Shown here one piece after another: positions 1 through 64,000 of a stretch of 64,000 nt of DNA. The notes below the pieces were generated by a model. It worked only from the letters and a program-made list of their open reading frames with translations. It was not told where the DNA came from and did no database searches. The number at the start of each line of letters is the position of its first letter. Within the stretch, counting starts at the first letter, position 1. The stretch comes from Tersicoccus phoenicis (lineage in GTDB: Bacteria > Actinomycetota > Actinomycetes > Actinomycetales > Micrococcaceae). Where the stretch lies: NCBI RefSeq assembly GCF_001968835.1, contig NZ_MRDE01000064.1, positions 62,001 through 126,000 on the forward strand. The letters are read 5' to 3'. The position numbers were made by a program, and so were the translations under genes.

Positions 1-1400
<1,400 letters not shown>

Positions 1401-1422
1401 TCAGACGGAAGAGGCGAATTCA

Positions 1423-4400
1423 TTGCCACACCAACCACACCAGCGCATCCCCGAGGAGTTCGCGGGTAACGAGTGGCTCGTCGACGAACTGTACGAACAG
1501 TTCACGAAGGACCGGAACGCGGTCGACCAGAAATGGTGGCCGATCTTCGACTCGTTCGACGCCGACGCGACCACCAGCCGCTCGGGGACCGCGGGCAACG
1601 GCGCTGTGCAGGACAGGACCCCCCGGAAGTCCCGCAGCACCGGTGCTGACGTCACCGACGAGGGTCCGGCCACCAACCCGGCCGACCCGGACGCCGACGC
1701 GAAGGGTTCCCGGCCCGCCGGGCCGGGCGGCGGCGCCCTGGGCGTGAAGCCGACCTCGATCGCCGAACCCGGCACGAACAGCCCCCGGATCCGCACCCCG
1801 ATCCCGGCACAGCTACCGGCGAACGACCGGGAGAAGCGCACCGAGGAGGACACCCGGACCGTCCTCAAGGGCGTCGCCAAGGCCGTGGCCGCGAACATGG
1901 ACGCCAGCCTGAGCGTACCCACGGCCACCACCGTCCGGGCCGTGCCGGCGAAGCTGCTGGTGGACAACCGGATCGTGATCAACAACCACCTGCGCCGGGC
2001 GCAGGGCGGCAAGGTCTCCTTCACGCACCTGATCGGGTTCGCCGTCGTGCGGGCGCTGGCCGCTTTCCCGTCCCAGAACGTGCGGTACGAGGTGGTCGAC
2101 GGCAAGCCGACCGCGGTCCAGCCGGCGCACGTCAACTTCGGCATCGCCATCGATCTGCCGCGGCCCGACGGCACCCGCACGCTCGTGGTGCCGAACATCA
2201 AGAAGGCCGAGACGATGAATTTCGTCGAGTTCTGGACGGCCTACGAGGACCTGGTCAAGCGGGCGCGCGAGAACAAGCTGACCATGGACGACTACAGCGG
2301 GACCACGGTCTCGCTGACCAACCCGGGCGGCATCGGCACCGTGCACTCGGTGCCGCGGCTGTCCGCCGGCCAGGCCTGCATCGTCGGCGTCGGCGCCCTC
2401 GAGTACCCGGCCGGGTACCAGGGCTCGAGCGAGAAGATCCTGGCCAAGCACGCGATCAGCAAGATCATCACGCTGACGTCCACCTACGACCACCGGGTGA
2501 TCCAGGGCGCCGGCAGCGGCGAGTTCCTCCGCCTGGTGCACCAGTTGCTCCTCGGTGAGCAGGGTTTCTTCGACCACATCTTCGAGGTCCTCCGGATCCC
2601 CTACGAACCGGTCCGCTGGGCGCAGGACGTGCAGGTCGACCCGTTGGAACAGATCAACAAGGTCGCCCGGATCCAGCAGTTGATCCACGCCTACCGGGTC
2701 CGCGGCCACCTGATGGCCGACATCAACCCGCTCGAGTACGTCCAGCGCAAGCACCCGGACCTGGACATCCGCACCCACGGGCTGACCCTGTGGGACCTGG
2801 ACCGGGAGTGGCCGACCGGCGGTTTCGGCGACAAGCCCAAGCTGGCGCTGCGGGACATCCTCGGGGTGCTCCGGGACGCGTACTGCCGCAACGTCGGCAT
2901 CGAGTACATGCACATCCAGTCGCCCACCGAGCGCGAGTGGTTCCAGGATCGGCTGGAGCACCCGTACAAGAAGCCGGACCGCGAGGAGCAGCTGCACATC
3001 CTCGCCAAGCTCAACGCGGCGGAGGCGTTCGAGACCTTCCTGCAGACCAAGTTCGTCGGGCAGAAGCGGTTCTCCCTGGAGGGCAGCGAGTCCCTGATCC
3101 CGTTGCTCGACGCCGTGATGGAAGGTGCGGCGGACGACGGGCTGGACGAGGTTGCCATCGGCATGGCGCACCGCGGCCGGCTCAACGTGCTGACCAACAT
3201 CGCCGGCAAGACGTACGCGCAGGTGTTCCGCGAGTTCGAGGGCACCGTCGACCCGAAGTCCGTGCAGGGCTCCGGCGACGTCAAGTACCACCTGGGCACC
3301 GAGGGTTCCTACGTCTCGGAGCGAGGGAACCGGACCCGGGTCTACCTGGCGGCGAACCCGTCACACCTGGAGGCCGTCGACTCCGTCGTCGAGGGCATCG
3401 TCCGGGCCAAGCAGGACCGGCTGGACCAGGGCGCGGACGGGCCCTCCTCCTTCCCGGTGCTCGCCGTCCAGGTGCACGGGGACGCGGCGTTCGCCGGCCA
3501 GGGCGTGGTCGCGGAGACGCTGAACCTCTCGCAGTTGCGCGGCTACCGCACCGGCGGCACCATCCACGTCATCGTCAACAACCAGGTGGGTTTCACCACG
3601 GCGCCGTCGTCGGGACGGTCCTCGGTCTACTCGACCGACGTCGCCCGGATGGTGCAGGCGCCGATCTTCCACGTCAACGGGGACGACCCGGAGTCCGTGG
3701 TGCGCGTCGCCCAGCTGGCGTACGCGTACCGGCAGCGCTTCCACAAGGACGTCGTGATCGACATGATCTCCTACCGGCGGCGTGGTCACAACGAGGGCGA
3801 CGACCCGTCGATGACGCAGCCGATGATGTACACGCTGATCGAGCACAAGCGCTCCACCCGCAAGCTGTACACCGAGGCCCTGGTGGGCCGCGGTGACATC
3901 AGCCAGGAGGAGGCGGACCGGGCGCTGAAGGACTACCAGGAACGACTGGAGCGGGTGTTCTCCGAGACCCACGCCGCGCAGACCTCCCCGATGCCCGTCA
4001 TCACCGGCGACAGCGAAGCCGTCTCCGACCTGGAACGGCCCACCGCGCAGCAGCAGGACGACGGCGGCATCACCGTGCCGGACTCGACGGCCATCAGCGC
4101 CGAGCGGCTGGCCCGGATCGGGCAGGCGCACCTGGACATCCCCGAGGGGTTCACGGTGCACCCGAAGCTCAAGGCGCTGCTGGAGAAGCGGGAACAGATG
4201 TCCCGCGAGGGCGGCATCGACTGGGGTTTCGGCGAACTCGCCGCGCTCGGTTCGCTGCTGATGGAGGGCGTCCCGGTCCGGCTCGCCGGCCAGGACTCCC
4301 GGCGCGGCACGTTCGTGCAGCGGCACGCGGTTTTCCACGACCGGGTCACCGGTGACGAGTGGACCCCGCTGACGCACCTGACCGAGGACCAGGCGAAGCT

Positions 4401-5238
4401 GTGGATCTACGACTCGCTGCTGAGCGAGTACGCGGCCATGGGCTTCGAGTACGGCTACTCGGTGGAGCGGCCGGACGCCCTCGTCCTGTGGGAGGCCCAG
4501 TTCGGCGACTTCGCCAACGGCGCGCAGACCATCATCGACGAGTTCATCTCCTCGGCCGAGCAGAAGTGGGGGCAGCGCTCCTCGCTCGCCCTGCTGCTCC
4601 CCCACGGGTACGAGGGTCAGGGTCCGGATCACTCCTCCGCCCGGATCGAGCGGTACCTGACCATGTGCGCCGAGGACAACATGACGGTCGCCAACCCGAC
4701 CACCCCGGCCTCGCACTTCCACCTGCTGCGGCGGCACGCGTTCAGCAAGCCGCGCCGGCCGCTGATCGTGTTCACGCCGAAGCAGTTGCTCCGGCTGCGG
4801 GCGGCGGCGTCCCCGGTCGAGGACTTCACGCAGGGCACCTTCCGGCCGGTGATCGGCGATCAGGCGGGGCTGCGGGCGGAGGACGTCAAGCGCGTCATCC
4901 TCGTGTCGGGCCGGCTGTACTACGACCTGGCCGCGCACCGGGACAAGCACGAGATCACCGACACCGCGATCGTCCGGGTCGAGCGGCTCTACCCACTGCC
5001 GCTGGCGGAGGTGCGCGCCGAGCTGGCGACCTACCCGAACGCGGAGCTGGTGTGGGCGCAGGACGAACCGGCGAACCAGGGTCCGTGGCCGTTCATGGGG
5101 CTGAACCTGGTGCCCGAGCTGGACCGCCCCGTGCGGTTGGTGTCCCGTCCCGCGTCGGCCTCCCCGGCCACCGGTTCGGCCAAGCGCCACGCCGTCGAGC
5201 TGCAGCGGCTCGTCTCCTCGGCCTTCGCCGAGAACTGA
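1423..5238 (+). CDS. kgd: Multifunctional 2-oxoglutarate decarboxylase/dehydrogenase (E2-E1 fusion)
   Basis: About 1271 residues. It links the E2o succinyltransferase catalytic domain to the E1o 2-oxoglutarate decarboxylase in one chain, the actinobacterial arrangement that lacks a lipoyl domain and works with a separate E2 in the TCA cycle. In order: a short E1-type N-terminal helix (GNEWLVDELYEQF), a Pro/Gly/Ala linker at about residues 45-130, the E2 core ending in STYDHRVIQGAGSG (catalytic His near 357), then E1 with AIGMAHRGRLNVL and the thiamine-diphosphate segment GDAAFAGQGVVAETL near residue 690. I chose TTG at 1423 because GGAAGAGG lies 8 nt upstream and the conserved N-terminal helix follows at once; GTG at 1360 is an alternative. 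Similarity to the family is obvious along the whole length. Confidence 0.95.
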   Translation: MPHQPHQRIPEEFAGNEWLVDELYEQFTKDRNAVDQKWWPIFDSFDADATTSRSGTAGNGAVQDRTPRKSRSTGADVTDEGPATNPADPDADAKGSRPAGPGGGALGVKPTSIAEPGTNSPRIRTPIPAQLPANDREKRTEEDTRTVLKGVAKAVAANMDASLSVPTATTVRAVPAKLLVDNRIVINNHLRRAQGGKVSFTHLIGFAVVRALAAFPSQNVRYEVVDGKPTAVQPAHVNFGIAIDLPRPDGTRTLVVPNIKKAETMNFVEFWTAYEDLVKRARENKLTMDDYSGTTVSLTNPGGIGTVHSVPRLSAGQACIVGVGALEYPAGYQGSSEKILAKHAISKIITLTSTYDHRVIQGAGSGEFLRLVHQLLLGEQGFFDHIFEVLRIPYEPVRWAQDVQVDPLEQINKVARIQQLIHAYRVRGHLMADINPLEYVQRKHPDLDIRTHGLTLWDLDREWPTGGFGDKPKLALRDILGVLRDAYCRNVGIEYMHIQSPTEREWFQDRLEHPYKKPDREEQLHILAKLNAAEAFETFLQTKFVGQKRFSLEGSESLIPLLDAVMEGAADDGLDEVAIGMAHRGRLNVLTNIAGKTYAQVFREFEGTVDPKSVQGSGDVKYHLGTEGSYVSERGNRTRVYLAANPSHLEAVDSVVEGIVRAKQDRLDQGADGPSSFPVLAVQVHGDAAFAGQGVVAETLNLSQLRGYRTGGTIHVIVNNQVGFTTAPSSGRSSVYSTDVARMVQAPIFHVNGDDPESVVRVAQLAYAYRQRFHKDVVIDMISYRRRGHNEGDDPSMTQPMMYTLIEHKRSTRKLYTEALVGRGDISQEEADRALKDYQERLERVFSETHAAQTSPMPVITGDSEAVSDLERPTAQQQDDGGITVPDSTAISAERLARIGQAHLDIPEGFTVHPKLKALLEKREQMSREGGIDWGFGELAALGSLLMEGVPVRLAGQDSRRGTFVQRHAVFHDRVTGDEWTPLTHLTEDQAKLWIYDSLLSEYAAMGFEYGYSVERPDALVLWEAQFGDFANGAQTIIDEFISSAEQKWGQRSSLALLLPHGYEGQGPDHSSARIERYLTMCAEDNMTVANPTTPASHFHLLRRHAFSKPRRPLIVFTPKQLLRLRAAASPVEDFTQGTFRPVIGDQAGLRAEDVKRVILVSGRLYYDLAAHRDKHEITDTAIVRVERLYPLPLAEVRAELATYPNAELVWAQDEPANQGPWPFMGLNLVPELDRPVRLVSRPASASPATGSAKRHAVELQRLVSSAFAEN

Positions 5239-5246
5239 TCGCTGCC

Positions 5247-5849
5247 GTGTTCGAACAACGCACCGTACGCATCAGCGCGGTCGGCGACGAGCTGCTGGCC
5301 GGGGTCGGCGACCCGCGGGCGCTGGGCTGGTTCGGTCGGGTGCTGGCCCGCACGCCCACGGACGACGTCGACCTGGCCGCCTACACCCTGGCCGCCCCGC
5401 AGGAGGGCACCGAGGCGCTGGCCGGCCGCTGGCAGGACGAGGTCGGTCGCCGGTTCGAGGACGGCGCGGAGAACCGCCTCGTCATCGGGCTGGCGGCGCA
5501 CGACCTGGACGTGGAGGTCTCCAGCGCCCGCAGCCGGCTGAACCTGGCGAACATCATCGACGGCGCCTCCCAGCAGGGCATCCCGGTGATCGTCGTCGGG
5601 CCGCCCCCGGGTCTCGACCCGGTGCGGAACCGGCGGCTGGCGGACCTGTCCGCCGCGTTCGCGGACGTGACCACCCGGCGTCGGCACACGTACGTGGACA
5701 CGTTCACGCCGCTGCAGCATCACGAGCAGTGGCGAGCCGACCTGGCCGCGAACGACGGCCGGCCGGGGCAGGCCGGCTACGGACTGCTCGCCTGGCTGGT
5801 GCTGCACCGGGGCTGGTACGAGTGGATGCGACTGCCCGCGCCCGCCTGA
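5247..5849 (+). CDS. SGNH/GDSL-fold protein with degenerate catalytic residues
   Basis: 200 residues, GTG start 8 bp after the kgd stop, so probably cotranscribed with kgd. The fold blocks of GDSL esterases are recognisable: the block I region RISAVGDELLAGVGDPRALGW, an Asn-containing middle, a VVGPPP block, and the C-terminal NDGRPGQAGYG. The block I serine of GDSL is glutamate (GDE, residue 15), and the C-terminal Asp-x-x-His appears as Asn-x-x-Arg. By the usual rules it cannot use a Ser-His-Asp triad. It may be a binding protein or use other chemistry. I do not know its function. Confidence 0.75.
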   Translation: MFEQRTVRISAVGDELLAGVGDPRALGWFGRVLARTPTDDVDLAAYTLAAPQEGTEALAGRWQDEVGRRFEDGAENRLVIGLAAHDLDVEVSSARSRLNLANIIDGASQQGIPVIVVGPPPGLDPVRNRRLADLSAAFADVTTRRRHTYVDTFTPLQHHEQWRADLAANDGRPGQAGYGLLAWLVLHRGWYEWMRLPAPA

Positions 5850-5922
5850 CGGCGGTCCGGAGCGTGGCACCGGTCGTGGAAGAATGGACCGGAATCGATT
5901 CTCGACGGCGAAGGAGGCAGTG

Positions 5923-5997
5923 ATGAGCAAGCGGGCACGTAAGCGCCGCGACCGCAAGCGCGGTGGAGCCAACCACGGCAAGCGGCCGAACACCTGA
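5923..5997 (+). CDS. Ribosomal protein bL37 (24 residues)
   Basis: A 24-codon gene starting MSKRARKRRDRK and ending ANHGKRPNT. Length, basic composition and the ANHGKRPN ending match the very small actinobacterial 50S protein bL37 first seen in mycobacterial ribosome structures. ATG at 5923 has an ideal AAGGAGG 6 nt upstream, at 5911-5917. It lies 73 bp downstream of the SGNH-like gene and is followed by a strong terminator, so it ends this rightward unit. Such genes are missed when a minimum ORF length is applied. Identification is by recalled similarity. Confidence 0.85.
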   Translation: MSKRARKRRDRKRGGANHGKRPNT

Positions 5998-6027
5998 GCC
6001 GTGAGGCGACACGGCCTCATCGACGCG

Positions 6028-6067
6028 CGAGGAGGGCCCCGGACGATCACGTCCGGGGCCCTCCTCG
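6028..6067. terminator. Bidirectional intrinsic terminator hairpin
   Basis: A perfect 17-bp inverted repeat (arms 6028-6044 and 6051-6067, starting CGAGGAGGGCCCC) with a 6-nt loop sits between the convergent bL37 and rsrA genes. There is no long T-run, as is usual in high-GC actinobacteria. Confidence 0.85.
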
Positions 6068-6094
6068 TGTGCGGGCTGTGTCGTGTACGGACGG

Positions 6095-6358
6095 TCAGCG
6101 GGAGACGCGGACGGCGGTGATCCGGCTGATGATCGTGGCCTTGAGCGTCTCCGGGGCGGTCTCCGCGCAACTGCGCCGCACCACGGTGCGGATCACCCGC
6201 TCGACCTCCTCCTCCTGGACGCACTCGGGGCAGTGATCGAGGTGCGCCTTGATCTCGGCGATGTCCTCACGCGGCAGCGCACCGTCGAGGTACTCGTAGA
6301 GCCGCTCGATCCGGGCGTCCGTGCAGCCCCCGAGGGCCGTGCAGTCTTCCTCACTCAT
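6095..6358 (-). CDS. rsrA: Zinc redox-sensing anti-sigma factor (RsrA/RshA type)
   Basis: 87 residues. It contains the ZAS zinc motif His39-x3-Cys43-x2-Cys46 (HLDHCPEC), with a further Cys at 12, matching the residues that bind zinc and form the disulfide in Streptomyces RsrA. Known role: it binds SigR in reduced cells and releases it on thiol oxidation. The start ATG overlaps the end of sigR by 8 bp (ATGAGTGA), so the two are translationally coupled, the standard pairing. The terminator at 6028-6067 ends the operon. Confidence 0.94.
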
Positions 6359-7073
6359 GTCGTTTCTCCTTGGTGGTGCTGCTCACCCGCATGCCGCGGT
6401 CCACGGCGTAGTCGGAGAGCTTCTCTCGCAACAACCTCCGGCCCCGGTGCAGCCGGGACATGACCGTGCCGATGGGTGTGCCCATGATCTCGGAGATCTC
6501 CTTGTACGCGAATCCCTCGACGTCGGAGAGGTACACGGCCAGCCGGAAGTCCTCCGGGATCTCCTGCAGGGCCCGTTTGACGTCGGTGTCCGGCAGGTGG
6601 TCGAGGGCCTCGACCTCGGCCGATCGCAGACCGGTCGACGTGTGGGACTCGGCGCGGGCGATCTGCCAGTCCTCGATGTTCTCCGACTGGGACTGCTGCG
6701 GTTCGCGTTGCCGCTTGCGGTAGAGGTTGATGTACGTGTTGGTCAGGATCCGGTACAGCCAGGCCTTGAGATTGGTGCCCGGCTTGTACTGGTGGAAAGC
6801 GGAGAAGGCCTTCGCGTACGCCTCCTGCACCAGGTCCTCGGCGTCGGCGGGATTCCGGGCCATGCGCAGCGCGGCCGAATACAGCTGGTCGACGTAGCGG
6901 AGCGCGTCCCGTTCGAACCGGGTCCGGCGCTCGTCCGCCGATTCGCTGGCGACGTCGACGTCGGGTGAGTCGGTCGGCGCGTCGCTCTCGGCGGTGCGCG
7001 CCGCCGGTCGGGGTGTGTGCGGTGCTGAAGTCATCGTCGCCCAGTCTACTGGCGTCGCCTCGAGCACCGGCAT
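6351..7073 (-). CDS. sigR: ECF sigma factor SigR/SigH (oxidative and thiol stress)
   Basis: 240 residues from the chosen ATG at 7073, which has AAGGAGG 4 nt upstream. Region 2 ([17 protein letters not shown]) and region 4 ([19 protein letters not shown]) are typical of the SigR/SigH group, and the downstream rsrA confirms the assignment. It directs transcription of thioredoxin, mycothiol and protein quality-control genes after disulfide stress. A second in-frame ATG at 7034 gives a 227-residue form beginning [10 protein letters not shown]; it has no good ribosome site but a TAGACT element 8 nt before it. Two products, as described for Streptomyces sigR, are therefore possible. Confidence 0.94.
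7043..7048 (-). promoter_or_regulatory. Possible internal -10 for the short sigR transcript
   Basis: TAGACT on the minus strand lies within the first codons of the long sigR form and 8 nt before the internal ATG at 7034. It would yield a near-leaderless short mRNA. Weak evidence taken alone. Confidence 0.35.
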
Positions 7074-7133
7074 GGCCCCTCCTTCCGGGTCCGTCGCTGA
7101 CGTACCTCGTTCCTGGTGCGCCTTCCGATCATG

Positions 7134-7164
7134 CCAACCATGACGCTCACCGGGCTTATTCCCC
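7134..7164 (-). promoter_or_regulatory. SigR-type autoregulatory promoter of sigR-rsrA
   Basis: On the minus strand GGGGAAT (7158-7164) is followed after 18 nt by GGTTGG (7134-7139). This fits the SigR/SigH consensus GGAAT/C - about 18 nt - GTT and lies about 60 nt upstream of the long-form start. It implies positive autoregulation, known for this family. Confidence 0.72.
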
Positions 7165-7232
7165 GGATCGGGTGGGCGGAGCCGGGAATAGATGGAAGAC
7201 TGGCAGGCACCGACCACCCCTGGAGGCAGATC

Positions 7233-7895
7233 ATGACGCTCGTTCGTTTCTTCGCCCGCCCCGCCCTCGCCGGCACCTTCGTCCTCTCCGGCATCGACCG
7301 GGTCAAGAACGCGGCCAGCCAGGCTCCCGCCCTGCAGCCGGTTCTCGGCGGCCTCCGCTCGGTGGCTCCGCAGGTGGCCCAGTACACCCGCGACGAGGTC
7401 ACGGTGGCCAAGGTGCTCGGCGGTGTGCAGACCGGCGCCGGTGCCCTGCTGGCCATCGGCAAGCTCAGCCGGCTCGCCTCGACGGTACTGGTGGGTACCC
7501 AGGCGATCACCGCGTGGGCGGAGTACGCTCAGGCGCCCGCGGACACCGCCGAGCAGAAGACCGCCCGCCGCACGCAGCTGCTGACGAACATCGGCCTGGC
7601 CGGGGGCGCCGCCCTGGCGGCGGTCGACCGGAACGGCAAGCCGTCCCTGGCGTGGCGGGCCGAGCACGCGGCGGCCGAGGCGCGGCGCTCCGCGAACCGG
7701 TCCGAGACCCGCAAGGCGGTGCAGAAGAAGGCGACGGACGCCAGGAAGAAGGCCGCGGACGCGACCAAGAACCTGAAGCGGAACGCCGAGCAGGCCCGCG
7801 AGGCCGCCGCGAAGAAGGCCGCGAAGAGCGGCTCGAACAAGGCCGAGTGGCAGAAGAAGGCGGAGAAGCAGCTCAAGGCTGCCGGCATCCTCTGA
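7233..7895 (+). CDS. DoxX family membrane protein with Lys/Ala-rich tail
   Basis: 220 residues, ATG at 7233 with TGGAGG 7 nt upstream. The first 130 residues look like a DoxX four-helix membrane domain (starts [20 protein letters not shown]). From about residue 140 the chain becomes a long helical Lys/Ala/Arg-rich tail resembling histone H1 or mycobacterial HupB tails (repeated [14 protein letters not shown]). DoxX proteins are linked to redox and thiosulfate functions in some bacteria, but the role here is unknown. It diverges from sigR and lies 10 bp before aroA. The tail may bind nucleic acid or acidic polymers, which is inference. Confidence 0.75.
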
Positions 7896-7905
7896 CCGGC
7901 CCCCG

Positions 7906-9255
7906 ATGACCGGTACGGCCGACACGCCACGACGGAGCCTCCCCTGGTGGGAGGCTCCGTCGGCGACCCGGCCCGTGGACGCCGTGCTCGCCGTCCCCGG
8001 CTCCAAGTCCCTCACCAACCGGTACCTCGTCCTCGGGGCCCTCGCCGGTGGCGGCTCCCGCCTGCGCGCCCCGCTGCACTCCCGTGACACGGAGCTGATG
8101 CTGGCCGCGGTCCGCGCCCTCGGCGCCCGGGTCGACGAGATTCCCGGGCCGGGCGGCTTCGGTCCCGACTGGCAGTTCACCACCCCCCTGCCGAGCGGTC
8201 CGGCGGCGAGCGCGACCCCGGCCCGCTCGGTCGACTGCGGCCTCGCCGGCACCGTGATGCGGTTCGTGCCACCGCTGGCGGCCCTGACCGGGGGCCCGGT
8301 GCGGTTCGACGGCGACGAGGCGGCGCGCCACCGACCCATGGGCGCCGTTCTGGACGGGCTGCGCGCGCTCGGCGTCACGGTCGACGACGACGGTCGGGGC
8401 GCCCTGCCCTTCACCGTGGACGGCACGGGCGCCGTGACCGGCGGGCGCGTGGTCATCGACGCCAGCGCCTCCTCCCAGTTCGTCTCCGCGTTGCTGCTCG
8501 CCGCTGCTCGCTTCGCGGCGGGGCTCCGCCTCGAACACGCGGGCCCGCCGATCCCCAGCCTGCCCCACGTGCAGATGACCGTGCAGGCGCTGCGTGCGGT
8601 CGGCGTCGCCGTCGACGACGGCACGCCCGACGTCTGGACGGTCGAACCGGGCGCGGTCCGGCCCTTCGACGTCGCCATCGAGCCCGACCTGTCCAACGCC
8701 GGCCCGTTCCTGGCCGCGGCGCTGGTCACGGGCGGGCGGGTCACCATCACCGGCTGGCCCGAGCGCACCACCCAGGGCGGGGACCACTGGCGGCGAATCC
8801 TGCCCGCCTTCGGGGCCACCGTCACGTCCGGTCCCGGCCGGCTCACCGTCACCGGACCGGCCCGGCTGCGCCCCGTCGACCTCGATCTCTCGGCCGCGGG
8901 CGAGCTGGCCCCCACCGTCGCGGCGCTGGCCGCGGTCGCGCCCGGTCGTTCCCGGCTGCACGGCATCGCGCACCTGCGCGGGCACGAGACGGACCGGCTC
9001 GCCGCGCTGCGCACCGAACTGACCCGCGCCGGCGCGCCGACCACCGAGACGGAGGACGGCCTGGTCGTCGACGGCGGCCGGCTGCACGCCGCCGACATCC
9101 ACAGCTACGCCGACCACCGGATGGCCACCTTCGGCGCGGTGCTCGGTCTGGTCACCCCCGGGACGCGGGTGGCGGACATCGCGACCACCGCCAAGACCCT
9201 GCCCGAGTTCCCCGACCTGTGGGCGCGGATGCTCACGGGCGGCAGAAGCCGGTGA
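7906..9255 (+). CDS. aroA: 5-enolpyruvylshikimate-3-phosphate synthase
   Basis: 449 residues, the usual length. It joins shikimate-3-phosphate and phosphoenolpyruvate in the shikimate pathway (cytosol). Diagnostic segments are [16 protein letters not shown] near the N-terminus (active-site Lys and Ser), [22 protein letters not shown], and the C-terminal [11 protein letters not shown] and [10 protein letters not shown]. The gene sits 10 bp after the DoxX gene and its stop overlaps the rsgA start by 4 bp. The aroA-rsgA-hisN order is common in actinobacteria. Confidence 0.96.
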
Positions 9256-10346
9256 GCGGCCGCGAGTGGGACGAGTCGGACGTCCGGGTCCGGCCCAACC
9301 GGCGCGGCACCCGACCCCGGACGAAGGACCGGCCCGAACACCGGGACGCCGTCGTCGGGCGCGTCATCACCGTGGACCGGGGCCGGTACACGACCGTCGT
9401 CGCCGAGGACACGCCGGACGAACGCGTCGTCATCGCCGCCCGCGCCCGCGAACTGCGACGCACCGCGATCGTGCCCGGCGACGCGGTCGACCTCGTCGGT
9501 GACGTCAGCGGCACCGCGGACACCCTGGCGCGGCTGGTCCGGATCCGGGACCGCCGCACGGTGCTGCGCCGCAGCGCGGACGACACCGACCCGGTCGAAC
9601 GCGTCGTCGTTGCCAACGCCGACCAGCTCGTCATCGTCACCGCCGCGGCCCGGCCCGAACCGCGCACCGGGTTCGTGGACCGCGCCCTCGTGGCCGCCTA
9701 CGACGCGGGCATCACCCCCCTGCTGTGCCTGACCAAGGCCGACCTCGCCGACCCGGCCCCGTTCCTGGCGCGCTACGCCCACGTGGACCTGCCGGTGGTG
9801 ATCAGCCGCACCGGTGGAGCGAGTGGCCGGCCGGAAGCCACCGGGGCGGGACCCGACGCCGCCCTGGACGCCACCGCCGTCGGCCGCCTGCACGCCCTGC
9901 TGGACGGGCGGATCAGTGTGCTGATCGGCCACTCGGGCGTCGGCAAATCCACGCTCGTCAACGCGCTCTCCGCCGCCGACCGCGCCACCGGCTCGGTCAA
10001 CGACGTCACCGGCCGCGGCCGGCACACGTCCTCCTCCGCGCTGGCGATCAGGCTGGCCGACGCCACCCCCGGCAGCTGGATCATCGACACGCCGGGCATC
10101 CGGTCCTTCGGGCTGGCGCACGTCTCCGCCGACAACCTGCTGCGGGCGTTCGACGACCTGGCGCCCGGCGCGGAGGACTGCCCACGCGGGTGCGAGCACC
10201 GCAGACCGGAGGACGGCTGCGAGCTCGACGCGTGGGTCGCGGCGGGCGGCGCCGGTGCCGCCGGCCCCGCCCGGCTGGCGTCGTTCCGTCGGCTGCTCGG
10301 CGTCGCCGAGACGGAGCCGGCCCCCGAGAAGGAACTCGGTTCCTAG
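9252..10346 (+). CDS. rsgA: Ribosome small subunit-dependent GTPase A
   Basis: 364 residues. It is a circularly permuted GTPase that assists late 30S maturation. In order: an OB-fold (VGRVITVDRGRYTTVVAEDT), G4 (LTKADL) ahead of the P-loop GHSGVGKSTLVNAL, then G3 DTPGIRSF, and a C-terminal Cys/His zinc knuckle (CPRGCEHRRPEDGC). The GTG start at 9252 overlaps the aroA stop (GTGA), which indicates translational coupling. Assignment is secure from motif order. Confidence 0.95.
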   Translation: MSGREWDESDVRVRPNRRGTRPRTKDRPEHRDAVVGRVITVDRGRYTTVVAEDTPDERVVIAARARELRRTAIVPGDAVDLVGDVSGTADTLARLVRIRDRRTVLRRSADDTDPVERVVVANADQLVIVTAAARPEPRTGFVDRALVAAYDAGITPLLCLTKADLADPAPFLARYAHVDLPVVISRTGGASGRPEATGAGPDAALDATAVGRLHALLDGRISVLIGHSGVGKSTLVNALSAADRATGSVNDVTGRGRHTSSSALAIRLADATPGSWIIDTPGIRSFGLAHVSADNLLRAFDDLAPGAEDCPRGCEHRRPEDGCELDAWVAAGGAGAAGPARLASFRRLLGVAETEPAPEKELGS

Positions 10347-10381
10347 CCGGGTCCTGGCACCGTATCCGGCGAGGCAGACGA

Positions 10382-10387
10382 TAGCGT
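10382..10387 (+). promoter_or_regulatory. Putative -10 of hisN (leaderless start)
   Basis: TAGCGT ends 7 nt before ATG 10395. This matches the spacing of the other leaderless starts in the window and favours ATG 10395 over GTG 10386. Confidence 0.4.
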
Positions 10388-10394
10388 GAAGAGC

Positions 10395-11234
10395 ATGATC
10401 ACTCGCGACCGGCCCTCGTCGTCCTGGACCGAAGACCTGCGCCTCGCGCACGTGATCGCCGACGCGGTCGACGCGCAGACGATGGCGCGGTTCAAGGCGC
10501 AGGACCTGACCGTGGAGACGAAGCCGGACATGACGCCGGTCACCGACGCCGACACCGCCGCGGAGGAGTCGATCCGTGCCCAGCTGGCCCGGGTCCGACC
10601 CCGGGACGCCGTGCTCGGAGAGGAGTTCGGATCCACCGGATCCGGTCCGCGCCGCTGGGTCATCGACCCGATCGACGGCACGAAGAACTTCGTCCGTGGC
10701 GTGCCGGTGTGGGCGACCCTGATCGCGCTGATCGACGAGGAGCGGCCCGTGGTCGGCGTCGTCTCCGCCCCGGCGCTGAACAAGCGCTGGTGGGCCGCGG
10801 CCGGCAGCGGGGCGTTCACCGGTCGGTCCCTGGCCGCGGCCACCCGGCTGCGGGTCTCGGACGTCAGGACCCTCGCCGACGCGTCCCTCTCCTACTCCTC
10901 GCTGAGCGGTTGGCGCGAACGGGGCGGCCTGGACCGGTTCCTCGGCCTCACCGACGCGGTCTGGCGTACCCGCGCCTACGGGGACTTCTGGTCCTACTGT
11001 CTGGTCGCCGAGGGCAGCGTCGACATCGCGTGTGAACCCGAACTGAACCTGCACGACATGGCGGCCCTGGTCCCGATCGTCACCGAGGCCGGGGGCCGGT
11101 TCACCTCCCTCGACGGCGTCGACGGGCCCTTCGGCGCCAACGCGCTGGCCACCAACGCCCGGCTGCACACCGACGTCCTGCGCCTGCTCAACCCCGGCCT
11201 GGACGAACTCGCCCTCACCCCCGGCCAGGGCTGA
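10395..11234 (+). CDS. hisN: Histidinol-phosphatase, inositol monophosphatase family
   Basis: 279 residues. The Mg-binding motifs of the IMPase superfamily are present: LGEEFG, WVIDPIDGTKNFVRG, and the third motif CEPELNLHDMAAL, where Leu-His-Asp replaces the usual Trp-Asp. Actinobacteria use an IMPase-type HisN for histidinol-phosphate dephosphorylation, and the best recalled match is to that subgroup. Other phosphate monoester substrates cannot be excluded. It starts 48 bp after rsgA. The his operon proper lies 13 kb away on the other strand. Confidence 0.82.
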   Translation: MITRDRPSSSWTEDLRLAHVIADAVDAQTMARFKAQDLTVETKPDMTPVTDADTAAEESIRAQLARVRPRDAVLGEEFGSTGSGPRRWVIDPIDGTKNFVRGVPVWATLIALIDEERPVVGVVSAPALNKRWWAAAGSGAFTGRSLAAATRLRVSDVRTLADASLSYSSLSGWRERGGLDRFLGLTDAVWRTRAYGDFWSYCLVAEGSVDIACEPELNLHDMAALVPIVTEAGGRFTSLDGVDGPFGANALATNARLHTDVLRLLNPGLDELALTPGQG

Positions 11235-11244
11235 ACCGGAAGCA

Positions 11245-11273
11245 TTGCCGTGGGCCCGGGCCGCCGGTAACTT
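11245..11273 (+). promoter_or_regulatory. mntH promoter (leaderless transcript)
   Basis: TTGCCG (11245-11250), a 17-nt spacer and TAACTT (11268-11273), with the ATG of mntH beginning 6 nt later. The predicted first transcribed base is the A of the start codon. Confidence 0.7.
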
Positions 11274-11288
11274 TCAGGTATGCCTAAC
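11273..11288. promoter_or_regulatory. Candidate MntR operator over the mntH start codon
   Basis: TTCAGGTATGCCTAAC is an imperfect palindrome (T-AGG-AT-CCT-A symmetric) resembling DtxR/MntR family boxes. It covers the predicted transcription start and the start codon of mntH. mntR follows mntH directly, so binding of Mn-MntR would block initiation. Confidence 0.6.
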
Positions 11289-12518
11289 TCTGCCGTGCGG
11301 GTCCGCCGGCCGGCCCGGTGGCCGACCGTTGCCCTGCTCGGACCGGCCTTCGTCGCCGCCGTCGCGTACGTCGATCCGGGCAACGTGGCCGCGAACCTCA
11401 CGTCCGGGGCAAAGTTCGGCTACCTGCTCGTCTGGGTGCTGGTCGCGGCGAACGCGGTGGCGGTCCTGGTGCAGTACCAGTCCGCCAAGCTGGGCATCGT
11501 CACCGGGCGATCCCTGCCGGAGTTGCTGGGCGACCGGCTCTCCGCCTGGCCGCGTCGGGCCTTCTGGGTGCAGGCGGAACTGGTCGCCCTGGCCACCGAC
11601 CTGGCCGAGGTGGTCGGCGGGGCGATCGCCCTGCAGCTGCTGTTCGGGCTCCCCCTGCCCGTCGGTGGCGCGATCGTCGGGCTGGTCTCGATGGCGGTGT
11701 TGCTGGTGCAGAGCCGGCACGGGCAACGGCCCTTCGAGCGGGTGGTCGTCGGGATGCTCGGCGTCATCACCCTCGGCTTCCTCACCGGCCTGGTGATCAG
11801 CCCGCCCGACGCCGGGGCCGTCGTCGGCGGCCTGGTGCCGCGGTTCGCCGGTCCGGACTCGGTGCTGCTGGCCGCCAGCATGCTCGGAGCGACGGTGATG
11901 CCGCACGCGGTGTACGTCCACTCCGCGCTCAGCCGGGACCGGCACCACACCGCGCGGGACACCGGACTCGTCCTGCGGGCCACGCGGTTCGACGTCGGTG
12001 GCGCCCTCGTCCTGGCCGGGGCGGTCAACATCGGGATGCTGTTGCTCGCCGCCTCGACGCTGGGCGGGGTGCAGGGCACCGACACCATCGCCGGGGCCCA
12101 TGCCGCCGTCGTCACCGCCCTGGGCCCCGTCGTCGGGGTCCTGTTCGCGCTGGGGCTGCTCGCCTCGGGCCTGGCGTCGACGTCCGTGGGCTGCTACGCC
12201 GGCGCGGTCATCATGGGCGGCCTGCTGCGGTTGCGGATCCCCCTGCTTCTCCGGCGCGCCCTGACGCTGGTGCCGGCCATCGGCCTGCTGGCCGCGGGAG
12301 TGGACCCCACCTGGGCGCTGGTCATCTCGCAGGTGGTGCTCTCCTTCGGCATCCCGTTCGCCGTGATCCCGCTGCTGCGGTACACCGGCCTGCCCGCCCT
12401 GATGGGCCGGTACCGGGACCCGGCGGTGACCCGGGTCCTGGCCTGGGCGGCGGTGGCGTTGATCGTCGCGCTCAATGTCGTGCTGTTGTGGCTGACCGTC
12501 ACGGGGACGGCCGGATGA
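11280..12518 (+). CDS. mntH: Nramp family divalent metal (Mn2+) transporter
   Basis: 412 residues with about 11 membrane helices. The metal-site motifs are present: VAYVDPGNVAANL in helix 1 (Asp and Asn ligands) and GATVMPHAVYVHS in helix 6 (the Met that selects Mn/Fe over Ca). It imports Mn2+ with protons across the cytoplasmic membrane. The ATG at 11280 lies 6 nt after a TAACTT -10, so the mRNA is probably leaderless. Its stop overlaps the mntR start (ATGA). Pairing with an MntR-type regulator makes manganese the likely substrate. Confidence 0.94.
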   Translation: MPNSAVRVRRPARWPTVALLGPAFVAAVAYVDPGNVAANLTSGAKFGYLLVWVLVAANAVAVLVQYQSAKLGIVTGRSLPELLGDRLSAWPRRAFWVQAELVALATDLAEVVGGAIALQLLFGLPLPVGGAIVGLVSMAVLLVQSRHGQRPFERVVVGMLGVITLGFLTGLVISPPDAGAVVGGLVPRFAGPDSVLLAASMLGATVMPHAVYVHSALSRDRHHTARDTGLVLRATRFDVGGALVLAGAVNIGMLLLAASTLGGVQGTDTIAGAHAAVVTALGPVVGVLFALGLLASGLASTSVGCYAGAVIMGGLLRLRIPLLLRRALTLVPAIGLLAAGVDPTWALVISQVVLSFGIPFAVIPLLRYTGLPALMGRYRDPAVTRVLAWAAVALIVALNVVLLWLTVTGTAG

Positions 12519-13207
12519 GCGCTCCGGCCCGCTCCTCGGCCAGTGTCCAGGACTACGTCAAGGTGATCCACGCCCACACCGAATGGCAGGCGGCACCGAT
12601 CACGACGACGGCCCTGGCCGCCCGGCTGGGCGTCACCGCGGCGTCCGCCTCGGAGATGGTGCGCCGCCTGGACCAGCGTGGCCTGGTCCGGCACCGCCCG
12701 TACCGGCCCGTCGAGTTGACCCCGGCCGGGCGGAGTCTGGCGGTGGCCATGATCCGCCGGCACCGGGTGCTGGAGACCTGGCTCGCGGCGGAGCTGGGGT
12801 ACGGCTGGGACGAGGTGCACGACGAGGCGGAACGGCTCGAGCACGCCGTCTCCGACCGGCTGATCGAGGCGATCGCGGACCGGCTCGGCGACCCGGAGCA
12901 CGATCCCCACGGGGACCCGATCCCCCGCCGGGACGGCACGGTGGCCCCGGTCAACGCGCGGCCGCTCGCCGGTTTCGACGCCGGTCATCGGGTCGCCGTT
13001 CGCCGGGTCAGCGACGCGGATCCGGCGCTGCTGCGCGACCTCGCCGCCGCGCGGATCGGGCTCGGCACCGGACTGACCGTCGGGTCGGGCCTGCGGGCGC
13101 GGCTCGACGACGGCGACGAGGTGGCCCTCTCCGCAGCGGCGGTCGCCGCCGTGTGGGCCGTCGACCGCGGCGAGCACCCGGGTTGCACGCTCAGCCAGCG
13201 TTCCTGA
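12515..13207 (+). CDS. mntR: DtxR-family manganese-dependent repressor MntR
   Basis: 230 residues. It has an N-terminal winged helix (SVQDYVKVIHAHTEW, then TALAARLGVTAASASEMVRR), a metal-binding dimerisation domain (WDEVHDEAERLEHAVSDRL), the signature DPHGDPIPRRDG, and a C-terminal FeoA/SH3-like domain. It resembles mycobacterial MntR much more than IdeR. The start overlaps the mntH stop by 4 bp. A candidate operator overlaps the mntH start. Its 3' end overlaps the convergent GH13 gene by 17 bp. Confidence 0.92.
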   Translation: MSAPARSSASVQDYVKVIHAHTEWQAAPITTTALAARLGVTAASASEMVRRLDQRGLVRHRPYRPVELTPAGRSLAVAMIRRHRVLETWLAAELGYGWDEVHDEAERLEHAVSDRLIEAIADRLGDPEHDPHGDPIPRRDGTVAPVNARPLAGFDAGHRVAVRRVSDADPALLRDLAAARIGLGTGLTVGSGLRARLDDGDEVALSAAAVAAVWAVDRGEHPGCTLSQRS

Positions 13208-15017
13208 CCTCCACCACCCGGGCCTCCCAGGGCTGCAGGACGGCCGGGTCCGCTGCCGGTTCGGCTGCCGGCTCCGCCAGGTTGGCCAGCACCGGCGTGG
13301 CGTCCGCCGGTCGGCACGACGGCGGCAGGACACATGGTCCGCCACTGAGGTTCGCGGTGAGGAGGAGGGTGCGCTCACCCAGGGTCCGGGTGTAGGCGAA
13401 CAGCTGCTCGTGGTCGGGCTCGAGCAGGTGGAACCGGCCGAAGGCGACGACGTCGTCGGTGTGCCGCAGCTCGATCAGCCGCTGGTAGAAGCGGAAGATC
13501 GACCGGTCCGAGGCCCGGTCGGCGGCGGCGTTGATGGTCGCGTAGTTGGGGTTCACCGGCATCCACGGCGTCACGTCCGGCCGCTCCGATCCGGCGCTGA
13601 AGCCGCCGTGCACCGAGGCGTCCCACTGCACCGGGGTCCGCGCGTTGTCCCGGGTCATCAGCCGCAGCGCGGCCAGCACGTCCCGGGGGTCGGCGCCCCG
13701 CGCGGTCACCGCCTCCGTGTAGTGGTTGATCGCCTCGACGTCGTGGAAATCCTCGATCCCGCTGAACGGGACGTTCGTCATCCCGAACTCCTCGCCCTGG
13801 TAGATGAACGGCGTCCCGCACTGCAGGTGCAGCACCGCCGCCCACGCCGTGGCCGAGGCGTACCGCACCCGGTTCCCGTGCTCGACGTCCCCCCGCTCCT
13901 CGAGGGCCTGGCCGTCGTCGCCGAACCGGGAGACCAGGCGCGGCTGGTCGTGGTTGTTCAGGTACAGGGAGTTCCAGCCCCGGCCGGCCAGACCGTCCTG
14001 CCACCGGGCCAGGTTGGCCTTGAGGTGGCGCAGGTTCAGGGTGGCCGGGTCCCATTTGCCGCCCTTGCCGTGGTCCAGGCCGACGTGCTCGAACTGGAAG
14101 ATCATGTCGACCTCGCCGCGGGTCGGGTCGGTGTACAGCTGGGCCTGTTCCAGCGGCGTGCCGGGGGTCTCCCCCACCGTCATCAACTCGGCGTCCCGGC
14201 CGGCGAACACCTCCCGGTGCATCTCGCGCAGGTACTCGTGCACTCGGGGGCCGTTCGCGTACTGCTCGGCCCCGAGCGGCATCGGGGAGGCGACGGGCTC
14301 GACGTCGACGAACGCGCCCTTGGAGATCAGGTTGATCACGTCCATCCGGAAGCCGTCCACACCCCGGTCCAGCCACCAGCGCATCATGGCGTACACGGCC
14401 CGCCGCACGTCCGGGTGGTCCCAGTTCAGGTCCGGCTGCTGGGAGGCGAACAGGCGCAGATAATACTGCCCGGTGGCCTCGTCCCACTGCCAGGCCGGGC
14501 CGGAGAAGAACGACCGCCAGTTGGTCGGCTCGGCGCCCGGGCTGCCGCCGGTGCAGCCGGGGCGGGGATCCCGCCAGATGTACCAGTCGCGTTTGGCCGC
14601 GGTGCGGGCGGACCGGGACTCGCGGAACCAGGCGTGCTCGTCGGAGGTGTGGTTGACGACGAGGTCCATGATCAGCTTCATGCCCCGCTCGTGCACCGCG
14701 GCGAGCAGCTGGTCGAACTGTTCGAGCGTGCCGAACCGGGGGTCGATGCCCTGGTAGTCGGCGATGTCGTAGCCGTTGTCGTGCTGCGGGGACGGGTAGA
14801 TCGGGGAGAGCCAGATGACGTCGACGCCGAGGTCGGCGAGGTGGTCCAGCCGGGAGGCGATGCCGGTCAGGTCGCCGAAGCCGTCGCCGTCGCCGTCGGC
14901 GAAGCTGCGCGGGTAGATCTGGTAGACGACCGCCCGCGTCCACCAGGGCGCGTCGGCCGGGTCGGGGAAGGCGGCGGACGGGGCGGGCACGGTCCGGGCG
15001 GTGGGGTCTGCGGTCAT
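13191..15017 (-). CDS. GH13 alpha-glucosidase (oligo-1,6-glucosidase type)
   Basis: 608 residues, intracellular (no signal peptide). The (beta/alpha)8 motifs are YPSPQHDNGYDI, the nucleophile GFRMDV (Asp near 226), the acid/base VGETPG (Glu near 283), and NNHDQPR (Asp near 357). The QPDLNW signature and Val directly after the nucleophile are known from GH13_31 enzymes preferring alpha-1,6 bonds (isomaltose, isomaltotriose). It likely trims alpha-glucosides taken up from outside; no transporter lies nearby. The stop lies inside the last codons of mntR. Confidence 0.9.
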   Translation of the reverse strand: MTADPTARTVPAPSAAFPDPADAPWWTRAVVYQIYPRSFADGDGDGFGDLTGIASRLDHLADLGVDVIWLSPIYPSPQHDNGYDIADYQGIDPRFGTLEQFDQLLAAVHERGMKLIMDLVVNHTSDEHAWFRESRSARTAAKRDWYIWRDPRPGCTGGSPGAEPTNWRSFFSGPAWQWDEATGQYYLRLFASQQPDLNWDHPDVRRAVYAMMRWWLDRGVDGFRMDVINLISKGAFVDVEPVASPMPLGAEQYANGPRVHEYLREMHREVFAGRDAELMTVGETPGTPLEQAQLYTDPTRGEVDMIFQFEHVGLDHGKGGKWDPATLNLRHLKANLARWQDGLAGRGWNSLYLNNHDQPRLVSRFGDDGQALEERGDVEHGNRVRYASATAWAAVLHLQCGTPFIYQGEEFGMTNVPFSGIEDFHDVEAINHYTEAVTARGADPRDVLAALRLMTRDNARTPVQWDASVHGGFSAGSERPDVTPWMPVNPNYATINAAADRASDRSIFRFYQRLIELRHTDDVVAFGRFHLLEPDHEQLFAYTRTLGERTLLLTANLSGGPCVLPPSCRPADATPVLANLAEPAAEPAADPAVLQPWEARVVEVRNAG

Positions 15018-15043
15018 CGACCCATGATGTCAGGTGGTGACGG

Positions 15044-15259
15044 TCAACGGCGGCGGAGCAGACCGCCGAGCAGGAACGCGAGCCCGACGACGATCGCGAG
15101 CAGCGTGTAGAGGGTGTGGGTGCCGCCCACCACGGTCACGGCGAGGATGAACACGAACGACCCGGACAGGATGATCAGCCCGATCACGATCAGCCACCGC
15201 CCCGGCTGGGGAGGCGGGATCGGCGGCAACCACGGCGGCCGGTCGTCCGTCCAGCTCAC
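15044..15259 (-). CDS. Small two-helix membrane protein
   Basis: 71 residues with a GTG start: a Pro-rich cytosolic N-terminus (WLPPIPPPQPG), two hydrophobic helices at about residues 22-43 and 50-67, and a terminal RRR. No family recognised. A TACACT -10 at 15266-15271 lies exactly 6 nt before the GTG, which supports expression and a leaderless mRNA. It ends 26 bp before the GH13 start, so it may lead that operon. Confidence 0.6.
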   Translation of the reverse strand: MSWTDDRPPWLPPIPPPQPGRWLIVIGLIILSGSFVFILAVTVVGGTHTLYTLLAIVVGLAFLLGGLLRRR

Positions 15260-15265
15260 GGGTCC

Positions 15266-15271
15266 AGTGTA
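15266..15271 (-). promoter_or_regulatory. -10 element of the 71-residue membrane protein gene
   Basis: TACACT on the minus strand, 6 nt before GTG 15259; leaderless spacing. Confidence 0.5.
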
Positions 15272-15344
15272 GGGCCGGACGCTCGCCGGGCGGCTCCCCC
15301 GCTGCCGCCGTCTGGTTGGGACACGACATCCCGTTGACAGCCCC

Positions 15345-15350
15345 TAGACT
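15345..15350 (+). promoter_or_regulatory. -10 element of the MFS gene
   Basis: TAGACT, 6 nt before GTG 15357; leaderless spacing. A TTGACA at 15334 is too close to act as its -35. Confidence 0.55.
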
Positions 15351-15356
15351 TCACCG

Positions 15357-16613
15357 GTGAACCCGTCAGCCGCCGCGCAGCAGCAGCACACCGCGTCCCC
15401 CACCCCGCGAACCGGATCCCACCCGCTGGTGCGGGTCTCGCAACCGCACGTGCTGCGTAACGCGATCCTCGCGCTGGCGGTCGGCGGTTTCGGTATCGGC
15501 GTGACCGAGTTCGCCATGATGGGCCTGCTGCAGAACGCGGCGGACGACCTGGCCGTGAGCATCTCCGACGCCGGGCACGTGATCTCGGCCTACGCCCTCG
15601 GCGTCGTCGTCGGCGCCCCGGTCCTGGCGACGCTCGGCACCCGGATCCCCCGCAAGCACCTCGCGGTGTGGCTGATGGTGTTGTTCACCGTCGGGAATCT
15701 CAGCGCCTTCTTCGCGCCCACGTACCCGTGGCTCGTGCTCACCCGGTTCGTCGCCGGGCTGCCGCACGGTGCCTACTTCGGGGTGGCGGCGCTCATCGCC
15801 GCGTCGCTGGCACCGGCCACCCGCCGGGCGCACGCGATCGCGATGGTGATGATGGGCCTGTCCGTGGCGAACGTCGTCGGCGTCCCGGCCGCCACCTGGC
15901 TCGGTCAGACGTTCGGTTGGCGCTGGATGTTCGTGTTCGTCGCTTTCATCGGTGTCCTCGCCGTCGTCCTGATCGGCCGTATCGTCCCGTTCCTGCCGGC
16001 GGACCCGGGCGCGAGCCCGCTGCGTGAACTCGGGGCGTTGCGCCGGCCCCAGGTCTGGTACGCGCTGCTCACCGGGGTGGTGGGGTTCGGTGGCTTCTTC
16101 GCCATGTACTCCTACATCGGCCCGATCATGACGTCGGTGACCGGGCTCGACGCCGCGTGGTTGCCGCTCGTCGTCGGGTTGTACGGGTTGGGCATGGTGC
16201 TCGGCAACCTGATCGGCGGCCGGCTGGCCGACCGGTCCGTGATCGGCGGCATCGTGCTGGGCCTGGTGGTGACGTGCGCGCTGCTGGCCGTGTTCGCCGT
16301 GCTCGTGCACTGGCCCGTGACCGCGCTGCTGCTGGTCCTGCTGATCGGCGCGAGTGGCTCCGTCCTGGTACCCGGCCTGCAGGCGCGGCTGATGGACGTC
16401 GCCGCCGATGCGCAGACCCTGGCCGCGGCGCTGAATCATTCCGCCCTGAACATCGCCAACGCCCTCGGTGCGTTCCTCGGCGGACTGGTGATCTCTCTCG
16501 GGCTCGGCCTCGTCGCCCCGATCGTGCTGGGCTCACTCCTGGCCGCGGCCGGCCTGCCGATCCTCGGGCTCAGCGTGCTCCGGCAGCGGCGGACGGGCAG
16601 CGCGAGCGCCTGA
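15357..16613 (+). CDS. MFS transporter, DHA1 family
   Basis: 418 residues with 12 predicted membrane helices after a polar 30-residue N-terminus. Helix 1 carries GGFGIGVTEFAMMGLL, a sequence typical of the AraJ/PbuE/chloramphenicol-exporter branch of DHA1, and GTRIPRKH forms the helix 2-3 loop. Probable proton-coupled exporter of small molecules; substrate unknown. GTG at 15357 is 6 nt after TAGACT. It stands alone, diverging from the small membrane protein gene. Confidence 0.88.
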   Translation: MNPSAAAQQQHTASPTPRTGSHPLVRVSQPHVLRNAILALAVGGFGIGVTEFAMMGLLQNAADDLAVSISDAGHVISAYALGVVVGAPVLATLGTRIPRKHLAVWLMVLFTVGNLSAFFAPTYPWLVLTRFVAGLPHGAYFGVAALIAASLAPATRRAHAIAMVMMGLSVANVVGVPAATWLGQTFGWRWMFVFVAFIGVLAVVLIGRIVPFLPADPGASPLRELGALRRPQVWYALLTGVVGFGGFFAMYSYIGPIMTSVTGLDAAWLPLVVGLYGLGMVLGNLIGGRLADRSVIGGIVLGLVVTCALLAVFAVLVHWPVTALLLVLLIGASGSVLVPGLQARLMDVAADAQTLAAALNHSALNIANALGAFLGGLVISLGLGLVAPIVLGSLLAAAGLPILGLSVLRQRRTGSASA

Positions 16614-16708
16614 CACCCCGCTCGACATGCCGGCGGCGGAAGCGGACGCGCAGGTCACCCCGGTGATGCCATACTTGGATCATCAGCACCCTGAGGATGG
16701 AGGACATC

Positions 16709-16987
16709 ATGGGCATCATTGCGTGGATCGTGCTCGGTCTGATCGCCGGCGCCATCGCCAAGGCGATCCTGCCGGGACGTCAGGGCGGTGGGTGGATCGC
16801 CACCCTGATCCTGGGCATCATCGGAGCTCTGCTCGGCGGCTGGATCGCCAGTGCGATCTTCGGCATCAACGTCAATCGGGAGTTCTTCAGCATCGGCACC
16901 TGGATCTTCGCCATCATCGGCGGCGTCATCGTCGCCGCGATCTGGCAGTGGATCCGGGGGCGGACGGGCGCACGCAACCGCGCCTGA
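16709..16987 (+). CDS. GlsB/YeaQ/YmgE family stress-response membrane protein
   Basis: 92 residues, three hydrophobic glycine-rich helices with the family pattern GLIAGAIAKAILPG and LGIIGALLGGWI. ATG at 16709 has GGAGG 5 nt upstream and is preferred to the in-frame ATG at 16697. Family members are stress-induced inner membrane proteins of unknown mechanism. It has a strong terminator 13 bp downstream. Confidence 0.88.
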   Translation: MGIIAWIVLGLIAGAIAKAILPGRQGGGWIATLILGIIGALLGGWIASAIFGINVNREFFSIGTWIFAIIGGVIVAAIWQWIRGRTGARNRA

Positions 16988-17000
16988 CCCGCCTGCACCC

Positions 17001-17034
17001 ACGGACGGCCCGGACATCGGTCCGGGCCGTCCGT
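17001..17034. terminator. Bidirectional intrinsic terminator
   Basis: A 15-bp perfect stem (ACGGACGGCCCGGAC with its complement) and a 4-nt loop lie between the convergent GlsB-like and RNA methyltransferase genes. Confidence 0.85.
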
Positions 17035-17047
17035 GTGTGCTGGCTCC

Positions 17048-17905
17048 TCAGCGGCGCTGGGCGCGCGCGGAGGCGTACAGGCAGACCGTGGCCGCGGTGC
17101 CGACGTTGAGGCTCTCCGCCGCCCCGTACACCGGCACCCGAACCCGCGCGTGCGCGGCGCTCCGTTCGTCCTCCGCCAGGCCGTGCGCTTCGTTGCCGAA
17201 CAGCCACGCCGTCGGCGCCTCCAGCGCGAGGCCCTCGGTCGGTGCCGCCGCCGTCTCGCGACGGATCAGTCGACGGGCCGCGGCGGCGTCCTGCAGCGCG
17301 TCCAGGTCGGTACTGCCGTAGCCGTCCGCCGCCAGCAGGGTCACCGCGGATGCCCGTAGCCGGTCGGCCAGACCCGCGAACGGGACACCGAGGACGACGG
17401 GCAGGTGGAAGAGGGACCCGACGGTCGAGCGGACGGTCTTGGGGTTGTAGAGGTCCACGCTGCCCCGGGTGAGGATCACCGCGTCGGCCCCGGCCGCGTC
17501 GGCGGCCCGGAGCACGGTCCCCGCGTTGCCGGGGTCGCGGACCTGGCACAGCACCGCGATCAGGCGGGGATCGCCTGCCAGTACCTCGTCCAGACCCACG
17601 TCGACCATCCGGCAGACGGCGACGACCCCCTGCGGGGTGACGGTGTCGCTCATGGCCGCCAGGACCTCCGACGTCACCCGACGCAGGACGACCCCGTCGG
17701 CGGGCTCGCCCAGTTCCGGGTGGCGGGCCAGGGCGTCGTCGGTGGCGAACACCTGCTCCACGGTTCGGTTGCCGGCGCGATGCCGGCGCAGGGCTTCCCG
17801 GACGGCCTGCGGACCTTCCGCGAGGAACGCGCGGCGCCGCGAACGCGCGGAGCGCCCGGCCAGGCGCGCCACCTCCCTGACCCGGTCGGCTCCGGGGTGG
17901 GACAT
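17048..17905 (-). CDS. SpoU-family (TrmH) rRNA 2'-O-methyltransferase
   Basis: 285 residues. An N-terminal RNA-binding domain (SRRRAFLAEGPQAVREALR) is followed by the SPOUT knot with motifs QVRDPGNAGTVLRAADAAG, FGNEAHGL and AESLNVGTAATVCLY. It transfers methyl from SAM to a ribose of rRNA (TsnR/RlmB-like); the exact site is unknown. ATG at 17905 is the only usual start after rplT, 62 bp downstream. Close linkage to infC-rpmI-rplT is a widespread actinobacterial order. Confidence 0.9.
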   Translation of the reverse strand: MSHPGADRVREVARLAGRSARSRRRAFLAEGPQAVREALRRHRAGNRTVEQVFATDDALARHPELGEPADGVVLRRVTSEVLAAMSDTVTPQGVVAVCRMVDVGLDEVLAGDPRLIAVLCQVRDPGNAGTVLRAADAAGADAVILTRGSVDLYNPKTVRSTVGSLFHLPVVLGVPFAGLADRLRASAVTLLAADGYGSTDLDALQDAAAARRLIRRETAAAPTEGLALEAPTAWLFGNEAHGLAEDERSAAHARVRVPVYGAAESLNVGTAATVCLYASARAQRR

Positions 17906-17967
17906 GACGGCGCTGTCCGGGCGCTCCGTCGGGCCGGTGCCCCGTTCCGCCCGCGAGATGGTGCGCC

Positions 17968-18354
17968 TCAGGCTGCGGTCGCCGGCGCCGACGTGTCGGC
18001 GGGCAGGGCATCCTTGGCGAGCGCGACGAGCGCGGTGAAGGCCGCCTCGTCGTTGACGGCCAGCTCGGCGAGCATCCGGCGGTCCACCTCGATCTCGGCC
18101 AGGCGCAGACCCTGGATGAACCGGTTGTAGGTGATGCCGTTCGCGCGAGCCGCGGCGTTGATGCGCTGGATCCACAGCCGGCGGAAGTCGCCCTTCCGCG
18201 CCCGGCGATCCCGGTAGCTGTAGGTGAACGACTTGGTGACCTGCTCCTTGGCCTTGCGGTACAGCCGCGACCGCTGACCGCGGTAGCCACTCGCCCGGTC
18301 CAGGGTCTCCCGGCGCTTCTTGTGGGCGTTGACCGCCCGCTTCACACGTGCCAC
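17968..18354 (-). CDS. rplT: 50S ribosomal protein L20
   Basis: 128 residues beginning [18 protein letters not shown], with the family core [21 protein letters not shown]. Early assembly protein of the large subunit; in Bacillus and E. coli L20 also represses its own operon. Third gene of infC-rpmI-rplT, 64 bp after rpmI. The C-terminus is slightly longer than usual, with an acidic/Ala tail. Confidence 0.98.
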
Positions 18355-18418
18355 GTGTCTACTCCTTTACTTGGTGACGGGGCGAACCCCGTGGAATTCG
18401 TCTGTCGAGCGGGTCTGT

Positions 18419-18613
18419 CTACAGACCCAGCATCCGCTTGATGGTCTTGGTGTCCGCCGGGGACACGTCCTTGTCCATGGACAGACGGCGGGTCAGGGTG
18501 CTGGGCTTGCGCTCGAAGTTGTGGCGCATGCTGGACTGCTGGCGGCGCAGCTTGCCGCTGCCGGTGACCTTGAATCGCTTCTTGGCCCCGCTGTGAGTCT
18601 TCTGCTTCGGCAT
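18419..18613 (-). CDS. rpmI: 50S ribosomal protein L35
   Basis: 64 residues, [20 protein letters not shown]. Usual length and sequence. ATG at 18613 lies 109 bp after the infC stop. Middle gene of the infC operon. Confidence 0.98.
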
Positions 18614-18722
18614 CGGCCGTCTCCGTTTCTTCATCGGGCCGCGACGAGTCGCGGCGCATTCCTGGGTCCTGGTCGGGACCCGTCCGTGGGTGACCCGATC
18701 GATTGCCGGGCGAGGTGGTGGC

Positions 18723-19622
18723 TTACTTCCGTCCGCCGGGCTTGGGGCCCGGTTTCGGGGCCGATGGCCTGGGCGCCGACGGCTTCGGCGCGGCGGCGGG
18801 CTTGGAGGCCGCCGACGTCGGCGCCGCGGCGGGCTTCGACGTGGCAGTCTCGACGACAGGGCTCTCGACGGCCGGTGCCGCGGCAGCGGGTTCCGTCGCC
18901 TGCACCGCTGCGGGTGCCGACTCAGCCGTCGTGTCGACCGGGGTCGCCGTCGGCGCCGGCGCCGTCTCCACGGTCGCACCACCGCCGGCCGATCGCAGCG
19001 CGTCGCCGATGCTCTGGGTCATCGGCGCCTGCTCGCTCGTCTCCACCCGGCTATCGGCCCGGCTCTTCGACTCGCGGCGTTCCTCGCGCTGGGCGGCGCG
19101 GCGGGCGTCGGCCTTGTTCTTGAGCGGTCCGATGACCATCACCATGTTGCGTCCGTCGATCCGCGGCGTGGACTCGACGGAGCCGACCTCGGCGACGTCG
19201 GTCGCCAGCCGATCCAGCAGGCGGATGCCCATCTCGGGACGCTGCTGTTCCCGGCCGCGGAACTGGATCATGGCCTTGACCTTGTCGCCGGCACCGAGGA
19301 AGCGCAACGCGTGGCCGACCTTGGTGTCGTAGTCGTGCCGGTCGATCTTCAGCCGGAACCGGATCTCCTTGAGCACGGTGTTGGTCTGGTTCTTGCGCGC
19401 CTCGCGCGCCTTCACCGCAGCCTCGTACTTGTACTTGCCGAAATCCATCAGCTTCGCGACGGGCGGCTTGGCCTGCGGGGCGACCTCGACCAGATCGAGG
19501 TCGGACTCTGCGGCCAGTCGGAGGGCGTCCTCGATGCGGACGATGCCTACCTGCTCACCGGCAGGCCCGACGAGCCGCACCTCGGGGACGCGGATACGAT
19601 CATTGATTCGGGGATCGCTAAT
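18723..19622 (-). CDS. infC: Translation initiation factor IF-3 with long C-terminal tail; AUU start
   Basis: 299 residues. The IF3 N-domain ([18 protein letters not shown]), linker ([17 protein letters not shown]) and C-domain ([21 protein letters not shown], ending near [11 protein letters not shown]) occupy about 185 residues. The rest is a Lys/Arg stretch then an Ala/Pro/Thr/Lys-rich low-complexity tail of about 100 residues. The start is ATT at 19622: AGGAGC lies 6 nt upstream, the conserved sequence begins right after, and no ATG/GTG/TTG lies nearby in frame. A rare AUU start in infC is known in E. coli as the target of IF3 autoregulation. The leader contains an apparent attenuator. Confidence 0.93.
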
Positions 19623-19649
19623 CTGTTTGCTCCTGTAGTCGGTTGGCGA

Positions 19650-19670
19650 TTCACGCCGCGGGGGCGTGAA
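19650..19670 (-). promoter_or_regulatory. Hairpin just upstream of the infC ribosome site
   Basis: TTCACGCC and GGCGTGAA form an 8-bp stem with a 5-nt loop, ending about 12 nt before the AGGAGC site. It may influence translation initiation. Confidence 0.45.
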
Positions 19671-19683
19671 GACCCCACGCACA

Positions 19684-19720
19684 CGAAAAGCCTCCGTCTG
19701 CGCATGCACACGGAGGCTTC
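19684..19720 (-). terminator. infC leader attenuator (terminator hairpin)
   Basis: Read on the minus strand, GAAGCCTCCGT (19720-19710) pairs with ACGGAGGCTT (19697-19688) around a 12-nt loop and is followed by TTTT. An upstream copy CGGAGGCTTC (19885-19876) is perfectly complementary over 10 bases to the 5' arm and could replace the terminator stem. Confidence 0.62.
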
Positions 19721-19875
19721 GGAAGGAGCGGGAGGACCACGCGAGCGGGTCACGGACCGACGACGAGGACGCCGTGGAACGACGCCGCACCGCACGCCGG
19801 GTCCTTGATCCAAGGAGCCTGGTGCCCGACCGGAACCCGGCGGCCGCACTGTCGAACGGGCCGTCGCGGGTGGGA

Positions 19876-19914
19876 GAAGCCTCCGCTTGCAAACGGCCCG
19901 CTCAGGGCGGGCCG
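19876..19914 (-). promoter_or_regulatory. 5' end of infC leader: hairpin and antiterminator arm
   Basis: The predicted transcript begins near 19921, forms an 8-bp hairpin (CGGCCCGC loop GCGGGCCG, 19914-19894), and then carries CGGAGGCTTC at 19885-19876. This segment can pair with the 5' arm of the downstream terminator. Confidence 0.5.
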
Positions 19915-19927
19915 CTGGTCTGTGCCA

Positions 19928-19933
19928 AGCTTA
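19928..19933 (-). promoter_or_regulatory. Putative -10 of the infC operon
   Basis: TAAGCT on the minus strand, about 7 nt before the first leader hairpin. It gives a leader of about 300 nt (19623-19921) that contains no convincing gene. The -35 is weak and would overlap the start of the divergent gene. Confidence 0.4.
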
Positions 19934-19938
19934 CCATC

Positions 19939-20358
19939 ATGAGCTTTCCGGACCAGAATCCCACCCCGCCCGCACCGCACGACCACCACGACGCGCACGC
20001 CCACACCGGCGATGGGGCCGGTGATTCTGCTCAAGCGCAGCTGCGGGACATCGCCGAGGTCCCGGCGGTCGAGGTGATCACGACGGCCGCGGTGCACCTG
20101 ATGAGCGCGGCGGCGGTCAAGTGCGGGCTGGCCGACGGCGACGACGCGGCGTCGCTGACCGACCTGGACGAGGCGCGGAAACTGATCACTGCCCTGGCCG
20201 GGTTCGTCACCGCCGCCGCCCCGGAGATCGGCAGCCAGCACGCCGGCCCGTTGCGCGACGGTCTACGGTCGCTGCAACTGGCCTTCCGTGAGGCCTCGGC
20301 CATCCCGGACAAGCCCGGTCAGGGGCCGGGCGAGAAGTTCACCGGGCCGGTCAACTGA
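19939..20358 (+). CDS. DUF1844 domain protein
   Basis: 139 residues. After a His/Pro/Asp-rich N-terminus (PHDHHDAHAHTGDG) comes the DUF1844 core: VEVITTAAVHLMSAAAVKCGL and DLDEARKLITALAGFV. The domain is small, helical and of unknown function. It is commonly found divergent to infC in actinobacteria, as here. The His-rich start may bind metal (inference). ATG at 19939 lacks a ribosome site. Confidence 0.82.
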   Translation: MSFPDQNPTPPAPHDHHDAHAHTGDGAGDSAQAQLRDIAEVPAVEVITTAAVHLMSAAAVKCGLADGDDAASLTDLDEARKLITALAGFVTAAAPEIGSQHAGPLRDGLRSLQLAFREASAIPDKPGQGPGEKFTGPVN

Positions 20359-20367
20359 CCGTCGCGC

Positions 20368-21696
20368 TCAACCGCGGCGGCGATCGACGCGTGCCCGACC
20401 GCCCACGAGGGCCAACCCCACCAGGGCGAGCACCAGCGCCAGGGAGCCGGCACCGATGAAGCCGGCGCCGGGCCCGAACACGTCGATCGCGATACCGATC
20501 GTCGGGGAGCCGAGCGCGCTGCCCGTGGTCAGCGCCGAGCCGTACCAGCCCATCGCCTGTCCGCGCCGCGCCTCCCCCACCAGGTCCGCGACCCGTTCGC
20601 TGCAGGCCGTCAGCGTCGGGGCGCACAGCAGGCCCGGCAGGATGGACAGCAGGCCGAGGGTGAGCGGGTCGGTGGCGAGGGCCAGCGGGATGGTCACCAG
20701 GCTCATCCCGGCCAGCAACAACAACGGAGATACCGGCCGGTCCAGCACACCGTAGGTCAGGCCGCCGACCACCGAGGCCAGGCACCAGAACAGGAACACC
20801 AGACCGAGGGAATCGACGTCGTCCGACTCGCGGAGCACGGCGACGAAACCGACGTCGGTGCCGGAGAGCAGCAGGCCGACCGCGGCCGCCGCCCCGAGCA
20901 CGGCGACGATCGCCGGGGTCAGCCAACTCCGCCGGCGGCTGCCCACCACCGGCTGCGACGCGGTGATCAGCGGCAGGGACGACGTGATGGCGTCCGTGGC
21001 GGCGGCCACCTCGGCCGGGGCCAGCGTCTGCATCGCCTCCGTGTCCTGCCGCCGACGTCGTTCGTCGGCGGTGGCGTCGTCGCGCCGGCCGACCTGGCTG
21101 GACCGGGTGGGCGGGTTGAACCACATCAAGAGGGCCCCGGCCAGGGAGGCGCACACGCCGACCAGCACGAGGCCCACCTGGGTGCCCACGGTGGTGGCCA
21201 GCAGGACGCCGGTGGCCGGGCCGATGACGAACACGAGCTCGGTGCCCATGGAGTCGATGGCGTAGGCGGTGCGGCGCTGCTCCTCGGGGACGAGGACGGC
21301 CAGGGACTGGCGGACGACGGAGAAGACCGGCAGGGCGAACAGACCGCCGAGCACGGCGGCCGGGATCAACAGTTCGTAGGGCAGGAACGGCGCCACCGAC
21401 CAGATGCCCACCTCGGCCACCACGGAGGGAATCAGGGCCCGCCGCAGCCCGACCGTGTCGACCCGGTGGCCGCGCCAGGGGGCGCCCACGGCCAGGCCGA
21501 TCGTGATCGCGGTGGCGACGATGCCGGCGGCGGTGAAGCCGCGCTGGAGGGAGTCGACGACGTGCAGCGTGAGCATCACACCGGCCGCCGCGTGCGGGAC
21601 GCGGGCGAGCATGCCCACGATCAGCAGGCGGCGGATCGGTGGCTGTGCCAGCAGCGTGCCGTACCGGGCGAACGTCGTCGTCCTCATCGCGGACAT
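20368..21696 (-). CDS. MFS transporter
   Basis: 442 residues, 12 membrane helices in two halves with a cytosolic loop of about 75 residues (SQVGRRDDATADERRRR). Motif A-like GAPWRGHRVDTVGLRRAL lies after helix 2. Probable drug or metabolite exporter; substrate unknown. ATG at 21696 has AGGA upstream; ATG 21687 is an alternative. It lies 34 bp after the SseB-like gene, so it is the last gene of the his operon transcript, and ends 9 bp from convergent DUF1844. Confidence 0.85.
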   Translation of the reverse strand: MSAMRTTTFARYGTLLAQPPIRRLLIVGMLARVPHAAAGVMLTLHVVDSLQRGFTAAGIVATAITIGLAVGAPWRGHRVDTVGLRRALIPSVVAEVGIWSVAPFLPYELLIPAAVLGGLFALPVFSVVRQSLAVLVPEEQRRTAYAIDSMGTELVFVIGPATGVLLATTVGTQVGLVLVGVCASLAGALLMWFNPPTRSSQVGRRDDATADERRRRQDTEAMQTLAPAEVAAATDAITSSLPLITASQPVVGSRRRSWLTPAIVAVLGAAAAVGLLLSGTDVGFVAVLRESDDVDSLGLVFLFWCLASVVGGLTYGVLDRPVSPLLLLAGMSLVTIPLALATDPLTLGLLSILPGLLCAPTLTACSERVADLVGEARRGQAMGWYGSALTTGSALGSPTIGIAIDVFGPGAGFIGAGSLALVLALVGLALVGGRARVDRRRG

Positions 21697-21730
21697 CGTC
21701 CTGTCGTCTCGTCCCGGCTCGGGGCGCGGG

Positions 21731-22597
21731 TCAGGTGGGTGCGGCCACGATCCGCAGTTCAATCGAATCGACGCCGTCGGCGAACACGGGGTCGGCGGCC
21801 AGTCGCTCCTGGATCCGGCGCACGGTGGCGTCGAGGTCGTGACGGTCGAGGCCGGCGCGCAGGGTGAGACCGATGCGCAGTTCCGGTCCGGGGCCACCGC
21901 CGGGGACCCGGGTGCCGTCGAGGGCGGCGCTGACCACGCCCCGGCCCGCCGTGCAATCGACCTGCAGGACCGCGGGCTCGCTCACTGTAGCACCGCGCGC
22001 GGCGGCGGCGACGGCGGCGTCGGTGTACGACGGCGTCCACGGCTTCTGCTGCGCCAGGGCCCACAGCGCGGGCCGGCGCACGACGAAGCTGATCGCCGCA
22101 CCGGGGTCGAGCACCATCAGCTGGGCGCCTTCCGCGGCCGCGGCCAGGGCGGCTCGGGGCGCCCAGGTCGGGATCGGGCGCGCGTCCGGGTGCCAACCCC
22201 GCAGCGTGTCCACGGAGCTGAAGACGGGCAGCACGGTGCGCCCGTCGGGGGCGGCGATCGTCACCAGGGACAGCTCCGCCTCCTTGTCGGAGACGGGCAC
22301 CGGCGCAGCCTCCGGGTCACCTCCGTGGGGGGCGGCGACGCCGGCGATCAGCGGAACGAAGATCCGCGCTTCCCGGAGCGCGTCCACGACGGCGTCCTCG
22401 CCGGCGCGACCGGCGCGCAGCTCGTCGAGCGCGGCGTTCACCCGAACGTCGGCGGACCCGTCGTCGTCGGCGTGGGTCGAGGGAGCGGCCGCATCGGGGC
22501 CGAGGTTCCGGCCCGCCCACGGGATGCCGGCCGAGTCGGCGGGGCCGCCCGCGGCGTCGAGCAGGGCCCGGATGTGCCCCGGCAGTTCACGGCTCAC
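21731..22597 (-). CDS. SseB family protein
   Basis: 288 residues. It contains the SseB N-terminal-like domain, seen as [13 protein letters not shown] and [23 protein letters not shown]. The molecular role of this domain is poorly known. The GTG start overlaps the priA stop (GTGA), giving translational coupling to the histidine genes, a frequent actinobacterial neighbourhood. Confidence 0.82.
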
Positions 22598-23364
22598 GGC
22601 CGGCCGGCCACGTCCAGCGCCTCGGGCAGCGTGAACGCGCCCGCGTACAGCGCCTTGCCGACGATCGCTCCTTCGAGTCCCCGGGGCACGAGCGCGCGCA
22701 GCGCGGTGAGGTCGTCGAGCGTGGAGATGCCGCCGGAGGCGACGACGGGCTTGCCCGTGCGGGCGAGCACCTGACCGAGCAGGTCCAGGTTGGGTCCGCG
22801 CATCGTGCCGTCCTTCGTCACGTCGGTCACCACGTAGCGGGCACAACCGGCGTCCTCGAGCCGGGCCAGCACGTCCCACAGGTCACCACCGTCGCGGGTC
22901 CAGCCGCGGGCGGCGAGGGTGGTGCCGCGCACGTCGAGGCCGACGGCGATCGCGTCGCCGTACTTCTCGATCGCGGCCGCGGTCCACACCGGGTTCTCGA
23001 GTGCGGCGGTGCCGAGGTTGACGCGGCTGGCGCCGAGGGCGACGGCCTGCTCCAGGGACGCGTCGTCGCGGATGCCGCCGGAGAGCTCGACGCGGACCTC
23101 GAGGTCCCGCACGACGCGGCCGAGCAGGTCCCGGTTGGAGCCGCGGCCGAAGGCGGCGTCCAGGTCCACCAGGTGCACCCATTCGGCGCCGGCGTCCTGC
23201 CACTGGCGGGCGGCCTCCACCGGGTCGCCGTAGGCGGTCTCACTGCCGGCCTCGCCCTGGACCAGGCGGACGGCCTGCCCGTCGGCGACGTCGACCGCCG
23301 GCAGCAGGATCAGCCGGCCGGTGGTCGTGTCGGCGACATCGGGAGCCGCGGGGGTCGGGGTCAT
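22594..23364 (-). CDS. priA: Phosphoribosyl isomerase A (HisA, possibly bifunctional HisA/TrpF)
   Basis: 256 residues, TIM barrel. It isomerises ProFAR to PRFAR in histidine synthesis; in actinobacteria lacking trpF the same enzyme also makes CdRP for tryptophan. The catalytic acids are in [15 protein letters not shown] (Asp25) and [11 protein letters not shown] (Asp near 181); phosphate sites are GGI and ASGGIS. The gene lies 51 bp after hisH. Dual activity is from family knowledge and not proved here. Confidence 0.93.
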
Positions 23365-23415
23365 GCGTGTCCTCGTCTTCTCCGGCGCGGTGCCGGTCAG
23401 GGTGTGCCGGGTCGG

Positions 23416-24054
23416 CTACAGGGTGCCGAGCCAGTTGCGCAGCAGTTGCGCGCCGGCGTCGGCGGACTTCTCCGGGTGGAACTGGGTGGCCGAGAGCGGC
23501 CCGTTCTCGACGGCGGCGATGAACGGACCGCCGTGCCGGCTCCAGGTGACGCGCGGGGCGGCCATCGTCGGGATGGTGACGTCGAACGTCCAGTCCTGCA
23601 CGCCGTAGGAGTGCACGAAGTAGAAGCGCTCGTCGGCCAGCCCGGCGAACAGCGCGCTGTCGGCGGCCGGTTCCACCGTGTTCCAGCCCATGTGCGGGAC
23701 GACGTCCGCGGCGAGCCGCTCGACCGTGCCGGGCCACTCCCCCAGGCCGTCGGTGGGCACGCCGTGCTCGACGCCGCGCTCGAACATCACCTGCATCCCG
23801 ACACAGATGCCGAGCACGGGCCGGTTGCCGGCGATGCGTCGACCGATCAGGCGCGGCGCGTCCACGGCGCGCAACCCGTCCATGACGGCCTCGAACGCGC
23901 CGACGCCGGGGACCACCAGGCCGGCGGCCTCGGTCACGTCGGCCGGGTCGTGGCTCAGCGTCACGTCGGCGCCGACCCGTTCCAGGGCGCGCACGGCCGA
24001 GCGGATGTTCCCGGACCCGTAGTCCAGGACGGTGACGCGCGGCGCGCCGCTCAC
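23416..24054 (-). CDS. hisH: Imidazole glycerol phosphate synthase glutaminase subunit
   Basis: 212 residues, class I glutamine amidotransferase. The nucleophile lies in LGICVGMQ (Cys84) and the His/Glu pair is near the C-terminus (ATQFHPEKS). It feeds ammonia to HisF, which is not in the window. The start overlaps hisB by 4 bp (GTGA). Confidence 0.95.
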
Positions 24055-24659
24055 AGGGCGCCCTTCGTCGACGGGATGCCGTGCACCCTCGGGTCCGGCT
24101 CGACGGCCGCCCGCAGTGCCCGGGCGAGCGCCTTGAACTGGGCCTCGGCGATGTGGTGGGGATCCCGTCCGCCGAGCACGGTCACGTGCAGGCAGAGGTG
24201 GGCGTGCAGGGCGAGGGCCTCGAACACGTGCCGGGTGAGCGAGCCGGTGAAGTGCCCGCCGATCAGGTGGTACTCCTGCCCGGCGGGCTCGCCCGTGTGG
24301 ACGAGGTAGGGCCGGCCGGAGATGTCGACGACGGCGCGGGCGAGGGCCTCGTCGAGGGGGACGGTGGCTTCGCCGAAGCGGCGGATGCCGGCCTTGTCAC
24401 CGAGCGCTTCACGCAACGCCTCGCCGAGGGTGATCGCCACGTCCTCGACCGTGTGGTGGACGTCGATGTGCGTGTCACCGGTCGCCTGGACGGTCAGGTC
24501 GATCAGGGCGTGCTTGGTCAACGCCGTCAGCATGTGGTCGTAGAACGGGACCGAGGTGTCGATCCGTCCCTCGCCGGTGCCGTCGAGGTCGAGCTCGACG
24601 GTGACGGAGGATTCGCTGGTCGTCCGTTGCCGGCGGGCGGTCCGGGATGGGGTGGTCAT
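24051..24659 (-). CDS. hisB: Imidazoleglycerol-phosphate dehydratase
   Basis: 202 residues, IGPD. The two manganese-binding motifs [13 protein letters not shown] and [16 protein letters not shown] are intact. Single-function HisB of the actinobacterial type. It starts 88 bp after hisC with GAAGGA upstream. Confidence 0.96.
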
Positions 24660-24747
24660 GGCAGTCCTTCGTCGTCACGGGCGATGACGGGGTGGGAGAG
24701 GGTGGGGTCGAGTCTATCGAGCGACGCGGCCGGGCTGCTGGCCGCCG

Positions 24748-25884
24748 TCATCGGGCAGGAACGGCGACACCCGCGTCGACCAGTTCCCGCATCCGGTCCA
24801 GGAAGGCGGTGGTCTCCGCCTCGGTGCCGGCGCTGACCCGGAGCCGGCCGTGCAGGCCGATGTCGCGGATGATGACGCCGGCGTCGAGCAACCCGTGCCA
24901 CACCGCCGTGGCGTCCCGGAGCGGACCGAACAGCACGAAGTTGGCGTCCGACGGGGTGGGGGTCAGACCGAGCCGGTCCAGCCCGGCGACGATCCGGTCG
25001 CGCTGGGCCTTGATGTCCTCGACGGTGGCCAGCAGGGCGTCGGCGTGGGTGAGGGCACCCAGGGCGACGGCCTGGGTGACCGCGGAGAGGTGATACGGCA
25101 GACGCACCAGCCGCAGGGCGTCGGTCACCTCGGGGGCGGCGGCCAGGTACCCGAGCCGCGTGCCGGCCATGCCGAAGGCCTTGCTCATGGTGCGGGAGAC
25201 GACCAGCCGCTCCCGCCCGGGCAGCAGGCGGAGAGCGCTCGGGGTGCCGGTGTGCGCGAACTCGACGTACGCCTCGTCGACGATCACCATGGACCGGGTC
25301 TGCTCCGTGGCCGCGTAGACGGCCTCGACGACATCCAGACCGGTGGAGGTGCCGGTGGGGTTGTTCGGACTGCACACGATGACGACGTCGGGTGCCTCCG
25401 CGCGGACCTGGGCCGCCGCCGCGTCCGGGGTGAGGGTGAAATCCGGCTCCCGGGTACCGGCGATGTAGCGGGTATCGGTGCCGGAGGCGAGCAGCGGATA
25501 CATGGAATAGGTGGGCGGGAAGCTCATCAGGGTCCGGCCCGGTCCGGCGAACGCCTGGAGCAGCTGCTGCAGCACCTCGTTGGACCCGTTGGCCGCCCAC
25601 AGGTGGTCGGCGTCCAGCCCGTGCCCGAGGTAGCGGGCCAGACTCGCGCGCAGGGTGGTGAACTCGCGGTCGGGGTAGCGGTTGAGGGTGTCGAGGGTGC
25701 CCTCGACACCGCGCAGAATCGCGTCGCGCACGGAATCCGGCAAGGGGTGGGTGTTCTCGTTGACGTTCAGCTGGATCGGCACGTCGATCTGCGGCGCACC
25801 GTACGGCGTTGCGCCCCGCAGGTTCTCCCGCAACGGCAACGCGGCCAGGCGCTCCAGTCGTCCCTCGGCGTCGTTCGCAGTCAC
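24748..25884 (-). CDS. hisC: Histidinol-phosphate aminotransferase
   Basis: 378 residues, fold-type I PLP enzyme. The cofactor Lys is in SRTMSKAFGMAG (about residue 235); NNPTG and GRLRVSAGT bind PLP phosphate and substrate. Its GTG start at 25884 lies 6 nt after TAGACT, so this is the promoter-proximal gene of the his cluster here; hisD is not upstream. The order hisC-hisB-hisH-priA follows. Confidence 0.94.
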   Translation of the reverse strand: MTANDAEGRLERLAALPLRENLRGATPYGAPQIDVPIQLNVNENTHPLPDSVRDAILRGVEGTLDTLNRYPDREFTTLRASLARYLGHGLDADHLWAANGSNEVLQQLLQAFAGPGRTLMSFPPTYSMYPLLASGTDTRYIAGTREPDFTLTPDAAAAQVRAEAPDVVIVCSPNNPTGTSTGLDVVEAVYAATEQTRSMVIVDEAYVEFAHTGTPSALRLLPGRERLVVSRTMSKAFGMAGTRLGYLAAAPEVTDALRLVRLPYHLSAVTQAVALGALTHADALLATVEDIKAQRDRIVAGLDRLGLTPTPSDANFVLFGPLRDATAVWHGLLDAGVIIRDIGLHGRLRVSAGTEAETTAFLDRMRELVDAGVAVPAR

Positions 25885-25890
25885 CGTCCT

Positions 25891-25896
25891 AGTCTA
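25891..25896 (-). promoter_or_regulatory. -10 element of the his operon
   Basis: TAGACT on the minus strand, 6 nt before GTG 25884. The intervening AGGACG could alternatively act as a ribosome site. Confidence 0.5.
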
Positions 25897-25954
25897 GGAA
25901 CGCACCCCGGGGGCCGCGAATCGGCCACTCGGGTCGAGCAGCAGCAACCCCGCG

Positions 25955-26392
25955 TCAGGAACCCAGCGGGACGTACAACTTCCGGCCGGCGTCGATGCGG
26001 TCGCCGTCCAGGCCGTTCACCACCACGATCTGCGCGACGACGTCGCGAGTGTCGCGTCCGTGAGCGTTCGCCGCGGCGACCTGCCACAGCGACTCCCCGG
26101 GTTGGACGGTGACCTGCAGCGCCGGCGTGGACGGAACCGCACGGACGCCCTGCTCGGCAGCTGCGGGAGCCGTGGTGAACACCGCGACCAGGGCCAGCAA
26201 CGCCGCCGTCGCCAGCAGCACGGGCAGGCCGAGGAGGACGAGCCGTCCGCGCCGGGTCAGCCGTAGCGTCGGGGTCGGGGTCTTCGGGGTCGGGGTCTTC
26301 GGGGTCGGGGTCTTCGGGGTCGGGGCACTCGCGCGGCGGGTGCGGCGGACGGGCAACGTGAAACTCGGTGCGTGCAGGACGTGGATCGACAT
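25955..26392 (-). CDS. LysM-domain membrane protein beside lexA (SOS cell-division inhibitor type)
   Basis: 145 residues. A cytosolic tail with three perfect PTPKT-type repeats, one membrane helix (LVLLGLPVLLATAALLALVAVF), then an extracytoplasmic LysM domain (VTVQPGESLWQVAAANAHGRD). ATG at 26392 follows GAGGAGG. Position and architecture match the lexA-divergent SOS genes of actinobacteria, Rv2719c/ChiZ and C. glutamicum DivS, which halt division during DNA damage. Two LexA-like boxes lie in the spacer. Function is inferred from context. Confidence 0.82.
   Translation of the reverse strand: MSIHVLHAPSFTLPVRRTRRASAPTPKTPTPKTPTPKTPTPTLRLTRRGRLVLLGLPVLLATAALLALVAVFTTAPAAAEQGVRAVPSTPALQVTVQPGESLWQVAAANAHGRDTRDVVAQIVVVNGLDGDRIDAGRKLYVPLGS
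26281..26325. repeat. Three 15-bp tandem repeats in the LysM gene
   Basis: TCTTCGGGGTCGGGG repeated three times without change, with a partial copy before it. It encodes the Pro-Thr-Lys repeats of the cytosolic tail and keeps frame. Confidence 0.95.
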
Positions 26393-26480
26393 GCCAGCCT
26401 CCTCGGTCAGGGATCCGGATGGTCGCTCTCGCGCTGGACCCGAACTCCGACTCCTGAGGAGCCGTCTCGATGCCCAGCGT

Positions 26481-26496
26481 TCGAATACGCCTTCGA
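26481..26496. promoter_or_regulatory. LexA box, LysM-gene proximal
   Basis: TCGAATACGCCTTCGA matches the actinobacterial SOS box TCGAAC-N4-GTTCGA at 10 of 12 positions. It lies about 90 nt upstream of the LysM start. Confidence 0.6.
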
Positions 26497-26548
26497 ATCC
26501 GTTCTTCACTCTTTCTAGCACTGATCCTCGAACGATGTCGAGACTCGC

Positions 26549-26564
26549 TAGAACAGATGTTTGA
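26549..26564. promoter_or_regulatory. LexA box, lexA proximal
   Basis: TAGAACAGATGTTTGA matches TCGAAC-N4-GTTCGA with two substitutions and overlaps the lexA -35 element. Confidence 0.72.
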
Positions 26565-26589
26565 AAACGGTGCTCCGCTCCCCTAACGT
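26561..26589 (+). promoter_or_regulatory. lexA promoter
   Basis: TTGAAA (26561-26566), a 17-nt spacer, TAACGT (26584-26589). The -35 is inside the LexA box, as expected for autorepression. The 344-bp region 26393-26736 otherwise holds only the two boxes and the lexA leader. Confidence 0.7.
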
Positions 26590-26736
26590 GTGAGGCAGAG
26601 AACCGGAGTGGTTCTCAGTGCATCAACCGCCACCGACAGAACTGCGCAGAGCCGGATCCTGTGGCCGCCGGGCCCGCCGAGAGCCGGCTCGGCCGCCGCC
26701 GCGCAGCCGCTGGTCGGACCGTGAGAGGACACCGAC

Positions 26737-27423
26737 GTGCAGCGAAACGCAACCCGGGGCCTGACCCCCCGTCAGCAGAGGATCCTCGAGACCATCCAGC
26801 GCTCCGTCACCGCGAACGGCTACCCCCCGTCGATGCGGGAGATCGGGGACACGGTCGGCCTGGCCAGCCTCTCGAGCGTCACCCACCAGCTCGGGCAGCT
26901 GGAACGGCTCGGTTATCTCCGGCGCGATCCCAAGCGGCCGCGGGCGATGGAGGTGCTGACCCCGCTCACGCTGACCGAGCAGCCCGTCCCCGCGGCGGAC
27001 GCGGATCCCTCCGCCCCCGTGTCCGCGCCGCTCGCGCCGTCGGCGACGGACACGGCCATGGTGCCGCTGGTGGGCCGGATCGCTGCCGGTGGGCCGATCC
27101 TGGCGGACCAACGGGTGGAGGACGTGATGCCCCTGCCGCGCCGGCTGGTGGGCCACGGTGAGCTGTTCATGTTGCAGGTCTCCGGGGACTCGATGATCGA
27201 CGCGGCGATCTGCGACGGCGACTGGGTGGTGGTGCGGCGACAGAAGGCCGCGGAGAACGGTGACATCGTGGCCGCGCTACTCGACGACGAGGCGACGGTC
27301 AAGACGTTCCGGCAACGGGACGGGCACACCTGGCTGCTCCCCCAGAACACCCGGTACGAGCCGATCCTGGGCGACCACGCCACCGTGATGGGCAAGGTCG
27401 TCTCCGTGGTTCGCGCTCTCTGA
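26737..27423 (+). CDS. lexA: SOS repressor LexA
   Basis: 228 residues. An N-terminal winged helix ([27 protein letters not shown]) is joined by an acidic/Pro linker to the S24 peptidase domain. The cleavage bond is Ala117-Gly118 (RIAAGGPI), with catalytic Ser152 ([10 protein letters not shown]) and Lys189 (TVKTF). RecA filaments trigger self-cleavage. GTG at 26737 has GAGAGGA upstream. Divergent to the LysM gene and convergent with dinG. Confidence 0.97.
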
Positions 27424-27447
27424 GCCGCTGTCCGCTACGTCAGTCGG

Positions 27448-29562
27448 TCAGCTGGCCGGGACCGAGGTAGCGCCGGTGGTGGCGGCGAGCCGACTGAGCG
27501 CGGCCAGGGCGACGTCGCGATCCGTCGTGGTCCAGAACGGTGGCAGCGTCGCCCGGAGGAAGGCGCCGTAACCGGCGGTGGCGAGCCGGGAGTCGAGCAC
27601 GGCGACGACGCCGCGGTCCTGCCGACTGCGGATCAGCCGACCGGCGCCCTGGGCGAGCCGCACCGCGGCGTGGGTGGCCGCCACCGCCATGAAGCCGTTG
27701 CCACCGGCACCGGCGACGGCGCGGGTGCGCGCCGTCGAGAGCGGGTCGTCCGGCCGCGGGAACGGGATCTTGTCGATCACGACGAGCCGGCACGCGGGCC
27801 CCGGCACGTCCACACCCTGCCACAACGACATGGTGCCGAACAGGCAGGTGTCGGGGTCGGCGGCGAACTGCTCGATCAGCGCCGCCGTGCCGCCCTCCCC
27901 CTGGCACAGGATCGGCACGTCCAGCTTCTCCCGCAGCGCGTCGGCCGCCTGTTCCGCGGCCCGCCGAGCGGAGAACAGGCAGAGCGCTCCGCCGCCGGAT
28001 GCGCGGATCAGGGCCTCCAGTTCCTCCAGCGCGGCGGCGGAGACGCCCTGACCAGGACGCGGCAGGTGCTTCGCCACGTAGAGCACGCCCTGCCGGGGGT
28101 AGTCGAACGGGGAACCGACGTCGACGCCGGTCCAGCCGGGTGCACCCGTTCCCTGCAGTCCGAGGGCGCCGGCGACCGGCTCGAACGCGGATCCGATGGC
28201 CAGGGTCGCGGACGTGAGCACCACCGTGCGGCCCGCGAACAGCCCGTCCCGCAGGCGGCCGGCGACGGAGAGGGGCGCGATGGTCAGGGTCGCCGGGTCG
28301 GTCGGGTCTGCCTCCGCGTAGCCGGTCTGGGGTGACCAGTGGCCGGGCCGGGAGACCCACACGGCGTCGCTGGCCGGTGCCGCGGCCAGCAGCCGCTCGG
28401 CCACCTCGTGGACCTGGCTGAGCCGGGAACGGGCCAGCTGCCGCCCGCCGTCCGCCGGCGCCCCCTGGCCCGGCTTGGAGTCGGACAGCGCGGCCCGGGT
28501 GGCGGCGAGTAGCCGGTTGACCGCCGTGGCCTGGTCCTGGTCGAGACCGCGGGCGAGCAGGCCGGTCGGCGTCGTCGTCAACGCCGCGTCGAAACCGTCC
28601 GCCGCCTCCTGCAACGCCGTGACGTCGATGGCGGTGTGCCGGCGGGCGGCACTCGCGGCGGTGTGCACCATGGTCGCGGACAGCTGGCCCGTCACGGCCC
28701 CGGTGACCCGGTCGGCCAGTTCGTGCGCCTCGTCGATGACGACCACGTCGTAGTCGGGCAGGACGGCGAGCCCCTCGAACGCGTCGATGGCGAGCATCGC
28801 GTGATTGGTGACGACGAGGTCGGCCTCGGCGCCACGCTGGCGGGCCCGTTCGCTGAAGCACTCGGCGGCCACGGGGCACTTCTGGGCACCGAGGCACTCC
28901 ATGGCGCTGACCGAGACCTGGCGCCAGGCGCGTTCGGAGACGCCGGGCCGCAATTCGTCCCGGTCCCCCGTCTCGGTCTCCTCGGCCCAGGTGCGCAGCC
29001 GGGTGATCTCCCGGCCGAGGGCACTGATCGGTCCGTCGGCCCGGGGCGCGGCGGGATGGGGCGCGGCCGTGTCGGCGCCGAGGCTGAACAGCGTGTCGGC
29101 GGGGTCCTCCTCGGGGGGGAACCCGCCGTCGAGCTTGTGCCGGCACACGTAGTTGCCGCGGCCCTTCACCAGCGCCACGTCGATCGGCCGGTCCAGCTCG
29201 GGAGCCAGCGTCTCCAGCAGCCGGGGCAGGTCGCGGCCGACGATCTGGGCCTGCAACGCGAGCGTCGCGGTGGCCACCAGGACCGGCCGGTCGGCGGCCA
29301 GGGCATGCCGGATCAGCGGTACGAGGTAGGCCAGGGACTTGCCCGTGCCGGTACCGGCCTGGACCAGCAGATGGCGACCGTCGGAGATCGCCCGGTCCAC
29401 GTGTTCGAGCATCGCGCGCTGTCCGTCGCGCGGTTCACCGCCCAGCCCGGCAACGGCGGCGTCGAGCAGCGCGGTCGCCGGAGCGGCTTCACCCGCCGTC
29501 TCGCCGGTGTCTTCACCGTCGGGACCGTCGTCCGCGGCCCGCCGACGGGGCCCGGCACTCAC
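27448..29562 (-). CDS. dinG: DinG-type ATP-dependent DNA helicase
   Basis: 704 residues, superfamily 2 XPD-like 5'-3' helicase. Walker A QAGTGTGKSLAYL, DEAH box VVIDEAHELADR, and between them four cysteines (YVCRHK, MECLGAQKC, AECFSE) expected to hold a 4Fe-4S cluster. It resolves R-loops and repair intermediates. The start overlaps hflX by 4 bp. It lies next to lexA, but no LexA box was seen before hflX-dinG. Confidence 0.92.
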   Translation of the reverse strand: MSAGPRRRAADDGPDGEDTGETAGEAAPATALLDAAVAGLGGEPRDGQRAMLEHVDRAISDGRHLLVQAGTGTGKSLAYLVPLIRHALAADRPVLVATATLALQAQIVGRDLPRLLETLAPELDRPIDVALVKGRGNYVCRHKLDGGFPPEEDPADTLFSLGADTAAPHPAAPRADGPISALGREITRLRTWAEETETGDRDELRPGVSERAWRQVSVSAMECLGAQKCPVAAECFSERARQRGAEADLVVTNHAMLAIDAFEGLAVLPDYDVVVIDEAHELADRVTGAVTGQLSATMVHTAASAARRHTAIDVTALQEAADGFDAALTTTPTGLLARGLDQDQATAVNRLLAATRAALSDSKPGQGAPADGGRQLARSRLSQVHEVAERLLAAAPASDAVWVSRPGHWSPQTGYAEADPTDPATLTIAPLSVAGRLRDGLFAGRTVVLTSATLAIGSAFEPVAGALGLQGTGAPGWTGVDVGSPFDYPRQGVLYVAKHLPRPGQGVSAAALEELEALIRASGGGALCLFSARRAAEQAADALREKLDVPILCQGEGGTAALIEQFAADPDTCLFGTMSLWQGVDVPGPACRLVVIDKIPFPRPDDPLSTARTRAVAGAGGNGFMAVAATHAAVRLAQGAGRLIRSRQDRGVVAVLDSRLATAGYGAFLRATLPPFWTTTDRDVALAALSRLAATTGATSVPAS

Positions 29563-31172
29563 GACGTCATGACGAACGGGTCGAGCAGGGGCCGCAGCCC
29601 CGCCCGGACCCGCACGGTGAGCCGTGTCCCGTCGGGGTCGTGGTGCAGGGCGACGATCTGAGCGTCGGAACCGTGCAACCGGGAGAGGATGTCGCCGCGC
29701 TCGTACGGGATCAGCAGGTCCAGGGCCTGGTCGGGCCGCGGGATGCTCGCACTGATCCGCTCCTTGAGTTCGTCGATGCCCTTGCCCGTGCGGGCGGAGA
29801 CGACGATGCTCGACGGCTCCCGCCGGCGCAGGCGTTCGAGCGTCAGTTCGTCGGCGGCGTCGGCCTTGTTCAGGACGACGACCTCGGGGATGTCCCGGGC
29901 GTCGACCTCGGCCAGCACCTGCCGGACGGCGGCGATCTGTCCCTCCGGGTCCGGGTGGGAGGCGTCGACGACGTGCAGGATCACGTCCGCGTCGGCCACT
30001 TCCTCCAGCGTGGACCGGAACGCTTCGACCAGCTGGGTGGGCAGCGACCGGACGAACCCGACGGTGTCGGCGAGCGTGTAGCCGATGCCGTCGTCGGTCT
30101 GCGCCTTGCGCACGGTCGGATCCAGGGTGGCGAACAGGGCGTTCTCCACCAGCACGCCGGCATCCGTGAGCCGATTGAGCAGCGACGACTTGCCCGCGTT
30201 GGTGTACCCGGCGATGGCGACGGAGGGCACCTCGTTGCGCCGTCGGTTGCCGCGCTTGGTCACGCGGGCCGGCTCCATGGCCGCGATCTGGCGGCGCAGC
30301 TTGGCCATCCGGGTCCGGATCCGGCGCCGGTCCAGTTCGATCTTCGTCTCACCGGGACCACGCGATCCGATGCCGCCGCCGGCGACACCGACGCGGCCAC
30401 CGGCCTGCCGGGACATCGATTCGCCCCAGCCGCGCAGGCGCGGCAGCAGGTACTCGAGCTGGGCGAGTTCCACCTGGGCCTTGCCTTCACGGGACTTGGC
30501 GTGCTGGGCGAAGATGTCCAGGATCAGCGCGGTCCGGTCGATGACCTTGACCTTGACGATGTCCTCCAGTCCACGCCGCTGGGACGGCGAGAGCTCGGAG
30601 TCGACGATCACGGTGTCGGCGCCGGTCGCGGCGACGATGCCGCGCAACTCCTCGGCCTTACCGGAGCCGAGGAACGTGCCGGGATCCGGGGTCAACCGGC
30701 GCTGAACCACGCCGTCGAGCACCTCGGACCCCGCCGTCTCCGCGAGGGCGGCCAACTCGCGGAGCGAATTCTCGGCGTCGGCCGCCGTCCCGGCGGTCCA
30801 CAGCCCGGCGAGCACCACGCGCTCGAGGCGCAACTGCCGGTACTCGACCTCGGTGACGTCCTCGAGTTCGGTGGACAGACCGGCCACCCGGCGCAGGGCA
30901 CGCCGCTCCGCCCGGTCGTCCTGGTCGCCGTCGTAGTCGGTCCGGTTCTCCTCGCCCTCCGCGAGGGCCAGGGCCCGGCGGTCGAGGATGCGAGCGGACG
31001 CGTCGTGACGGTCGTTGCCCGCGTCGGTGGGCGAGGTGCTGCCGGACGCCCGGATGCGCGCACCGGTACCGGTCACGGCGTCCTCCCGCGCCAGAATGCG
31101 GTCGATGACACCCTGCATGTCCTCCGGGGCCAGTTCGCGGGTGCCAGAGGTGGGCTGTCGGGACTGGGTCAT
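29559..31172 (-). CDS. hflX: Ribosome-associated GTPase HflX
   Basis: 537 residues. An N-terminal ND1 domain (ERVVLAGLWT, VQRRLTPDPGTFLGSGKAEEL), a helical linker, then a GTPase domain with P-loop GYTNAGKSSLLNRL, G3 DTVGFVRSLP and G4 LNKAD. It splits stalled ribosomes under stress. The N-terminus is about 80 residues longer than E. coli HflX. ATG at 31172 has AAGGAGA upstream. First gene of hflX-dinG. Confidence 0.94.
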   Translation of the reverse strand: MTQSRQPTSGTRELAPEDMQGVIDRILAREDAVTGTGARIRASGSTSPTDAGNDRHDASARILDRRALALAEGEENRTDYDGDQDDRAERRALRRVAGLSTELEDVTEVEYRQLRLERVVLAGLWTAGTAADAENSLRELAALAETAGSEVLDGVVQRRLTPDPGTFLGSGKAEELRGIVAATGADTVIVDSELSPSQRRGLEDIVKVKVIDRTALILDIFAQHAKSREGKAQVELAQLEYLLPRLRGWGESMSRQAGGRVGVAGGGIGSRGPGETKIELDRRRIRTRMAKLRRQIAAMEPARVTKRGNRRRNEVPSVAIAGYTNAGKSSLLNRLTDAGVLVENALFATLDPTVRKAQTDDGIGYTLADTVGFVRSLPTQLVEAFRSTLEEVADADVILHVVDASHPDPEGQIAAVRQVLAEVDARDIPEVVVLNKADAADELTLERLRRREPSSIVVSARTGKGIDELKERISASIPRPDQALDLLIPYERGDILSRLHGSDAQIVALHHDPDGTRLTVRVRAGLRPLLDPFVMTS

Positions 31173-31409
31173 GGTCTCCTTGGTACTGCAACGGTTGTCC
31201 GGCGCACCGACGCGGTCGTCTGTGCGGCGATTCTGCGGTGAGCCGACTCTGTCTCCATGGTAGTCGCCGCCCCGTCGCCGGAGCGGAGTTATCCACCGGT
31301 GGGTTCAACACCGGGCGGGCGCCGTCTCTTCCCGTTCGTCCCCGCGGGCGCGCGGCTCCGACCGGCAACGCCCCGGCACGACCATGCCCCCGGGCGGGTA
31401 GGACGAAAG

Positions 31410-31415
31410 TAGGGT
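31410..31415 (+). promoter_or_regulatory. -10 element of the RsmC-like gene
   Basis: TAGGGT, 7 nt before GTG 31423; leaderless spacing. This supports the shorter start over GTG 31414. Confidence 0.42.
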
Positions 31416-31422
31416 GGGACAG

Positions 31423-32031
31423 GTGTCCGATCACTACTTCTCCGCGCAGCCCGCGGGCCCGATGACGGTGCGGACCCTGGCGGTCACCCTCGCCGGTCGC
31501 ACCGTGACGGTGCGCACCGCGGGCGGCGTCTTCAGCCCCGACGCGGTCGACAAGGGCACCGCGGTCCTGCTCAAGTACGCACCGACGCCGCCGCGCACCG
31601 GCCGCTTCCTCGACCTGGGTTGCGGGTGGGGCCCGATGGCGCTCACGCTCGCCCTGCGCTCCCCCGACGCCGACGTCCGCGCCGTCGACGTCAATCAGCG
31701 TGCTCTCGATCTGGTGCGGCACAACGCGGCGGCGCTCGGGCTGGACCGGGTTCACGCCGTCGAACCGGAGCAGGTACCACCCGGCGAGCAGTACGACCTG
31801 ATCTGGTCCAACCCGCCGATCCGGATCGGGAAGGCGGCACTGCACGCACTGCTGGCCCACTGGGTGCCGCGGTTGCGGCCGGGCGGGACGGCGCTGCTGG
31901 TGGTGCAGAAGAATCTCGGCGGGGACTCGCTGCAGCGGTGGCTGACCGGGGCCCTGGGCGAGGATTTCACGGTCGAGCGGGCGGCCACTGACAAGGGCTT
32001 CCGGCTGTTGCGCGTGCAGTGCGCGGACTGA
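31423..32031 (+). CDS. RsmC-like class I methyltransferase (MTS family)
   Basis: 202 residues. SAM motif FLDLGCGWGPMALTLAL, acidic loop VDVNQRALDLVRHNA, and the SNPPIRIG motif typical of exocyclic-amine guanine methyltransferases such as RsmC/RlmG. Likely modifies rRNA; the site is unknown. It consists of the catalytic domain only, whereas E. coli RsmC also has an N-terminal domain. It stands alone, diverging from hflX. Confidence 0.85.
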   Translation: MSDHYFSAQPAGPMTVRTLAVTLAGRTVTVRTAGGVFSPDAVDKGTAVLLKYAPTPPRTGRFLDLGCGWGPMALTLALRSPDADVRAVDVNQRALDLVRHNAAALGLDRVHAVEPEQVPPGEQYDLIWSNPPIRIGKAALHALLAHWVPRLRPGGTALLVVQKNLGGDSLQRWLTGALGEDFTVERAATDKGFRLLRVQCAD

Positions 32032-32176
32032 CGCGGAGCGAACTACGGCGCCGAGTAACATCGGCGGCACAGTGCCCCGTTCGTCGAGTTCATGCCGGCT
32101 GGGGGCGATTCAGTGTTGTCCGCTCCGGGAGCTGGCCCTTTCCCTGCCCGAGATGGTGCGTAGATGCGAGGAAACC

Positions 32177-32779
32177 ATGCCCCGAATGTCGCCCGCAGAA
32201 GTCCTGTTCTGCCGCAGTGTTCCGTGGCGCTTTCTGGCCCGGAGGATGGTTCCCTGGGCGACTCAGGGATGGCCCCTGGCTGGACGCGTGCTGGAGATCG
32301 GCGGCGGTAGCGGGGCGATGGCCGCAGCAATCATTGAGTCCAACGGGCAGGTGAACCTCACGACGACCGACATCGACCTCGCGATGGTCCAGGCTGCGCA
32401 GCGATCCCTCGCGGGACTCCCCATTGAGACACGTCAGGCCGATGCCGCTGCCCTGCCTTTCGCGGACGGGTCCTTCGACATGGTGTTGAGCTTCCTCATG
32501 CTCCATCATGTGGTCGAGTGGGAGCAGGCGATCGCTGAGGCGGCTCGAGTTCTGCGCCCGGGAGGGTCGTTCGTCGGATACGATCTGCTCTCCTCGCGCG
32601 TCGCACGCTGGATTCATTGGGTCGACCACTCTCCGCACCGCCTCATTGAAGTCGCTGCGTTCAGAGCCGCCCTGGAACAAGCTGGTCTGAACCCGCTCCG
32701 ACTCCACGCTACTGCCGGGGGCCGGGTCCTACGATTTGTCGCACAGAAGCCGAGCATCGCCGTCAACGACGCCTCGTAA
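32177..32779 (+). CDS. Class I SAM-dependent methyltransferase, possibly acquired
   Basis: 200 residues: VLEIGGGSGAMAAAI (SAM site), TTDIDLAMVQAAQRSL, DAAALPFADGSFDMVLSF and RVLRPGGSFVGYD, the Methyltransf_11 pattern used for small molecules or lipids. The substrate is not identifiable. ATG at 32177 follows GAGGAAA; an upstream in-frame start at 32072 lacks family similarity. Base composition from about 32050 to 32790 is visibly lower in GC, and codons such as ATT, TCA and GAA are more frequent than in neighbours, suggesting horizontal transfer. Confidence 0.8.
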   Translation: MPRMSPAEVLFCRSVPWRFLARRMVPWATQGWPLAGRVLEIGGGSGAMAAAIIESNGQVNLTTTDIDLAMVQAAQRSLAGLPIETRQADAAALPFADGSFDMVLSFLMLHHVVEWEQAIAEAARVLRPGGSFVGYDLLSSRVARWIHWVDHSPHRLIEVAAFRAALEQAGLNPLRLHATAGGRVLRFVAQKPSIAVNDAS

Positions 32780-32852
32780 CTCTTCCTGTAGGTGGACACG
32801 GACTTCCCCAGCGCTCCCCTCCGCACCGGCGCCCACTCGATGGGAGACTCCG

Positions 32853-33872
32853 TCAGAGCAGGTCGATCCGGCCGACCAGCACCGCCGGGCCGCTGAGTTC
32901 GACGTGCTCGGTGCCGTCCGCTGCCGGGATGAACGCGACGCCGAGGACGCCCCCCGGCACAGCGATGCGGTAGCGATCGGGCGCGCCCGGGCCGGCCCAG
33001 AAGCGGATGGCTGCAGCGGCGGCGCAGGCTCCCGTCCCGCAGGACTGGGTCTCCCCGACGCCCCGTTCGTGCACGCGCATGGCCAGGTCGGCGACGCCGT
33101 CGGGACCGATCAGCGGGTCGGCGGGAACGACGAACTCGACGTTGGTTCCGGCGGGCGGCCGGGGCTCCACGGTCGGCGCCCGGAGGAGCACGAGGTGGTC
33201 CAGTTCGGCGCGGGAGGCCAGCGCGACGACGGTGTGCGGGTTGCCCATGCTGATGGACAGGGCAGGCCGGTCGACGTCGACGCCGTCGGTGCGCACCCGG
33301 GCGTCGGCGCCCCGCTCCCGGGCGACGGCCGGGTCGACCAGGCTCCACGGGCCCATGTCCACGGCGTAGCCGTCCTCGACGATGCGGACCACCTTCACGC
33401 CGCCTCGGGTGCCGACCGGCAGCACCGCACCCGGCTCCACGGCGACCAGGCCCTCGCGGCGCAGGAACTCGGCGAACACGCGGACGCCGTTGCCGCACAT
33501 CTCCGACAGGGAGCCGTCGGCGTTGCGGTAGTCCATGAACCACTGGGCGGCCGGCTCCGTCGCCAGCAGCGCGCGGCCCTCGGGCAGCAGCCGCGACGGG
33601 ACCGCGCGGATCAATCCGTCCGCGCCCACCCCACGGTGCCGGTCGCACAGCGCGGCCGCGGTGGACTCATCCACCGGCCGGTTGCCGTCCGGATCGGCCA
33701 GCAGCACGAAGTCGTTGCCGGTGCCGTGGCCCTTGGTCAGGGGAAGGCCTGCCCAGCGCTCGGCGGCACGGGCCAGCGCGTCGTCGTGCACCCTGCTTTC
33801 CGACGGGACACCGTCCGCGACGACCCCGGCCGGCGAGCCGGTGAGGGGGGAGAACGGATCTGCGGCGGACAT
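32853..33872 (-). CDS. dapF: Diaminopimelate epimerase
   Basis: 339 residues. It interconverts LL- and meso-DAP for peptidoglycan and lysine. The two catalytic cysteines lie in SEMCGNGVRVFAEF and ETQSCGTGACA; substrate motif GHGTGNDFVL. About 45 residues precede the usual N-terminus; ATG 33872 is nevertheless supported by TAGGCT exactly 6 nt upstream. Alternative: a later start near the conserved core. It is 135 bp after miaA. Confidence 0.94.
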   Translation of the reverse strand: MSAADPFSPLTGSPAGVVADGVPSESRVHDDALARAAERWAGLPLTKGHGTGNDFVLLADPDGNRPVDESTAAALCDRHRGVGADGLIRAVPSRLLPEGRALLATEPAAQWFMDYRNADGSLSEMCGNGVRVFAEFLRREGLVAVEPGAVLPVGTRGGVKVVRIVEDGYAVDMGPWSLVDPAVARERGADARVRTDGVDVDRPALSISMGNPHTVVALASRAELDHLVLLRAPTVEPRPPAGTNVEFVVPADPLIGPDGVADLAMRVHERGVGETQSCGTGACAAAAAIRFWAGPGAPDRYRIAVPGGVLGVAFIPAADGTEHVELSGPAVLVGRIDLL

Positions 33873-33878
33873 CTGCTC

Positions 33879-33884
33879 AGCCTA
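33879..33884 (-). promoter_or_regulatory. -10 element of dapF
   Basis: TAGGCT on the minus strand, 6 nt before ATG 33872; leaderless spacing. A small 7-bp hairpin (33887-33904) lies just upstream and might end miaA transcripts. Confidence 0.5.
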
Positions 33885-34007
33885 ACGCGGAGCAATGGCT
33901 CCGCCGAGTGGGACCGGACCGGCTCCTGAGCACCGGGACCGAATCACAGCAGCCTCAGCTGCCACACTCGGTGGATCGGTTGCACCGCTCAGGAGTCGGC
34001 GGCCCGA

Positions 34008-34922
34008 TCAGGACCGCAGCCGGGTGAGGGCGGCTTCGAGCAGCCCGTCCCGGTCGGTGCCCTCGACGTCGAGCCAGTGCACCCGGGGGTCGGCGCCGAA
34101 CCAGGTGCGCTGCCGTTTCGCGAACCGCTGGGTGGCTGTGATGGTGTCCGCCACCGCGTCCGCCTGATCGAGCGTCCCGTCCGCGACGGCGAGGAACTGG
34201 GCGTAACCGATGGCGCGGGAGGCGGTCCGGCCCCGGCGCAGTCCGGCCGCGTCGAGCCGGGCGACCTCCTGGGCGAGCCCCCCGGCGACCATCGCCCGGA
34301 CGCGCGCGGCAAGTCGCTCCCGCAAGGACGGTGTCGGTCGCCGCAAGCCGAGCTGGACGGCGGGCCGGACGTACCGGCGATCGGGCATGAAGGAGCTGAA
34401 CGGTCGACCGGTGATCTCGTGCACCTCGAGCGCCCGGATCACTCTCCGGGCGTCGTGCAGCCGACCGGCGGCAACGGGGTCGACGGCGGCGAGCCGGTCC
34501 CGCAGGGTCGGGAGCCCGGCCGCTCCCGCCTCCCGCTCGAGCCGGGCCCGGACGGCCGGATCCGTGCCGGGCAGCTCGAGTCGATCCAGGGCGGCACGGA
34601 CGTAGAGCCCGGAGCCGCCGACCAGGATGGCCCGGCGGCCGCGTGCCGTGATGGCGTCGATGACGTCTCGGGCCTGCCGCTGGTAGGCGGCCACGGACGC
34701 CTCGTCGGTGACATCCAGCACGTCGAGCAGATGGTGCGGGACCCCCCGTCGGTCGGCGAGCGGCAGCTTGGCGGTGCCGATGTCCATCCCGCGGTACAGC
34801 TGCAGGGCGTCGGCGTTGACGATCTCCCCGTCGAGGGCGACCGCGAGATCCACGGCGAGGTCGGACTTGCCGGTGCCGGTCGGCCCGACGATCGCGATCA
34901 CCGGGTCGGGCTGGCTCACCAC
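34008..34922 (-). CDS. miaA: tRNA dimethylallyltransferase
   Basis: 304 residues. It adds dimethylallyl to A37 of UNN-decoding tRNAs. P-loop [32 protein letters not shown], and the tRNA-contact region [21 protein letters not shown] at 34922 or 34919. It starts 21 bp after miaB, whose enzyme acts on the product of MiaA. Confidence 0.95.
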
Positions 34923-34943
34923 CGGGTCACGACGGCCAGGGGC

Positions 34944-36494
34944 TCACGCTCGGGCCGGCAGGCCGGGCATGCCGAGCGCCACCGCGCCGGGGCGCCCGTT
35001 CGTGTCGGCGGCGGGCGGCATCGACGCGGGCACGGCACAGGATTCGGCCTGGGCACGGTCCCAGGCGTCACCGGCGCGGGTGCGGCGCAGCCGGTAGTCG
35101 GCCGGTACGGGGTCGGCGATCAGGTGGTAGGGCGCGGCGGCGGTGATGGGGACGGTGACCATGTCGCCCGGCCGCGGCCGGTCTCCCCCGCTGGGGACGG
35201 CGACATGGACGAGCCGGTTGTCCCGGGCCCGGCCGGAGATGCGGCCGGTGGCGTCGGCCTTCGACCCCGCGGCCGCGGTGATCATCACCTCGGCGGTGCT
35301 GCCGAGAAGCGCGCGGTTTTCCTCGCCGCTGATCCGCTCCTGCAGGGCGATCAGCCGCTCGTACCGTTCCTGCACCACCGCCTTGGGCACCTGCCGATCC
35401 ATCGTGGCGGCCGGTGTGCCCGGGCGGATCGAGTACTGGAAGGTGAAGGCGGCGGAGAAGCGGGAGGCCTCGACGACGTCGAGGGTGGCCTGGAAGTCGT
35501 CCTCGGTCTCCCCGGGGAACCCGACGATGATGTCGGTCGTGATGGCCGCGTGCGGGAGCCGGTCGCGGACCTTGTCCAGGATGCCGAGGAACCGCGAGGA
35601 CCGGTAGGACCGGCGCATCGCCTTGAGCACCGCATCGCTGCCGGACTGCAGCGGCATGTGCAGTTGCGGCATGACGTTGCCGGTCTCGGCCATGGCGTCG
35701 ATGACGTCGTCCGTGAAGGCGGCCGGGTGGGGGCTGGTGAACCGGACCCGTTCGAGGCCCTCGACGGTTCCGCAGGCGCGGAGCAGGTCCGCGAACGCGC
35801 CCCGTTCGCCGAACTCGACGCCGTAGGAGTTGACGTTCTGCCCGAGCAGGGTCACCTCGACGGCGCCGTCGGCGACCAGGGCGCGCACCTCGGCGAGGAT
35901 GTCGCCGGGCCGACGGTCGCGCTCCTTGCCGCGCAGGGAGGGCACGATGCAGAACGTGCAGGTGTTGTTGCACCCGACCGAGATCGACACCCAGCCGGAG
36001 TGCACGGACTCGCGCCGGGTGGGCAGGGTCGACGGGAAGACGTCGAGGGACTCGAGGATCTCCAGCTCGGCCTGCTGGTTGTGCCGGGCACGGTCGAGCA
36101 GGGTGGGCAGCGAGCCGATGTTGTGGGTGCCGAAGACGACGTCCACCACGGGCGACTTCGCCAGGATCGTGTCCCGGTCCTTCTGGGCGAGGCAGCCGCC
36201 GACGGCGATCTGCATCCGGGGGTTCTTCCGTTTGGCCGGCACGAGTTGCCCGAGGTGGCCGTAGAGCTTGTTGTCCGCGTTCTCCCGCACGGCGCAGGTG
36301 TTGAAGACGACGACGTCGGCGTCGCCTTCACCGGCGTCTTCCGGCACGGGCAGATACCCGGCGGCGTCGAGCAACCCGCTGATCCGCTCGGAGTCGTGCA
36401 CGTTCATCTGGCACCCGAAGGTGCGGACCTGGTAGGTGCGGGGTGCGTCGCGGTCGGTGGTCGCGGACGGGGCGGTGGAGACGGTCGAACTCAC
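34944..36494 (-). CDS. miaB: tRNA-2-methylthio-N6-dimethylallyladenosine synthase
   Basis: 516 residues, radical SAM methylthiotransferase. The N-terminal UPF0004 domain has three cluster cysteines ([23 protein letters not shown]); the radical SAM motif is [17 protein letters not shown]; a TRAM RNA-binding domain follows. The C-terminus carries about 40 extra low-complexity residues. It acts after MiaA on A37. It lies 102 bp after recX, in a spacer with no visible feature. Confidence 0.96.
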
Positions 36495-36596
36495 CGGACC
36501 AGCGTACCGACCGTGGTGGCTCGCCGCGGACCGTGGCCGCGAGATGCACGGGACGTGGACGTCCCCGAGTCGAAGGTGCCGGAAACGCGGTTGTGG

Positions 36597-37109
36597 TCAG
36601 TCCGTCCCGGACACCTCGCCCGGGTCCGGGCCGTCCGCGCCGGCCTCGGCGAACACGTCGTTGACCGCACGGAACGCCGTGCCGGGTGGGTAGCCCTTGC
36701 GGGCGAGCATGCTGACCAGGCGACGGACCAGGCGTTGCCGGTCGGCGTCCGGGTCGGTCAGCTGGCGGCGGTCCGCGGCGGTGAGCTTGCGGCGGACGAG
36801 CGCCAGTGCGCCCGCGTACTCCTGCTCATCGGTGAGGTCGTCGAGGGCGTCGACGATGGTGTCGCGGTGCACCCCCTTGAGGGTGAGTTCACGGCGCAGC
36901 GCCGACCTGCCCAGGTGCCGGTACCCGGCGCGGCTGCGTACCCACGCCCGGGCGAACTCGGCGTCGTCGACCAGACCCAGGTCCTCGTAACGGTCCAGCA
37001 CCGCGGTCGCTGCGTCCTCGGGCACGTTCCGGTCGGCGAGCTTGCGTTCCAGTTGCGCCCGGCTCTTGGCCGACCCGGTCAGCTGACGCAGCACGATGCT
37101 GCGGGCCAC
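36597..37109 (-). CDS. recX: Regulatory protein RecX (start uncertain)
   Basis: 170 residues from GTG 37109. Tandem three-helix repeats are visible: SRAQLERKLADRNVPEDAA, then ALRRELTLKGVHRDTI, then LVSMLARKGYPPGTAF. It limits RecA filament growth. The conserved start of RecX normally lies a little before this GTG, and the frame stays open upstream to about 37270 with a plausible Pro/Asp/Arg-rich sequence but no ATG, GTG or TTG. GTG 37109 overlaps its own GGAGG. It follows recA by 133 bp, the standard pairing. Confidence 0.86.
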   Translation of the reverse strand: MARSIVLRQLTGSAKSRAQLERKLADRNVPEDAATAVLDRYEDLGLVDDAEFARAWVRSRAGYRHLGRSALRRELTLKGVHRDTIVDALDDLTDEQEYAGALALVRRKLTAADRRQLTDPDADRQRLVRRLVSMLARKGYPPGTAFRAVNDVFAEAGADGPDPGEVSGTD

Positions 37110-37242
37110 CTCCTGCGGGTCGGCCTGCGCATCCGGCTCGTTCGGCTCGTCCGGCGGTGGGGCCGGCCGTGGTCCTGGACGGTCGGGGCGATCGGCTGAC
37201 GGCTCGCCCGCCGGGCGCCGGCGGCGAGTGCCGCCGCGTCGA

Positions 37243-38304
37243 TCAGAAGCCGTCGTCGTCCCCGACCGCCTTCAGTTGCGGGCCGTCCGGCTCCGCCTCG
37301 GCTGCCTGGACCCCGATGCCGAGCTTCTCCCTGATCCGCCGCTCCAGCTCGTCGGCGAGCTCCGGGTTGTCCTTGAGGAACTGCCGGGCGTTCTCCTTGC
37401 CCTGCCCGAGCTGGTCCCCGTCGTAGGTGAACCAGGCCCCGGACTTCTTCACCAGCCCGTGCTCGACGCCCATGTCGATCAGGCCACCCTCGCGGGAGAT
37501 GCCGAAACCGTAGAGGATGTCGAACTCGGCCTGCTTGAACGGCGGGGCCATCTTGTTCTTGACGATCTTGGCCCGCGTCCGGTTGCCGACCGGGTTGGCC
37601 CCGTCCTTGAGGGTCTCGATGCGACGCACATCCACCCGGACGGAGGCGTAGAACTTCAGCGCCTTGCCACCGGTGGTGGTCTCCGGGCTGCCGAAGAAGA
37701 CACCGATCTTCTCGCGCAGCTGGTTGATGAAGATGGCGGTCGTCTTGGTCTGATTCAGCCGGCCGGTGATCTTCCGCAGGGCCTGGCTCATCAGCCGGGC
37801 CTGCAGACCGACGTGGCTGTCCCCCATCTCGCCTTCGATCTCGGCGCGGGGCACCAGCGCGGCGACGGAGTCGATGACGATGATGTCCAGCGACCCGGAG
37901 CCGATCAGCATGTCCATGATCTCGAGGGCCTGCTCGCCCGTGTCCGGCTGGGACACCAGCAGCGCGTCGGTGTCGACACCGAGCTTCTGCGCGTAGTCCG
38001 GATCCAGGGCGTGCTCGGCGTCGATGAACGCCGCGATGCCGCCGTTGCGCTGGGCGTTGGCGACGGCGTGCAGGGCGACGGTCGTCTTGCCGGACGACTC
38101 GGGGCCGTAGATCTCCACGACGCGCCCGCGGGGCAAGCCGCCGATCCCCAGCGCCACGTCCAGGGCGATGGAACTGGTCGAGATGGTCTCGATGGGAGCG
38201 CGTGTCTCGTCGCCGAGACGCATCACAGACCCCTTGCCGAACTGCTTGTCGATCTGGGCGAGGGCGGTCTCGAGGGCTTTCTGACGGTCGGCTGGTGCCG
38301 GCAT
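37243..38304 (-). CDS. recA: Recombinase RecA
   Basis: 353 residues, no intein. Walker [13 protein letters not shown], Walker [18 protein letters not shown]-binding loops L1 ([10 protein letters not shown]) and L2 ([20 protein letters not shown]). ATG at 38304 follows AGAGGTGG. It drives homologous recombination and LexA cleavage. Upstream are a promoter and a LexA box, with a leader of about 250 nt; the 332-bp spacer 38305-38636 holds nothing else recognisable. Confidence 0.98.
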
Positions 38305-38558
38305 GTTCCACCTCTTCGGTCGTGGGCGCGGTGGCCAGGTTTCGGTCGGTTGCGGACCCGGGTGACGCCGTTCCGGGCCCTCGCGGTGGGCGGGGACTCG
38401 GGGCGGTGGATCCGATGTCTGCAACGGTAGGCGGCGGCACCGACAAAAGCAGTGAGCCCCTGTCGCCTGTGGACAACGCTGGAGGTCGGTGGTGGAGGTC
38501 GGTGTTGGAGATCGGTGCTAGCACGGGGTGCCGTCCCGGTTGTCTCGTGCTGCCCTCA

Positions 38559-38588
38559 AGCCTACTGCGAACCGAACAGGTATTCGAA
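38559..38588 (-). promoter_or_regulatory. recA promoter
   Basis: TTCGAA (38583-38588), an 18-nt spacer and TAGGCT (38559-38564) on the minus strand. The LexA box fills most of the -35 and spacer. Confidence 0.55.
38572..38587. promoter_or_regulatory. LexA box of recA
   Basis: TCGAATACCTGTTCGG on the minus strand matches TCGAAC-N4-GTTCGA with two substitutions. Confidence 0.7.
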
Positions 38589-38636
38589 GGTTCGACCACG
38601 GCGTGTTGCCGACCGGGGGCGTGTCGCCGGCATCCA

Positions 38637-38858
38637 TCAGCGGCGGGGCGGGATGTCCCGGCCGAGCCGACGGGACTCCGGTACGTCCTGCGCGTCGCAG
38701 ACGGCCAGCCACACCTCCCGCGGATCGATCCCGGCGTCGAGAGCATCGGTGACGCTTCGGCCGCCCAGCCGGGTGAGCACCAGGTCGCGGGCGAGGACAC
38801 GGGAATAGGCGACACCGAACTCGTCGTCCATCAGCCGCCAGAAGCTGCTCGATCGCAT
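38637..38858 (-). CDS. DUF3046 protein
   Basis: 73 residues starting MRSSSFWRLMDDEFGVAYS; the rest of the family pattern is VLTRLGGRSVTDALDAGIDPREVWLAVC. Function unknown; conserved beside recA in actinobacteria (position of Rv2738c). ATG at 38858 has AGGAGA upstream. Confidence 0.9.
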   Translation of the reverse strand: MRSSSFWRLMDDEFGVAYSRVLARDLVLTRLGGRSVTDALDAGIDPREVWLAVCDAQDVPESRRLGRDIPPRR

Positions 38859-38922
38859 GTCTCTCCTGTCGAACGGTCGCACGCGGGATACGGTCGCACG
38901 CGGGAAACGGTCCCGGCGCGGC

Positions 38923-38953
38923 GATGGGGCCCGCCACACCGGCGGGCCCCATC
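38923..38953. terminator. Terminator after clgR
   Basis: A 13-bp perfect stem (GATGGGGCCCGCC with its complement) and a 5-nt loop, 35 bp past the clgR stop. It separates clgR from DUF3046-recA. Confidence 0.8.
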
Positions 38954-38987
38954 GGGGTCGATCGTGGACGGCAGCGCCGTCGTGCGC

Positions 38988-39335
38988 TCAGACGCGTCCC
39001 GAGTACATCGGGCGCGAGAACTGTTCCGGTACCTCGTCTGGGATGTCCGCCACGAACTCGCGGGACAGGTCGCTCGGCACGGTGTCCGGGACAGCGACAC
39101 CCTCGGCCATGGCGAGCCGGTCGCTGACCTCCCGCAGCAGCAGGGACAGCGGGACGTCGAGGGCGGAGCAGATGGACGAGAGCAATTCCGAGGAGGCTTC
39201 CTTCTGGCCTCGCTCCACCTCGCTGAGATAGCCCAGGGACACGCGCGCGTCGTGGCTGACCTCACGCAACGTCCTGCCCTGGCGTTGACGCACATCACGC
39301 AGCACATCACCGATCTGGTGGCGCAACAGAACCAT
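38988..39335 (-). CDS. clgR: HTH transcriptional activator ClgR
   Basis: 115 residues, Xre/Cro-type helix-turn-helix at the N-terminus ([32 protein letters not shown] in overlapping parts) and a short acidic C-terminus. Known family role: activates clpP1P2, clpC, lon and, in mycobacteria, pspA. ATG at 39335 has GGAAGGAGC 7 nt upstream. Gene order pgsA-cinA-clgR and nearby recA matches other actinobacteria. An ECF-type promoter lies upstream. Confidence 0.9.
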
Positions 39336-39517
39336 CGTGCGCTCCTTCCGGTCGTGTTTCGTCTCTTCGGCCAGACCCACTTCACGCCAACGGACCACAC
39401 CGTTCACGGATACGGGTTCTTTCACCATCTACCTCGTCAACTCCTGTCGGGGTGAACCCCGCGCGTTCCTCACGGTGGTCCCATGCTACCGGTGCCATCG
39501 GCGCCGGCTACTGGTGA

Positions 39518-39544
39518 CAACCTTCCGACGTGATGCTTTGTTCC
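39518..39544 (-). promoter_or_regulatory. SigR/SigH- or SigE-type ECF promoter of clgR
   Basis: GGAAC (39540-39544), exactly 18 nt, then GTTG (39518-39521) on the minus strand, giving a leader of about 170 nt. The 359-bp spacer 39336-39694 holds no gene; this is its only clear signal. Confidence 0.65.
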
Positions 39545-39694
39545 GCCCATCCGCGCGCCGACGGCGATGCCGCGCCGGCTGTCACCGGGTCGACCCAGCC
39601 TAGGCGCGGAGGCTGAGTACGCACTGGCGCCGGACTGGGGGGCCACTGAGCGCACCGGCTGACGGTCGGGCTGACGGTCTCGGGCACGCGAGTG

Positions 39695-40177
39695 TCAGCG
39701 GGTGCGCAGAGACTCCAGCAGCACAGCGAGTGCTGCGTCGCGCGCGGAGGCTCGGATCTCGGCCCGGCTCCCCGTGAACCGGTGCCGGGTGGCGGTCGCG
39801 CCGGCAGCGGTAGCGATCCCGATCCAGACGGTGCCGACGGGCTGGCCGTCGTGGGGTTCCGGGCCGGCGACGCCGGTGGTCGCGACCGCGACGTCGGCGC
39901 CCGTCGCCACCCGGGCGCCGACCGCCATCTGCGCAGCCACCTCGGGATCGACGGCGCCGTGGGCGGCCAGCCGGGCGGGGTCGACGCCGAGCAGGCCCAC
40001 CTTGACGTCGTGGTGGTAGGACACGACGCCGCCGCGCAGCACGGCGGAGGCGCCCGGGACGTCGACCAGCGCCGCGCACACGGCGCCCCCGGTGAGAGAC
40101 TCGGCGGTGGCCAGGGTGCGGCCGCGCTCGACGGCGGCGGCGATCACCCGGGCCGGGTCGGCCTCGGGCTCACACAC
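39695..40177 (-). CDS. cinA: CinA C-terminal domain protein (nicotinamide-nucleotide amidase type)
   Basis: 160 residues from GTG 40177, which overlaps the pgsA end by 8 bp. Only the CinA/PncC amidohydrolase domain is present: LATAESLTGGAVCAALVDVPG, GGVVSYHHDVKVGLLGV and ATTGVAGPEPHDGQPVGTVW. It likely deamidates NMN in the pyridine nucleotide cycle. The N-terminal molybdopterin-binding-like domain of full CinA is absent, as in other actinobacterial copies. Longer starts inside pgsA are possible. Confidence 0.88.
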   Translation of the reverse strand: MCEPEADPARVIAAAVERGRTLATAESLTGGAVCAALVDVPGASAVLRGGVVSYHHDVKVGLLGVDPARLAAHGAVDPEVAAQMAVGARVATGADVAVATTGVAGPEPHDGQPVGTVWIGIATAAGATATRHRFTGSRAEIRASARDAALAVLLESLRTR

Positions 40178-40775
40178 GGGTGCCGCCACGCCCGGCACGG
40201 CGCAGGCGCACGGCGTCGCGGACGTAAGCGGCACCGGTGACGACCGTGACGACGAGAGCTGCGGCCATCACCAGCCAGCCCAGCCACAGGGCCCAGGGGC
40301 CGAGAACCGTCCCCAGCGGCAGCAGCAGCAGGATGATCGCCGCGGCCTGCAGGACGGTCTTGAGCTTGCCGCCGGCGGAGGCGGCCATCACCCCGTAACG
40401 AATCACCCAGAACCGCAGGCCCGTGATCCCCCACTCCCGGATCAGGATCACGACGGTCACCCACCACCACAGTTCGCCGAGCAGCGAGAGCATGACCAGG
40501 GCGGACCCGGTCAGCAGTTTGTCCGCGATCGGGTCGGCGATCTTGCCGAAGTTCGTCACCAGCCCGCGCGACCGGGCGATGTCGCCGTCGAGCTTGTCGG
40601 TGTAGATCGCCACGACGAAGAGGACGGCGGCGATCCAGCGCAGGGGCCCGTGCGCTCCCCCGTCGGCGGCGAGCAGGACGACGAACACGGGCACCAGCAG
40701 GATGCGGATCCCGGTCAGCACGTTCGGCAGGTTCCAGGACGAGACCGGGGACGAGTGCGGTGCCGGGGTGCTCAT
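40170..40775 (-). CDS. pgsA: CDP-diacylglycerol-glycerol-3-phosphate 3-phosphatidyltransferase
   Basis: 201 residues, integral membrane. The CDP-alcohol phosphotransferase motif D-G-x2-A-R-x8-G-x3-D-x3-D is intact (DGDIARSRGLVTNFGKIADP). It makes phosphatidylglycerophosphate. ATG at 40775 lies 6 nt after TAGCCT, giving it its own promoter 23 bp after ftsK. Coupled to cinA. Confidence 0.93.
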   Translation of the reverse strand: MSTPAPHSSPVSSWNLPNVLTGIRILLVPVFVVLLAADGGAHGPLRWIAAVLFVVAIYTDKLDGDIARSRGLVTNFGKIADPIADKLLTGSALVMLSLLGELWWWVTVVILIREWGITGLRFWVIRYGVMAASAGGKLKTVLQAAAIILLLLPLGTVLGPWALWLGWLVMAAALVVTVVTGAAYVRDAVRLRRAGRGGTRV

Positions 40776-40781
40776 CCGTCA

Positions 40782-40787
40782 AGGCTA
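40782..40787 (-). promoter_or_regulatory. -10 element of pgsA-cinA
   Basis: TAGCCT on the minus strand, 6 nt before ATG 40775, between ftsK and pgsA. Confidence 0.48.
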
Positions 40788-40798
40788 CCGTCGGGTGC

Positions 40799-43588
40799 TC
40801 AGCGCCCGGTCAGGTGCCAGGCGTCCTCGGACCCGTCCTCGTCGGCATCGTCGTGGTAGTCGATGACCTGCGTCCGGCCGTCGAGGTCGGTCTCGACGAG
40901 GTCCGTGCCCCGTTCGTCCCGGTCGTCCCTGGCGGGAGCCCCGGCGTCGGACGCCGCGGCAGCCGGCGACGGCCCGTCCCCACGGATGGCGGCGAGCGTG
41001 ACCGCGAGATCGTCGGGCTTGACCAGCACGTCGCGGGCCTTCGACCCTTCCGACGGACCGACCACGCCGCGGGACTCGAGCAGATCCATCAGCCGGCCGG
41101 CCTTGGCGAACCCCACCCGCAGCTTGCGCTGGAGCATCGACGTCGAGCCGAACTGGGTGTTGATGACCAGCTCGGCGGCCGACAGCAGCACCTCCAGGTC
41201 GTCGCCGATCTCCTCGTCGATCTGCTTCTTCTCGGCCTGGACGGTGACGTCGTCCCGGTAGACCGCCTGCAGCTGGCCCTTGACGTGCTCGACGACGCGG
41301 TGGATCTCCGACTCGGTGACCCAGGCGCCCTGTACGCGCATCGGTTTGGAGGCGCCCATCGGCAGGAACAGGGCGTCGCCCTGCCCGATCAGCTTCTCCG
41401 CGCCGGCCTGGTCGAGCACGACGCGCGAATCGGTGACCGAGGAGGTGGCGAACGCCATCCGGGACGGCACGTTGGCCTTGATCAGGCCGGTGACGACGTC
41501 CACCGAGGGTCGCTGGGTGGCGAGCACGAGATGGATGCCGGCGGCGCGGGCGAGCTGGGTGATCCGCACGATCGAGTCCTCGACGTCGCGGGGGGCCACC
41601 ATCATCAGGTCGGCCAGTTCGTCGACGATGACCAGCAGGTACGGGTAGGGCTTGATCACCCGCCTGGAGCCCGGCGGCGGGACGACTTTGCCGTTGCGGA
41701 CCGCCTTGTTGAAGTCGTCGATGTGTTTGTACCCGTACGTGGACAGGTCGTCGTAGCGGGCGTCCATCTCCCGGACCACCCACTGCAGGGCCTCCGCGGC
41801 CTTCTTCGGGTTGGTGATGATCGGGGTGATCAGGTGCGGAACGCCCTCGTATGCGGTCAGTTCGACGCGTTTGGGGTCCACCATCACCATCCGCACCTCG
41901 TCGGGCGTGGACCGCATCAGGATCGAGGTGATCATCGAGTTCACGAAGGAGGACTTGCCCGCGCCGGTGGCGCCCGCGACCAGCAGGTGCGGCATCCGGG
42001 CGAGGTTCGCGACGACGAAGCCGCCCTCCACGTCCTTGCCGACGCCCATCACCATCGGGTGATCGGTCTTGCGGGCGTTGGTGGAACGCAGCACGTCGCC
42101 CAGGGAGACCGTCTCCCGGTCGCTGTTGGGGATCTCGATGCCGATGGCGGACTTACCGGGGATCGGCGAGAGGATCCGCACGTCGGCCGACGCCACCGCG
42201 TAGGCGATGTTCTTGCTCAGGGCGGTGACCCGCTCCACCTTGGTGCCGGAGCCGAGTTCGATCTCGTACCGGGTGACGGTCGGTCCGCGGGAGAACCCGG
42301 TGACCTCCGCGTCGACCCCGAAGTCGGTCAGGACCTTGGTCAGGGCGGCGACGACGGCCTCGTTGGCGGCGGAGCGTTCCTTCGGCGGGGTGCCGGGGGT
42401 GAGGAAGTCCGAGGCAGGCAGCGTGTAGGTGACGTCCCCGGCCAGCTGCAGCTGCTCGGACCGCTGCGGGATGGGCGTGGGCGGCATCTGCGGGGCGACC
42501 GGGGTGGACCGGACGGCGGCCAGCGCCTCGGTCGGACCGGCGTCGGCGTCGAGCCCCTGCTCGGCGCGCAGCCTGGCGGCGGCCTTCTCGGCCTGGGTGG
42601 GCCGGCGGACCCCCGGCGGCACGGTTGGCGCCTCGGCCACGGCGGGGATGTCGGCGGTGGCCGGTTCGGGCTCGCCCAGCAGGGCACGTTCGAACGCCTC
42701 GTCGCCGTCGTACTCGTCCAGGTCGCCGGCCCGGTGGTCCCGGTCCTTGCGCCCGAAGCGATTCTTCTTCCGGGCCGACCGGGCTGGTGGCGGGTCGTCG
42801 AGGTAGGACCGGTCGTGCTCGTCGGGCCGGGCGGCGCCGGCCTGCTGGCCGGTCAGATGCCGGTAGAGGTCGCGCAGCCGGGCGGGGATCCGCCCGAACG
42901 GGGTGGCGGTGATGATGAGCAGGCTCACGAACGCCAGCGCCAGCAGCAGCAGGAGGGTCCCGGCGGAGGTGATGATCTGGCTCAGCGGGCTCGCGGCGAG
43001 GAAACCGATCATTCCGCCGGCGGCCCAGAGCTGGTCGACACCCGCCGAGATCGTGGGCGCGCCGAGGGTGAGGTGGGCGACCCCGCTGGAGGCGACGGTG
43101 AGCACCGCCAGACCGATGGTCACCCGGTTGTTGGCACCCGTGGCCGTCGGCATCCGCATCAGCCGGATGCCGAGGATGACCAGGGCGAACGGCAGGACGA
43201 GGGCGATCGAGCCGAAGGTGCCGGCAGCGACGGCGTGCACCCCACGGGCGAACCACCCGGACAGGGACCACCACTCGACGGCGGCGACGAGGCCGGCCAG
43301 CAGGAGGAAGAGCAGGGCGCGCCCGTCCCGGCGGTCGTCCGGGTCGAGCCCCTCGACCCGGTGCCCGACGGCGCGGACGGCGTGGCCGACCCCGTGGGCG
43401 AGCCCGAGCCAGGCGCCGCGGACGGCGCGCACCGGCAGGGACGGCCGGTCGTCGGGCAGCGGGGCGCGCGAGGAGCCGCCCGAGCGGGCGGAGGACCGGC
43501 CGGTCCCGCCGCTGCCGGAGCGGGTGGATGCTCGCGACGCGCTGCCCTTGCCCTGGCGGGCGGGGGCGGGGGAAGTACGGGTCGCCAT
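40799..43588 (-). CDS. ftsK: DNA translocase FtsK
   Basis: 929 residues. A basic Ser/Arg-rich N-terminus, four to five membrane helices (about residues 90-230), an acidic/Pro linker, then the RecA-like motor: Walker A GATGAGKSSFVNSM and Walker B YLLVIVDELADLMM, followed by the gamma winged helix that reads KOPS (SMLQRKLRVGFAKAG). It pumps chromosome dimers at the septum. ATG at 43588. Just upstream lies a 4 x 13-bp repeat. Confidence 0.96.
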   Translation of the reverse strand: MATRTSPAPARQGKGSASRASTRSGSGGTGRSSARSGGSSRAPLPDDRPSLPVRAVRGAWLGLAHGVGHAVRAVGHRVEGLDPDDRRDGRALLFLLLAGLVAAVEWWSLSGWFARGVHAVAAGTFGSIALVLPFALVILGIRLMRMPTATGANNRVTIGLAVLTVASSGVAHLTLGAPTISAGVDQLWAAGGMIGFLAASPLSQIITSAGTLLLLLALAFVSLLIITATPFGRIPARLRDLYRHLTGQQAGAARPDEHDRSYLDDPPPARSARKKNRFGRKDRDHRAGDLDEYDGDEAFERALLGEPEPATADIPAVAEAPTVPPGVRRPTQAEKAAARLRAEQGLDADAGPTEALAAVRSTPVAPQMPPTPIPQRSEQLQLAGDVTYTLPASDFLTPGTPPKERSAANEAVVAALTKVLTDFGVDAEVTGFSRGPTVTRYEIELGSGTKVERVTALSKNIAYAVASADVRILSPIPGKSAIGIEIPNSDRETVSLGDVLRSTNARKTDHPMVMGVGKDVEGGFVVANLARMPHLLVAGATGAGKSSFVNSMITSILMRSTPDEVRMVMVDPKRVELTAYEGVPHLITPIITNPKKAAEALQWVVREMDARYDDLSTYGYKHIDDFNKAVRNGKVVPPPGSRRVIKPYPYLLVIVDELADLMMVAPRDVEDSIVRITQLARAAGIHLVLATQRPSVDVVTGLIKANVPSRMAFATSSVTDSRVVLDQAGAEKLIGQGDALFLPMGASKPMRVQGAWVTESEIHRVVEHVKGQLQAVYRDDVTVQAEKKQIDEEIGDDLEVLLSAAELVINTQFGSTSMLQRKLRVGFAKAGRLMDLLESRGVVGPSEGSKARDVLVKPDDLAVTLAAIRGDGPSPAAAASDAGAPARDDRDERGTDLVETDLDGRTQVIDYHDDADEDGSEDAWHLTGR

Positions 43589-43620
43589 GTTTCCACGGTA
43601 CCGCCGACACGCGTCAGCCC

Positions 43621-43672
43621 GCCGGATCAGCACGCCGGATCAGGGTGCCGGATCAGGCTGCCGGATCAGGGT
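43621..43672. repeat. Four 13-bp tandem repeats upstream of ftsK
   Basis: GCCGGATCAG followed by CAC, GGT, GCT or GGT in four consecutive 13-bp units, plus a further GCC. It lies in the 181-bp rnj-ftsK spacer, 33 bp before ftsK. A plasmid-like iteron arrangement or protein-binding array is possible. Confidence 0.92.
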
Positions 43673-43769
43673 GCCATCCCGGTTGGACGCCGACCAGCCG
43701 GAAGATCAGGAAGATCGACTGCAGGAACCACAGATGCTCGTAGCAGGAGGTTCTCCGCTGGGCGCGGGG

Positions 43770-45464
43770 TTACGCCTCCAGGACGACCGGGATGATCATG
43801 GGTCGCCGCTTGTACCGCCGGTTCACCCAGGAGCCGACGACCCGGCGGACGATCTGCTGCAGCTGGTAGGTGGTGTGGGCGCTGCCGGGACCGGACTGGA
43901 CCGCGTCCTGCAGGGCGTCGGTGATCTTCGGGATGATCTCGGCGAACACCTTCTCGTCCTCGGCGAAGCCGCGGGCGTGGATCTCCGGCCCGGAGACTAT
44001 CGTCCCGTTGTGCCGGTTGACGACGGTGATGATGGAGATGAAGCCCTCGTCGCCGAGGGTGCGCCGGTCCTTGAGGTCGTCGTCGGTGATCTCCCCCACG
44101 GTCGTCCCGTCGACGTAGATGAAGCCGCAGTCGATGCCGCCGACGACGCGGGCGACGCCGTCGGTCATGTCGACGACCGATCCGTCGTCGGTGAGCAGCA
44201 CGTCCTCCTCGGCCAGCCCGGTGGCCTGTGCCAGTTTGCCGTTGGCGATCAGGTGCCGGACCTCGCCGTGCACCGGCATCACCTGCCGGGGACGGACGAT
44301 GTTGTAGCAGTAGAGCAACTCGCCGGCGGCCGCGTGCCCGGAGACGTGGACCTTGGCGTTGCCCTTGTGCACCACATCGGCGCCGAGTTTCATCAGCCCG
44401 TTGATCACCCGGAAGACGGCGTTCTCGTTGCCGGGGATGAGGGAGGACGCGAGGATCACGGTGTCCCCCCGGCCGACCTGGACGCGGTGATCGCCGTTGG
44501 CCATCCGGGACAGAGCGGCCATCGGCTCCCCCTGGGAACCGGTGGACATCAGCACGACCTTCTCCGGCGGGTGGTCGTCGACCCTTTTGAGGTCGACCAG
44601 GATTCCCTCCGGGATGTGCAGGTAGCCCAGCTGCGAGGCGATCGACATGTTCCGCACCATGGAGCGGCCCACGAACGCGACCTTGCGCCCGTTCGCCTGC
44701 GCGGCATGCAGGACCTGCTGGACGCGGTGCACGTGGGAGGAGAAGGACGCGACGATGACGCGCTTGTCCGCCTGGCCGATGACCCGGTCGAGGGTGGGGC
44801 CGATCTCCCGCTCGGAGGACATGAAGCCGGGGACGTCCGCGTTCGTGGAGTCCACCATGAACAGGTCGACCCCTTCCTCGCCCAGTCGGGCGAAGGCGCG
44901 CAGGTCCGTGATCCGCCCGTCGAGGGGCAGCTGGTCCATCTTGAAGTCACCGGTGTGCAGGACGTTGCCGGCGGCGGTGCGCAGGAAGACCGCGAGGGCG
45001 TCCGGGATGGAGTGGTTCACGGCGACGAACTCGCAGGAGAACGGGCCGAGCTGTTCGATCTGTCCCTCGCTGACCGCGAGCGTGTACGGCTTGATCCGGT
45101 GCTCGGCGAGCTTGGCCTCGATCAGCGCGAGGGTGAGTTGCGAGCCGACCAGGGGGATGTCCGGGCGCAGCCGCAGCAGGTACGGGACGGCACCGATGTG
45201 GTCCTCGTGCCCGTGGGTGAGGACGACGGCGACGACGTCGTCGAGCCGATCCCGGATGCTGGTGATGTCGGGCAGGATCAGGTCGACGCCGGGCTGGTGC
45301 TCCTCGGGGAAGAGCACGCCGCAGTCGACGATGAGCAGCTTGCCGTCGAGTTCGAAGACGGTCATGTTCCGCCCGACCTCGCCGATGCCGCCCAGGGGGA
45401 TGATCCGCAGGGTGCCGGGTTCGAGCGCCGGCGGGGCCTTCAGTTCCAGGGTGGAGTCACTCAT
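43770..45464 (-). CDS. rnj: Ribonuclease J
   Basis: 564 residues, metallo-beta-lactamase/beta-CASP nuclease. HxHxDH motif LTHGHEDHIGAV, HTGDFKMD, and beta-CASP SSHVHRVQQ with a final HVSGHAAAGEL. 5'-3' exo- and endonuclease in RNA decay. ATG at 45464 overlaps the dapA stop (ATGA). Last gene of the dapB operon, a conserved dapA-rnj pair. Confidence 0.96.
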   Translation of the reverse strand: MSDSTLELKAPPALEPGTLRIIPLGGIGEVGRNMTVFELDGKLLIVDCGVLFPEEHQPGVDLILPDITSIRDRLDDVVAVVLTHGHEDHIGAVPYLLRLRPDIPLVGSQLTLALIEAKLAEHRIKPYTLAVSEGQIEQLGPFSCEFVAVNHSIPDALAVFLRTAAGNVLHTGDFKMDQLPLDGRITDLRAFARLGEEGVDLFMVDSTNADVPGFMSSEREIGPTLDRVIGQADKRVIVASFSSHVHRVQQVLHAAQANGRKVAFVGRSMVRNMSIASQLGYLHIPEGILVDLKRVDDHPPEKVVLMSTGSQGEPMAALSRMANGDHRVQVGRGDTVILASSLIPGNENAVFRVINGLMKLGADVVHKGNAKVHVSGHAAAGELLYCYNIVRPRQVMPVHGEVRHLIANGKLAQATGLAEEDVLLTDDGSVVDMTDGVARVVGGIDCGFIYVDGTTVGEITDDDLKDRRTLGDEGFISIITVVNRHNGTIVSGPEIHARGFAEDEKVFAEIIPKITDALQDAVQSGPGSAHTTYQLQQIVRRVVGSWVNRRYKRRPMIIPVVLEA

Positions 45465-46372
45465 GCGGACAGCTCCCAACCGGCCTCGGCCAGATCGGCG
45501 CGGATCAGGGCGGCCTCCTCCACGGACGGGCTCACCAGGGGCAGGCGCACGCCGGGGTGAGTGAGCACACCCTGCCAGGTGAGGATCTGCTTGGTGGCGA
45601 CCGCGCCCTGCACCCGGGTCATGGTGGCGCGGATCACCGGTTCCAGTTCGTACGCGATCCGTTGGGCGGTGGGCAGGTCGCCGGCGACGACGGCGTCGAC
45701 GAGCTTCCGGAACCGGGCGGTCGCGACGTGCGTGGTGACGCCGATGACGCCGACGGCGCCGAGCGCCATCCAGGGCAGGGTCAGCCCGTCGTCACCGGAC
45801 CAGTACGTCAGGTCGGAACCGGCCAGCACCCGGGTCGCGGCGGCGAAGTCGGCCTTCGCGTCCTTGACCCCGACGATCCGGGGGTGCTCGGCCAGGCGAA
45901 GCATGGTCTCGGGCGCGATCGGGATGGCGGAGCGGCCGGGGATGTCGTACGCGATGATCGGCAGCCCGACCGCGTCGGCAATGGCGGTGAAGTGGGCCTG
46001 CACCCCGCCCTGGCTGGGCTTGTTGTAGTAGGGGGTGACGATCAGCAGACCGTCCACGCCCAGCTCCTCGGCGCGCCGGGACAGGTTGATCGAGTGGGCG
46101 GTGTCGTTGGTGCCGGTCCCGGCGACGATGCTGGCCCGGTCCCCGACGGCCTCGCGGACCGCCCGGAACATGGCGAGGTTCTCCTCGTCGGTCAGGGTGG
46201 ACGTCTCGCCCGTGGTTCCGGTGACCACGAGCCCGTCGCACCCGTCGGCCACCAGCCGGTCGGCCAGCGCCGCGGCGGCGTCGAGGTCCACCTCCCCGTC
46301 CGGGGTGAAGGGGGTGACCATGGCGGTCAGCAGGCGACCGAAGGGGACGGTGGGCTCGGGCATGGCCTCCAC
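45461..46372 (-). CDS. dapA: 4-hydroxy-tetrahydrodipicolinate synthase
   Basis: 303 residues. It condenses pyruvate with aspartate semialdehyde. TGTTGETSTLTDEE binds pyruvate, the catalytic Tyr is in VTPYYNKPSQGG, and the Schiff-base Lys in IVGVKDAKAD. GTG 46372 follows the dedA stop by 1 bp; ATG 46363 is an alternative. Overlaps rnj by 4 bp. Confidence 0.95.
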   Translation of the reverse strand: MEAMPEPTVPFGRLLTAMVTPFTPDGEVDLDAAAALADRLVADGCDGLVVTGTTGETSTLTDEENLAMFRAVREAVGDRASIVAGTGTNDTAHSINLSRRAEELGVDGLLIVTPYYNKPSQGGVQAHFTAIADAVGLPIIAYDIPGRSAIPIAPETMLRLAEHPRIVGVKDAKADFAAATRVLAGSDLTYWSGDDGLTLPWMALGAVGVIGVTTHVATARFRKLVDAVVAGDLPTAQRIAYELEPVIRATMTRVQGAVATKQILTWQGVLTHPGVRLPLVSPSVEEAALIRADLAEAGWELSA

Positions 46373-46373
46373 G

Positions 46374-47078
46374 TTACCGGCTGCGGGCCCGGCGCCGGCG
46401 CAGCTTGACGACGACGAACCAGATCACCAGGAGAGCGATGACGGCGTAGATCACGTACTTGAGGGTGTCGACCCAGACCAGCACGGTGTCCCAGTTGTCA
46501 CCGAGGACGTACCCGGCCAGGATGAACACGGTGTTCCAGATGCCGGAGCCGACCAGGGTGAGCAGCCCGAACCACAGGGCGGGCATCCGTTCGATGCCGG
46601 CCGGGATGGAGATGAGGCTGCGCACCCCGGGCAGGAACCGGCCGAAGAACACCGCCGCGGCCCCGTGCCGCGTGAACCAGGCGACCGCCTTCTCCACGTC
46701 GGCGACGTCGACCAGTGGAATGCGCCCGGCGAGCCGGACGATCCGGGCGTGGCCGAGCGCCCGTCCGATTCCGTACAGCGCGAAGGCGCCGATCACCGAG
46801 CCCGCCGTCGTCCAGGCGATCGCCTCGACGACGCCGAACTTGCCTTGGCTGGCGGCGAGGCCGGCCAGGGGGAGGACCACCTCGGACGGGATCGGCGGGA
46901 AGAGGTTCTCCAGGAGCACGGCCAAGCCGGCCCCGGGTGCGCCGATCGCGCCCATCACGTCGATCACCCAGCGGGAGACGGCACCGAAGATGCCTCCGGT
47001 GGCGCCGTCGACGGCGCTCTGGCTGCTCATCCCGACCCCGCCGAGCACGGCGACGCCCGCGAGGGCCGCCCCGGTCAC
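46374..47078 (-). CDS. DedA family membrane protein
   Basis: 234 residues, DedA/SNARE-associated domain: ENLFPPIPSEVVLPLAGLAA and FFGRFLPGVRSLISIPAG are the family hallmarks. Some DedA proteins recycle undecaprenyl phosphate or flip lipids. GTG 47078 overlaps the pdxH stop (GTGA). It is embedded in a DAP/cell-wall operon, which fits a cell-envelope role (inference). Confidence 0.9.
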   Translation of the reverse strand: MTGAALAGVAVLGGVGMSSQSAVDGATGGIFGAVSRWVIDVMGAIGAPGAGLAVLLENLFPPIPSEVVLPLAGLAASQGKFGVVEAIAWTTAGSVIGAFALYGIGRALGHARIVRLAGRIPLVDVADVEKAVAWFTRHGAAAVFFGRFLPGVRSLISIPAGIERMPALWFGLLTLVGSGIWNTVFILAGYVLGDNWDTVLVWVDTLKYVIYAVIALLVIWFVVVKLRRRRARSR

Positions 47079-47704
47079 GGCTGCACCATCGCGACGGTCC
47101 AGGCGCCGTCCGGCGTCGTCCGCGTGTAGCGCCGGCGCGGGTGGGCCCGGCCCGGATCGCTGGACCAGAACTCGACCGCGGTGGGCCGTAGTCGGTAGCC
47201 GTGCCACGTGGCCGGCCGACGGAGCCCGCCCGAGCCGGCGGCGATCTCGGCCGTGCGCCGACGCAGTTCGTCGAGCCCGGCGGGGTCGATCGGCTGCCCC
47301 TGCCCGGAGACGATGAACCCGGCCTGGGAGAGGCGGGAATGGGCGGCGAACAGGTCGTCGGAGTCGGCGTCACCGAGCATCGTCACGGGCCCGGTGACGC
47401 GGACCTGGCGCAGGGGCTCGGGCCAGAGCAGGACGGCGGCAGCCACCGGATGCACCGCCAGGTCGCGGCCCTTGGGGCTGCGCTCGGAGGTGACGAAGAC
47501 GATGCCCGCGTGGTCGATCCGTTTGGCCACGACCACCCGGTTGGCGGGCTCGCCGTCCGGGGTCACGGTGGCCAGGGCGAGCGCGTCCGGCACCCCGGCG
47601 CCGGACGCGCGCGCCTCGTTCCACCACGTGTGCAGCCGGGCGAGCGGATCGGCGGGTGCCGCCGTGTCGGCCGCGGCGCCGGCCACGGGAACGACCCCGT
47701 TCAC
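47075..47704 (-). CDS. pdxH: Pyridoxamine 5'-phosphate oxidase
   Basis: 209 residues, FMN-binding split barrel: RVVVAKRIDHAGIVFVT, SPKGRDLAVHP, FIVSGQGQ and the C-terminal PNPOx signature WHGYRLRPTAVEFW. It makes PLP. Start GTG 47704 overlaps the upstream gene by 4 bp. A related F420- or FMN-dependent oxidase is less likely given the C-terminal signature. Confidence 0.88.
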   Translation of the reverse strand: MNGVVPVAGAAADTAAPADPLARLHTWWNEARASGAGVPDALALATVTPDGEPANRVVVAKRIDHAGIVFVTSERSPKGRDLAVHPVAAAVLLWPEPLRQVRVTGPVTMLGDADSDDLFAAHSRLSQAGFIVSGQGQPIDPAGLDELRRRTAEIAAGSGGLRRPATWHGYRLRPTAVEFWSSDPGRAHPRRRYTRTTPDGAWTVAMVQP

Positions 47705-48375
47705 GGGGTGCCCCCGGACCTGCCGGCGACGGCGGGATGTCCGGGGTCCGCGGTGTGGTGGCGGATGGCGTCCCGCATGCTGCGCCGGGCTCGCGTCCGG
47801 TCTCCCGCGGCGTCGTAGGCCCAGGCCAGCCGGAACCAGCGGCGCCAGTCCTCCGGATCGGCCTGGACCTCCACCCGGTACCGTTCGAAGGCCGCGTCCG
47901 CGGCGGCCCGGACGATCCGGCCGGACGGTCGCCGCGGCAGATCGTCATCGGGCAGACCGCCCTCCCGTTCGAGCGTCCGGGCCAGCCGCTCCACCCGGGT
48001 CCCGAACGCGATCTCCCGGGCCAGCACCCACGCGCCGACGACGGGCAGCAGCAACAAGGCGACCCCGAGCCCCTTGGCGAGGAACCCGTCGGAGGCCAGC
48101 AGCAGCCACCCGCGCTGGGCGGTGAGGACGAGGTACAGCGCGAGCAGGACGACGACGACGGCGACCCACACCCGGGTGGCCAGGAAGAAGAAGGCCGGGG
48201 CGATGAAGATCAGGGCGAGCCAGAAGTCGAACGGCGAGGCCAGGGCGCCGAGCACCAGCAGGACCAGGCCGATCAGGTGGCGGGTGCTCAGGGCGCGCCG
48301 CGCGCCGTCTCCTCGTCGTTCCCCGGCTTCGCCCGGCCCCTCGGCGTGGGCGCCGTGCCCGGTGGTCTCACTCAT
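47701..48375 (-). CDS. Membrane protein with C-terminal TPR-like segment
   Basis: 224 residues: polar N-terminus, three or four membrane helices at about 33-115 (LIGLVLLVLGALASPFDFWL and following), then a cytosolic helical part with a tetratricopeptide-like repeat (WRRWFRLAWAYDAAGDRTRA). No named family. ATG 48375 overlaps the dapB stop (ATGA) and its stop overlaps pdxH, so it is tightly coupled in the operon. Confidence 0.75.
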   Translation of the reverse strand: MSETTGHGAHAEGPGEAGERRGDGARRALSTRHLIGLVLLVLGALASPFDFWLALIFIAPAFFFLATRVWVAVVVVLLALYLVLTAQRGWLLLASDGFLAKGLGVALLLLPVVGAWVLAREIAFGTRVERLARTLEREGGLPDDDLPRRPSGRIVRAAADAAFERYRVEVQADPEDWRRWFRLAWAYDAAGDRTRARRSMRDAIRHHTADPGHPAVAGRSGGTP

Positions 48376-49220
48376 CGCTCGGTCCTCTGCTCGTCTCGGG
48401 TGCGCGTCTCGTCGAGACCGAGGAAGGCCTCAAGCCCGTGGGTGAGCCCCGGGGCGCTGGGCACGGAGCGGATCCCGAGCAGGACGCCGGGCATGAAGGA
48501 GGCGCGGTCCAGCGAGTCGTGCCGGATGGTGAGGGTCTCACCGGGGGATCCGAGCAGGACCTCCTGGTGGGCGACCAGCCCGCGCAGGCGGACGCTGTGC
48601 ACGCGCACGCCGTCGACCTCGGCGCCGCGGGCACCGGGGGCGGCGGTGCGGGTCGCGTCCGGGCTCGGCCCCGTGCCGGCGGCGCGGCGGGCGTCGGCGA
48701 CCAGGGCGGCGGTCCGGGCGGCGGTCCCGGAGGGGGCGTCGACCTTGTCCGGGTGATGCAGCTCGACGATCTCGACGGACTCGAAGAACCGGGCCGCGCG
48801 GGCGGCGAAGGCGGTGGCGAGGACGGAGCCGACGGCGAAGTTCGGGGCGATCAGCACGCCCACCCCGGGAGCGGCGGTCAACGCGTCGCGCAGGCCCCGC
48901 AGGCGGGACTCGTCCCAGCCGGTGGTGCCGACGACGGCGTGGATGCCGTTCCGCACGGCGACGTGGACGATCTCCTCGGTGCTGTCCGGGACGGTGAGGT
49001 CGACGAGGACGTCGGTCCCGGCGCGGACGAGCTGCGCCAGGTCGTCGCCCCGGCCGAGCGCGGCGACGAGTTCGAGGTCGTCGGCGGCGTCGACGGCGTC
49101 GACGGCGGCCGCACCCATCCGGCCGCCGGCTCCGGTCACGGCCACCCGGATCCGCTCGCCGCTGGTCGGCGCTGCGACGCGGGCGCGTTCCTCCTGGGGG
49201 TCCTGGGGGGTGTCGACCAT
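48372..49220 (-). CDS. dapB: 4-hydroxy-tetrahydrodipicolinate reductase
   Basis: 282 residues. NAD(P)H site VAVTGAGGRMGAAAVDA, TGWDESRL, and the catalytic segment ELHHPDKVDAPSGTAART. Second step of DAP synthesis. ATG 49220 lies 7 nt after a TAGGCT. First gene of the six-gene operon ending in rnj. Confidence 0.94.
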   Translation of the reverse strand: MVDTPQDPQEERARVAAPTSGERIRVAVTGAGGRMGAAAVDAVDAADDLELVAALGRGDDLAQLVRAGTDVLVDLTVPDSTEEIVHVAVRNGIHAVVGTTGWDESRLRGLRDALTAAPGVGVLIAPNFAVGSVLATAFAARAARFFESVEIVELHHPDKVDAPSGTAARTAALVADARRAAGTGPSPDATRTAAPGARGAEVDGVRVHSVRLRGLVAHQEVLLGSPGETLTIRHDSLDRASFMPGVLLGIRSVPSAPGLTHGLEAFLGLDETRTRDEQRTER

Positions 49221-49227
49221 GTGTCCC

Positions 49228-49233
49228 AGCCTA
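49228..49233 (-). promoter_or_regulatory. -10 element of the dapB-rnj operon
   Basis: TAGGCT on the minus strand, 7 nt before ATG 49220; leaderless spacing. Confidence 0.48.
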
Positions 49234-49321
49234 ACTGGCGGCGTGCATCCGGCAGCACGACCGAGCGGTGCCGGTGAGCGAGACCACAGCCGGTTCCCGA
49301 CCGGCGGGCGACCGGATCCCG

Positions 49322-49327
49322 TAGACT
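49322..49327 (+). promoter_or_regulatory. -10 element of the acyltransferase gene
   Basis: TAGACT, 9 nt before TTG 49337 and 18 nt before GTG 49346. Confidence 0.45.
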
Positions 49328-49336
49328 GATCACGTT

Positions 49337-51193
49337 TTGGTAACAGTGACGCGCAGCCCCGCAAGCGGCCCCCCAACCTGTCCGGTCCCCCGCGTGCGCC
49401 CGGGGCTCGAGGCCAGCCGCGCGCCCCGTCCCCGCCACGTGGGCGTTCCGGGCCTGGACGGCCTGCGCGCCCTCGCCGTCGTGCTCGTGATGCTGTATCA
49501 CCTGCTGCCCCAGTGGGTGCCCGGCGGCATGATCGGGGTGGACGTGTTCTTCGTGATCAGTGGCTTCCTCATCACCTCGCTGCTGTTGGTCGAGTTCCGC
49601 AGCACCGGCCGGATCCGGCTCGGCGCGTTCTGGCTGCGACGCGCCCGGCGCCTGCTGCCGGCGATGCTGCTCGTCCTGTTCGTGTCCACGACGGCCGCGG
49701 CCCTGCTCGGCGGTGACGTGCTGGTGGGCCTGGGTCGACAGCTCACCGGTGCGCTGACGTACACCAGCAACTGGCTCGGCATCACGTCGGGTTCGGCCTA
49801 TTTCGCGCAGACCTCGCCGCAGCTGCTCACCCACTTCTGGTCGCTCAGCGTCGAGGAACAGTTCTACGTGGCGTGGCCGCTGCTCGTGGTCGGGCTGCTC
49901 CTGCTGAAGGTGCGACGCGCGTTGCTGGTCGGCGCCGCCACGGCCGCCGCCGTCGCCTCCGCGGCCGGGATGGCCGCCCTGCACGTGCCCGGCTCGGAGG
50001 CCACCCGGGTCTACTTCGGTACCGACACGCACAGCTTCGGGCTGATGGCCGGTGCCGCGCTCGCGTTCGCACTGCCGCACGCCCTCGACGCGGCCCGCAG
50101 GGTGACCGTGGGGCCGGTGGCGGCCCGGGTGCGGCACGCCGTCGGACTGGTCTGCCTGGCCGGGCTGGTCGCCTGCGGCGTGCTGCTGACCGAGCGCAGC
50201 GACGTCACCTACCAGGGCGGTCTGGCGCTGGCGACCCTGCTGACCGTCGGCGTCGTCCAGGCGCTGATGACCGGGCACGCCGGGGTGTTGAGCCGGGCGC
50301 TCGCCCTCCGTCCGCTGGTGTGGATCGGCCGCCGGTCGTACGGCCTGTATCTGTGGCACTGGCCGCTGTTCGTGTTGCTGCACTACGCGAACCCGACGCT
50401 GCCGATCCTCGCCCAGGCGCTCATCGTCGCCGTCGTCACGCTGGCCGCCACCGAGGCGAGTTACCGGTGGGTGGAACTCCCGGTGCTCCGGCTCGGCTGG
50501 CGCGGTGCGATCCGCTCGCTCGCAGCGCACACCCTCTCGCGCGGTCGGAAGGCGCTGGCGGTCGCCGTGGTCGCGGTGACGGCCGTGCTGGGCAGTGCCG
50601 GGGTGGCCGCGGCCGGCGTCGTCGACGCCCCCGCCATCACCCAGGCGCAGCGGCAGATCGAATCCGGTCAGCGGGTGCTGGACGCGCGGCCGACGGGCGC
50701 GGACCGGGGCGACGGCGCCGGGGACGACGTGACCGTCATCGGGGACTCGGTGACGGTGGCCTCGACCGCCGCCCTCGAGCGGGACCTGCCGGGCGCCGTG
50801 ATCGACGCGAGCGTGGGTCGGTCGATGAACGACGCCGCCGACGTCGCCGGCCGGCTGGCCGGAAAGGGCCGGCTGAACCGGACCGTGGTCGTCGGCCTGG
50901 CCACCAACGCCGATTTCTCCGGCGCCCGGGTGCGGGAGCTGCTCGACGTCCTCGGACCCGACCGGCGACTCGTGCTCGTGACCGGTTTCGCCCCGGACCG
51001 GGTGTACTGGACGTCGGAAGCCAACCGGGCGCTGCGCGAGGCGGTCACCGACGACCCGCGGATCACGGTCGCCGACTGGCAGACGGCGATCTCCGCGCAC
51101 GCGGACTGGCTGGCCAGCGACGGCATCCACCCCACCCCGCGCGGCCAGCAGCTCTACGCCGACGTCATCGCCCGCGCCGTCCGCGGATCGTAA
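49337..51193 (+). CDS. OatA-like acyltransferase with C-terminal SGNH domain
   Basis: 618 residues. The N-terminal acyltransferase-3 membrane domain (about 10 helices; LAVVLVMLYHLLPQWVPGG with the conserved His, SVEEQFYVAWPLL, YGLYLWHWPLF) is joined to an extracytoplasmic SGNH domain. The triad is intact: VIGDSVT and SDGIHPTPRGQQ. Related proteins O-acetylate peptidoglycan or glycans at the cell surface. No ribosome site; the start is TTG 49337 or GTG 49346. Divergent from dapB and convergent with the M16 gene. Confidence 0.9.
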   Translation: MVTVTRSPASGPPTCPVPRVRPGLEASRAPRPRHVGVPGLDGLRALAVVLVMLYHLLPQWVPGGMIGVDVFFVISGFLITSLLLVEFRSTGRIRLGAFWLRRARRLLPAMLLVLFVSTTAAALLGGDVLVGLGRQLTGALTYTSNWLGITSGSAYFAQTSPQLLTHFWSLSVEEQFYVAWPLLVVGLLLLKVRRALLVGAATAAAVASAAGMAALHVPGSEATRVYFGTDTHSFGLMAGAALAFALPHALDAARRVTVGPVAARVRHAVGLVCLAGLVACGVLLTERSDVTYQGGLALATLLTVGVVQALMTGHAGVLSRALALRPLVWIGRRSYGLYLWHWPLFVLLHYANPTLPILAQALIVAVVTLAATEASYRWVELPVLRLGWRGAIRSLAAHTLSRGRKALAVAVVAVTAVLGSAGVAAAGVVDAPAITQAQRQIESGQRVLDARPTGADRGDGAGDDVTVIGDSVTVASTAALERDLPGAVIDASVGRSMNDAADVAGRLAGKGRLNRTVVVGLATNADFSGARVRELLDVLGPDRRLVLVTGFAPDRVYWTSEANRALREAVTDDPRITVADWQTAISAHADWLASDGIHPTPRGQQLYADVIARAVRGS

Positions 51194-51234
51194 GACCCGC
51201 CGCGGCGGCCGGAACACCCGGCGGCACCCGGCCC

Positions 51235-52551
51235 TCACCCGAGCGCGGCGGCGTCCTCGAACGGGCCGACGACGACGGTGCTGCGCGGCCCCGACGCGAG
51301 CGTGCGAGCGAGCTCGGTGACCTGCGCGGCGGTGACCGCCTGCACCCGGGCGAGTGACTCGTCCAGGTCGATGAACCGGCCGTGCACCAGTTCGGCGCGG
51401 CCCAGCCGGGACATCCGGGAGGCGGTGTCCTCCAGCCCGAGCACCAGACCGCCGCGGAGCTGTCCCTTCGCCCGGTCCAGTTCCTCGGTGCCGAGTCCGT
51501 GGTCGGCGAGGCGGGCCAGTTCCGACTCGAGCAGGCCGAGGACCTCCCGTGTCCGGGACGGTGAGCAGCCGGCGTACATGCCGACGTACCCGGCGTCCGC
51601 GTAACCGGCGGCGAAGGAATAGGTCGAATAGGCCAGGCCGCGTTTCTCGCGGATCTCCTGGAACAGCCGTGACGACATGCCGCCGCCGAGCGCGGCGTTG
51701 AGCACGTTCAGGGCGTGGCGGCGCTCGTCCGTGGCGCTCGGGCCGGTGGTGCCCATGATGATGTTGGCCTGCTCGACGGGCCGCTGGACGACCTGCAGGT
51801 CGGTGGCGGAGGTGATGACGGCCGGGGCACCCGCCCGGCGCGCCACCGGCATCGCATCGGGATCCAGCCGCCAGCCGGACCGGCGCAGCGCCGCCAGGAC
51901 GAGCGCGCACACGGCGTCGTGGTCGAGGCTGCCGGCGGCCGTCACGACCAGTTCCTCCGGCCGGTAGTAGCGCCGGTAGTGCGCGGCCACGGAGTCGCGG
52001 CCCACACCGCGGATGATCTCCGGCGTCCCGCCGATCGGCCGGCCCAGGGGGTGCTCCCCGAGCACGGCCGCGGCGAAGCGTTCGTGCGCGACGTCCCCGG
52101 GATCATCGCCCGCCATCGCCAGTTCCTCGAGGATGACGGTGCGTTCCTGCTCCAGCTCGTCGGGGTCGAGGGACGCGGAGGTGACCATGTCGGCCATCGT
52201 CTCGATCGCCATCGGCAGGTGCTCGTCCAGCACGTGCGCGTAGTAGCAGGTGCTCTCCTTCGCCGTCGCCGCGTTGGACTCACCGCCGACGGCGTCGAAG
52301 GCCGCGGCGATGTCCAGAGCGGACCGGGTCGGGGTGCCCTTGAAGAGCAGGTGCTCGAGGAAGTGGGTGGACCCGTACTCGCCGGGCGCCTCGTCCCGGG
52401 AGCCGACGGCGATCCAGAAGCCGACGGTGACGGCGCGCTGGCCGGGCATCGCCTCGGTCAGCACGCGCACGCCGCCGGGCAGCACGGATCGCCGCACCGG
52501 CGCGTCGGACGCGGTGGGCCAGCCGGGGCCGGAAGTCGAGGTGGTGGTCAT
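51235..52551 (-). CDS. M16 family zinc metallopeptidase
   Basis: 438 residues. Inverted zinc motif HFLEH (within GSTHFLEHLLFKG) with a downstream Glu in the ERTVILEELAMA region, and the C-terminal M16 half (GGGMSSRLFQEIREKRGLAYS). This is the actinobacterial processing-peptidase-like protein encoded next to pnp; its substrate is unclear. ATG 52551 follows CAGGAGCG. It lies 148 bp after pnp, beyond a hairpin. Confidence 0.92.
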   Translation of the reverse strand: MTTTSTSGPGWPTASDAPVRRSVLPGGVRVLTEAMPGQRAVTVGFWIAVGSRDEAPGEYGSTHFLEHLLFKGTPTRSALDIAAAFDAVGGESNAATAKESTCYYAHVLDEHLPMAIETMADMVTSASLDPDELEQERTVILEELAMAGDDPGDVAHERFAAAVLGEHPLGRPIGGTPEIIRGVGRDSVAAHYRRYYRPEELVVTAAGSLDHDAVCALVLAALRRSGWRLDPDAMPVARRAGAPAVITSATDLQVVQRPVEQANIIMGTTGPSATDERRHALNVLNAALGGGMSSRLFQEIREKRGLAYSTYSFAAGYADAGYVGMYAGCSPSRTREVLGLLESELARLADHGLGTEELDRAKGQLRGGLVLGLEDTASRMSRLGRAELVHGRFIDLDESLARVQAVTAAQVTELARTLASGPRSTVVVGPFEDAAALG

Positions 52552-52626
52552 GGTCGCTCCTGGGAATGGGTGGAGAGGGCTGGCAGGGATCCGGTCCGGT
52601 CCGGGCCTGCCCCGGCGGGAAAACGA

Positions 52627-52661
52627 CGGGAGGCCCGCCGCACGTGGCGGCGGGCCTCCCG
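52627..52661. terminator. Hairpin between pnp and the M16 gene
   Basis: A 15-bp perfect stem (CGGGAGGCCCGCCGC with its complement) and a 5-nt loop, 39 bp after the pnp stop. Terminator or mRNA-stabilising hairpin. Confidence 0.75.
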
Positions 52662-52699
52662 CACGGTGCCCTCGATCAGGGGGCGAGTCGGACGGCGGA

Positions 52700-54994
52700 T
52701 CAGCCCTCGGCCGGAGCCTCCGCGTGGACCCGTTCGGCGGTGTTGCCGGACCCGGCGTCACCGGATCCCGCGCCGTCGTCGTCGACCACGGGCGCCAGGG
52801 ACAGCTTGCCGCGATCGTCGACCTTGGTGATCTCGACCTGGACCTTCTGCCCGACGCCGACGACGTCGTCGACGTTGTCGACCCGCTTGCCGCCGGCCAG
52901 CTTGCGCAGCTCGGAGATGTGCAGCAGACCGTCCTTGCCCGGCGTCAGGGAGACGAACGCGCCGAACGTGGTGGTCTTGACCACGGTGCCCAGGTAGCGC
53001 TCCCCGATCTCCGGGACCTGCGGGTTGGCGATCGCGTTGATCGCCGACCGCGCAGCCTCCGCGGACGGGCCGTCGGTGGCGCCGATGTACACGGTGCCGT
53101 CGTCCTCGATGGAGATGTCCGTGCCGGTGTCGTCCTGGATCTGGTTGATCATCTTGCCCTTGGGCCCGATCACCTCGCCGATCTTGTCGACCGGGACGCG
53201 GACGCTGATCACGCGCGGCGCGAACTCGCTCATCTCGTCCGGGCCGTCGATCGCGGCGGCCAGCACGCTGAGGATGTGCAGGCGAGCCTCGCGGGCCTGC
53301 TTCAGGGCCGCGGCCAGCACCGAGGCGGGGATGCCGTCGAGCTTGGTGTCCAGCTGGATCGCGGTGACGAACTCACTCGTACCGGCGACCTTGAAGTCCA
53401 TGTCGCCGAACGCGTCCTCGGCGCCGAGGATGTCGGTCAGGGCCGCGTACCGGGTCTGACCGTCGACCTCGTCGGACACCAGGCCCATGGCGATACCGGC
53501 CACCGGGGCGCGCAACGGCACACCGGCGTTCAGCAGCGACAGGGTCGAGGCGCACACGGACCCCATCGACGTCGAACCGTTGGAGCCGAGCGCCTCGGAG
53601 ACCTGGCGGATCGCGTAGGGGAACTCCTCACGGGACGGCAGCACCGGCACGATCGCGCGCTCGGCGAGGGCGCCGTGCCCGATCTCGCGCCGCTTGGGCG
53701 AACCGACCCGGCCGGTCTCACCGACGGAGAACGGCGGGAAGTTGTAGTTGTGCATGTACCGCTTGCGCTTCACCGGGGACAGCGAGTCGATCTGCTGCTC
53801 CAGCTTGAGCATGTTCAGCGTGGTGACGCCCAGGATCTGGGTTTCGCCGCGCTCGAAGATCGCCGAGCCGTGCACCCGCGGGAGCACCTCGACCTCGGCG
53901 GTCAGGCTGCGGATGTCGGTCAGGCCGCGGCCGTCGATGCGGACCTGCTCGCGCAGGATCCGCTGCCGGACGACCTTCTTGGTCACCGCGTTGAACGCAC
54001 CGGCCACCTCCTTGCCGCGGCCCTCGAACTGCGCACCCTCACCGGCCAGCCGGGCGACGGTGGACTGGACCAGCTCGTCCGAGGCCGCCTCCCGCTCCTG
54101 CTTGGCGGCGATGGCGAACACGCGGGCGACGTCGTCGGACGCCTCGGCGGCGACGACGTCGTACACGTCCTGCTCGTAGTCCGTGAAGATCGGCAGCTCG
54201 ATCGCCGGCTTCTGGGCGCGACCGGCCAGATCGGACTGCGCATCGCACAGCGCGCGGATGAACGGCTTGGCCGCCTCCAGGCCCTCGGCCACGGTGTCCT
54301 CGGTGGGAGCGGGGGCGCCCTGCTCCTTGATCAGCGTCCAGGCGTTGTCGGTGGCCTCCGCCTCGACCATCATGATCGCGACGTCGTCACCCGCACCGTC
54401 GGAGACCATACGGCCCGCCACGACCATGGAGAACACGGCGTTCTCCAGTTCGGAGTGCTTCGGGAACGCGACCCACTGGGCGCCGCCGGAGCCGTCCGTC
54501 ACCAGCGCCACGCGGACGCCGCCGATCGGGCCGGAGAACGGGGCACCGGTCAGCTGGGTGGACATGGACGCCGCGTTGATGGCCACGGCGTCGTACAGCT
54601 CGTCCGGGTTGACGGACATCACGGTGATGACGACCTGGACCTCGTTGCGCAGGCCCTTGGTGAAGGCGGGGCGCAGCGGGCGGTCGATCAGGCGGCAGGC
54701 CAGGACCGCGTCGGTGCTGGGCCGGCCCTCACGCCGGAAGAAGGAACCGGGGATGCGGCCGGCGGCGTACATCCGCTCCTCCACGTCCACGGTCAGGGGG
54801 AAGAAGTCGAAGCCCTCGCGTGGCGATTTGCCGATCGCGGTGGCCGACAGCATCGACGTGTCGTCGTCGATGTAGACCATCGCCGACCCGGCGGCCTGCT
54901 GGGCCAGCCGTCCGGTCTCGAAGCGGACCGTGCGCTTGCCGTAACGGCCGTTGTCGATGACCGCCTCGGCGTACTTGATCTCGGGACCCTCCAT
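52700..54994 (-). CDS. pnp: Polyribonucleotide nucleotidyltransferase
   Basis: 764 residues. Two RNase PH domains joined by a helical domain ([34 protein letters not shown]), then KH ([18 protein letters not shown]) and S1 ([19 protein letters not shown]). A short acidic tail follows. Phosphorolytic 3'-5' RNA decay. ATG 54994 has GGAGG 12 nt upstream. Downstream of rpsO with a structured 323-bp spacer. Confidence 0.97.
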
Positions 54995-55189
54995 GAAGGA
55001 AAGTCACCTCCGTTTCTGTGATCGTGGCCGCGCCGCCGGCACACGCGGGAGTCCGCGCGTGTGGCACCCGGTCTTCGATCGAGATCCCCGGGGCTGATCC
55101 GCGTCGTGTGGACGCGGTGTGCCCGGAGATCACTACCGAGGACCGCAGCTGCCGTCCGGGAGCGCTGGCCGGGATGATTTCGGGTTCCC

Positions 55190-55210
55190 CCGATCCCGTG
55201 TCGGGATCGG
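55190..55210. promoter_or_regulatory. Hairpin in the pnp leader
   Basis: CCGATCCC and GGGATCGG pair as 8 bp around a 5-nt loop, between the rpsO-proximal structure and pnp. Confidence 0.5.
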
Positions 55211-55222
55211 AGTGGAACGGGA

Positions 55223-55294
55223 AAGGCGGCCGGCACCGGTTCCCGGACCGGCGGTGGAGCCGCCGGTCCGGACACGATGGTGTCCAGCCGCCTT
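55223..55294 (-). ncRNA. rpsO-pnp intergenic structured RNA (Actino-pnp-like candidate)
   Basis: On the minus strand an outer 8-bp stem (55287-55294 with 55223-55230) encloses a GGACAC/GTGTCC hairpin and a 12-bp hairpin (55243-55271). Actinobacteria carry a conserved Actino-pnp motif in pnp leaders, and pnp leaders are RNase III targets in Streptomyces. Whether this is that motif needs a covariance search. The remaining spacer to pnp shows only the hairpin at 55190-55210. Confidence 0.45.
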
Positions 55295-55317
55295 CCAGTG
55301 TATCGGTGCGGACGCGC

Positions 55318-55587
55318 TCAGCGGCGCAGGCCGAGCCGTTCGATCAGGGACCGGTACCGCGTGATGTCGGTGTCGTGCAGGTAGGTCAGCAGCCGGCGAC
55401 GCCGACCGACCAGGGCCATCAGACCACGGCGGGTGTGGTGGTCGTGCTTGTGCACCTTCAGGTGTTCGGTCAGATCCCGTATCCGCTTGGACAGCAGAGC
55501 CACCTGCACCTCCGGCGAACCGGTGTCGCCCTCGGCGGTGGCGTACTCCGTCATGATCTGCTGTTTGGTGGCGGCATCGAGTGCCAT
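55318..55587 (-). CDS. rpsO: 30S ribosomal protein S15
   Basis: 89 residues with the family core [20 protein letters not shown] and [21 protein letters not shown] 55587 with AGGAG upstream. First gene of rpsO-pnp; in many bacteria S15 represses its own translation. Confidence 0.98.
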
Positions 55588-55824
55588 GGATAACTCCTGT
55601 CGAGTCAGTACCGTGTCAGGTCGGGTGCCGGGCCGGACGGCACGTCACCACGCGGGCGACGAAGCGGGCCGAGAACGGCGCGGGCCCGGCAACCACGGAC
55701 TGCAGCCGGACCCAGCGAACCAGTCTACCAGCGCAGGGGTACCCGTCAGCACCGGTCCAGTCGGGAGAGCTTTGGGCACCGTTGCCTGTTGAAGGTCTCG
55801 TCGTCCTCGACCTCGGAGTCACTC

Positions 55825-57000
55825 ATGCGCCGGACCATGACCATCCTTGCCACCACCCTGGCCCTCGCCCTGGCCGGCGGCGCAACCGCCGCCCCCGCCC
55901 AGGCCAGCACCCGTCATCCCGCCCCGGGCAGCCCCACGCCCGTCACCGCAGCGAACCTGCTCACCCCGCTGTCCGTCGCCACCGGACGCGGCTCATCGGT
56001 CCTGTTCAGCCAGAACTTCAGCGGCACACTGAGCCGGACGGACGCCCGCGGCACGGTACGCACCGTGTACCAGTCCCGCACCCCCGGCGCGGAGGTGGGG
56101 GCGGTGTCCTACCGCTTCGGAACCACCTTCTTCGCCGAGAACACGGGAGCCGGACCGGACCCGGCGCCCAACACCGGGCTGATCAGGTCGATCTCGGGGG
56201 ACGGCAAGGTCCGCACCCTGGCCGACGTCGCGGTCCACGAGGCCAGACGCAATCCCGACGGCAACGTCAGGTACGGCTTCCGGGACGTGTCCGCCTCCTG
56301 CCGGGCCCAGCTGCCCGCCGCAGTGCCGGGCGCCTACCGGGGCGAGGTCGACTCCCACCCGTACGCCACCGAACCGGTCGGCGACGAGGTGTTCGTCGCC
56401 GACGCGGGCGGCAACGACATCGTCGCCGTCAACCGGTGGACCCACCGGGTTCGCACGGTCGCCGTGCTGCCGCCGTCGGTCACCCGGGTCACCGCGGCGA
56501 TCGCCGCGGGCATCGGCCTGCCGGCCTGCACGATCGGTCACGACTACTACTTCGAGCCGGTGCCGACGGGCGTCAAGCGAGGCTGGGACGGCTGGCTCTA
56601 CGTCTCCACCCTGCCGGGCGGCCCGGAAGGCCCGGCTCTGGGCGCCCGCGGCGTGGTGTATCGGGTCAACCCGTGGAACGGTCGCGTCCAGCGCTTCGCG
56701 GCCGGCCTGCTCTCGCCCACCGGCCTCGCGTTCAGCCCGCGCGGCGACCTGTACGTCGCGGAACTGTTCGCCGGGCGGGTCTCGGTGATCCCGCGCGGCT
56801 CGCACACCGCACGGCCGTACGCGTCGGTGCCGTTGCCGGCCGATGTGGCGGTGAAGGGCGGCACGCTGTACGTGAGCACCAACGCGCTGCCGGCCGAGGG
56901 CGCTCCTCCCGCCGGGCAGCTCGTCTCGTTCCGGCTCGGCCGGGACCGCGACGGCCATGACCAGGACGGCCAGGTCGGGCCGAACCAGGACGCCGACTGA
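55825..57000 (+). CDS. ScyD/ScyE family secreted beta-propeller protein
   Basis: 391 residues. A Sec signal peptide (MRRTMTILATTLALALAGG with cleavage near AQA-ST) precedes NHL/SMP-30-like repeats (GTTFFAENTGAGPDP, DEVFVADAGGNDIVAVN, SPTGLAFSPRGDLYVAELF) matching ScyD/ScyE-type proteins. Extracellular; ligand unknown. A charged Asp/Arg/Gln tail ends the protein. ATG 55825 with GGAG 8 nt upstream. Divergent from rpsO. Confidence 0.85.
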   Translation: MRRTMTILATTLALALAGGATAAPAQASTRHPAPGSPTPVTAANLLTPLSVATGRGSSVLFSQNFSGTLSRTDARGTVRTVYQSRTPGAEVGAVSYRFGTTFFAENTGAGPDPAPNTGLIRSISGDGKVRTLADVAVHEARRNPDGNVRYGFRDVSASCRAQLPAAVPGAYRGEVDSHPYATEPVGDEVFVADAGGNDIVAVNRWTHRVRTVAVLPPSVTRVTAAIAAGIGLPACTIGHDYYFEPVPTGVKRGWDGWLYVSTLPGGPEGPALGARGVVYRVNPWNGRVQRFAAGLLSPTGLAFSPRGDLYVAELFAGRVSVIPRGSHTARPYASVPLPADVAVKGGTLYVSTNALPAEGAPPAGQLVSFRLGRDRDGHDQDGQVGPNQDAD

Positions 57001-57040
57001 GGCCCCGCCCCGCGCGGGGGCCCGGGTGATCGAGCAGCGC

Positions 57041-57069
57041 CCCGGTCACGCCCGCTGGGCGTGACCGGG
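57041..57069. terminator. Terminator hairpin between the ScyD/E-like gene and ribF
   Basis: A 13-bp perfect stem (CCCGGTCACGCCC with its complement) and a 3-nt loop. It includes the ribF stop codon at 57046-57048. Confidence 0.65.
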
Positions 57070-58062
57070 CGTCCGCGCGCCGTGCAGCACCGTCCGGGTC
57101 GCCGCGATGTCCAGGTGCATCTGCTCGATCAGCGCGTCGACGCCGGCGTACGCGACCATCCCCCGCAGCCGGTGAACGAACTCGACGGCCACCCGCTGGT
57201 CGTAGAGGTCGAACACGTCGACGTCCTCGCCGGCCGGCCGGTCGATGACGTGCGCCTCCACCTGTCGGCTGACGCCCTCGAAGGTCGGGTTGGAGCCCAC
57301 CGAGATCGCCGCGGGCCAGCGATCGCCCCGCGCATCGACGAGCCACCCCGCGTACACCCCGTCGGCGGGGATGTAGCCGACGGCGTCCGGGTCCAGGTTC
57401 GCGGTCGGGAAGCCGAGCGCCCGGCCGCGCGCGGCACCGTGCACCACCAGCCCCCGCACGCGATGCGGCCGACCCAGCACGGTGGCAGCCGTGCGGACGT
57501 CGCCCGCGTCCAGGGCCTCCCGGATCCAGGTCGAGGAGCAGCGTCGTTCCCGGCCCGCGTCGGCCGGGTCGTCCGGGTCGCCGATACCGAACTGGTACTC
57601 CTCGATGACGGTGACGTCGACGTCGTGGGCGGCACCGAGCCGCTCCATCAGCGCCCGGTCCCCGGCGTTCCCCCGGCCCCACCGCACGTCGTGCCCGACG
57701 ACGACGGCCCGCGCGCCCAGCGTGTCGAGGAAGACGCCGGTGACGAAATCCTCGGCGGTGGTCTGCGCCAGCTCGGCCGTGTAGTGCATCACCAGCACGG
57801 CGTCGACGCCGAGATCGGCCAGCGCCTCCAGCCGGTCGGCCAGGCCCATGATCAGGGTCGGCGCACTCTCGGGACGGTGCACGGTGGCCGGGTGCGGATC
57901 GAAGGTGACGACGACGGCGGGCAGCCCCCGGTCACGGGCCTGCCGCACCAGTTCCGCGATCACCTGCTGATGGCCGCGGTGCACGCCGTCGAAGTTGCCG
58001 ATGGTCACCACGCTGGGTCCGAACCCGGCGGGAACCTCGGCGAGGCCAGGGAAATACTGCAC
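57046..58062 (-). CDS. ribF: Bifunctional riboflavin kinase/FAD synthetase
   Basis: 338 residues. The N-terminal nucleotidyltransferase has TIGNFDGVHRGHQ and the C-terminal kinase has GRALGFPTANLDPD. It makes FMN then FAD. GTG 58062 has GAAGGAG upstream. It lies 46 bp after the DUF4345 gene, ending the truB transcript. Confidence 0.95.
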   Translation of the reverse strand: MQYFPGLAEVPAGFGPSVVTIGNFDGVHRGHQQVIAELVRQARDRGLPAVVVTFDPHPATVHRPESAPTLIMGLADRLEALADLGVDAVLVMHYTAELAQTTAEDFVTGVFLDTLGARAVVVGHDVRWGRGNAGDRALMERLGAAHDVDVTVIEEYQFGIGDPDDPADAGRERRCSSTWIREALDAGDVRTAATVLGRPHRVRGLVVHGAARGRALGFPTANLDPDAVGYIPADGVYAGWLVDARGDRWPAAISVGSNPTFEGVSRQVEAHVIDRPAGEDVDVFDLYDQRVAVEFVHRLRGMVAYAGVDALIEQMHLDIAATRTVLHGARTPGHAQRA

Positions 58063-58108
58063 GCGTGTGTTCTCCTTCGGGCGCCCCCGATCCGGGGGCG
58101 CAGGGCGG

Positions 58109-58705
58109 TCAGCGGCCGGCGGCCAGGGACCGTTTCAGGTCGACGGTCTTGGTGATCCACCGGTGCCAGACCAGCAGGGCCGCGGGGAACGCCAGCTCGA
58201 GGATCATCAGGACGATCATCAGCCAGTGCGGCGTCGCCCCGACGATCGCCCACGAGATCACCCGGCCGACACCGCCGAAGAAGACCATCATGCAGACCAG
58301 CCAGAGCACCGTGACCCACTGGAACTTCACGGCGATGGCGATGAACGCGGCGCCGACCCCGATCTGCTGGGCGGCGAAGAACCGGAACTGGCTCTCCAGG
58401 GTGGGATCGAAAGGACCGGTCGCCGCGTTCGGCAGGCCGTGCGTGCCGGCCAGGAGGAACCAGGCGCCGACCACCACCAGCACCACGCCCACGCCGATGA
58501 CGACGGCGCGGAAGGTGCCCCAGTCCGAGCCCGGACGGTTCTCGCCGGCGCGGCCCGGTGTCCTGTCACCCGGTGTCCGGCCGCGGGTGTCACGCCCTCG
58601 GGTGTCGCGGCCCCGGGTGTCGCGGCCCCGACGCTCCCCCGCGCCCGGGCCGGCGCCGCCCTGCGGTTCCTCGATCGGTCCGGGACGGGCCTGGTTCTCA
58701 CTCAC
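58109..58705 (-). CDS. DUF4345 domain membrane protein
   Basis: 198 residues. An Arg/Gly/Asp-rich cytosolic tail containing three RGRDT repeats, then four membrane helices with the DUF4345 pattern LESQFRFFAAQQIGVGAAF. Function unknown. GTG 58705 has GAGG 8 nt upstream. Confidence 0.8.
   Translation of the reverse strand: MSENQARPGPIEEPQGGAGPGAGERRGRDTRGRDTRGRDTRGRTPGDRTPGRAGENRPGSDWGTFRAVVIGVGVVLVVVGAWFLLAGTHGLPNAATGPFDPTLESQFRFFAAQQIGVGAAFIAIAVKFQWVTVLWLVCMMVFFGGVGRVISWAIVGATPHWLMIVLMILELAFPAALLVWHRWITKTVDLKRSLAAGR
58584..58628. repeat. Three 15-bp tandem repeats in the DUF4345 gene
   Basis: CGGGTGTCGCGGCCC twice, preceded by a near copy. It encodes RGRDT repeats in frame. Confidence 0.9.
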
Positions 58706-58754
58706 GCTGCTGCCTCGATTCGTGGCCGGGAGGGGCCCGTCGGAACTGGTGCGC

Positions 58755-59417
58755 TCACAGTTTCTCACGTGGCGCTTCGCCGGGCGCCGCGGGACGAGCC
58801 GGCCCGCCGTCAGCGCCGTCACCGGCGGCACCGCCGTCACCGGCGGCACCGGGGTCAGCGCCGTCACCGGCACGGAGGCTGAGCAGCCACACGTCGACCG
58901 GATCCCCGCGCAGGCTCGCGAAGTCGGGCAGTTCGGCCCGGAAGGTGAAGCCCAGCCGCCGAGCCAGGGCCAGGCTGGCGTGGTTGCCGACGTAGGCCTG
59001 CCAGTAGAGGGTGCGCATGCCGAGGCCCTCGACCGCGTAGTCGATCAGCAGGAGGCAGGCCGCGGTGCCGATGCCTCGGCCGCGGGCGGCGGGCCCAATG
59101 TTGATCCCGACGTCCGCGGTGGTGGCCCGGAAGGCGTGCAGGCCCACGGTGCCGAGCAGCGCGTCGTCGTCCGTGTCGGCCACGGCGAACACGTGGTTGG
59201 TGCCGTCCCGCCAACCGTCCGGCACGGTGTGGTGCAGATACGTCAGGGCGTCGTCGGGGGTGTAATCCAGCGGGACCGGGACGAATCGGCGCGTGGCCTC
59301 GTCGCGGCAGTTCTCCACCAGTGCCGGGACGTCGTCCTCCCGCAAGGCGCGCAGCCGCACGGTCGGCCCCTCGATCAGGGGCGCCACCGGGGCGGGTCGC
59401 GGGGAGGTCTCAGGCAC
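58755..59417 (-). CDS. GNAT family N-acetyltransferase
   Basis: 220 residues. The RimJ/RimL-like GNAT fold is seen in VRLRALREDDVPALVENC, the acetyl-CoA loop INIGPAARGRGIGTAACLL and YVGNHASLALARRLGF. A Gly/Asp/Ala low-complexity tail follows residue 185. Substrate unknown. GTG 59417 overlaps the upstream gene by 8 bp. Confidence 0.85.
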   Translation of the reverse strand: MPETSPRPAPVAPLIEGPTVRLRALREDDVPALVENCRDEATRRFVPVPLDYTPDDALTYLHHTVPDGWRDGTNHVFAVADTDDDALLGTVGLHAFRATTADVGINIGPAARGRGIGTAACLLLIDYAVEGLGMRTLYWQAYVGNHASLALARRLGFTFRAELPDFASLRGDPVDVWLLSLRAGDGADPGAAGDGGAAGDGADGGPARPAAPGEAPREKL

Positions 59418-59886
59418 CGTCGCCACCCCGCCGCGGCTCCGTCGTCGTCCCCCGGGCCGTCCCGCTCTCCGCGCGCCGGGCCCGGCCGGGCCGGTTCCGG
59501 TGCAGCCACCACAGCCCGACGATCGGCAGCACCAGCGGCACGAAACCGTAGCCGCGGCCGAAGGCGGACCACACGGTGTCGTGCGGCAGTGCGGTCGGGT
59601 CGAGCACGCTGAGCAGCCCGACCGCGAGTACCCCGACCAGCTCGATGCCGACCGCGACGACGGCCGCGGTCCAGGAACCAGGCCGGCGGGAGGCCAGGCA
59701 CACGGTGGCGACGATGTACACGGCCGCGGCGAAGGCGGACAGCAGGTAGGCCAGCGGCGCGTCCGCGAATTTCGTGGCGATCTGGAAAGTGGCACGCGCG
59801 GAGGCGGCGAGGGCGAAGATCGCGTAGACGGCGATGACCAGCCGCCCGGGCCCGGACGCTTTCGAAGTGCGGGGTGCTTCGTTCAC
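59410..59886 (-). CDS. Four-helix membrane protein
   Basis: 158 residues, four hydrophobic helices (VIAVYAIFALAASARATFQI first) and an Arg-rich cytosolic tail. It resembles actinobacterial proteins annotated as integral membrane, near truB. GTG 59886 overlaps the next gene upstream (GTGA). Confidence 0.72.
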   Translation of the reverse strand: MNEAPRTSKASGPGRLVIAVYAIFALAASARATFQIATKFADAPLAYLLSAFAAAVYIVATVCLASRRPGSWTAAVVAVGIELVGVLAVGLLSVLDPTALPHDTVWSAFGRGYGFVPLVLPIVGLWWLHRNRPGRARRAESGTARGTTTEPRRGGDGA

Positions 59887-60251
59887 AGGCCGCCCCGTCC
59901 TTCCCAGATCTGCAGCATGCGGGCCATCATGACGAACACGGTCACGCCCACGGCGGCGAGCACGAGGGTGCTCCACCGGGTGCGCTCGACCAACGACCAG
60001 TACACCGCCGCGGGCGGGATGAGGGCGGCGGTGATCAGGTAGCCCCAGTACTCCCAGGGGGCACCGCGCGGGCCGGCGCCGAGGACCGAGCCGATGATCG
60101 CGGCGACGACGACGACGAGCAGCACCAGTTCGACGGCCAGCACGGAGAAGACGGTCAGGTTGTCCGGGATGCGGCCGCGGACCCCCTCGACTACGCACAC
60201 GGCCGTGGAGAACAGGCCCACCACGGTGGTCAGCCAGAACAGGACGCTCAT
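59883..60251 (-). CDS. Small integral membrane protein
   Basis: 122 residues, four predicted helices (MSVLFWLTTVVGLFSTAVCV at the start). No family recognised. ATG 60251 overlaps the truB stop by 4 bp and its stop overlaps the next gene, so it is translationally coupled at both ends. Confidence 0.7.
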   Translation of the reverse strand: MSVLFWLTTVVGLFSTAVCVVEGVRGRIPDNLTVFSVLAVELVLLVVVVAAIIGSVLGAGPRGAPWEYWGYLITAALIPPAAVYWSLVERTRWSTLVLAAVGVTVFVMMARMLQIWEGRGGL

Positions 60252-61243
60252 CGCGGTCCGGATTCCGGGGAGATGCGCGGGCCGTTCGTGCTCCCGTCGT
60301 CCTTCGGTGCGGCCGGGTCCGGATCGACGAGGACGAGCGCCGGGCGGGCGGATCGCCCGTCGTCCTGCACGACGGCGGCGAGCCGGCCGTCCTCGGTCCG
60401 TGCGGCCACGGTCCCGGGAACCGGCCCGGGCCCGAGCCGACGCCCGTGCGCCAGTTCGGTGACCTCGGCGGCGCCCACGGTGCGGCTCGGCAGCACGGCG
60501 GCGGCAGCGGCACCGGCGTCGATCAGTCGCAGCGTCCCGTCGAGCGCCCGGTCCGCCTCGAGCTGGTCGAGGGTGGCGGCGTCCTCGATCCGGAACGGTC
60601 CGACGGCCAGGCGGCGCAACCGGGTCAGGTGGCCCCCCACACCCAGTGCCGCGCCGAGGTCCCGGGCGAGGGCTCGCACGTACGTTCCCGAAGAGCAGTC
60701 CACCTCGACGTCGACGTCGAGAACGGGGACCCCGTCCGCCTCGGTCGCGTGCAGCCGCTCGACCGTGAACCGGGAGACGGTGACCGGGCGGGCGGCCAAC
60801 GTGACCTCCTCACCGTCGCGCACCCGCTTGTAGGCGCGCTGCCCGTTGACCTTGATGGCGCTGACGGCGCTGGGGACCTGCTCGATGGCGCCGGTCAGGG
60901 CAGCCACCCCGGCACGAACGGCCGCTTCGGTGACCCCGTCGGTCCCGACCGCGGCGACGATCTCGCCCTCGGCGTCGTCGGTCACGGTCGCCTGGCCGAG
61001 CCGGATGGTCGCCGCGTAGCTCTTCGGGGTTCCGACGACGTAGGTGAGCAGTTTCGTAGCCCGGTTCACGCCCAGCACGAGCACGCCGGTGGCCATGGGG
61101 TCCAGGGTGCCGGCGTGGCCGACCCGGCGGGTGCCGGCGAGGCGGCGCATCCGGCCGACGACGTCGTGGCTGGTCCAGCCGTCCGGCTTGTCCACCAGCA
61201 CGAATCCGTCACGGGACTCGTGGGGGTTTCCGGGCGCTGGCAC
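60248..61243 (-). CDS. truB: tRNA pseudouridine-55 synthase
   Basis: 331 residues. The catalytic Asp lies in VGHAGTLDPMATGVL; SAIKVNGQRAYKRVRDGEEV and the TruB C-terminal domain follow. GTG 61243 lies 7 nt after TAGGAT. Heads a leftward operon through ribF. Confidence 0.96.
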   Translation of the reverse strand: MPAPGNPHESRDGFVLVDKPDGWTSHDVVGRMRRLAGTRRVGHAGTLDPMATGVLVLGVNRATKLLTYVVGTPKSYAATIRLGQATVTDDAEGEIVAAVGTDGVTEAAVRAGVAALTGAIEQVPSAVSAIKVNGQRAYKRVRDGEEVTLAARPVTVSRFTVERLHATEADGVPVLDVDVEVDCSSGTYVRALARDLGAALGVGGHLTRLRRLAVGPFRIEDAATLDQLEADRALDGTLRLIDAGAAAAAVLPSRTVGAAEVTELAHGRRLGPGPVPGTVAARTEDGRLAAVVQDDGRSARPALVLVDPDPAAPKDDGSTNGPRISPESGPR

Positions 61244-61250
61244 GCAGACG

Positions 61251-61256
61251 ATCCTA
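61251..61256 (-). promoter_or_regulatory. -10 element of truB
   Basis: TAGGAT on the minus strand, 7 nt before GTG 61243. Confidence 0.5.
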
Positions 61257-61270
61257 CCGCCACGTCACCC

Positions 61271-61276
61271 TAGACT
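61271..61276 (+). promoter_or_regulatory. -10 element of the aminotransferase gene
   Basis: TAGACT, 6 nt before ATG 61283, 14 bp from the truB -10 on the other strand. Confidence 0.55.
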
Positions 61277-61282
61277 GGCCGC

Positions 61283-62425
61283 ATGCCCGCCCTGGCCGCG
61301 CATGTGCGCACCGTTCCACCGAACCTGATCCGCGAGATCACGCAGGCCGCCTGGGCCACCGGAGACGCCGTCGTCCTCTCGATCGGGGAACCGGGTTTCC
61401 CGACCGACGAGCACGTGCTGCGGGCGGCCATCGAGACGTACGAACGGGACGAGACCTTCTACACCCCGAACGCGGGGCTGCTCCCGCTGCGGCAGGCCTT
61501 CGCCGACCGGGTCAACGCGCAGCAGGGCCTGCACCTGGACCCGTCCCGCATCTACGTCGTCACCGGGGCTCAGCAGGGTCTGCACCTGGCGATGAGCCTG
61601 ACCCTGGACGCCGGCGACGAGGTGCTGGTCCCCGACCCCGGTTACCCGACGTTCATGATGACCGCGTCGCTGGTGCACGCGGTGCCGGTGCGGTACCGGC
61701 TGCGGCCCGAGGACGGGTTCGCGCCGCGGGTGGCGGATCTTGAGGCGCTGGTGACGCCGGCGACCCGGGCGATCGTGCTGAACTCCCCGTCGAACCCGCT
61801 GGGCGCGGTGTTCGACCCGCCGACGGTGCGGGCGTTGATGGACTTCGCGGTCGAGCACGACCTGTGGGTGATCTCGGACGAGTGCTACGAGGCGTTCACG
61901 TACGACGGCGTCGAGCACGTCAGCCCGCTGCGGTACGACACCGACCACCGCGTGATCGTCTGCCACACCCTGTCCAAGACGTACGGGCTGACCGGGCTGC
62001 GGATCGGGGCGCTGGTCGTACCGCCCGGGACGGCGGCCCGGATCGACCCGGTGATGGAGGCCGTCGTCTCGTGCGTGAACCCGGCGGTCCAGCACGCGGC
62101 CGTCGCGGCCCTGACCGGGCCACAACGGTACATCGACACCGTCCGTGCCCACTACCGGGTCAACCGGGACACCGCGCAACGACTGCTGGCGGCGCGGGGG
62201 TACCCGTTCCTGCCGGCCACCGGCGCGTTCTACCTGTGGGTCGACGTGAGCGCCGTCAGCGGGGGCGACGTGCGGGCGTGGTGCCACCGGCTCCTCGCCG
62301 AGCACCGGGTCGCCCTGGCCCCGGGCACGGCGTTCGGGCCGAGCGGTGAGGGCTGGGCGAGGGTCGCGCTGTGCGGCTCGACGGACGCCCTCGTCGAAGG
62401 CCTCTCCCGCCTGCCCGCGCCGTGA
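61283..62425 (+). CDS. Class I/II PLP-dependent aminotransferase
   Basis: 380 residues. Aspartate-aminotransferase-like fold I: SIGEPGFPTDEHVL, LNSPSNPLGAVF, the PLP Lys in CHTLSKTYGLTGLRIG, and a C-terminal Arg (GWARVALCG). Substrate unknown; aspartate, alanine or aromatic activity are all possible. It interrupts the rbfA...truB order common in actinobacteria. Confidence 0.9.
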   Translation: MPALAAHVRTVPPNLIREITQAAWATGDAVVLSIGEPGFPTDEHVLRAAIETYERDETFYTPNAGLLPLRQAFADRVNAQQGLHLDPSRIYVVTGAQQGLHLAMSLTLDAGDEVLVPDPGYPTFMMTASLVHAVPVRYRLRPEDGFAPRVADLEALVTPATRAIVLNSPSNPLGAVFDPPTVRALMDFAVEHDLWVISDECYEAFTYDGVEHVSPLRYDTDHRVIVCHTLSKTYGLTGLRIGALVVPPGTAARIDPVMEAVVSCVNPAVQHAAVAALTGPQRYIDTVRAHYRVNRDTAQRLLAARGYPFLPATGAFYLWVDVSAVSGGDVRAWCHRLLAEHRVALAPGTAFGPSGEGWARVALCGSTDALVEGLSRLPAP

Positions 62426-62450
62426 CGCTCGCCGGCGAGGAACGACGGGC

Positions 62451-62882
62451 TCAGTCCTCGGGATCGGCGGGTTTGCGGTAGGGGTCCTCCTCGCCCGCGT
62501 AGACGGCGCCGGAGGCCTGGGCGGCCAGCGCGGCGTCCCGCTCACGGGCGGTGCGCAGCAGATCCTCCACGTGAGAGGCGTTGACCGGCACCTCATCGGC
62601 GACGAACGTCAAGGTCGGCGTGAGCCGGGCGGTGATGTTCCGACCGACCTCGGAGCGCAGCACGCCCTTGGCCGACTCGAGCGCGGCTCGCGTGGACGCC
62701 TGCTGCTCCTCCTCGCCGAACACCGTGTAGTACAGGGTTGCGTGCTGCAGGTCGTTGGTCACCCGGCAGTCGGTGATCGTGATGAATCCGAGTCGGGGGT
62801 CCTTCACCCGCCGCTCCAGTGCCTGCGCGACGATGACCTTGATCCGGTCACCGAGCCGGGCGGCCCGTGCTGCGTCGGCCAT
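62451..62882 (-). CDS. rbfA: 30S ribosome-binding factor A
   Basis: 143 residues. KH-like fold with RLGDRIKVIVAQALERRVKDPRLGFITIT (in overlapping parts) and NITARLTPTLTFVADE. Cold-shock/30S maturation factor. ATG 62882 has GAAGGAG upstream. It lies 128 bp after infB with a hairpin between. Confidence 0.94.
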   Translation of the reverse strand: MADAARAARLGDRIKVIVAQALERRVKDPRLGFITITDCRVTNDLQHATLYYTVFGEEEQQASTRAALESAKGVLRSEVGRNITARLTPTLTFVADEVPVNASHVEDLLRTARERDAALAAQASGAVYAGEEDPYRKPADPED

Positions 62883-62946
62883 GGTGGGTACTCCTTCGTG
62901 AGGTCTGACGGGGTCGACGCGGCGAGGGCGGCGCCGGCGGGACGGA

Positions 62947-62998
62947 CGACGGCGCACCGTGCCCGCACCGGTGAGGTGCCGGGCGTGGTGCGCCGTCG
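62947..62998. terminator. Hairpin between infB and rbfA
   Basis: A 12-bp perfect outer stem (CGACGGCGCACC, 62947-62958 with 62987-62998) plus a further imperfect inner stem. Partial terminator or processing site. Confidence 0.65.
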
Positions 62999-63010
62999 GG
63001 TCGAGACCGG

Positions 63011-64000
63011 TCAGACGCGCGGCTTCTCGCGCATCTCGAAGGTCTCGATGGTGTCCGCTTCCCTGATGTCGTTGAACGAACCGAGGCCGATACCGCACTC
63101 GAAGCCCTCGCGGACCTCGGTGGCGTCGTCCTTGAACCGTCGCAGCGACTCGATGGTGAGGTTGTCCCCGACCACGACGCCGTCGCGCACCAGGCGGGCC
63201 TTGGTGTTGCGGCGGATGGTGCCGCTGCGCACCAGCGAACCGGCGATGTTGCCGAACTTCGAGGAGCGGAACACCTCGCGCACCTCGGCGGTGCCGAGCT
63301 GCACCTCCTCGTACTCCGGCTTGAGCATGCCCTTGAGCGCGTTCTCGATGTCGTCGATCGCGGCGTAGATGACCGAGTAGAAGCGCATGTCCACGCCCTC
63401 CCGCTCGGCCAGTTCGGCGACCCGCTCGGCCGGGCGGACGTTGAACCCGATGATGATCGCGTTGTCCACCGTGGCGAGGTTGACGTCGTTCTGGGTGATC
63501 GCGCCGACGCCGCGGTGGATGACCCGCAGTTGGACGTCGTCGTCGCCCACGTCGATCTTGAGCAGCGCGTCCTCCAGCGCCTCCACGGCACCGGACACGT
63601 CGCCCTTGAGGATGAGGTTGAGGGTGTCGATCTTGCCCTCGGCCACGGCCTTGTCGAAGTCCTCGAGGCTGATCCGCTTGCGCCGCTTGGCCAGCTGCGC
63701 GTTGCGGTCCGCGGCCTCCCGCTTCTCGGCGATCTGCCGGGCGGTGCGCTCGTCGTCGGTGACCAGGAAGCTGTCACCGGCACGCGGCACCGAGGACAGG
63801 CCGAGCACCTGGACCGGCCGGGACGGCAGCGCCGCGGCGACCTGCTCGCCGTCGTCACCGAACATCGCCCGGACCCGGCCGTGCGCGGTGCCGGCGACGA
63901 TCGTGTCGCCGACGTGCAGGGTGCCGGAGTTGACCAGCACCGTCGCGACGGCGCCACGGCCGCGGTCGAGGTTGGCCTCGATGGCGACGCCGCGAGCGTC
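63011..64000 (-). CDS. infB: Translation initiation factor IF-2 (5' part outside window)
   Basis: The last 329 codons are visible, reading left from the right edge. Domains II ([20 protein letters not shown]), III ([20 protein letters not shown]) and IV ([20 protein letters not shown]) are intact, ending [11 protein letters not shown]. It places initiator tRNA on the 30S subunit. The GTPase domain lies outside the window. Confidence 0.96.

Follow-up and report, generated by a model that had tools for sequence, protein, structure and literature searches.

Computational evidence for a probable transcription attenuator in the infC-rpmI-rplT leader of Tersicoccus phoenicis and related Actinomycetes

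The leader of the infC-rpmI-rplT operon of Tersicoccus phoenicis, located within the 64,000-nt stretch of DNA analysed here (the window), probably carries a cis-acting transcription attenuator; from comparative and folding models, we put the probability of this reading at about 0.65. In the predicted switch, one RNA segment close to the terminator is shared between two mutually exclusive partners, one in a conserved 5' domain and the other in the 3' side of the terminator. Conservation, covariation, exclusivity and folding order were obtained by computation; termination in the cell is inferred.

Results

Leader, operon and segments in the window

Read from the sequence, the minus-strand leader extends over about 300 nt, from a predicted transcription start near 19921 to the infC start codon ATT at 19622 (Table 1). 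At the site of the probable -10 element, the word TGNTAAGCTT recurs in many Micrococcaceae leaders (judged by eye and uncounted); a promoter scan and a terminator scan that needs five T in eight bases gave no match at the leader. The variable hairpin between the predicted start and the 5' domain, formed by GCGGCCCGC and GCGGGCCGT, has a sequence that by eye is unconserved across relatives. Arthrobacter leaders (L012 and others) display, also by eye, a second -10-like word, TAGAAT, directly 5' of GTTTGCAAG; this word is absent in the window, and its position suggests a start in these leaders that would place segment 1 near the 5' end of the RNA. On the opposite strand, an open reading frame at 19939-20358 (+), which we take to be DUF1844-like, has its ATG some 18 bp away from the predicted transcription start of infC, so that the promoters of infC and of this divergent frame would overlap.

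Table 1. Features of the infC-rpmI-rplT leader and operon, in coordinates of the window
Feature	Position	Strand	Basis or remark
Probable -10 element, TGG-TAAGCT	19928..19933	-	Sequence; start near 19921 inferred
Variable 5' hairpin, GCGGCCCGC..GCGGGCCGT	19892..19916	-	Partial-transcript folds, start assumed at 19922
5' sensor domain (AAGYGGAG, P0 hairpin, P2 stem)	19822..19893	-	Covariance model R1
Segment 1, CGGAGGCTTC	19876..19885	-	5' strand of antiterminator P1; overlaps P0
P0 hairpin, GGAG (19884-19881):CTCC (19876-19873)	19873..19884	-	Exclusive with P1
P2 stem, ACCCG (19871-19867):CGGGT (19839-19835), with inner GGCC:GGCC stem	19835..19871	-	
Segment 2, GAAGCCTCCG	19711..19720	-	Shared partner: 3' strand of P1 or 5' arm of terminator
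Leader terminator hairpin	19686..19720	-	Segment 3 and U-tract at 19689-19686
Segment 3, CGGAGGCTTTT	19686..19696	-	3' side of terminator
P4, CATGCGCA (19706-19699):TGTGCGTG (19683-19676)	19676..19706	-	Alternative hairpin after read-through
infC Shine-Dalgarno, AGGAG	19630..19634	-	Sequence
infC (IF3), ATT start	18723..19622	-	NCBIfam TIGR00168, 209.6 bits
rpmI (L35)	18419..18613	-	NCBIfam TIGR00001, 68.7 bits
rplT (L20)	17968..18354	-	NCBIfam TIGR01032, 143.9 bits

In 104 of the 105 first-round leaders, infC is succeeded by rpmI and rplT, with a cut contig as the exception, and among loci L116-L168 rpmI was found after infC in 40 of 40 and rplT in 39 of 40. The infC start codon is ATC (158) or ATT (65) in 223 of 224 distinct leaders, and this near-universality indicates that start-codon control of IF3 is probably present in the phylum too. 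The IF3 of the window carries an Ala/Pro-rich tail of about 120 residues past the 170-residue family core, and the matched length differs among relatives.

The initial annotation had proposed that three leader segments form alternative pairings, and direct reading of the minus strand confirms all three at the positions assigned to them. Segments 1 and 2 join through 10 Watson-Crick pairs, whereas the hairpin of segments 2 and 3 comprises nine Watson-Crick pairs, one G-U pair and an extra apical stem, followed by UUUU, the four U being the whole of the U-tract in the window. When positions 19623-19933 were shuffled with dinucleotide content retained (n=3000), a comparable terminator arose in three sequences, and a comparable terminator together with the third segment in none; the native leader is also more stably folded than each of 100 shuffles (z -3.8). 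The genome contains 18 copies of the word CGGAGGCTT and the same number of its reversed control, so that the word itself is not special; three of the 18 copies are at the infC leader locus.

The conserved 5' domain and its distribution

In relatives, the 5' domain has a recurrent layout, in which AAG-Y-GGAG is followed by a short loop, the strip CUCCCACC and an ACCYG/CRGGU stem (P2) with an inner stem. P0 is formed by GGAG/CUCC, by GAAG/CUUC or by other paired variants. Across 99 aligned sequences, P0 and P2 cells are paired in 97.5% of cases compared to 93.3% after shuffling, in an alignment that is biased towards the structure, having been fitted to it; changes on both sides are seen in 7 of 12 pairs compared to 3.0 in shuffles, and sliding the partners against each other abolishes the signal. 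A GACC near the 5' end and a GGUC after P2 could form an extra helix that closes the 5' domain and excludes P1. The two words co-occur with P 2.7e-6 in 220 leaders, by a statistic that ignores relatedness and a rule that counts some GGTC internal to P2; the overlapping control words ACCG and CGAC also score (P ~0.001).

Loci with infC were collected from 80 named contigs (mostly Micrococcaceae, with other Micrococcales by title) and from 100 genomes of the same family, of which 30 loci were kept; since the two sets partly overlap, the resulting 109 loci do not stand for 109 independent genomes. The domain pattern lies upstream of infC in 106 of these 109 first-round loci, that is, in 76 of 79 from named contigs and in all 30 from the same family. 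The exceptions are two Nesterenkonia loci without the element (L044 and L046) and one locus, L062, that has the domain with a longer loop. Both Nesterenkonia loci keep the promoter-like word TAAGCTT where the sensor domain is missing. Left out were these two, L036, whose contig begins inside the gene, and the duplicates L091, L110, L111 and L118.

A covariance model built from infC upstream regions of relatives (R1; 27 sequences, including the window, whose own score is thus partly by construction) finds the infC leader in the genome of the window at 61.1 bits (E 7.7e-18), with the next-best place at 16.6 bits. In the class Actinomycetes, home of Streptomyces, Arthrobacter and the mycobacteria, R1 matches 157 of 196 genomes at E<=0.01 and gives no match in 39. 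All 24 new loci from this search (L145-L168) have the hit directly upstream of infC, as do 79 of 80 further regions, the latter chosen mostly among the stronger hits; at the level of genomes, infC is downstream of a hit in all 120 checked among the 157, those with the stronger hits. The AAG is placed 123 to 292 nt before the infC start (median 209) in the 224 distinct leaders. Of 60 genomes sampled in the class, a second model (R2), built from 99 sequences, matches 52; outside the class it matches 9 of 336, with infC downstream in four of these nine (L127, L275, L278 and L279) but not in the other five. Among 30 loci with weak hits across the phylum, 12 were not upstream of infC and were discarded as chance matches. 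Two names used below are labels of convenience, since leaders called Streptomyces-type (L128, L129, L131, L132, L241 and L242) owe the name to their match to the Rfam family Scr1601 alone, and calling leader family f6 mycobacteria-like is a guess.

Covariation, folding order and a second alternative hairpin

In 153 of the 224 distinct leaders, the domain is followed, ahead of infC, by a terminator, defined as a hairpin with a T-rich tract, compared to 6, 4 and 4 in three sets of shuffles; in the Micrococcaceae set it is present in 64 of 70. The figure of 153 is a low count, as the finder misses terminators that are visible by eye (L007, L017, L037, L041, L042 and L105). For the 153 terminator leaders, taken once per distinct segment 1 (84 sequences), segment 1 pairs with the 5' arm of its own terminator at -23.9 kcal/mol, compared to -19.0 (sd 0.35) when arms are permuted, a value that 0 of 20000 permutations reached; the permutations ignore relatedness. 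The arm is also the best downstream partner of segment 1 in 109 of 137 leaders, compared to 43.5 expected with a shuffled segment 1. This set comprises 137 of the 153 leaders, those being dropped in which the arm did not fit the stretch or the leader was repeated. In the other 28 leaders, the best partner lies elsewhere, and these include eight of Arthrobacter type with a mismatch in P1; P1 is likewise weak in the mycobacteria-like leaders.

In a fixed register of 117 distinct pairs, the two strands of P1 change in step at positions -3, -2, -1, +3, +8, +9 and +10 relative to AAG. The AAG itself is invariant and the GGAG nearly so, so that covariation is slight or absent at these positions of P1; of the two A in AAG, the first is paired in just 70 and the second in 60 of the 117 leaders. 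We suggest from this pattern that the core of P1 is probably held constant by P0 and by whatever binds there, while the flanks covary.

Folding of the window leader, based on single-strand thermodynamic predictions at 37 C, gives the order expected of a switch. In transcripts that end before segment 3, segments 1 and 2 are paired with a probability of 0.999 (assuming a start at 19922); once segment 3 is present, the pairing of segments 2 and 3 reaches a probability of 0.95 and is the more stable by 11 kcal/mol (-129.8 compared to -118.4). An antiterminator that forms first and a terminator that forms later but is more stable is the order predicted for a classical attenuator. The attenuator logic put forward in the initial annotation is supported on both counts, as the segments turn out to be conserved and covarying in relatives, a comparison on which that proposal was to stand or fall, and the predicted folding order is the one it implied.

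A further hairpin, P4, uses the loop and the apical 3' arm of the terminator as its 5' side and finds its partner just after the U-tract; it is compatible with P1 and exclusive with the terminator. For 116 distinct loops, with relatedness kept, cognate P4 pairing averages -11.9 compared to -9.55 kcal for permuted partners (sd 0.22, 0 of 10000). The signal is strong in Micrococcaceae (41 loops, -12.7 compared to -9.2) and less so elsewhere (75 loops, -11.5 compared to -10.3). These folding models would fit a role for P4 as a lock on the read-through form.

Leaders without a terminator

Among 33 Microbacteriaceae-type leaders, chosen by eye, P1 pairing is preserved (-14.8 compared to -12.5 permuted, sd 0.40, 0 of 10000). 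Pairing of the Shine-Dalgarno sequence is at -17.7 in the same leaders compared to -16.8 permuted (sd 0.46), a value reached by 353 of 10000 permutations, and the partner of segment 1 overlaps that of the Shine-Dalgarno sequence in 18 of 33, compared to 12.0 (sd 2.6) with a shuffled stretch. These sequence comparisons are only suggestive of translational control through sequestration of the Shine-Dalgarno sequence.

Discussion

The data suggest the following course of events. Segment 1 would be made first as RNA polymerase leaves the promoter and, by default, would pair with segment 2 to form the antiterminator before segment 3 exists, giving a tendency to read on; P4 could subsequently capture the loop of the terminator and lock read-through in place. 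Were P0 and P2 instead to keep the 5' domain closed, segment 1 would be unavailable, segment 2 would pair with segment 3 and transcription would stop near 19685. The closed domain is presumably stabilised by an excess of an operon product, which would yield feedback repression as in Bacillus subtilis.

The ligand is most likely L20, an assignment by analogy that falls a little short of an even bet: it is our best guess because of the operon content and the precedents in Escherichia coli and B. subtilis. Molecular mimicry lends it no support, given that we saw no convincing similarity between the leader and the L20 site of 23S rRNA. R1 had no match at E<=10 in six actinobacterial 23S loci. At one of these loci (L251), the CUCCCACC strip was not found, AAGTGGAG, CTCCCACC and TCCCACCC are absent, and AAGCGGAG occurs twice, about 500 bases before, and thus away from, the presumed L20-site strand. 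An invariant AA and G-C pairs do occur in the leader, but they are not enough to establish a likeness to the two consecutive G-C pairs and AA dimer of the L20 site; the hallmarks of L20 leaders named in the available text of PMC7247131 are too small for a decision and may be present. We therefore regard L20-site mimicry as unsupported. The lack of a convincing resemblance also speaks for a signal other than L20, and IF3, L35 or free 30S subunits could drive the very same attenuator, which we consider rather unlikely. The GGAG of segment 1 is nearly invariant and Shine-Dalgarno-like, so that it could meet the 3' end of 16S rRNA, and AAG and GGAG are kept beyond what P1 needs; however, GGAG is required for P0 as well. 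For IF3 in particular, the near-universal ATC or ATT start of infC is suggestive, as a non-AUG start (AUU or AUC) is a feature of the autoregulation of E. coli IF3. Against these candidates, L20 is the established regulator of the infC-rpmI-rplT operon in both E. coli and B. subtilis, according to the available text of PMC10931766. A translated leader, which the initial annotation had listed among the possible signals, is disfavoured: ribosome-mediated attenuation of the trp or whiB7 kind, in which a leader peptide is translated, has been proposed for actinobacterial leaders (whiB7 in the accessible part of PMC4128351), yet no conserved upstream frame preceded by a Shine-Dalgarno sequence exists among the 224 leaders. 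Frames of at least four codons with such a sequence and a start codon occur in 77 of the 224 compared to 64.2 in shuffles, with no conserved position, and the window leader has none; a start codon 4-12 nt past the GGAG of segment 1 is found in just one of 224. We consider this mechanism very improbable.

Two further explanations were weighed. The hairpin could act as a constant partial terminator, free of regulation, which would merely determine how much of the operon is expressed at the basal level and would work without a ligand, but neither a conserved and covarying third segment that destroys the terminator nor a structured 5' domain is needed for that, and we think this improbable. To a similar degree we doubt that the element is an independent trans-acting small RNA that lies upstream of infC by chance. 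This is how Rfam files Scr1601 (RF02830, type "Gene; sRNA"), which was found as an expressed noncoding RNA (available text of PMC8388888). In the loci checked, however, it is on the same strand as infC and directly upstream of it, its alternative pairing is built around a terminator, and the scr1601 homologue of Streptomyces ambofaciens is located in a UTR (same source). From the alignments, Scr1601 appears to be the stopped product of the infC leader switch, and it may have an additional role in trans.

The relation between this small RNA and the leader can be followed in the Streptomyces-type loci. The Rfam model scores 153-176 bits in 6 of 10 loci given to it (gathering score 100). Its hits share with the infC leader the position upstream of infC, the strand and the AAGYGGAG/CUCCCACC domain, and in the alignments of L128, L129, L241 and L242 the last bases of the model are the U-tract of the infC terminator. 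The differences are that Scr1601 is filed as a small RNA gene and that its Rfam consensus structure lacks the P1 antiterminator. Since the model has no match at E<=10 in the window leader and gave two weak matches in 20 other leaders (23.9 and 23.0 bits), we base the homology between the window leader and Scr1601 on the shared 5' domain and position and not on the Rfam model. Expression of scr1601 was confirmed in Streptomyces coelicolor (PMC8388888, in the part available). In the main text of PMC3765725, which does not name scr1601, 12 earlier Streptomyces small RNAs resemble highly expressed 5' UTRs, and in Streptomyces clavuligerus the available account of term-seq data counts attenuation in ribosomal-protein leaders among the known premature transcripts (PMC8269248); either set may include the infC leader.

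The statement in the initial annotation that no such actinobacterial element had been described holds for the attenuator itself within the open-licence literature searched: an actinobacterial infC attenuator was not found in the available text of PMC11109978, PMC4128351, PMC2965389, PMC13236596 and PMC8079986. It does not hold for the RNA, whose Streptomyces homologue is in Rfam as Scr1601, nor for the long leader of Mycobacterium tuberculosis infC, which had already been noted as over-represented relative to its gene: the available text of PMC3207917 gives a 326-nt 5' UTR with a UTR/CDS signal ratio of 2.6 in exponential and 4.9 in stationary phase. As far as our searches of that literature go, what is new is the distribution across the class, the covariation of the antiterminator, P4 and the interpretation of Scr1601 as a terminated leader. 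The same source on M. tuberculosis points out a similarity between the infA and infC UTRs (PMC3207917, in the part available). A second copy of the element upstream of infA was considered and rejected, as the three hits of R1 in eight infA loci were weak and failed to convince: L258 (16.2 bits) had its hit on the other strand from infA, that of L259 (14.0 bits) was partial and some 700 bases upstream, and L256 reached 5.5 bits.

More tentatively, the findings can be drawn together into a regulatory RNA class that would span Actinomycetes and some neighbouring classes. Here, one sensor domain that recognises its signal in a way of its own, and not by mimicking the L20 site, would control IF3, L35 and L20; most lineages would use a terminator for this and Microbacteriaceae probably the ribosome-binding site, with Scr1601 as the terminated product and the infC 5' UTR of M. 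tuberculosis as the mycobacterial form. We regard this wider picture as possible, short of a balanced wager. If it is true, actinobacteria have a way of their own to balance IF3, L35 and L20, with a scaffold that differs from those described for Firmicutes and Proteobacteria, and a single sensor may act on transcription in one lineage and on translation in another. On the same condition, an Rfam small RNA becomes a leader with a predicted function, for which segments 1, 2 and 3, P0 and P4 are the points to test.

The L20 leader of B. subtilis regulates the same operon by transcription attenuation through alternative structures (available text of PMC6097659 and PMC10931766); it differs in being narrowly confined to Firmicutes, and its terminator is stabilised by L20 (PMC6097659). 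The leaders described here share with the L20_leader type the alternative terminator and antiterminator folds, in our case in silico. In E. coli, the same proteins are encoded and infC has a non-AUG start, which is near-universal here as ATC or ATT; control by L20 is translational there and leaves infC unaffected (PMC10931766, available text). A deltaproteobacterial L20 r-leader candidate reported by Eckert and Weinberg (2020; PMC7247131, available text) indicates that L20 scaffolds vary between phyla; infC is absent from the main text of that article, and none of the L20 places that it shows is actinobacterial. Our own Rfam searches returned no L20_leader match in the window leader (501-base stretch, E<=10) or in 30 other leader loci (E<=1), the accession of this family being presumably RF00558, and no riboswitch, T-box or other Rfam family at the window leader, either at the gathering threshold or at E<=10. 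The sole Rfam match above the gathering score in the window is an Actino-pnp RNA (RF01688) at 55067-55147 (-), with 55.6 bits.
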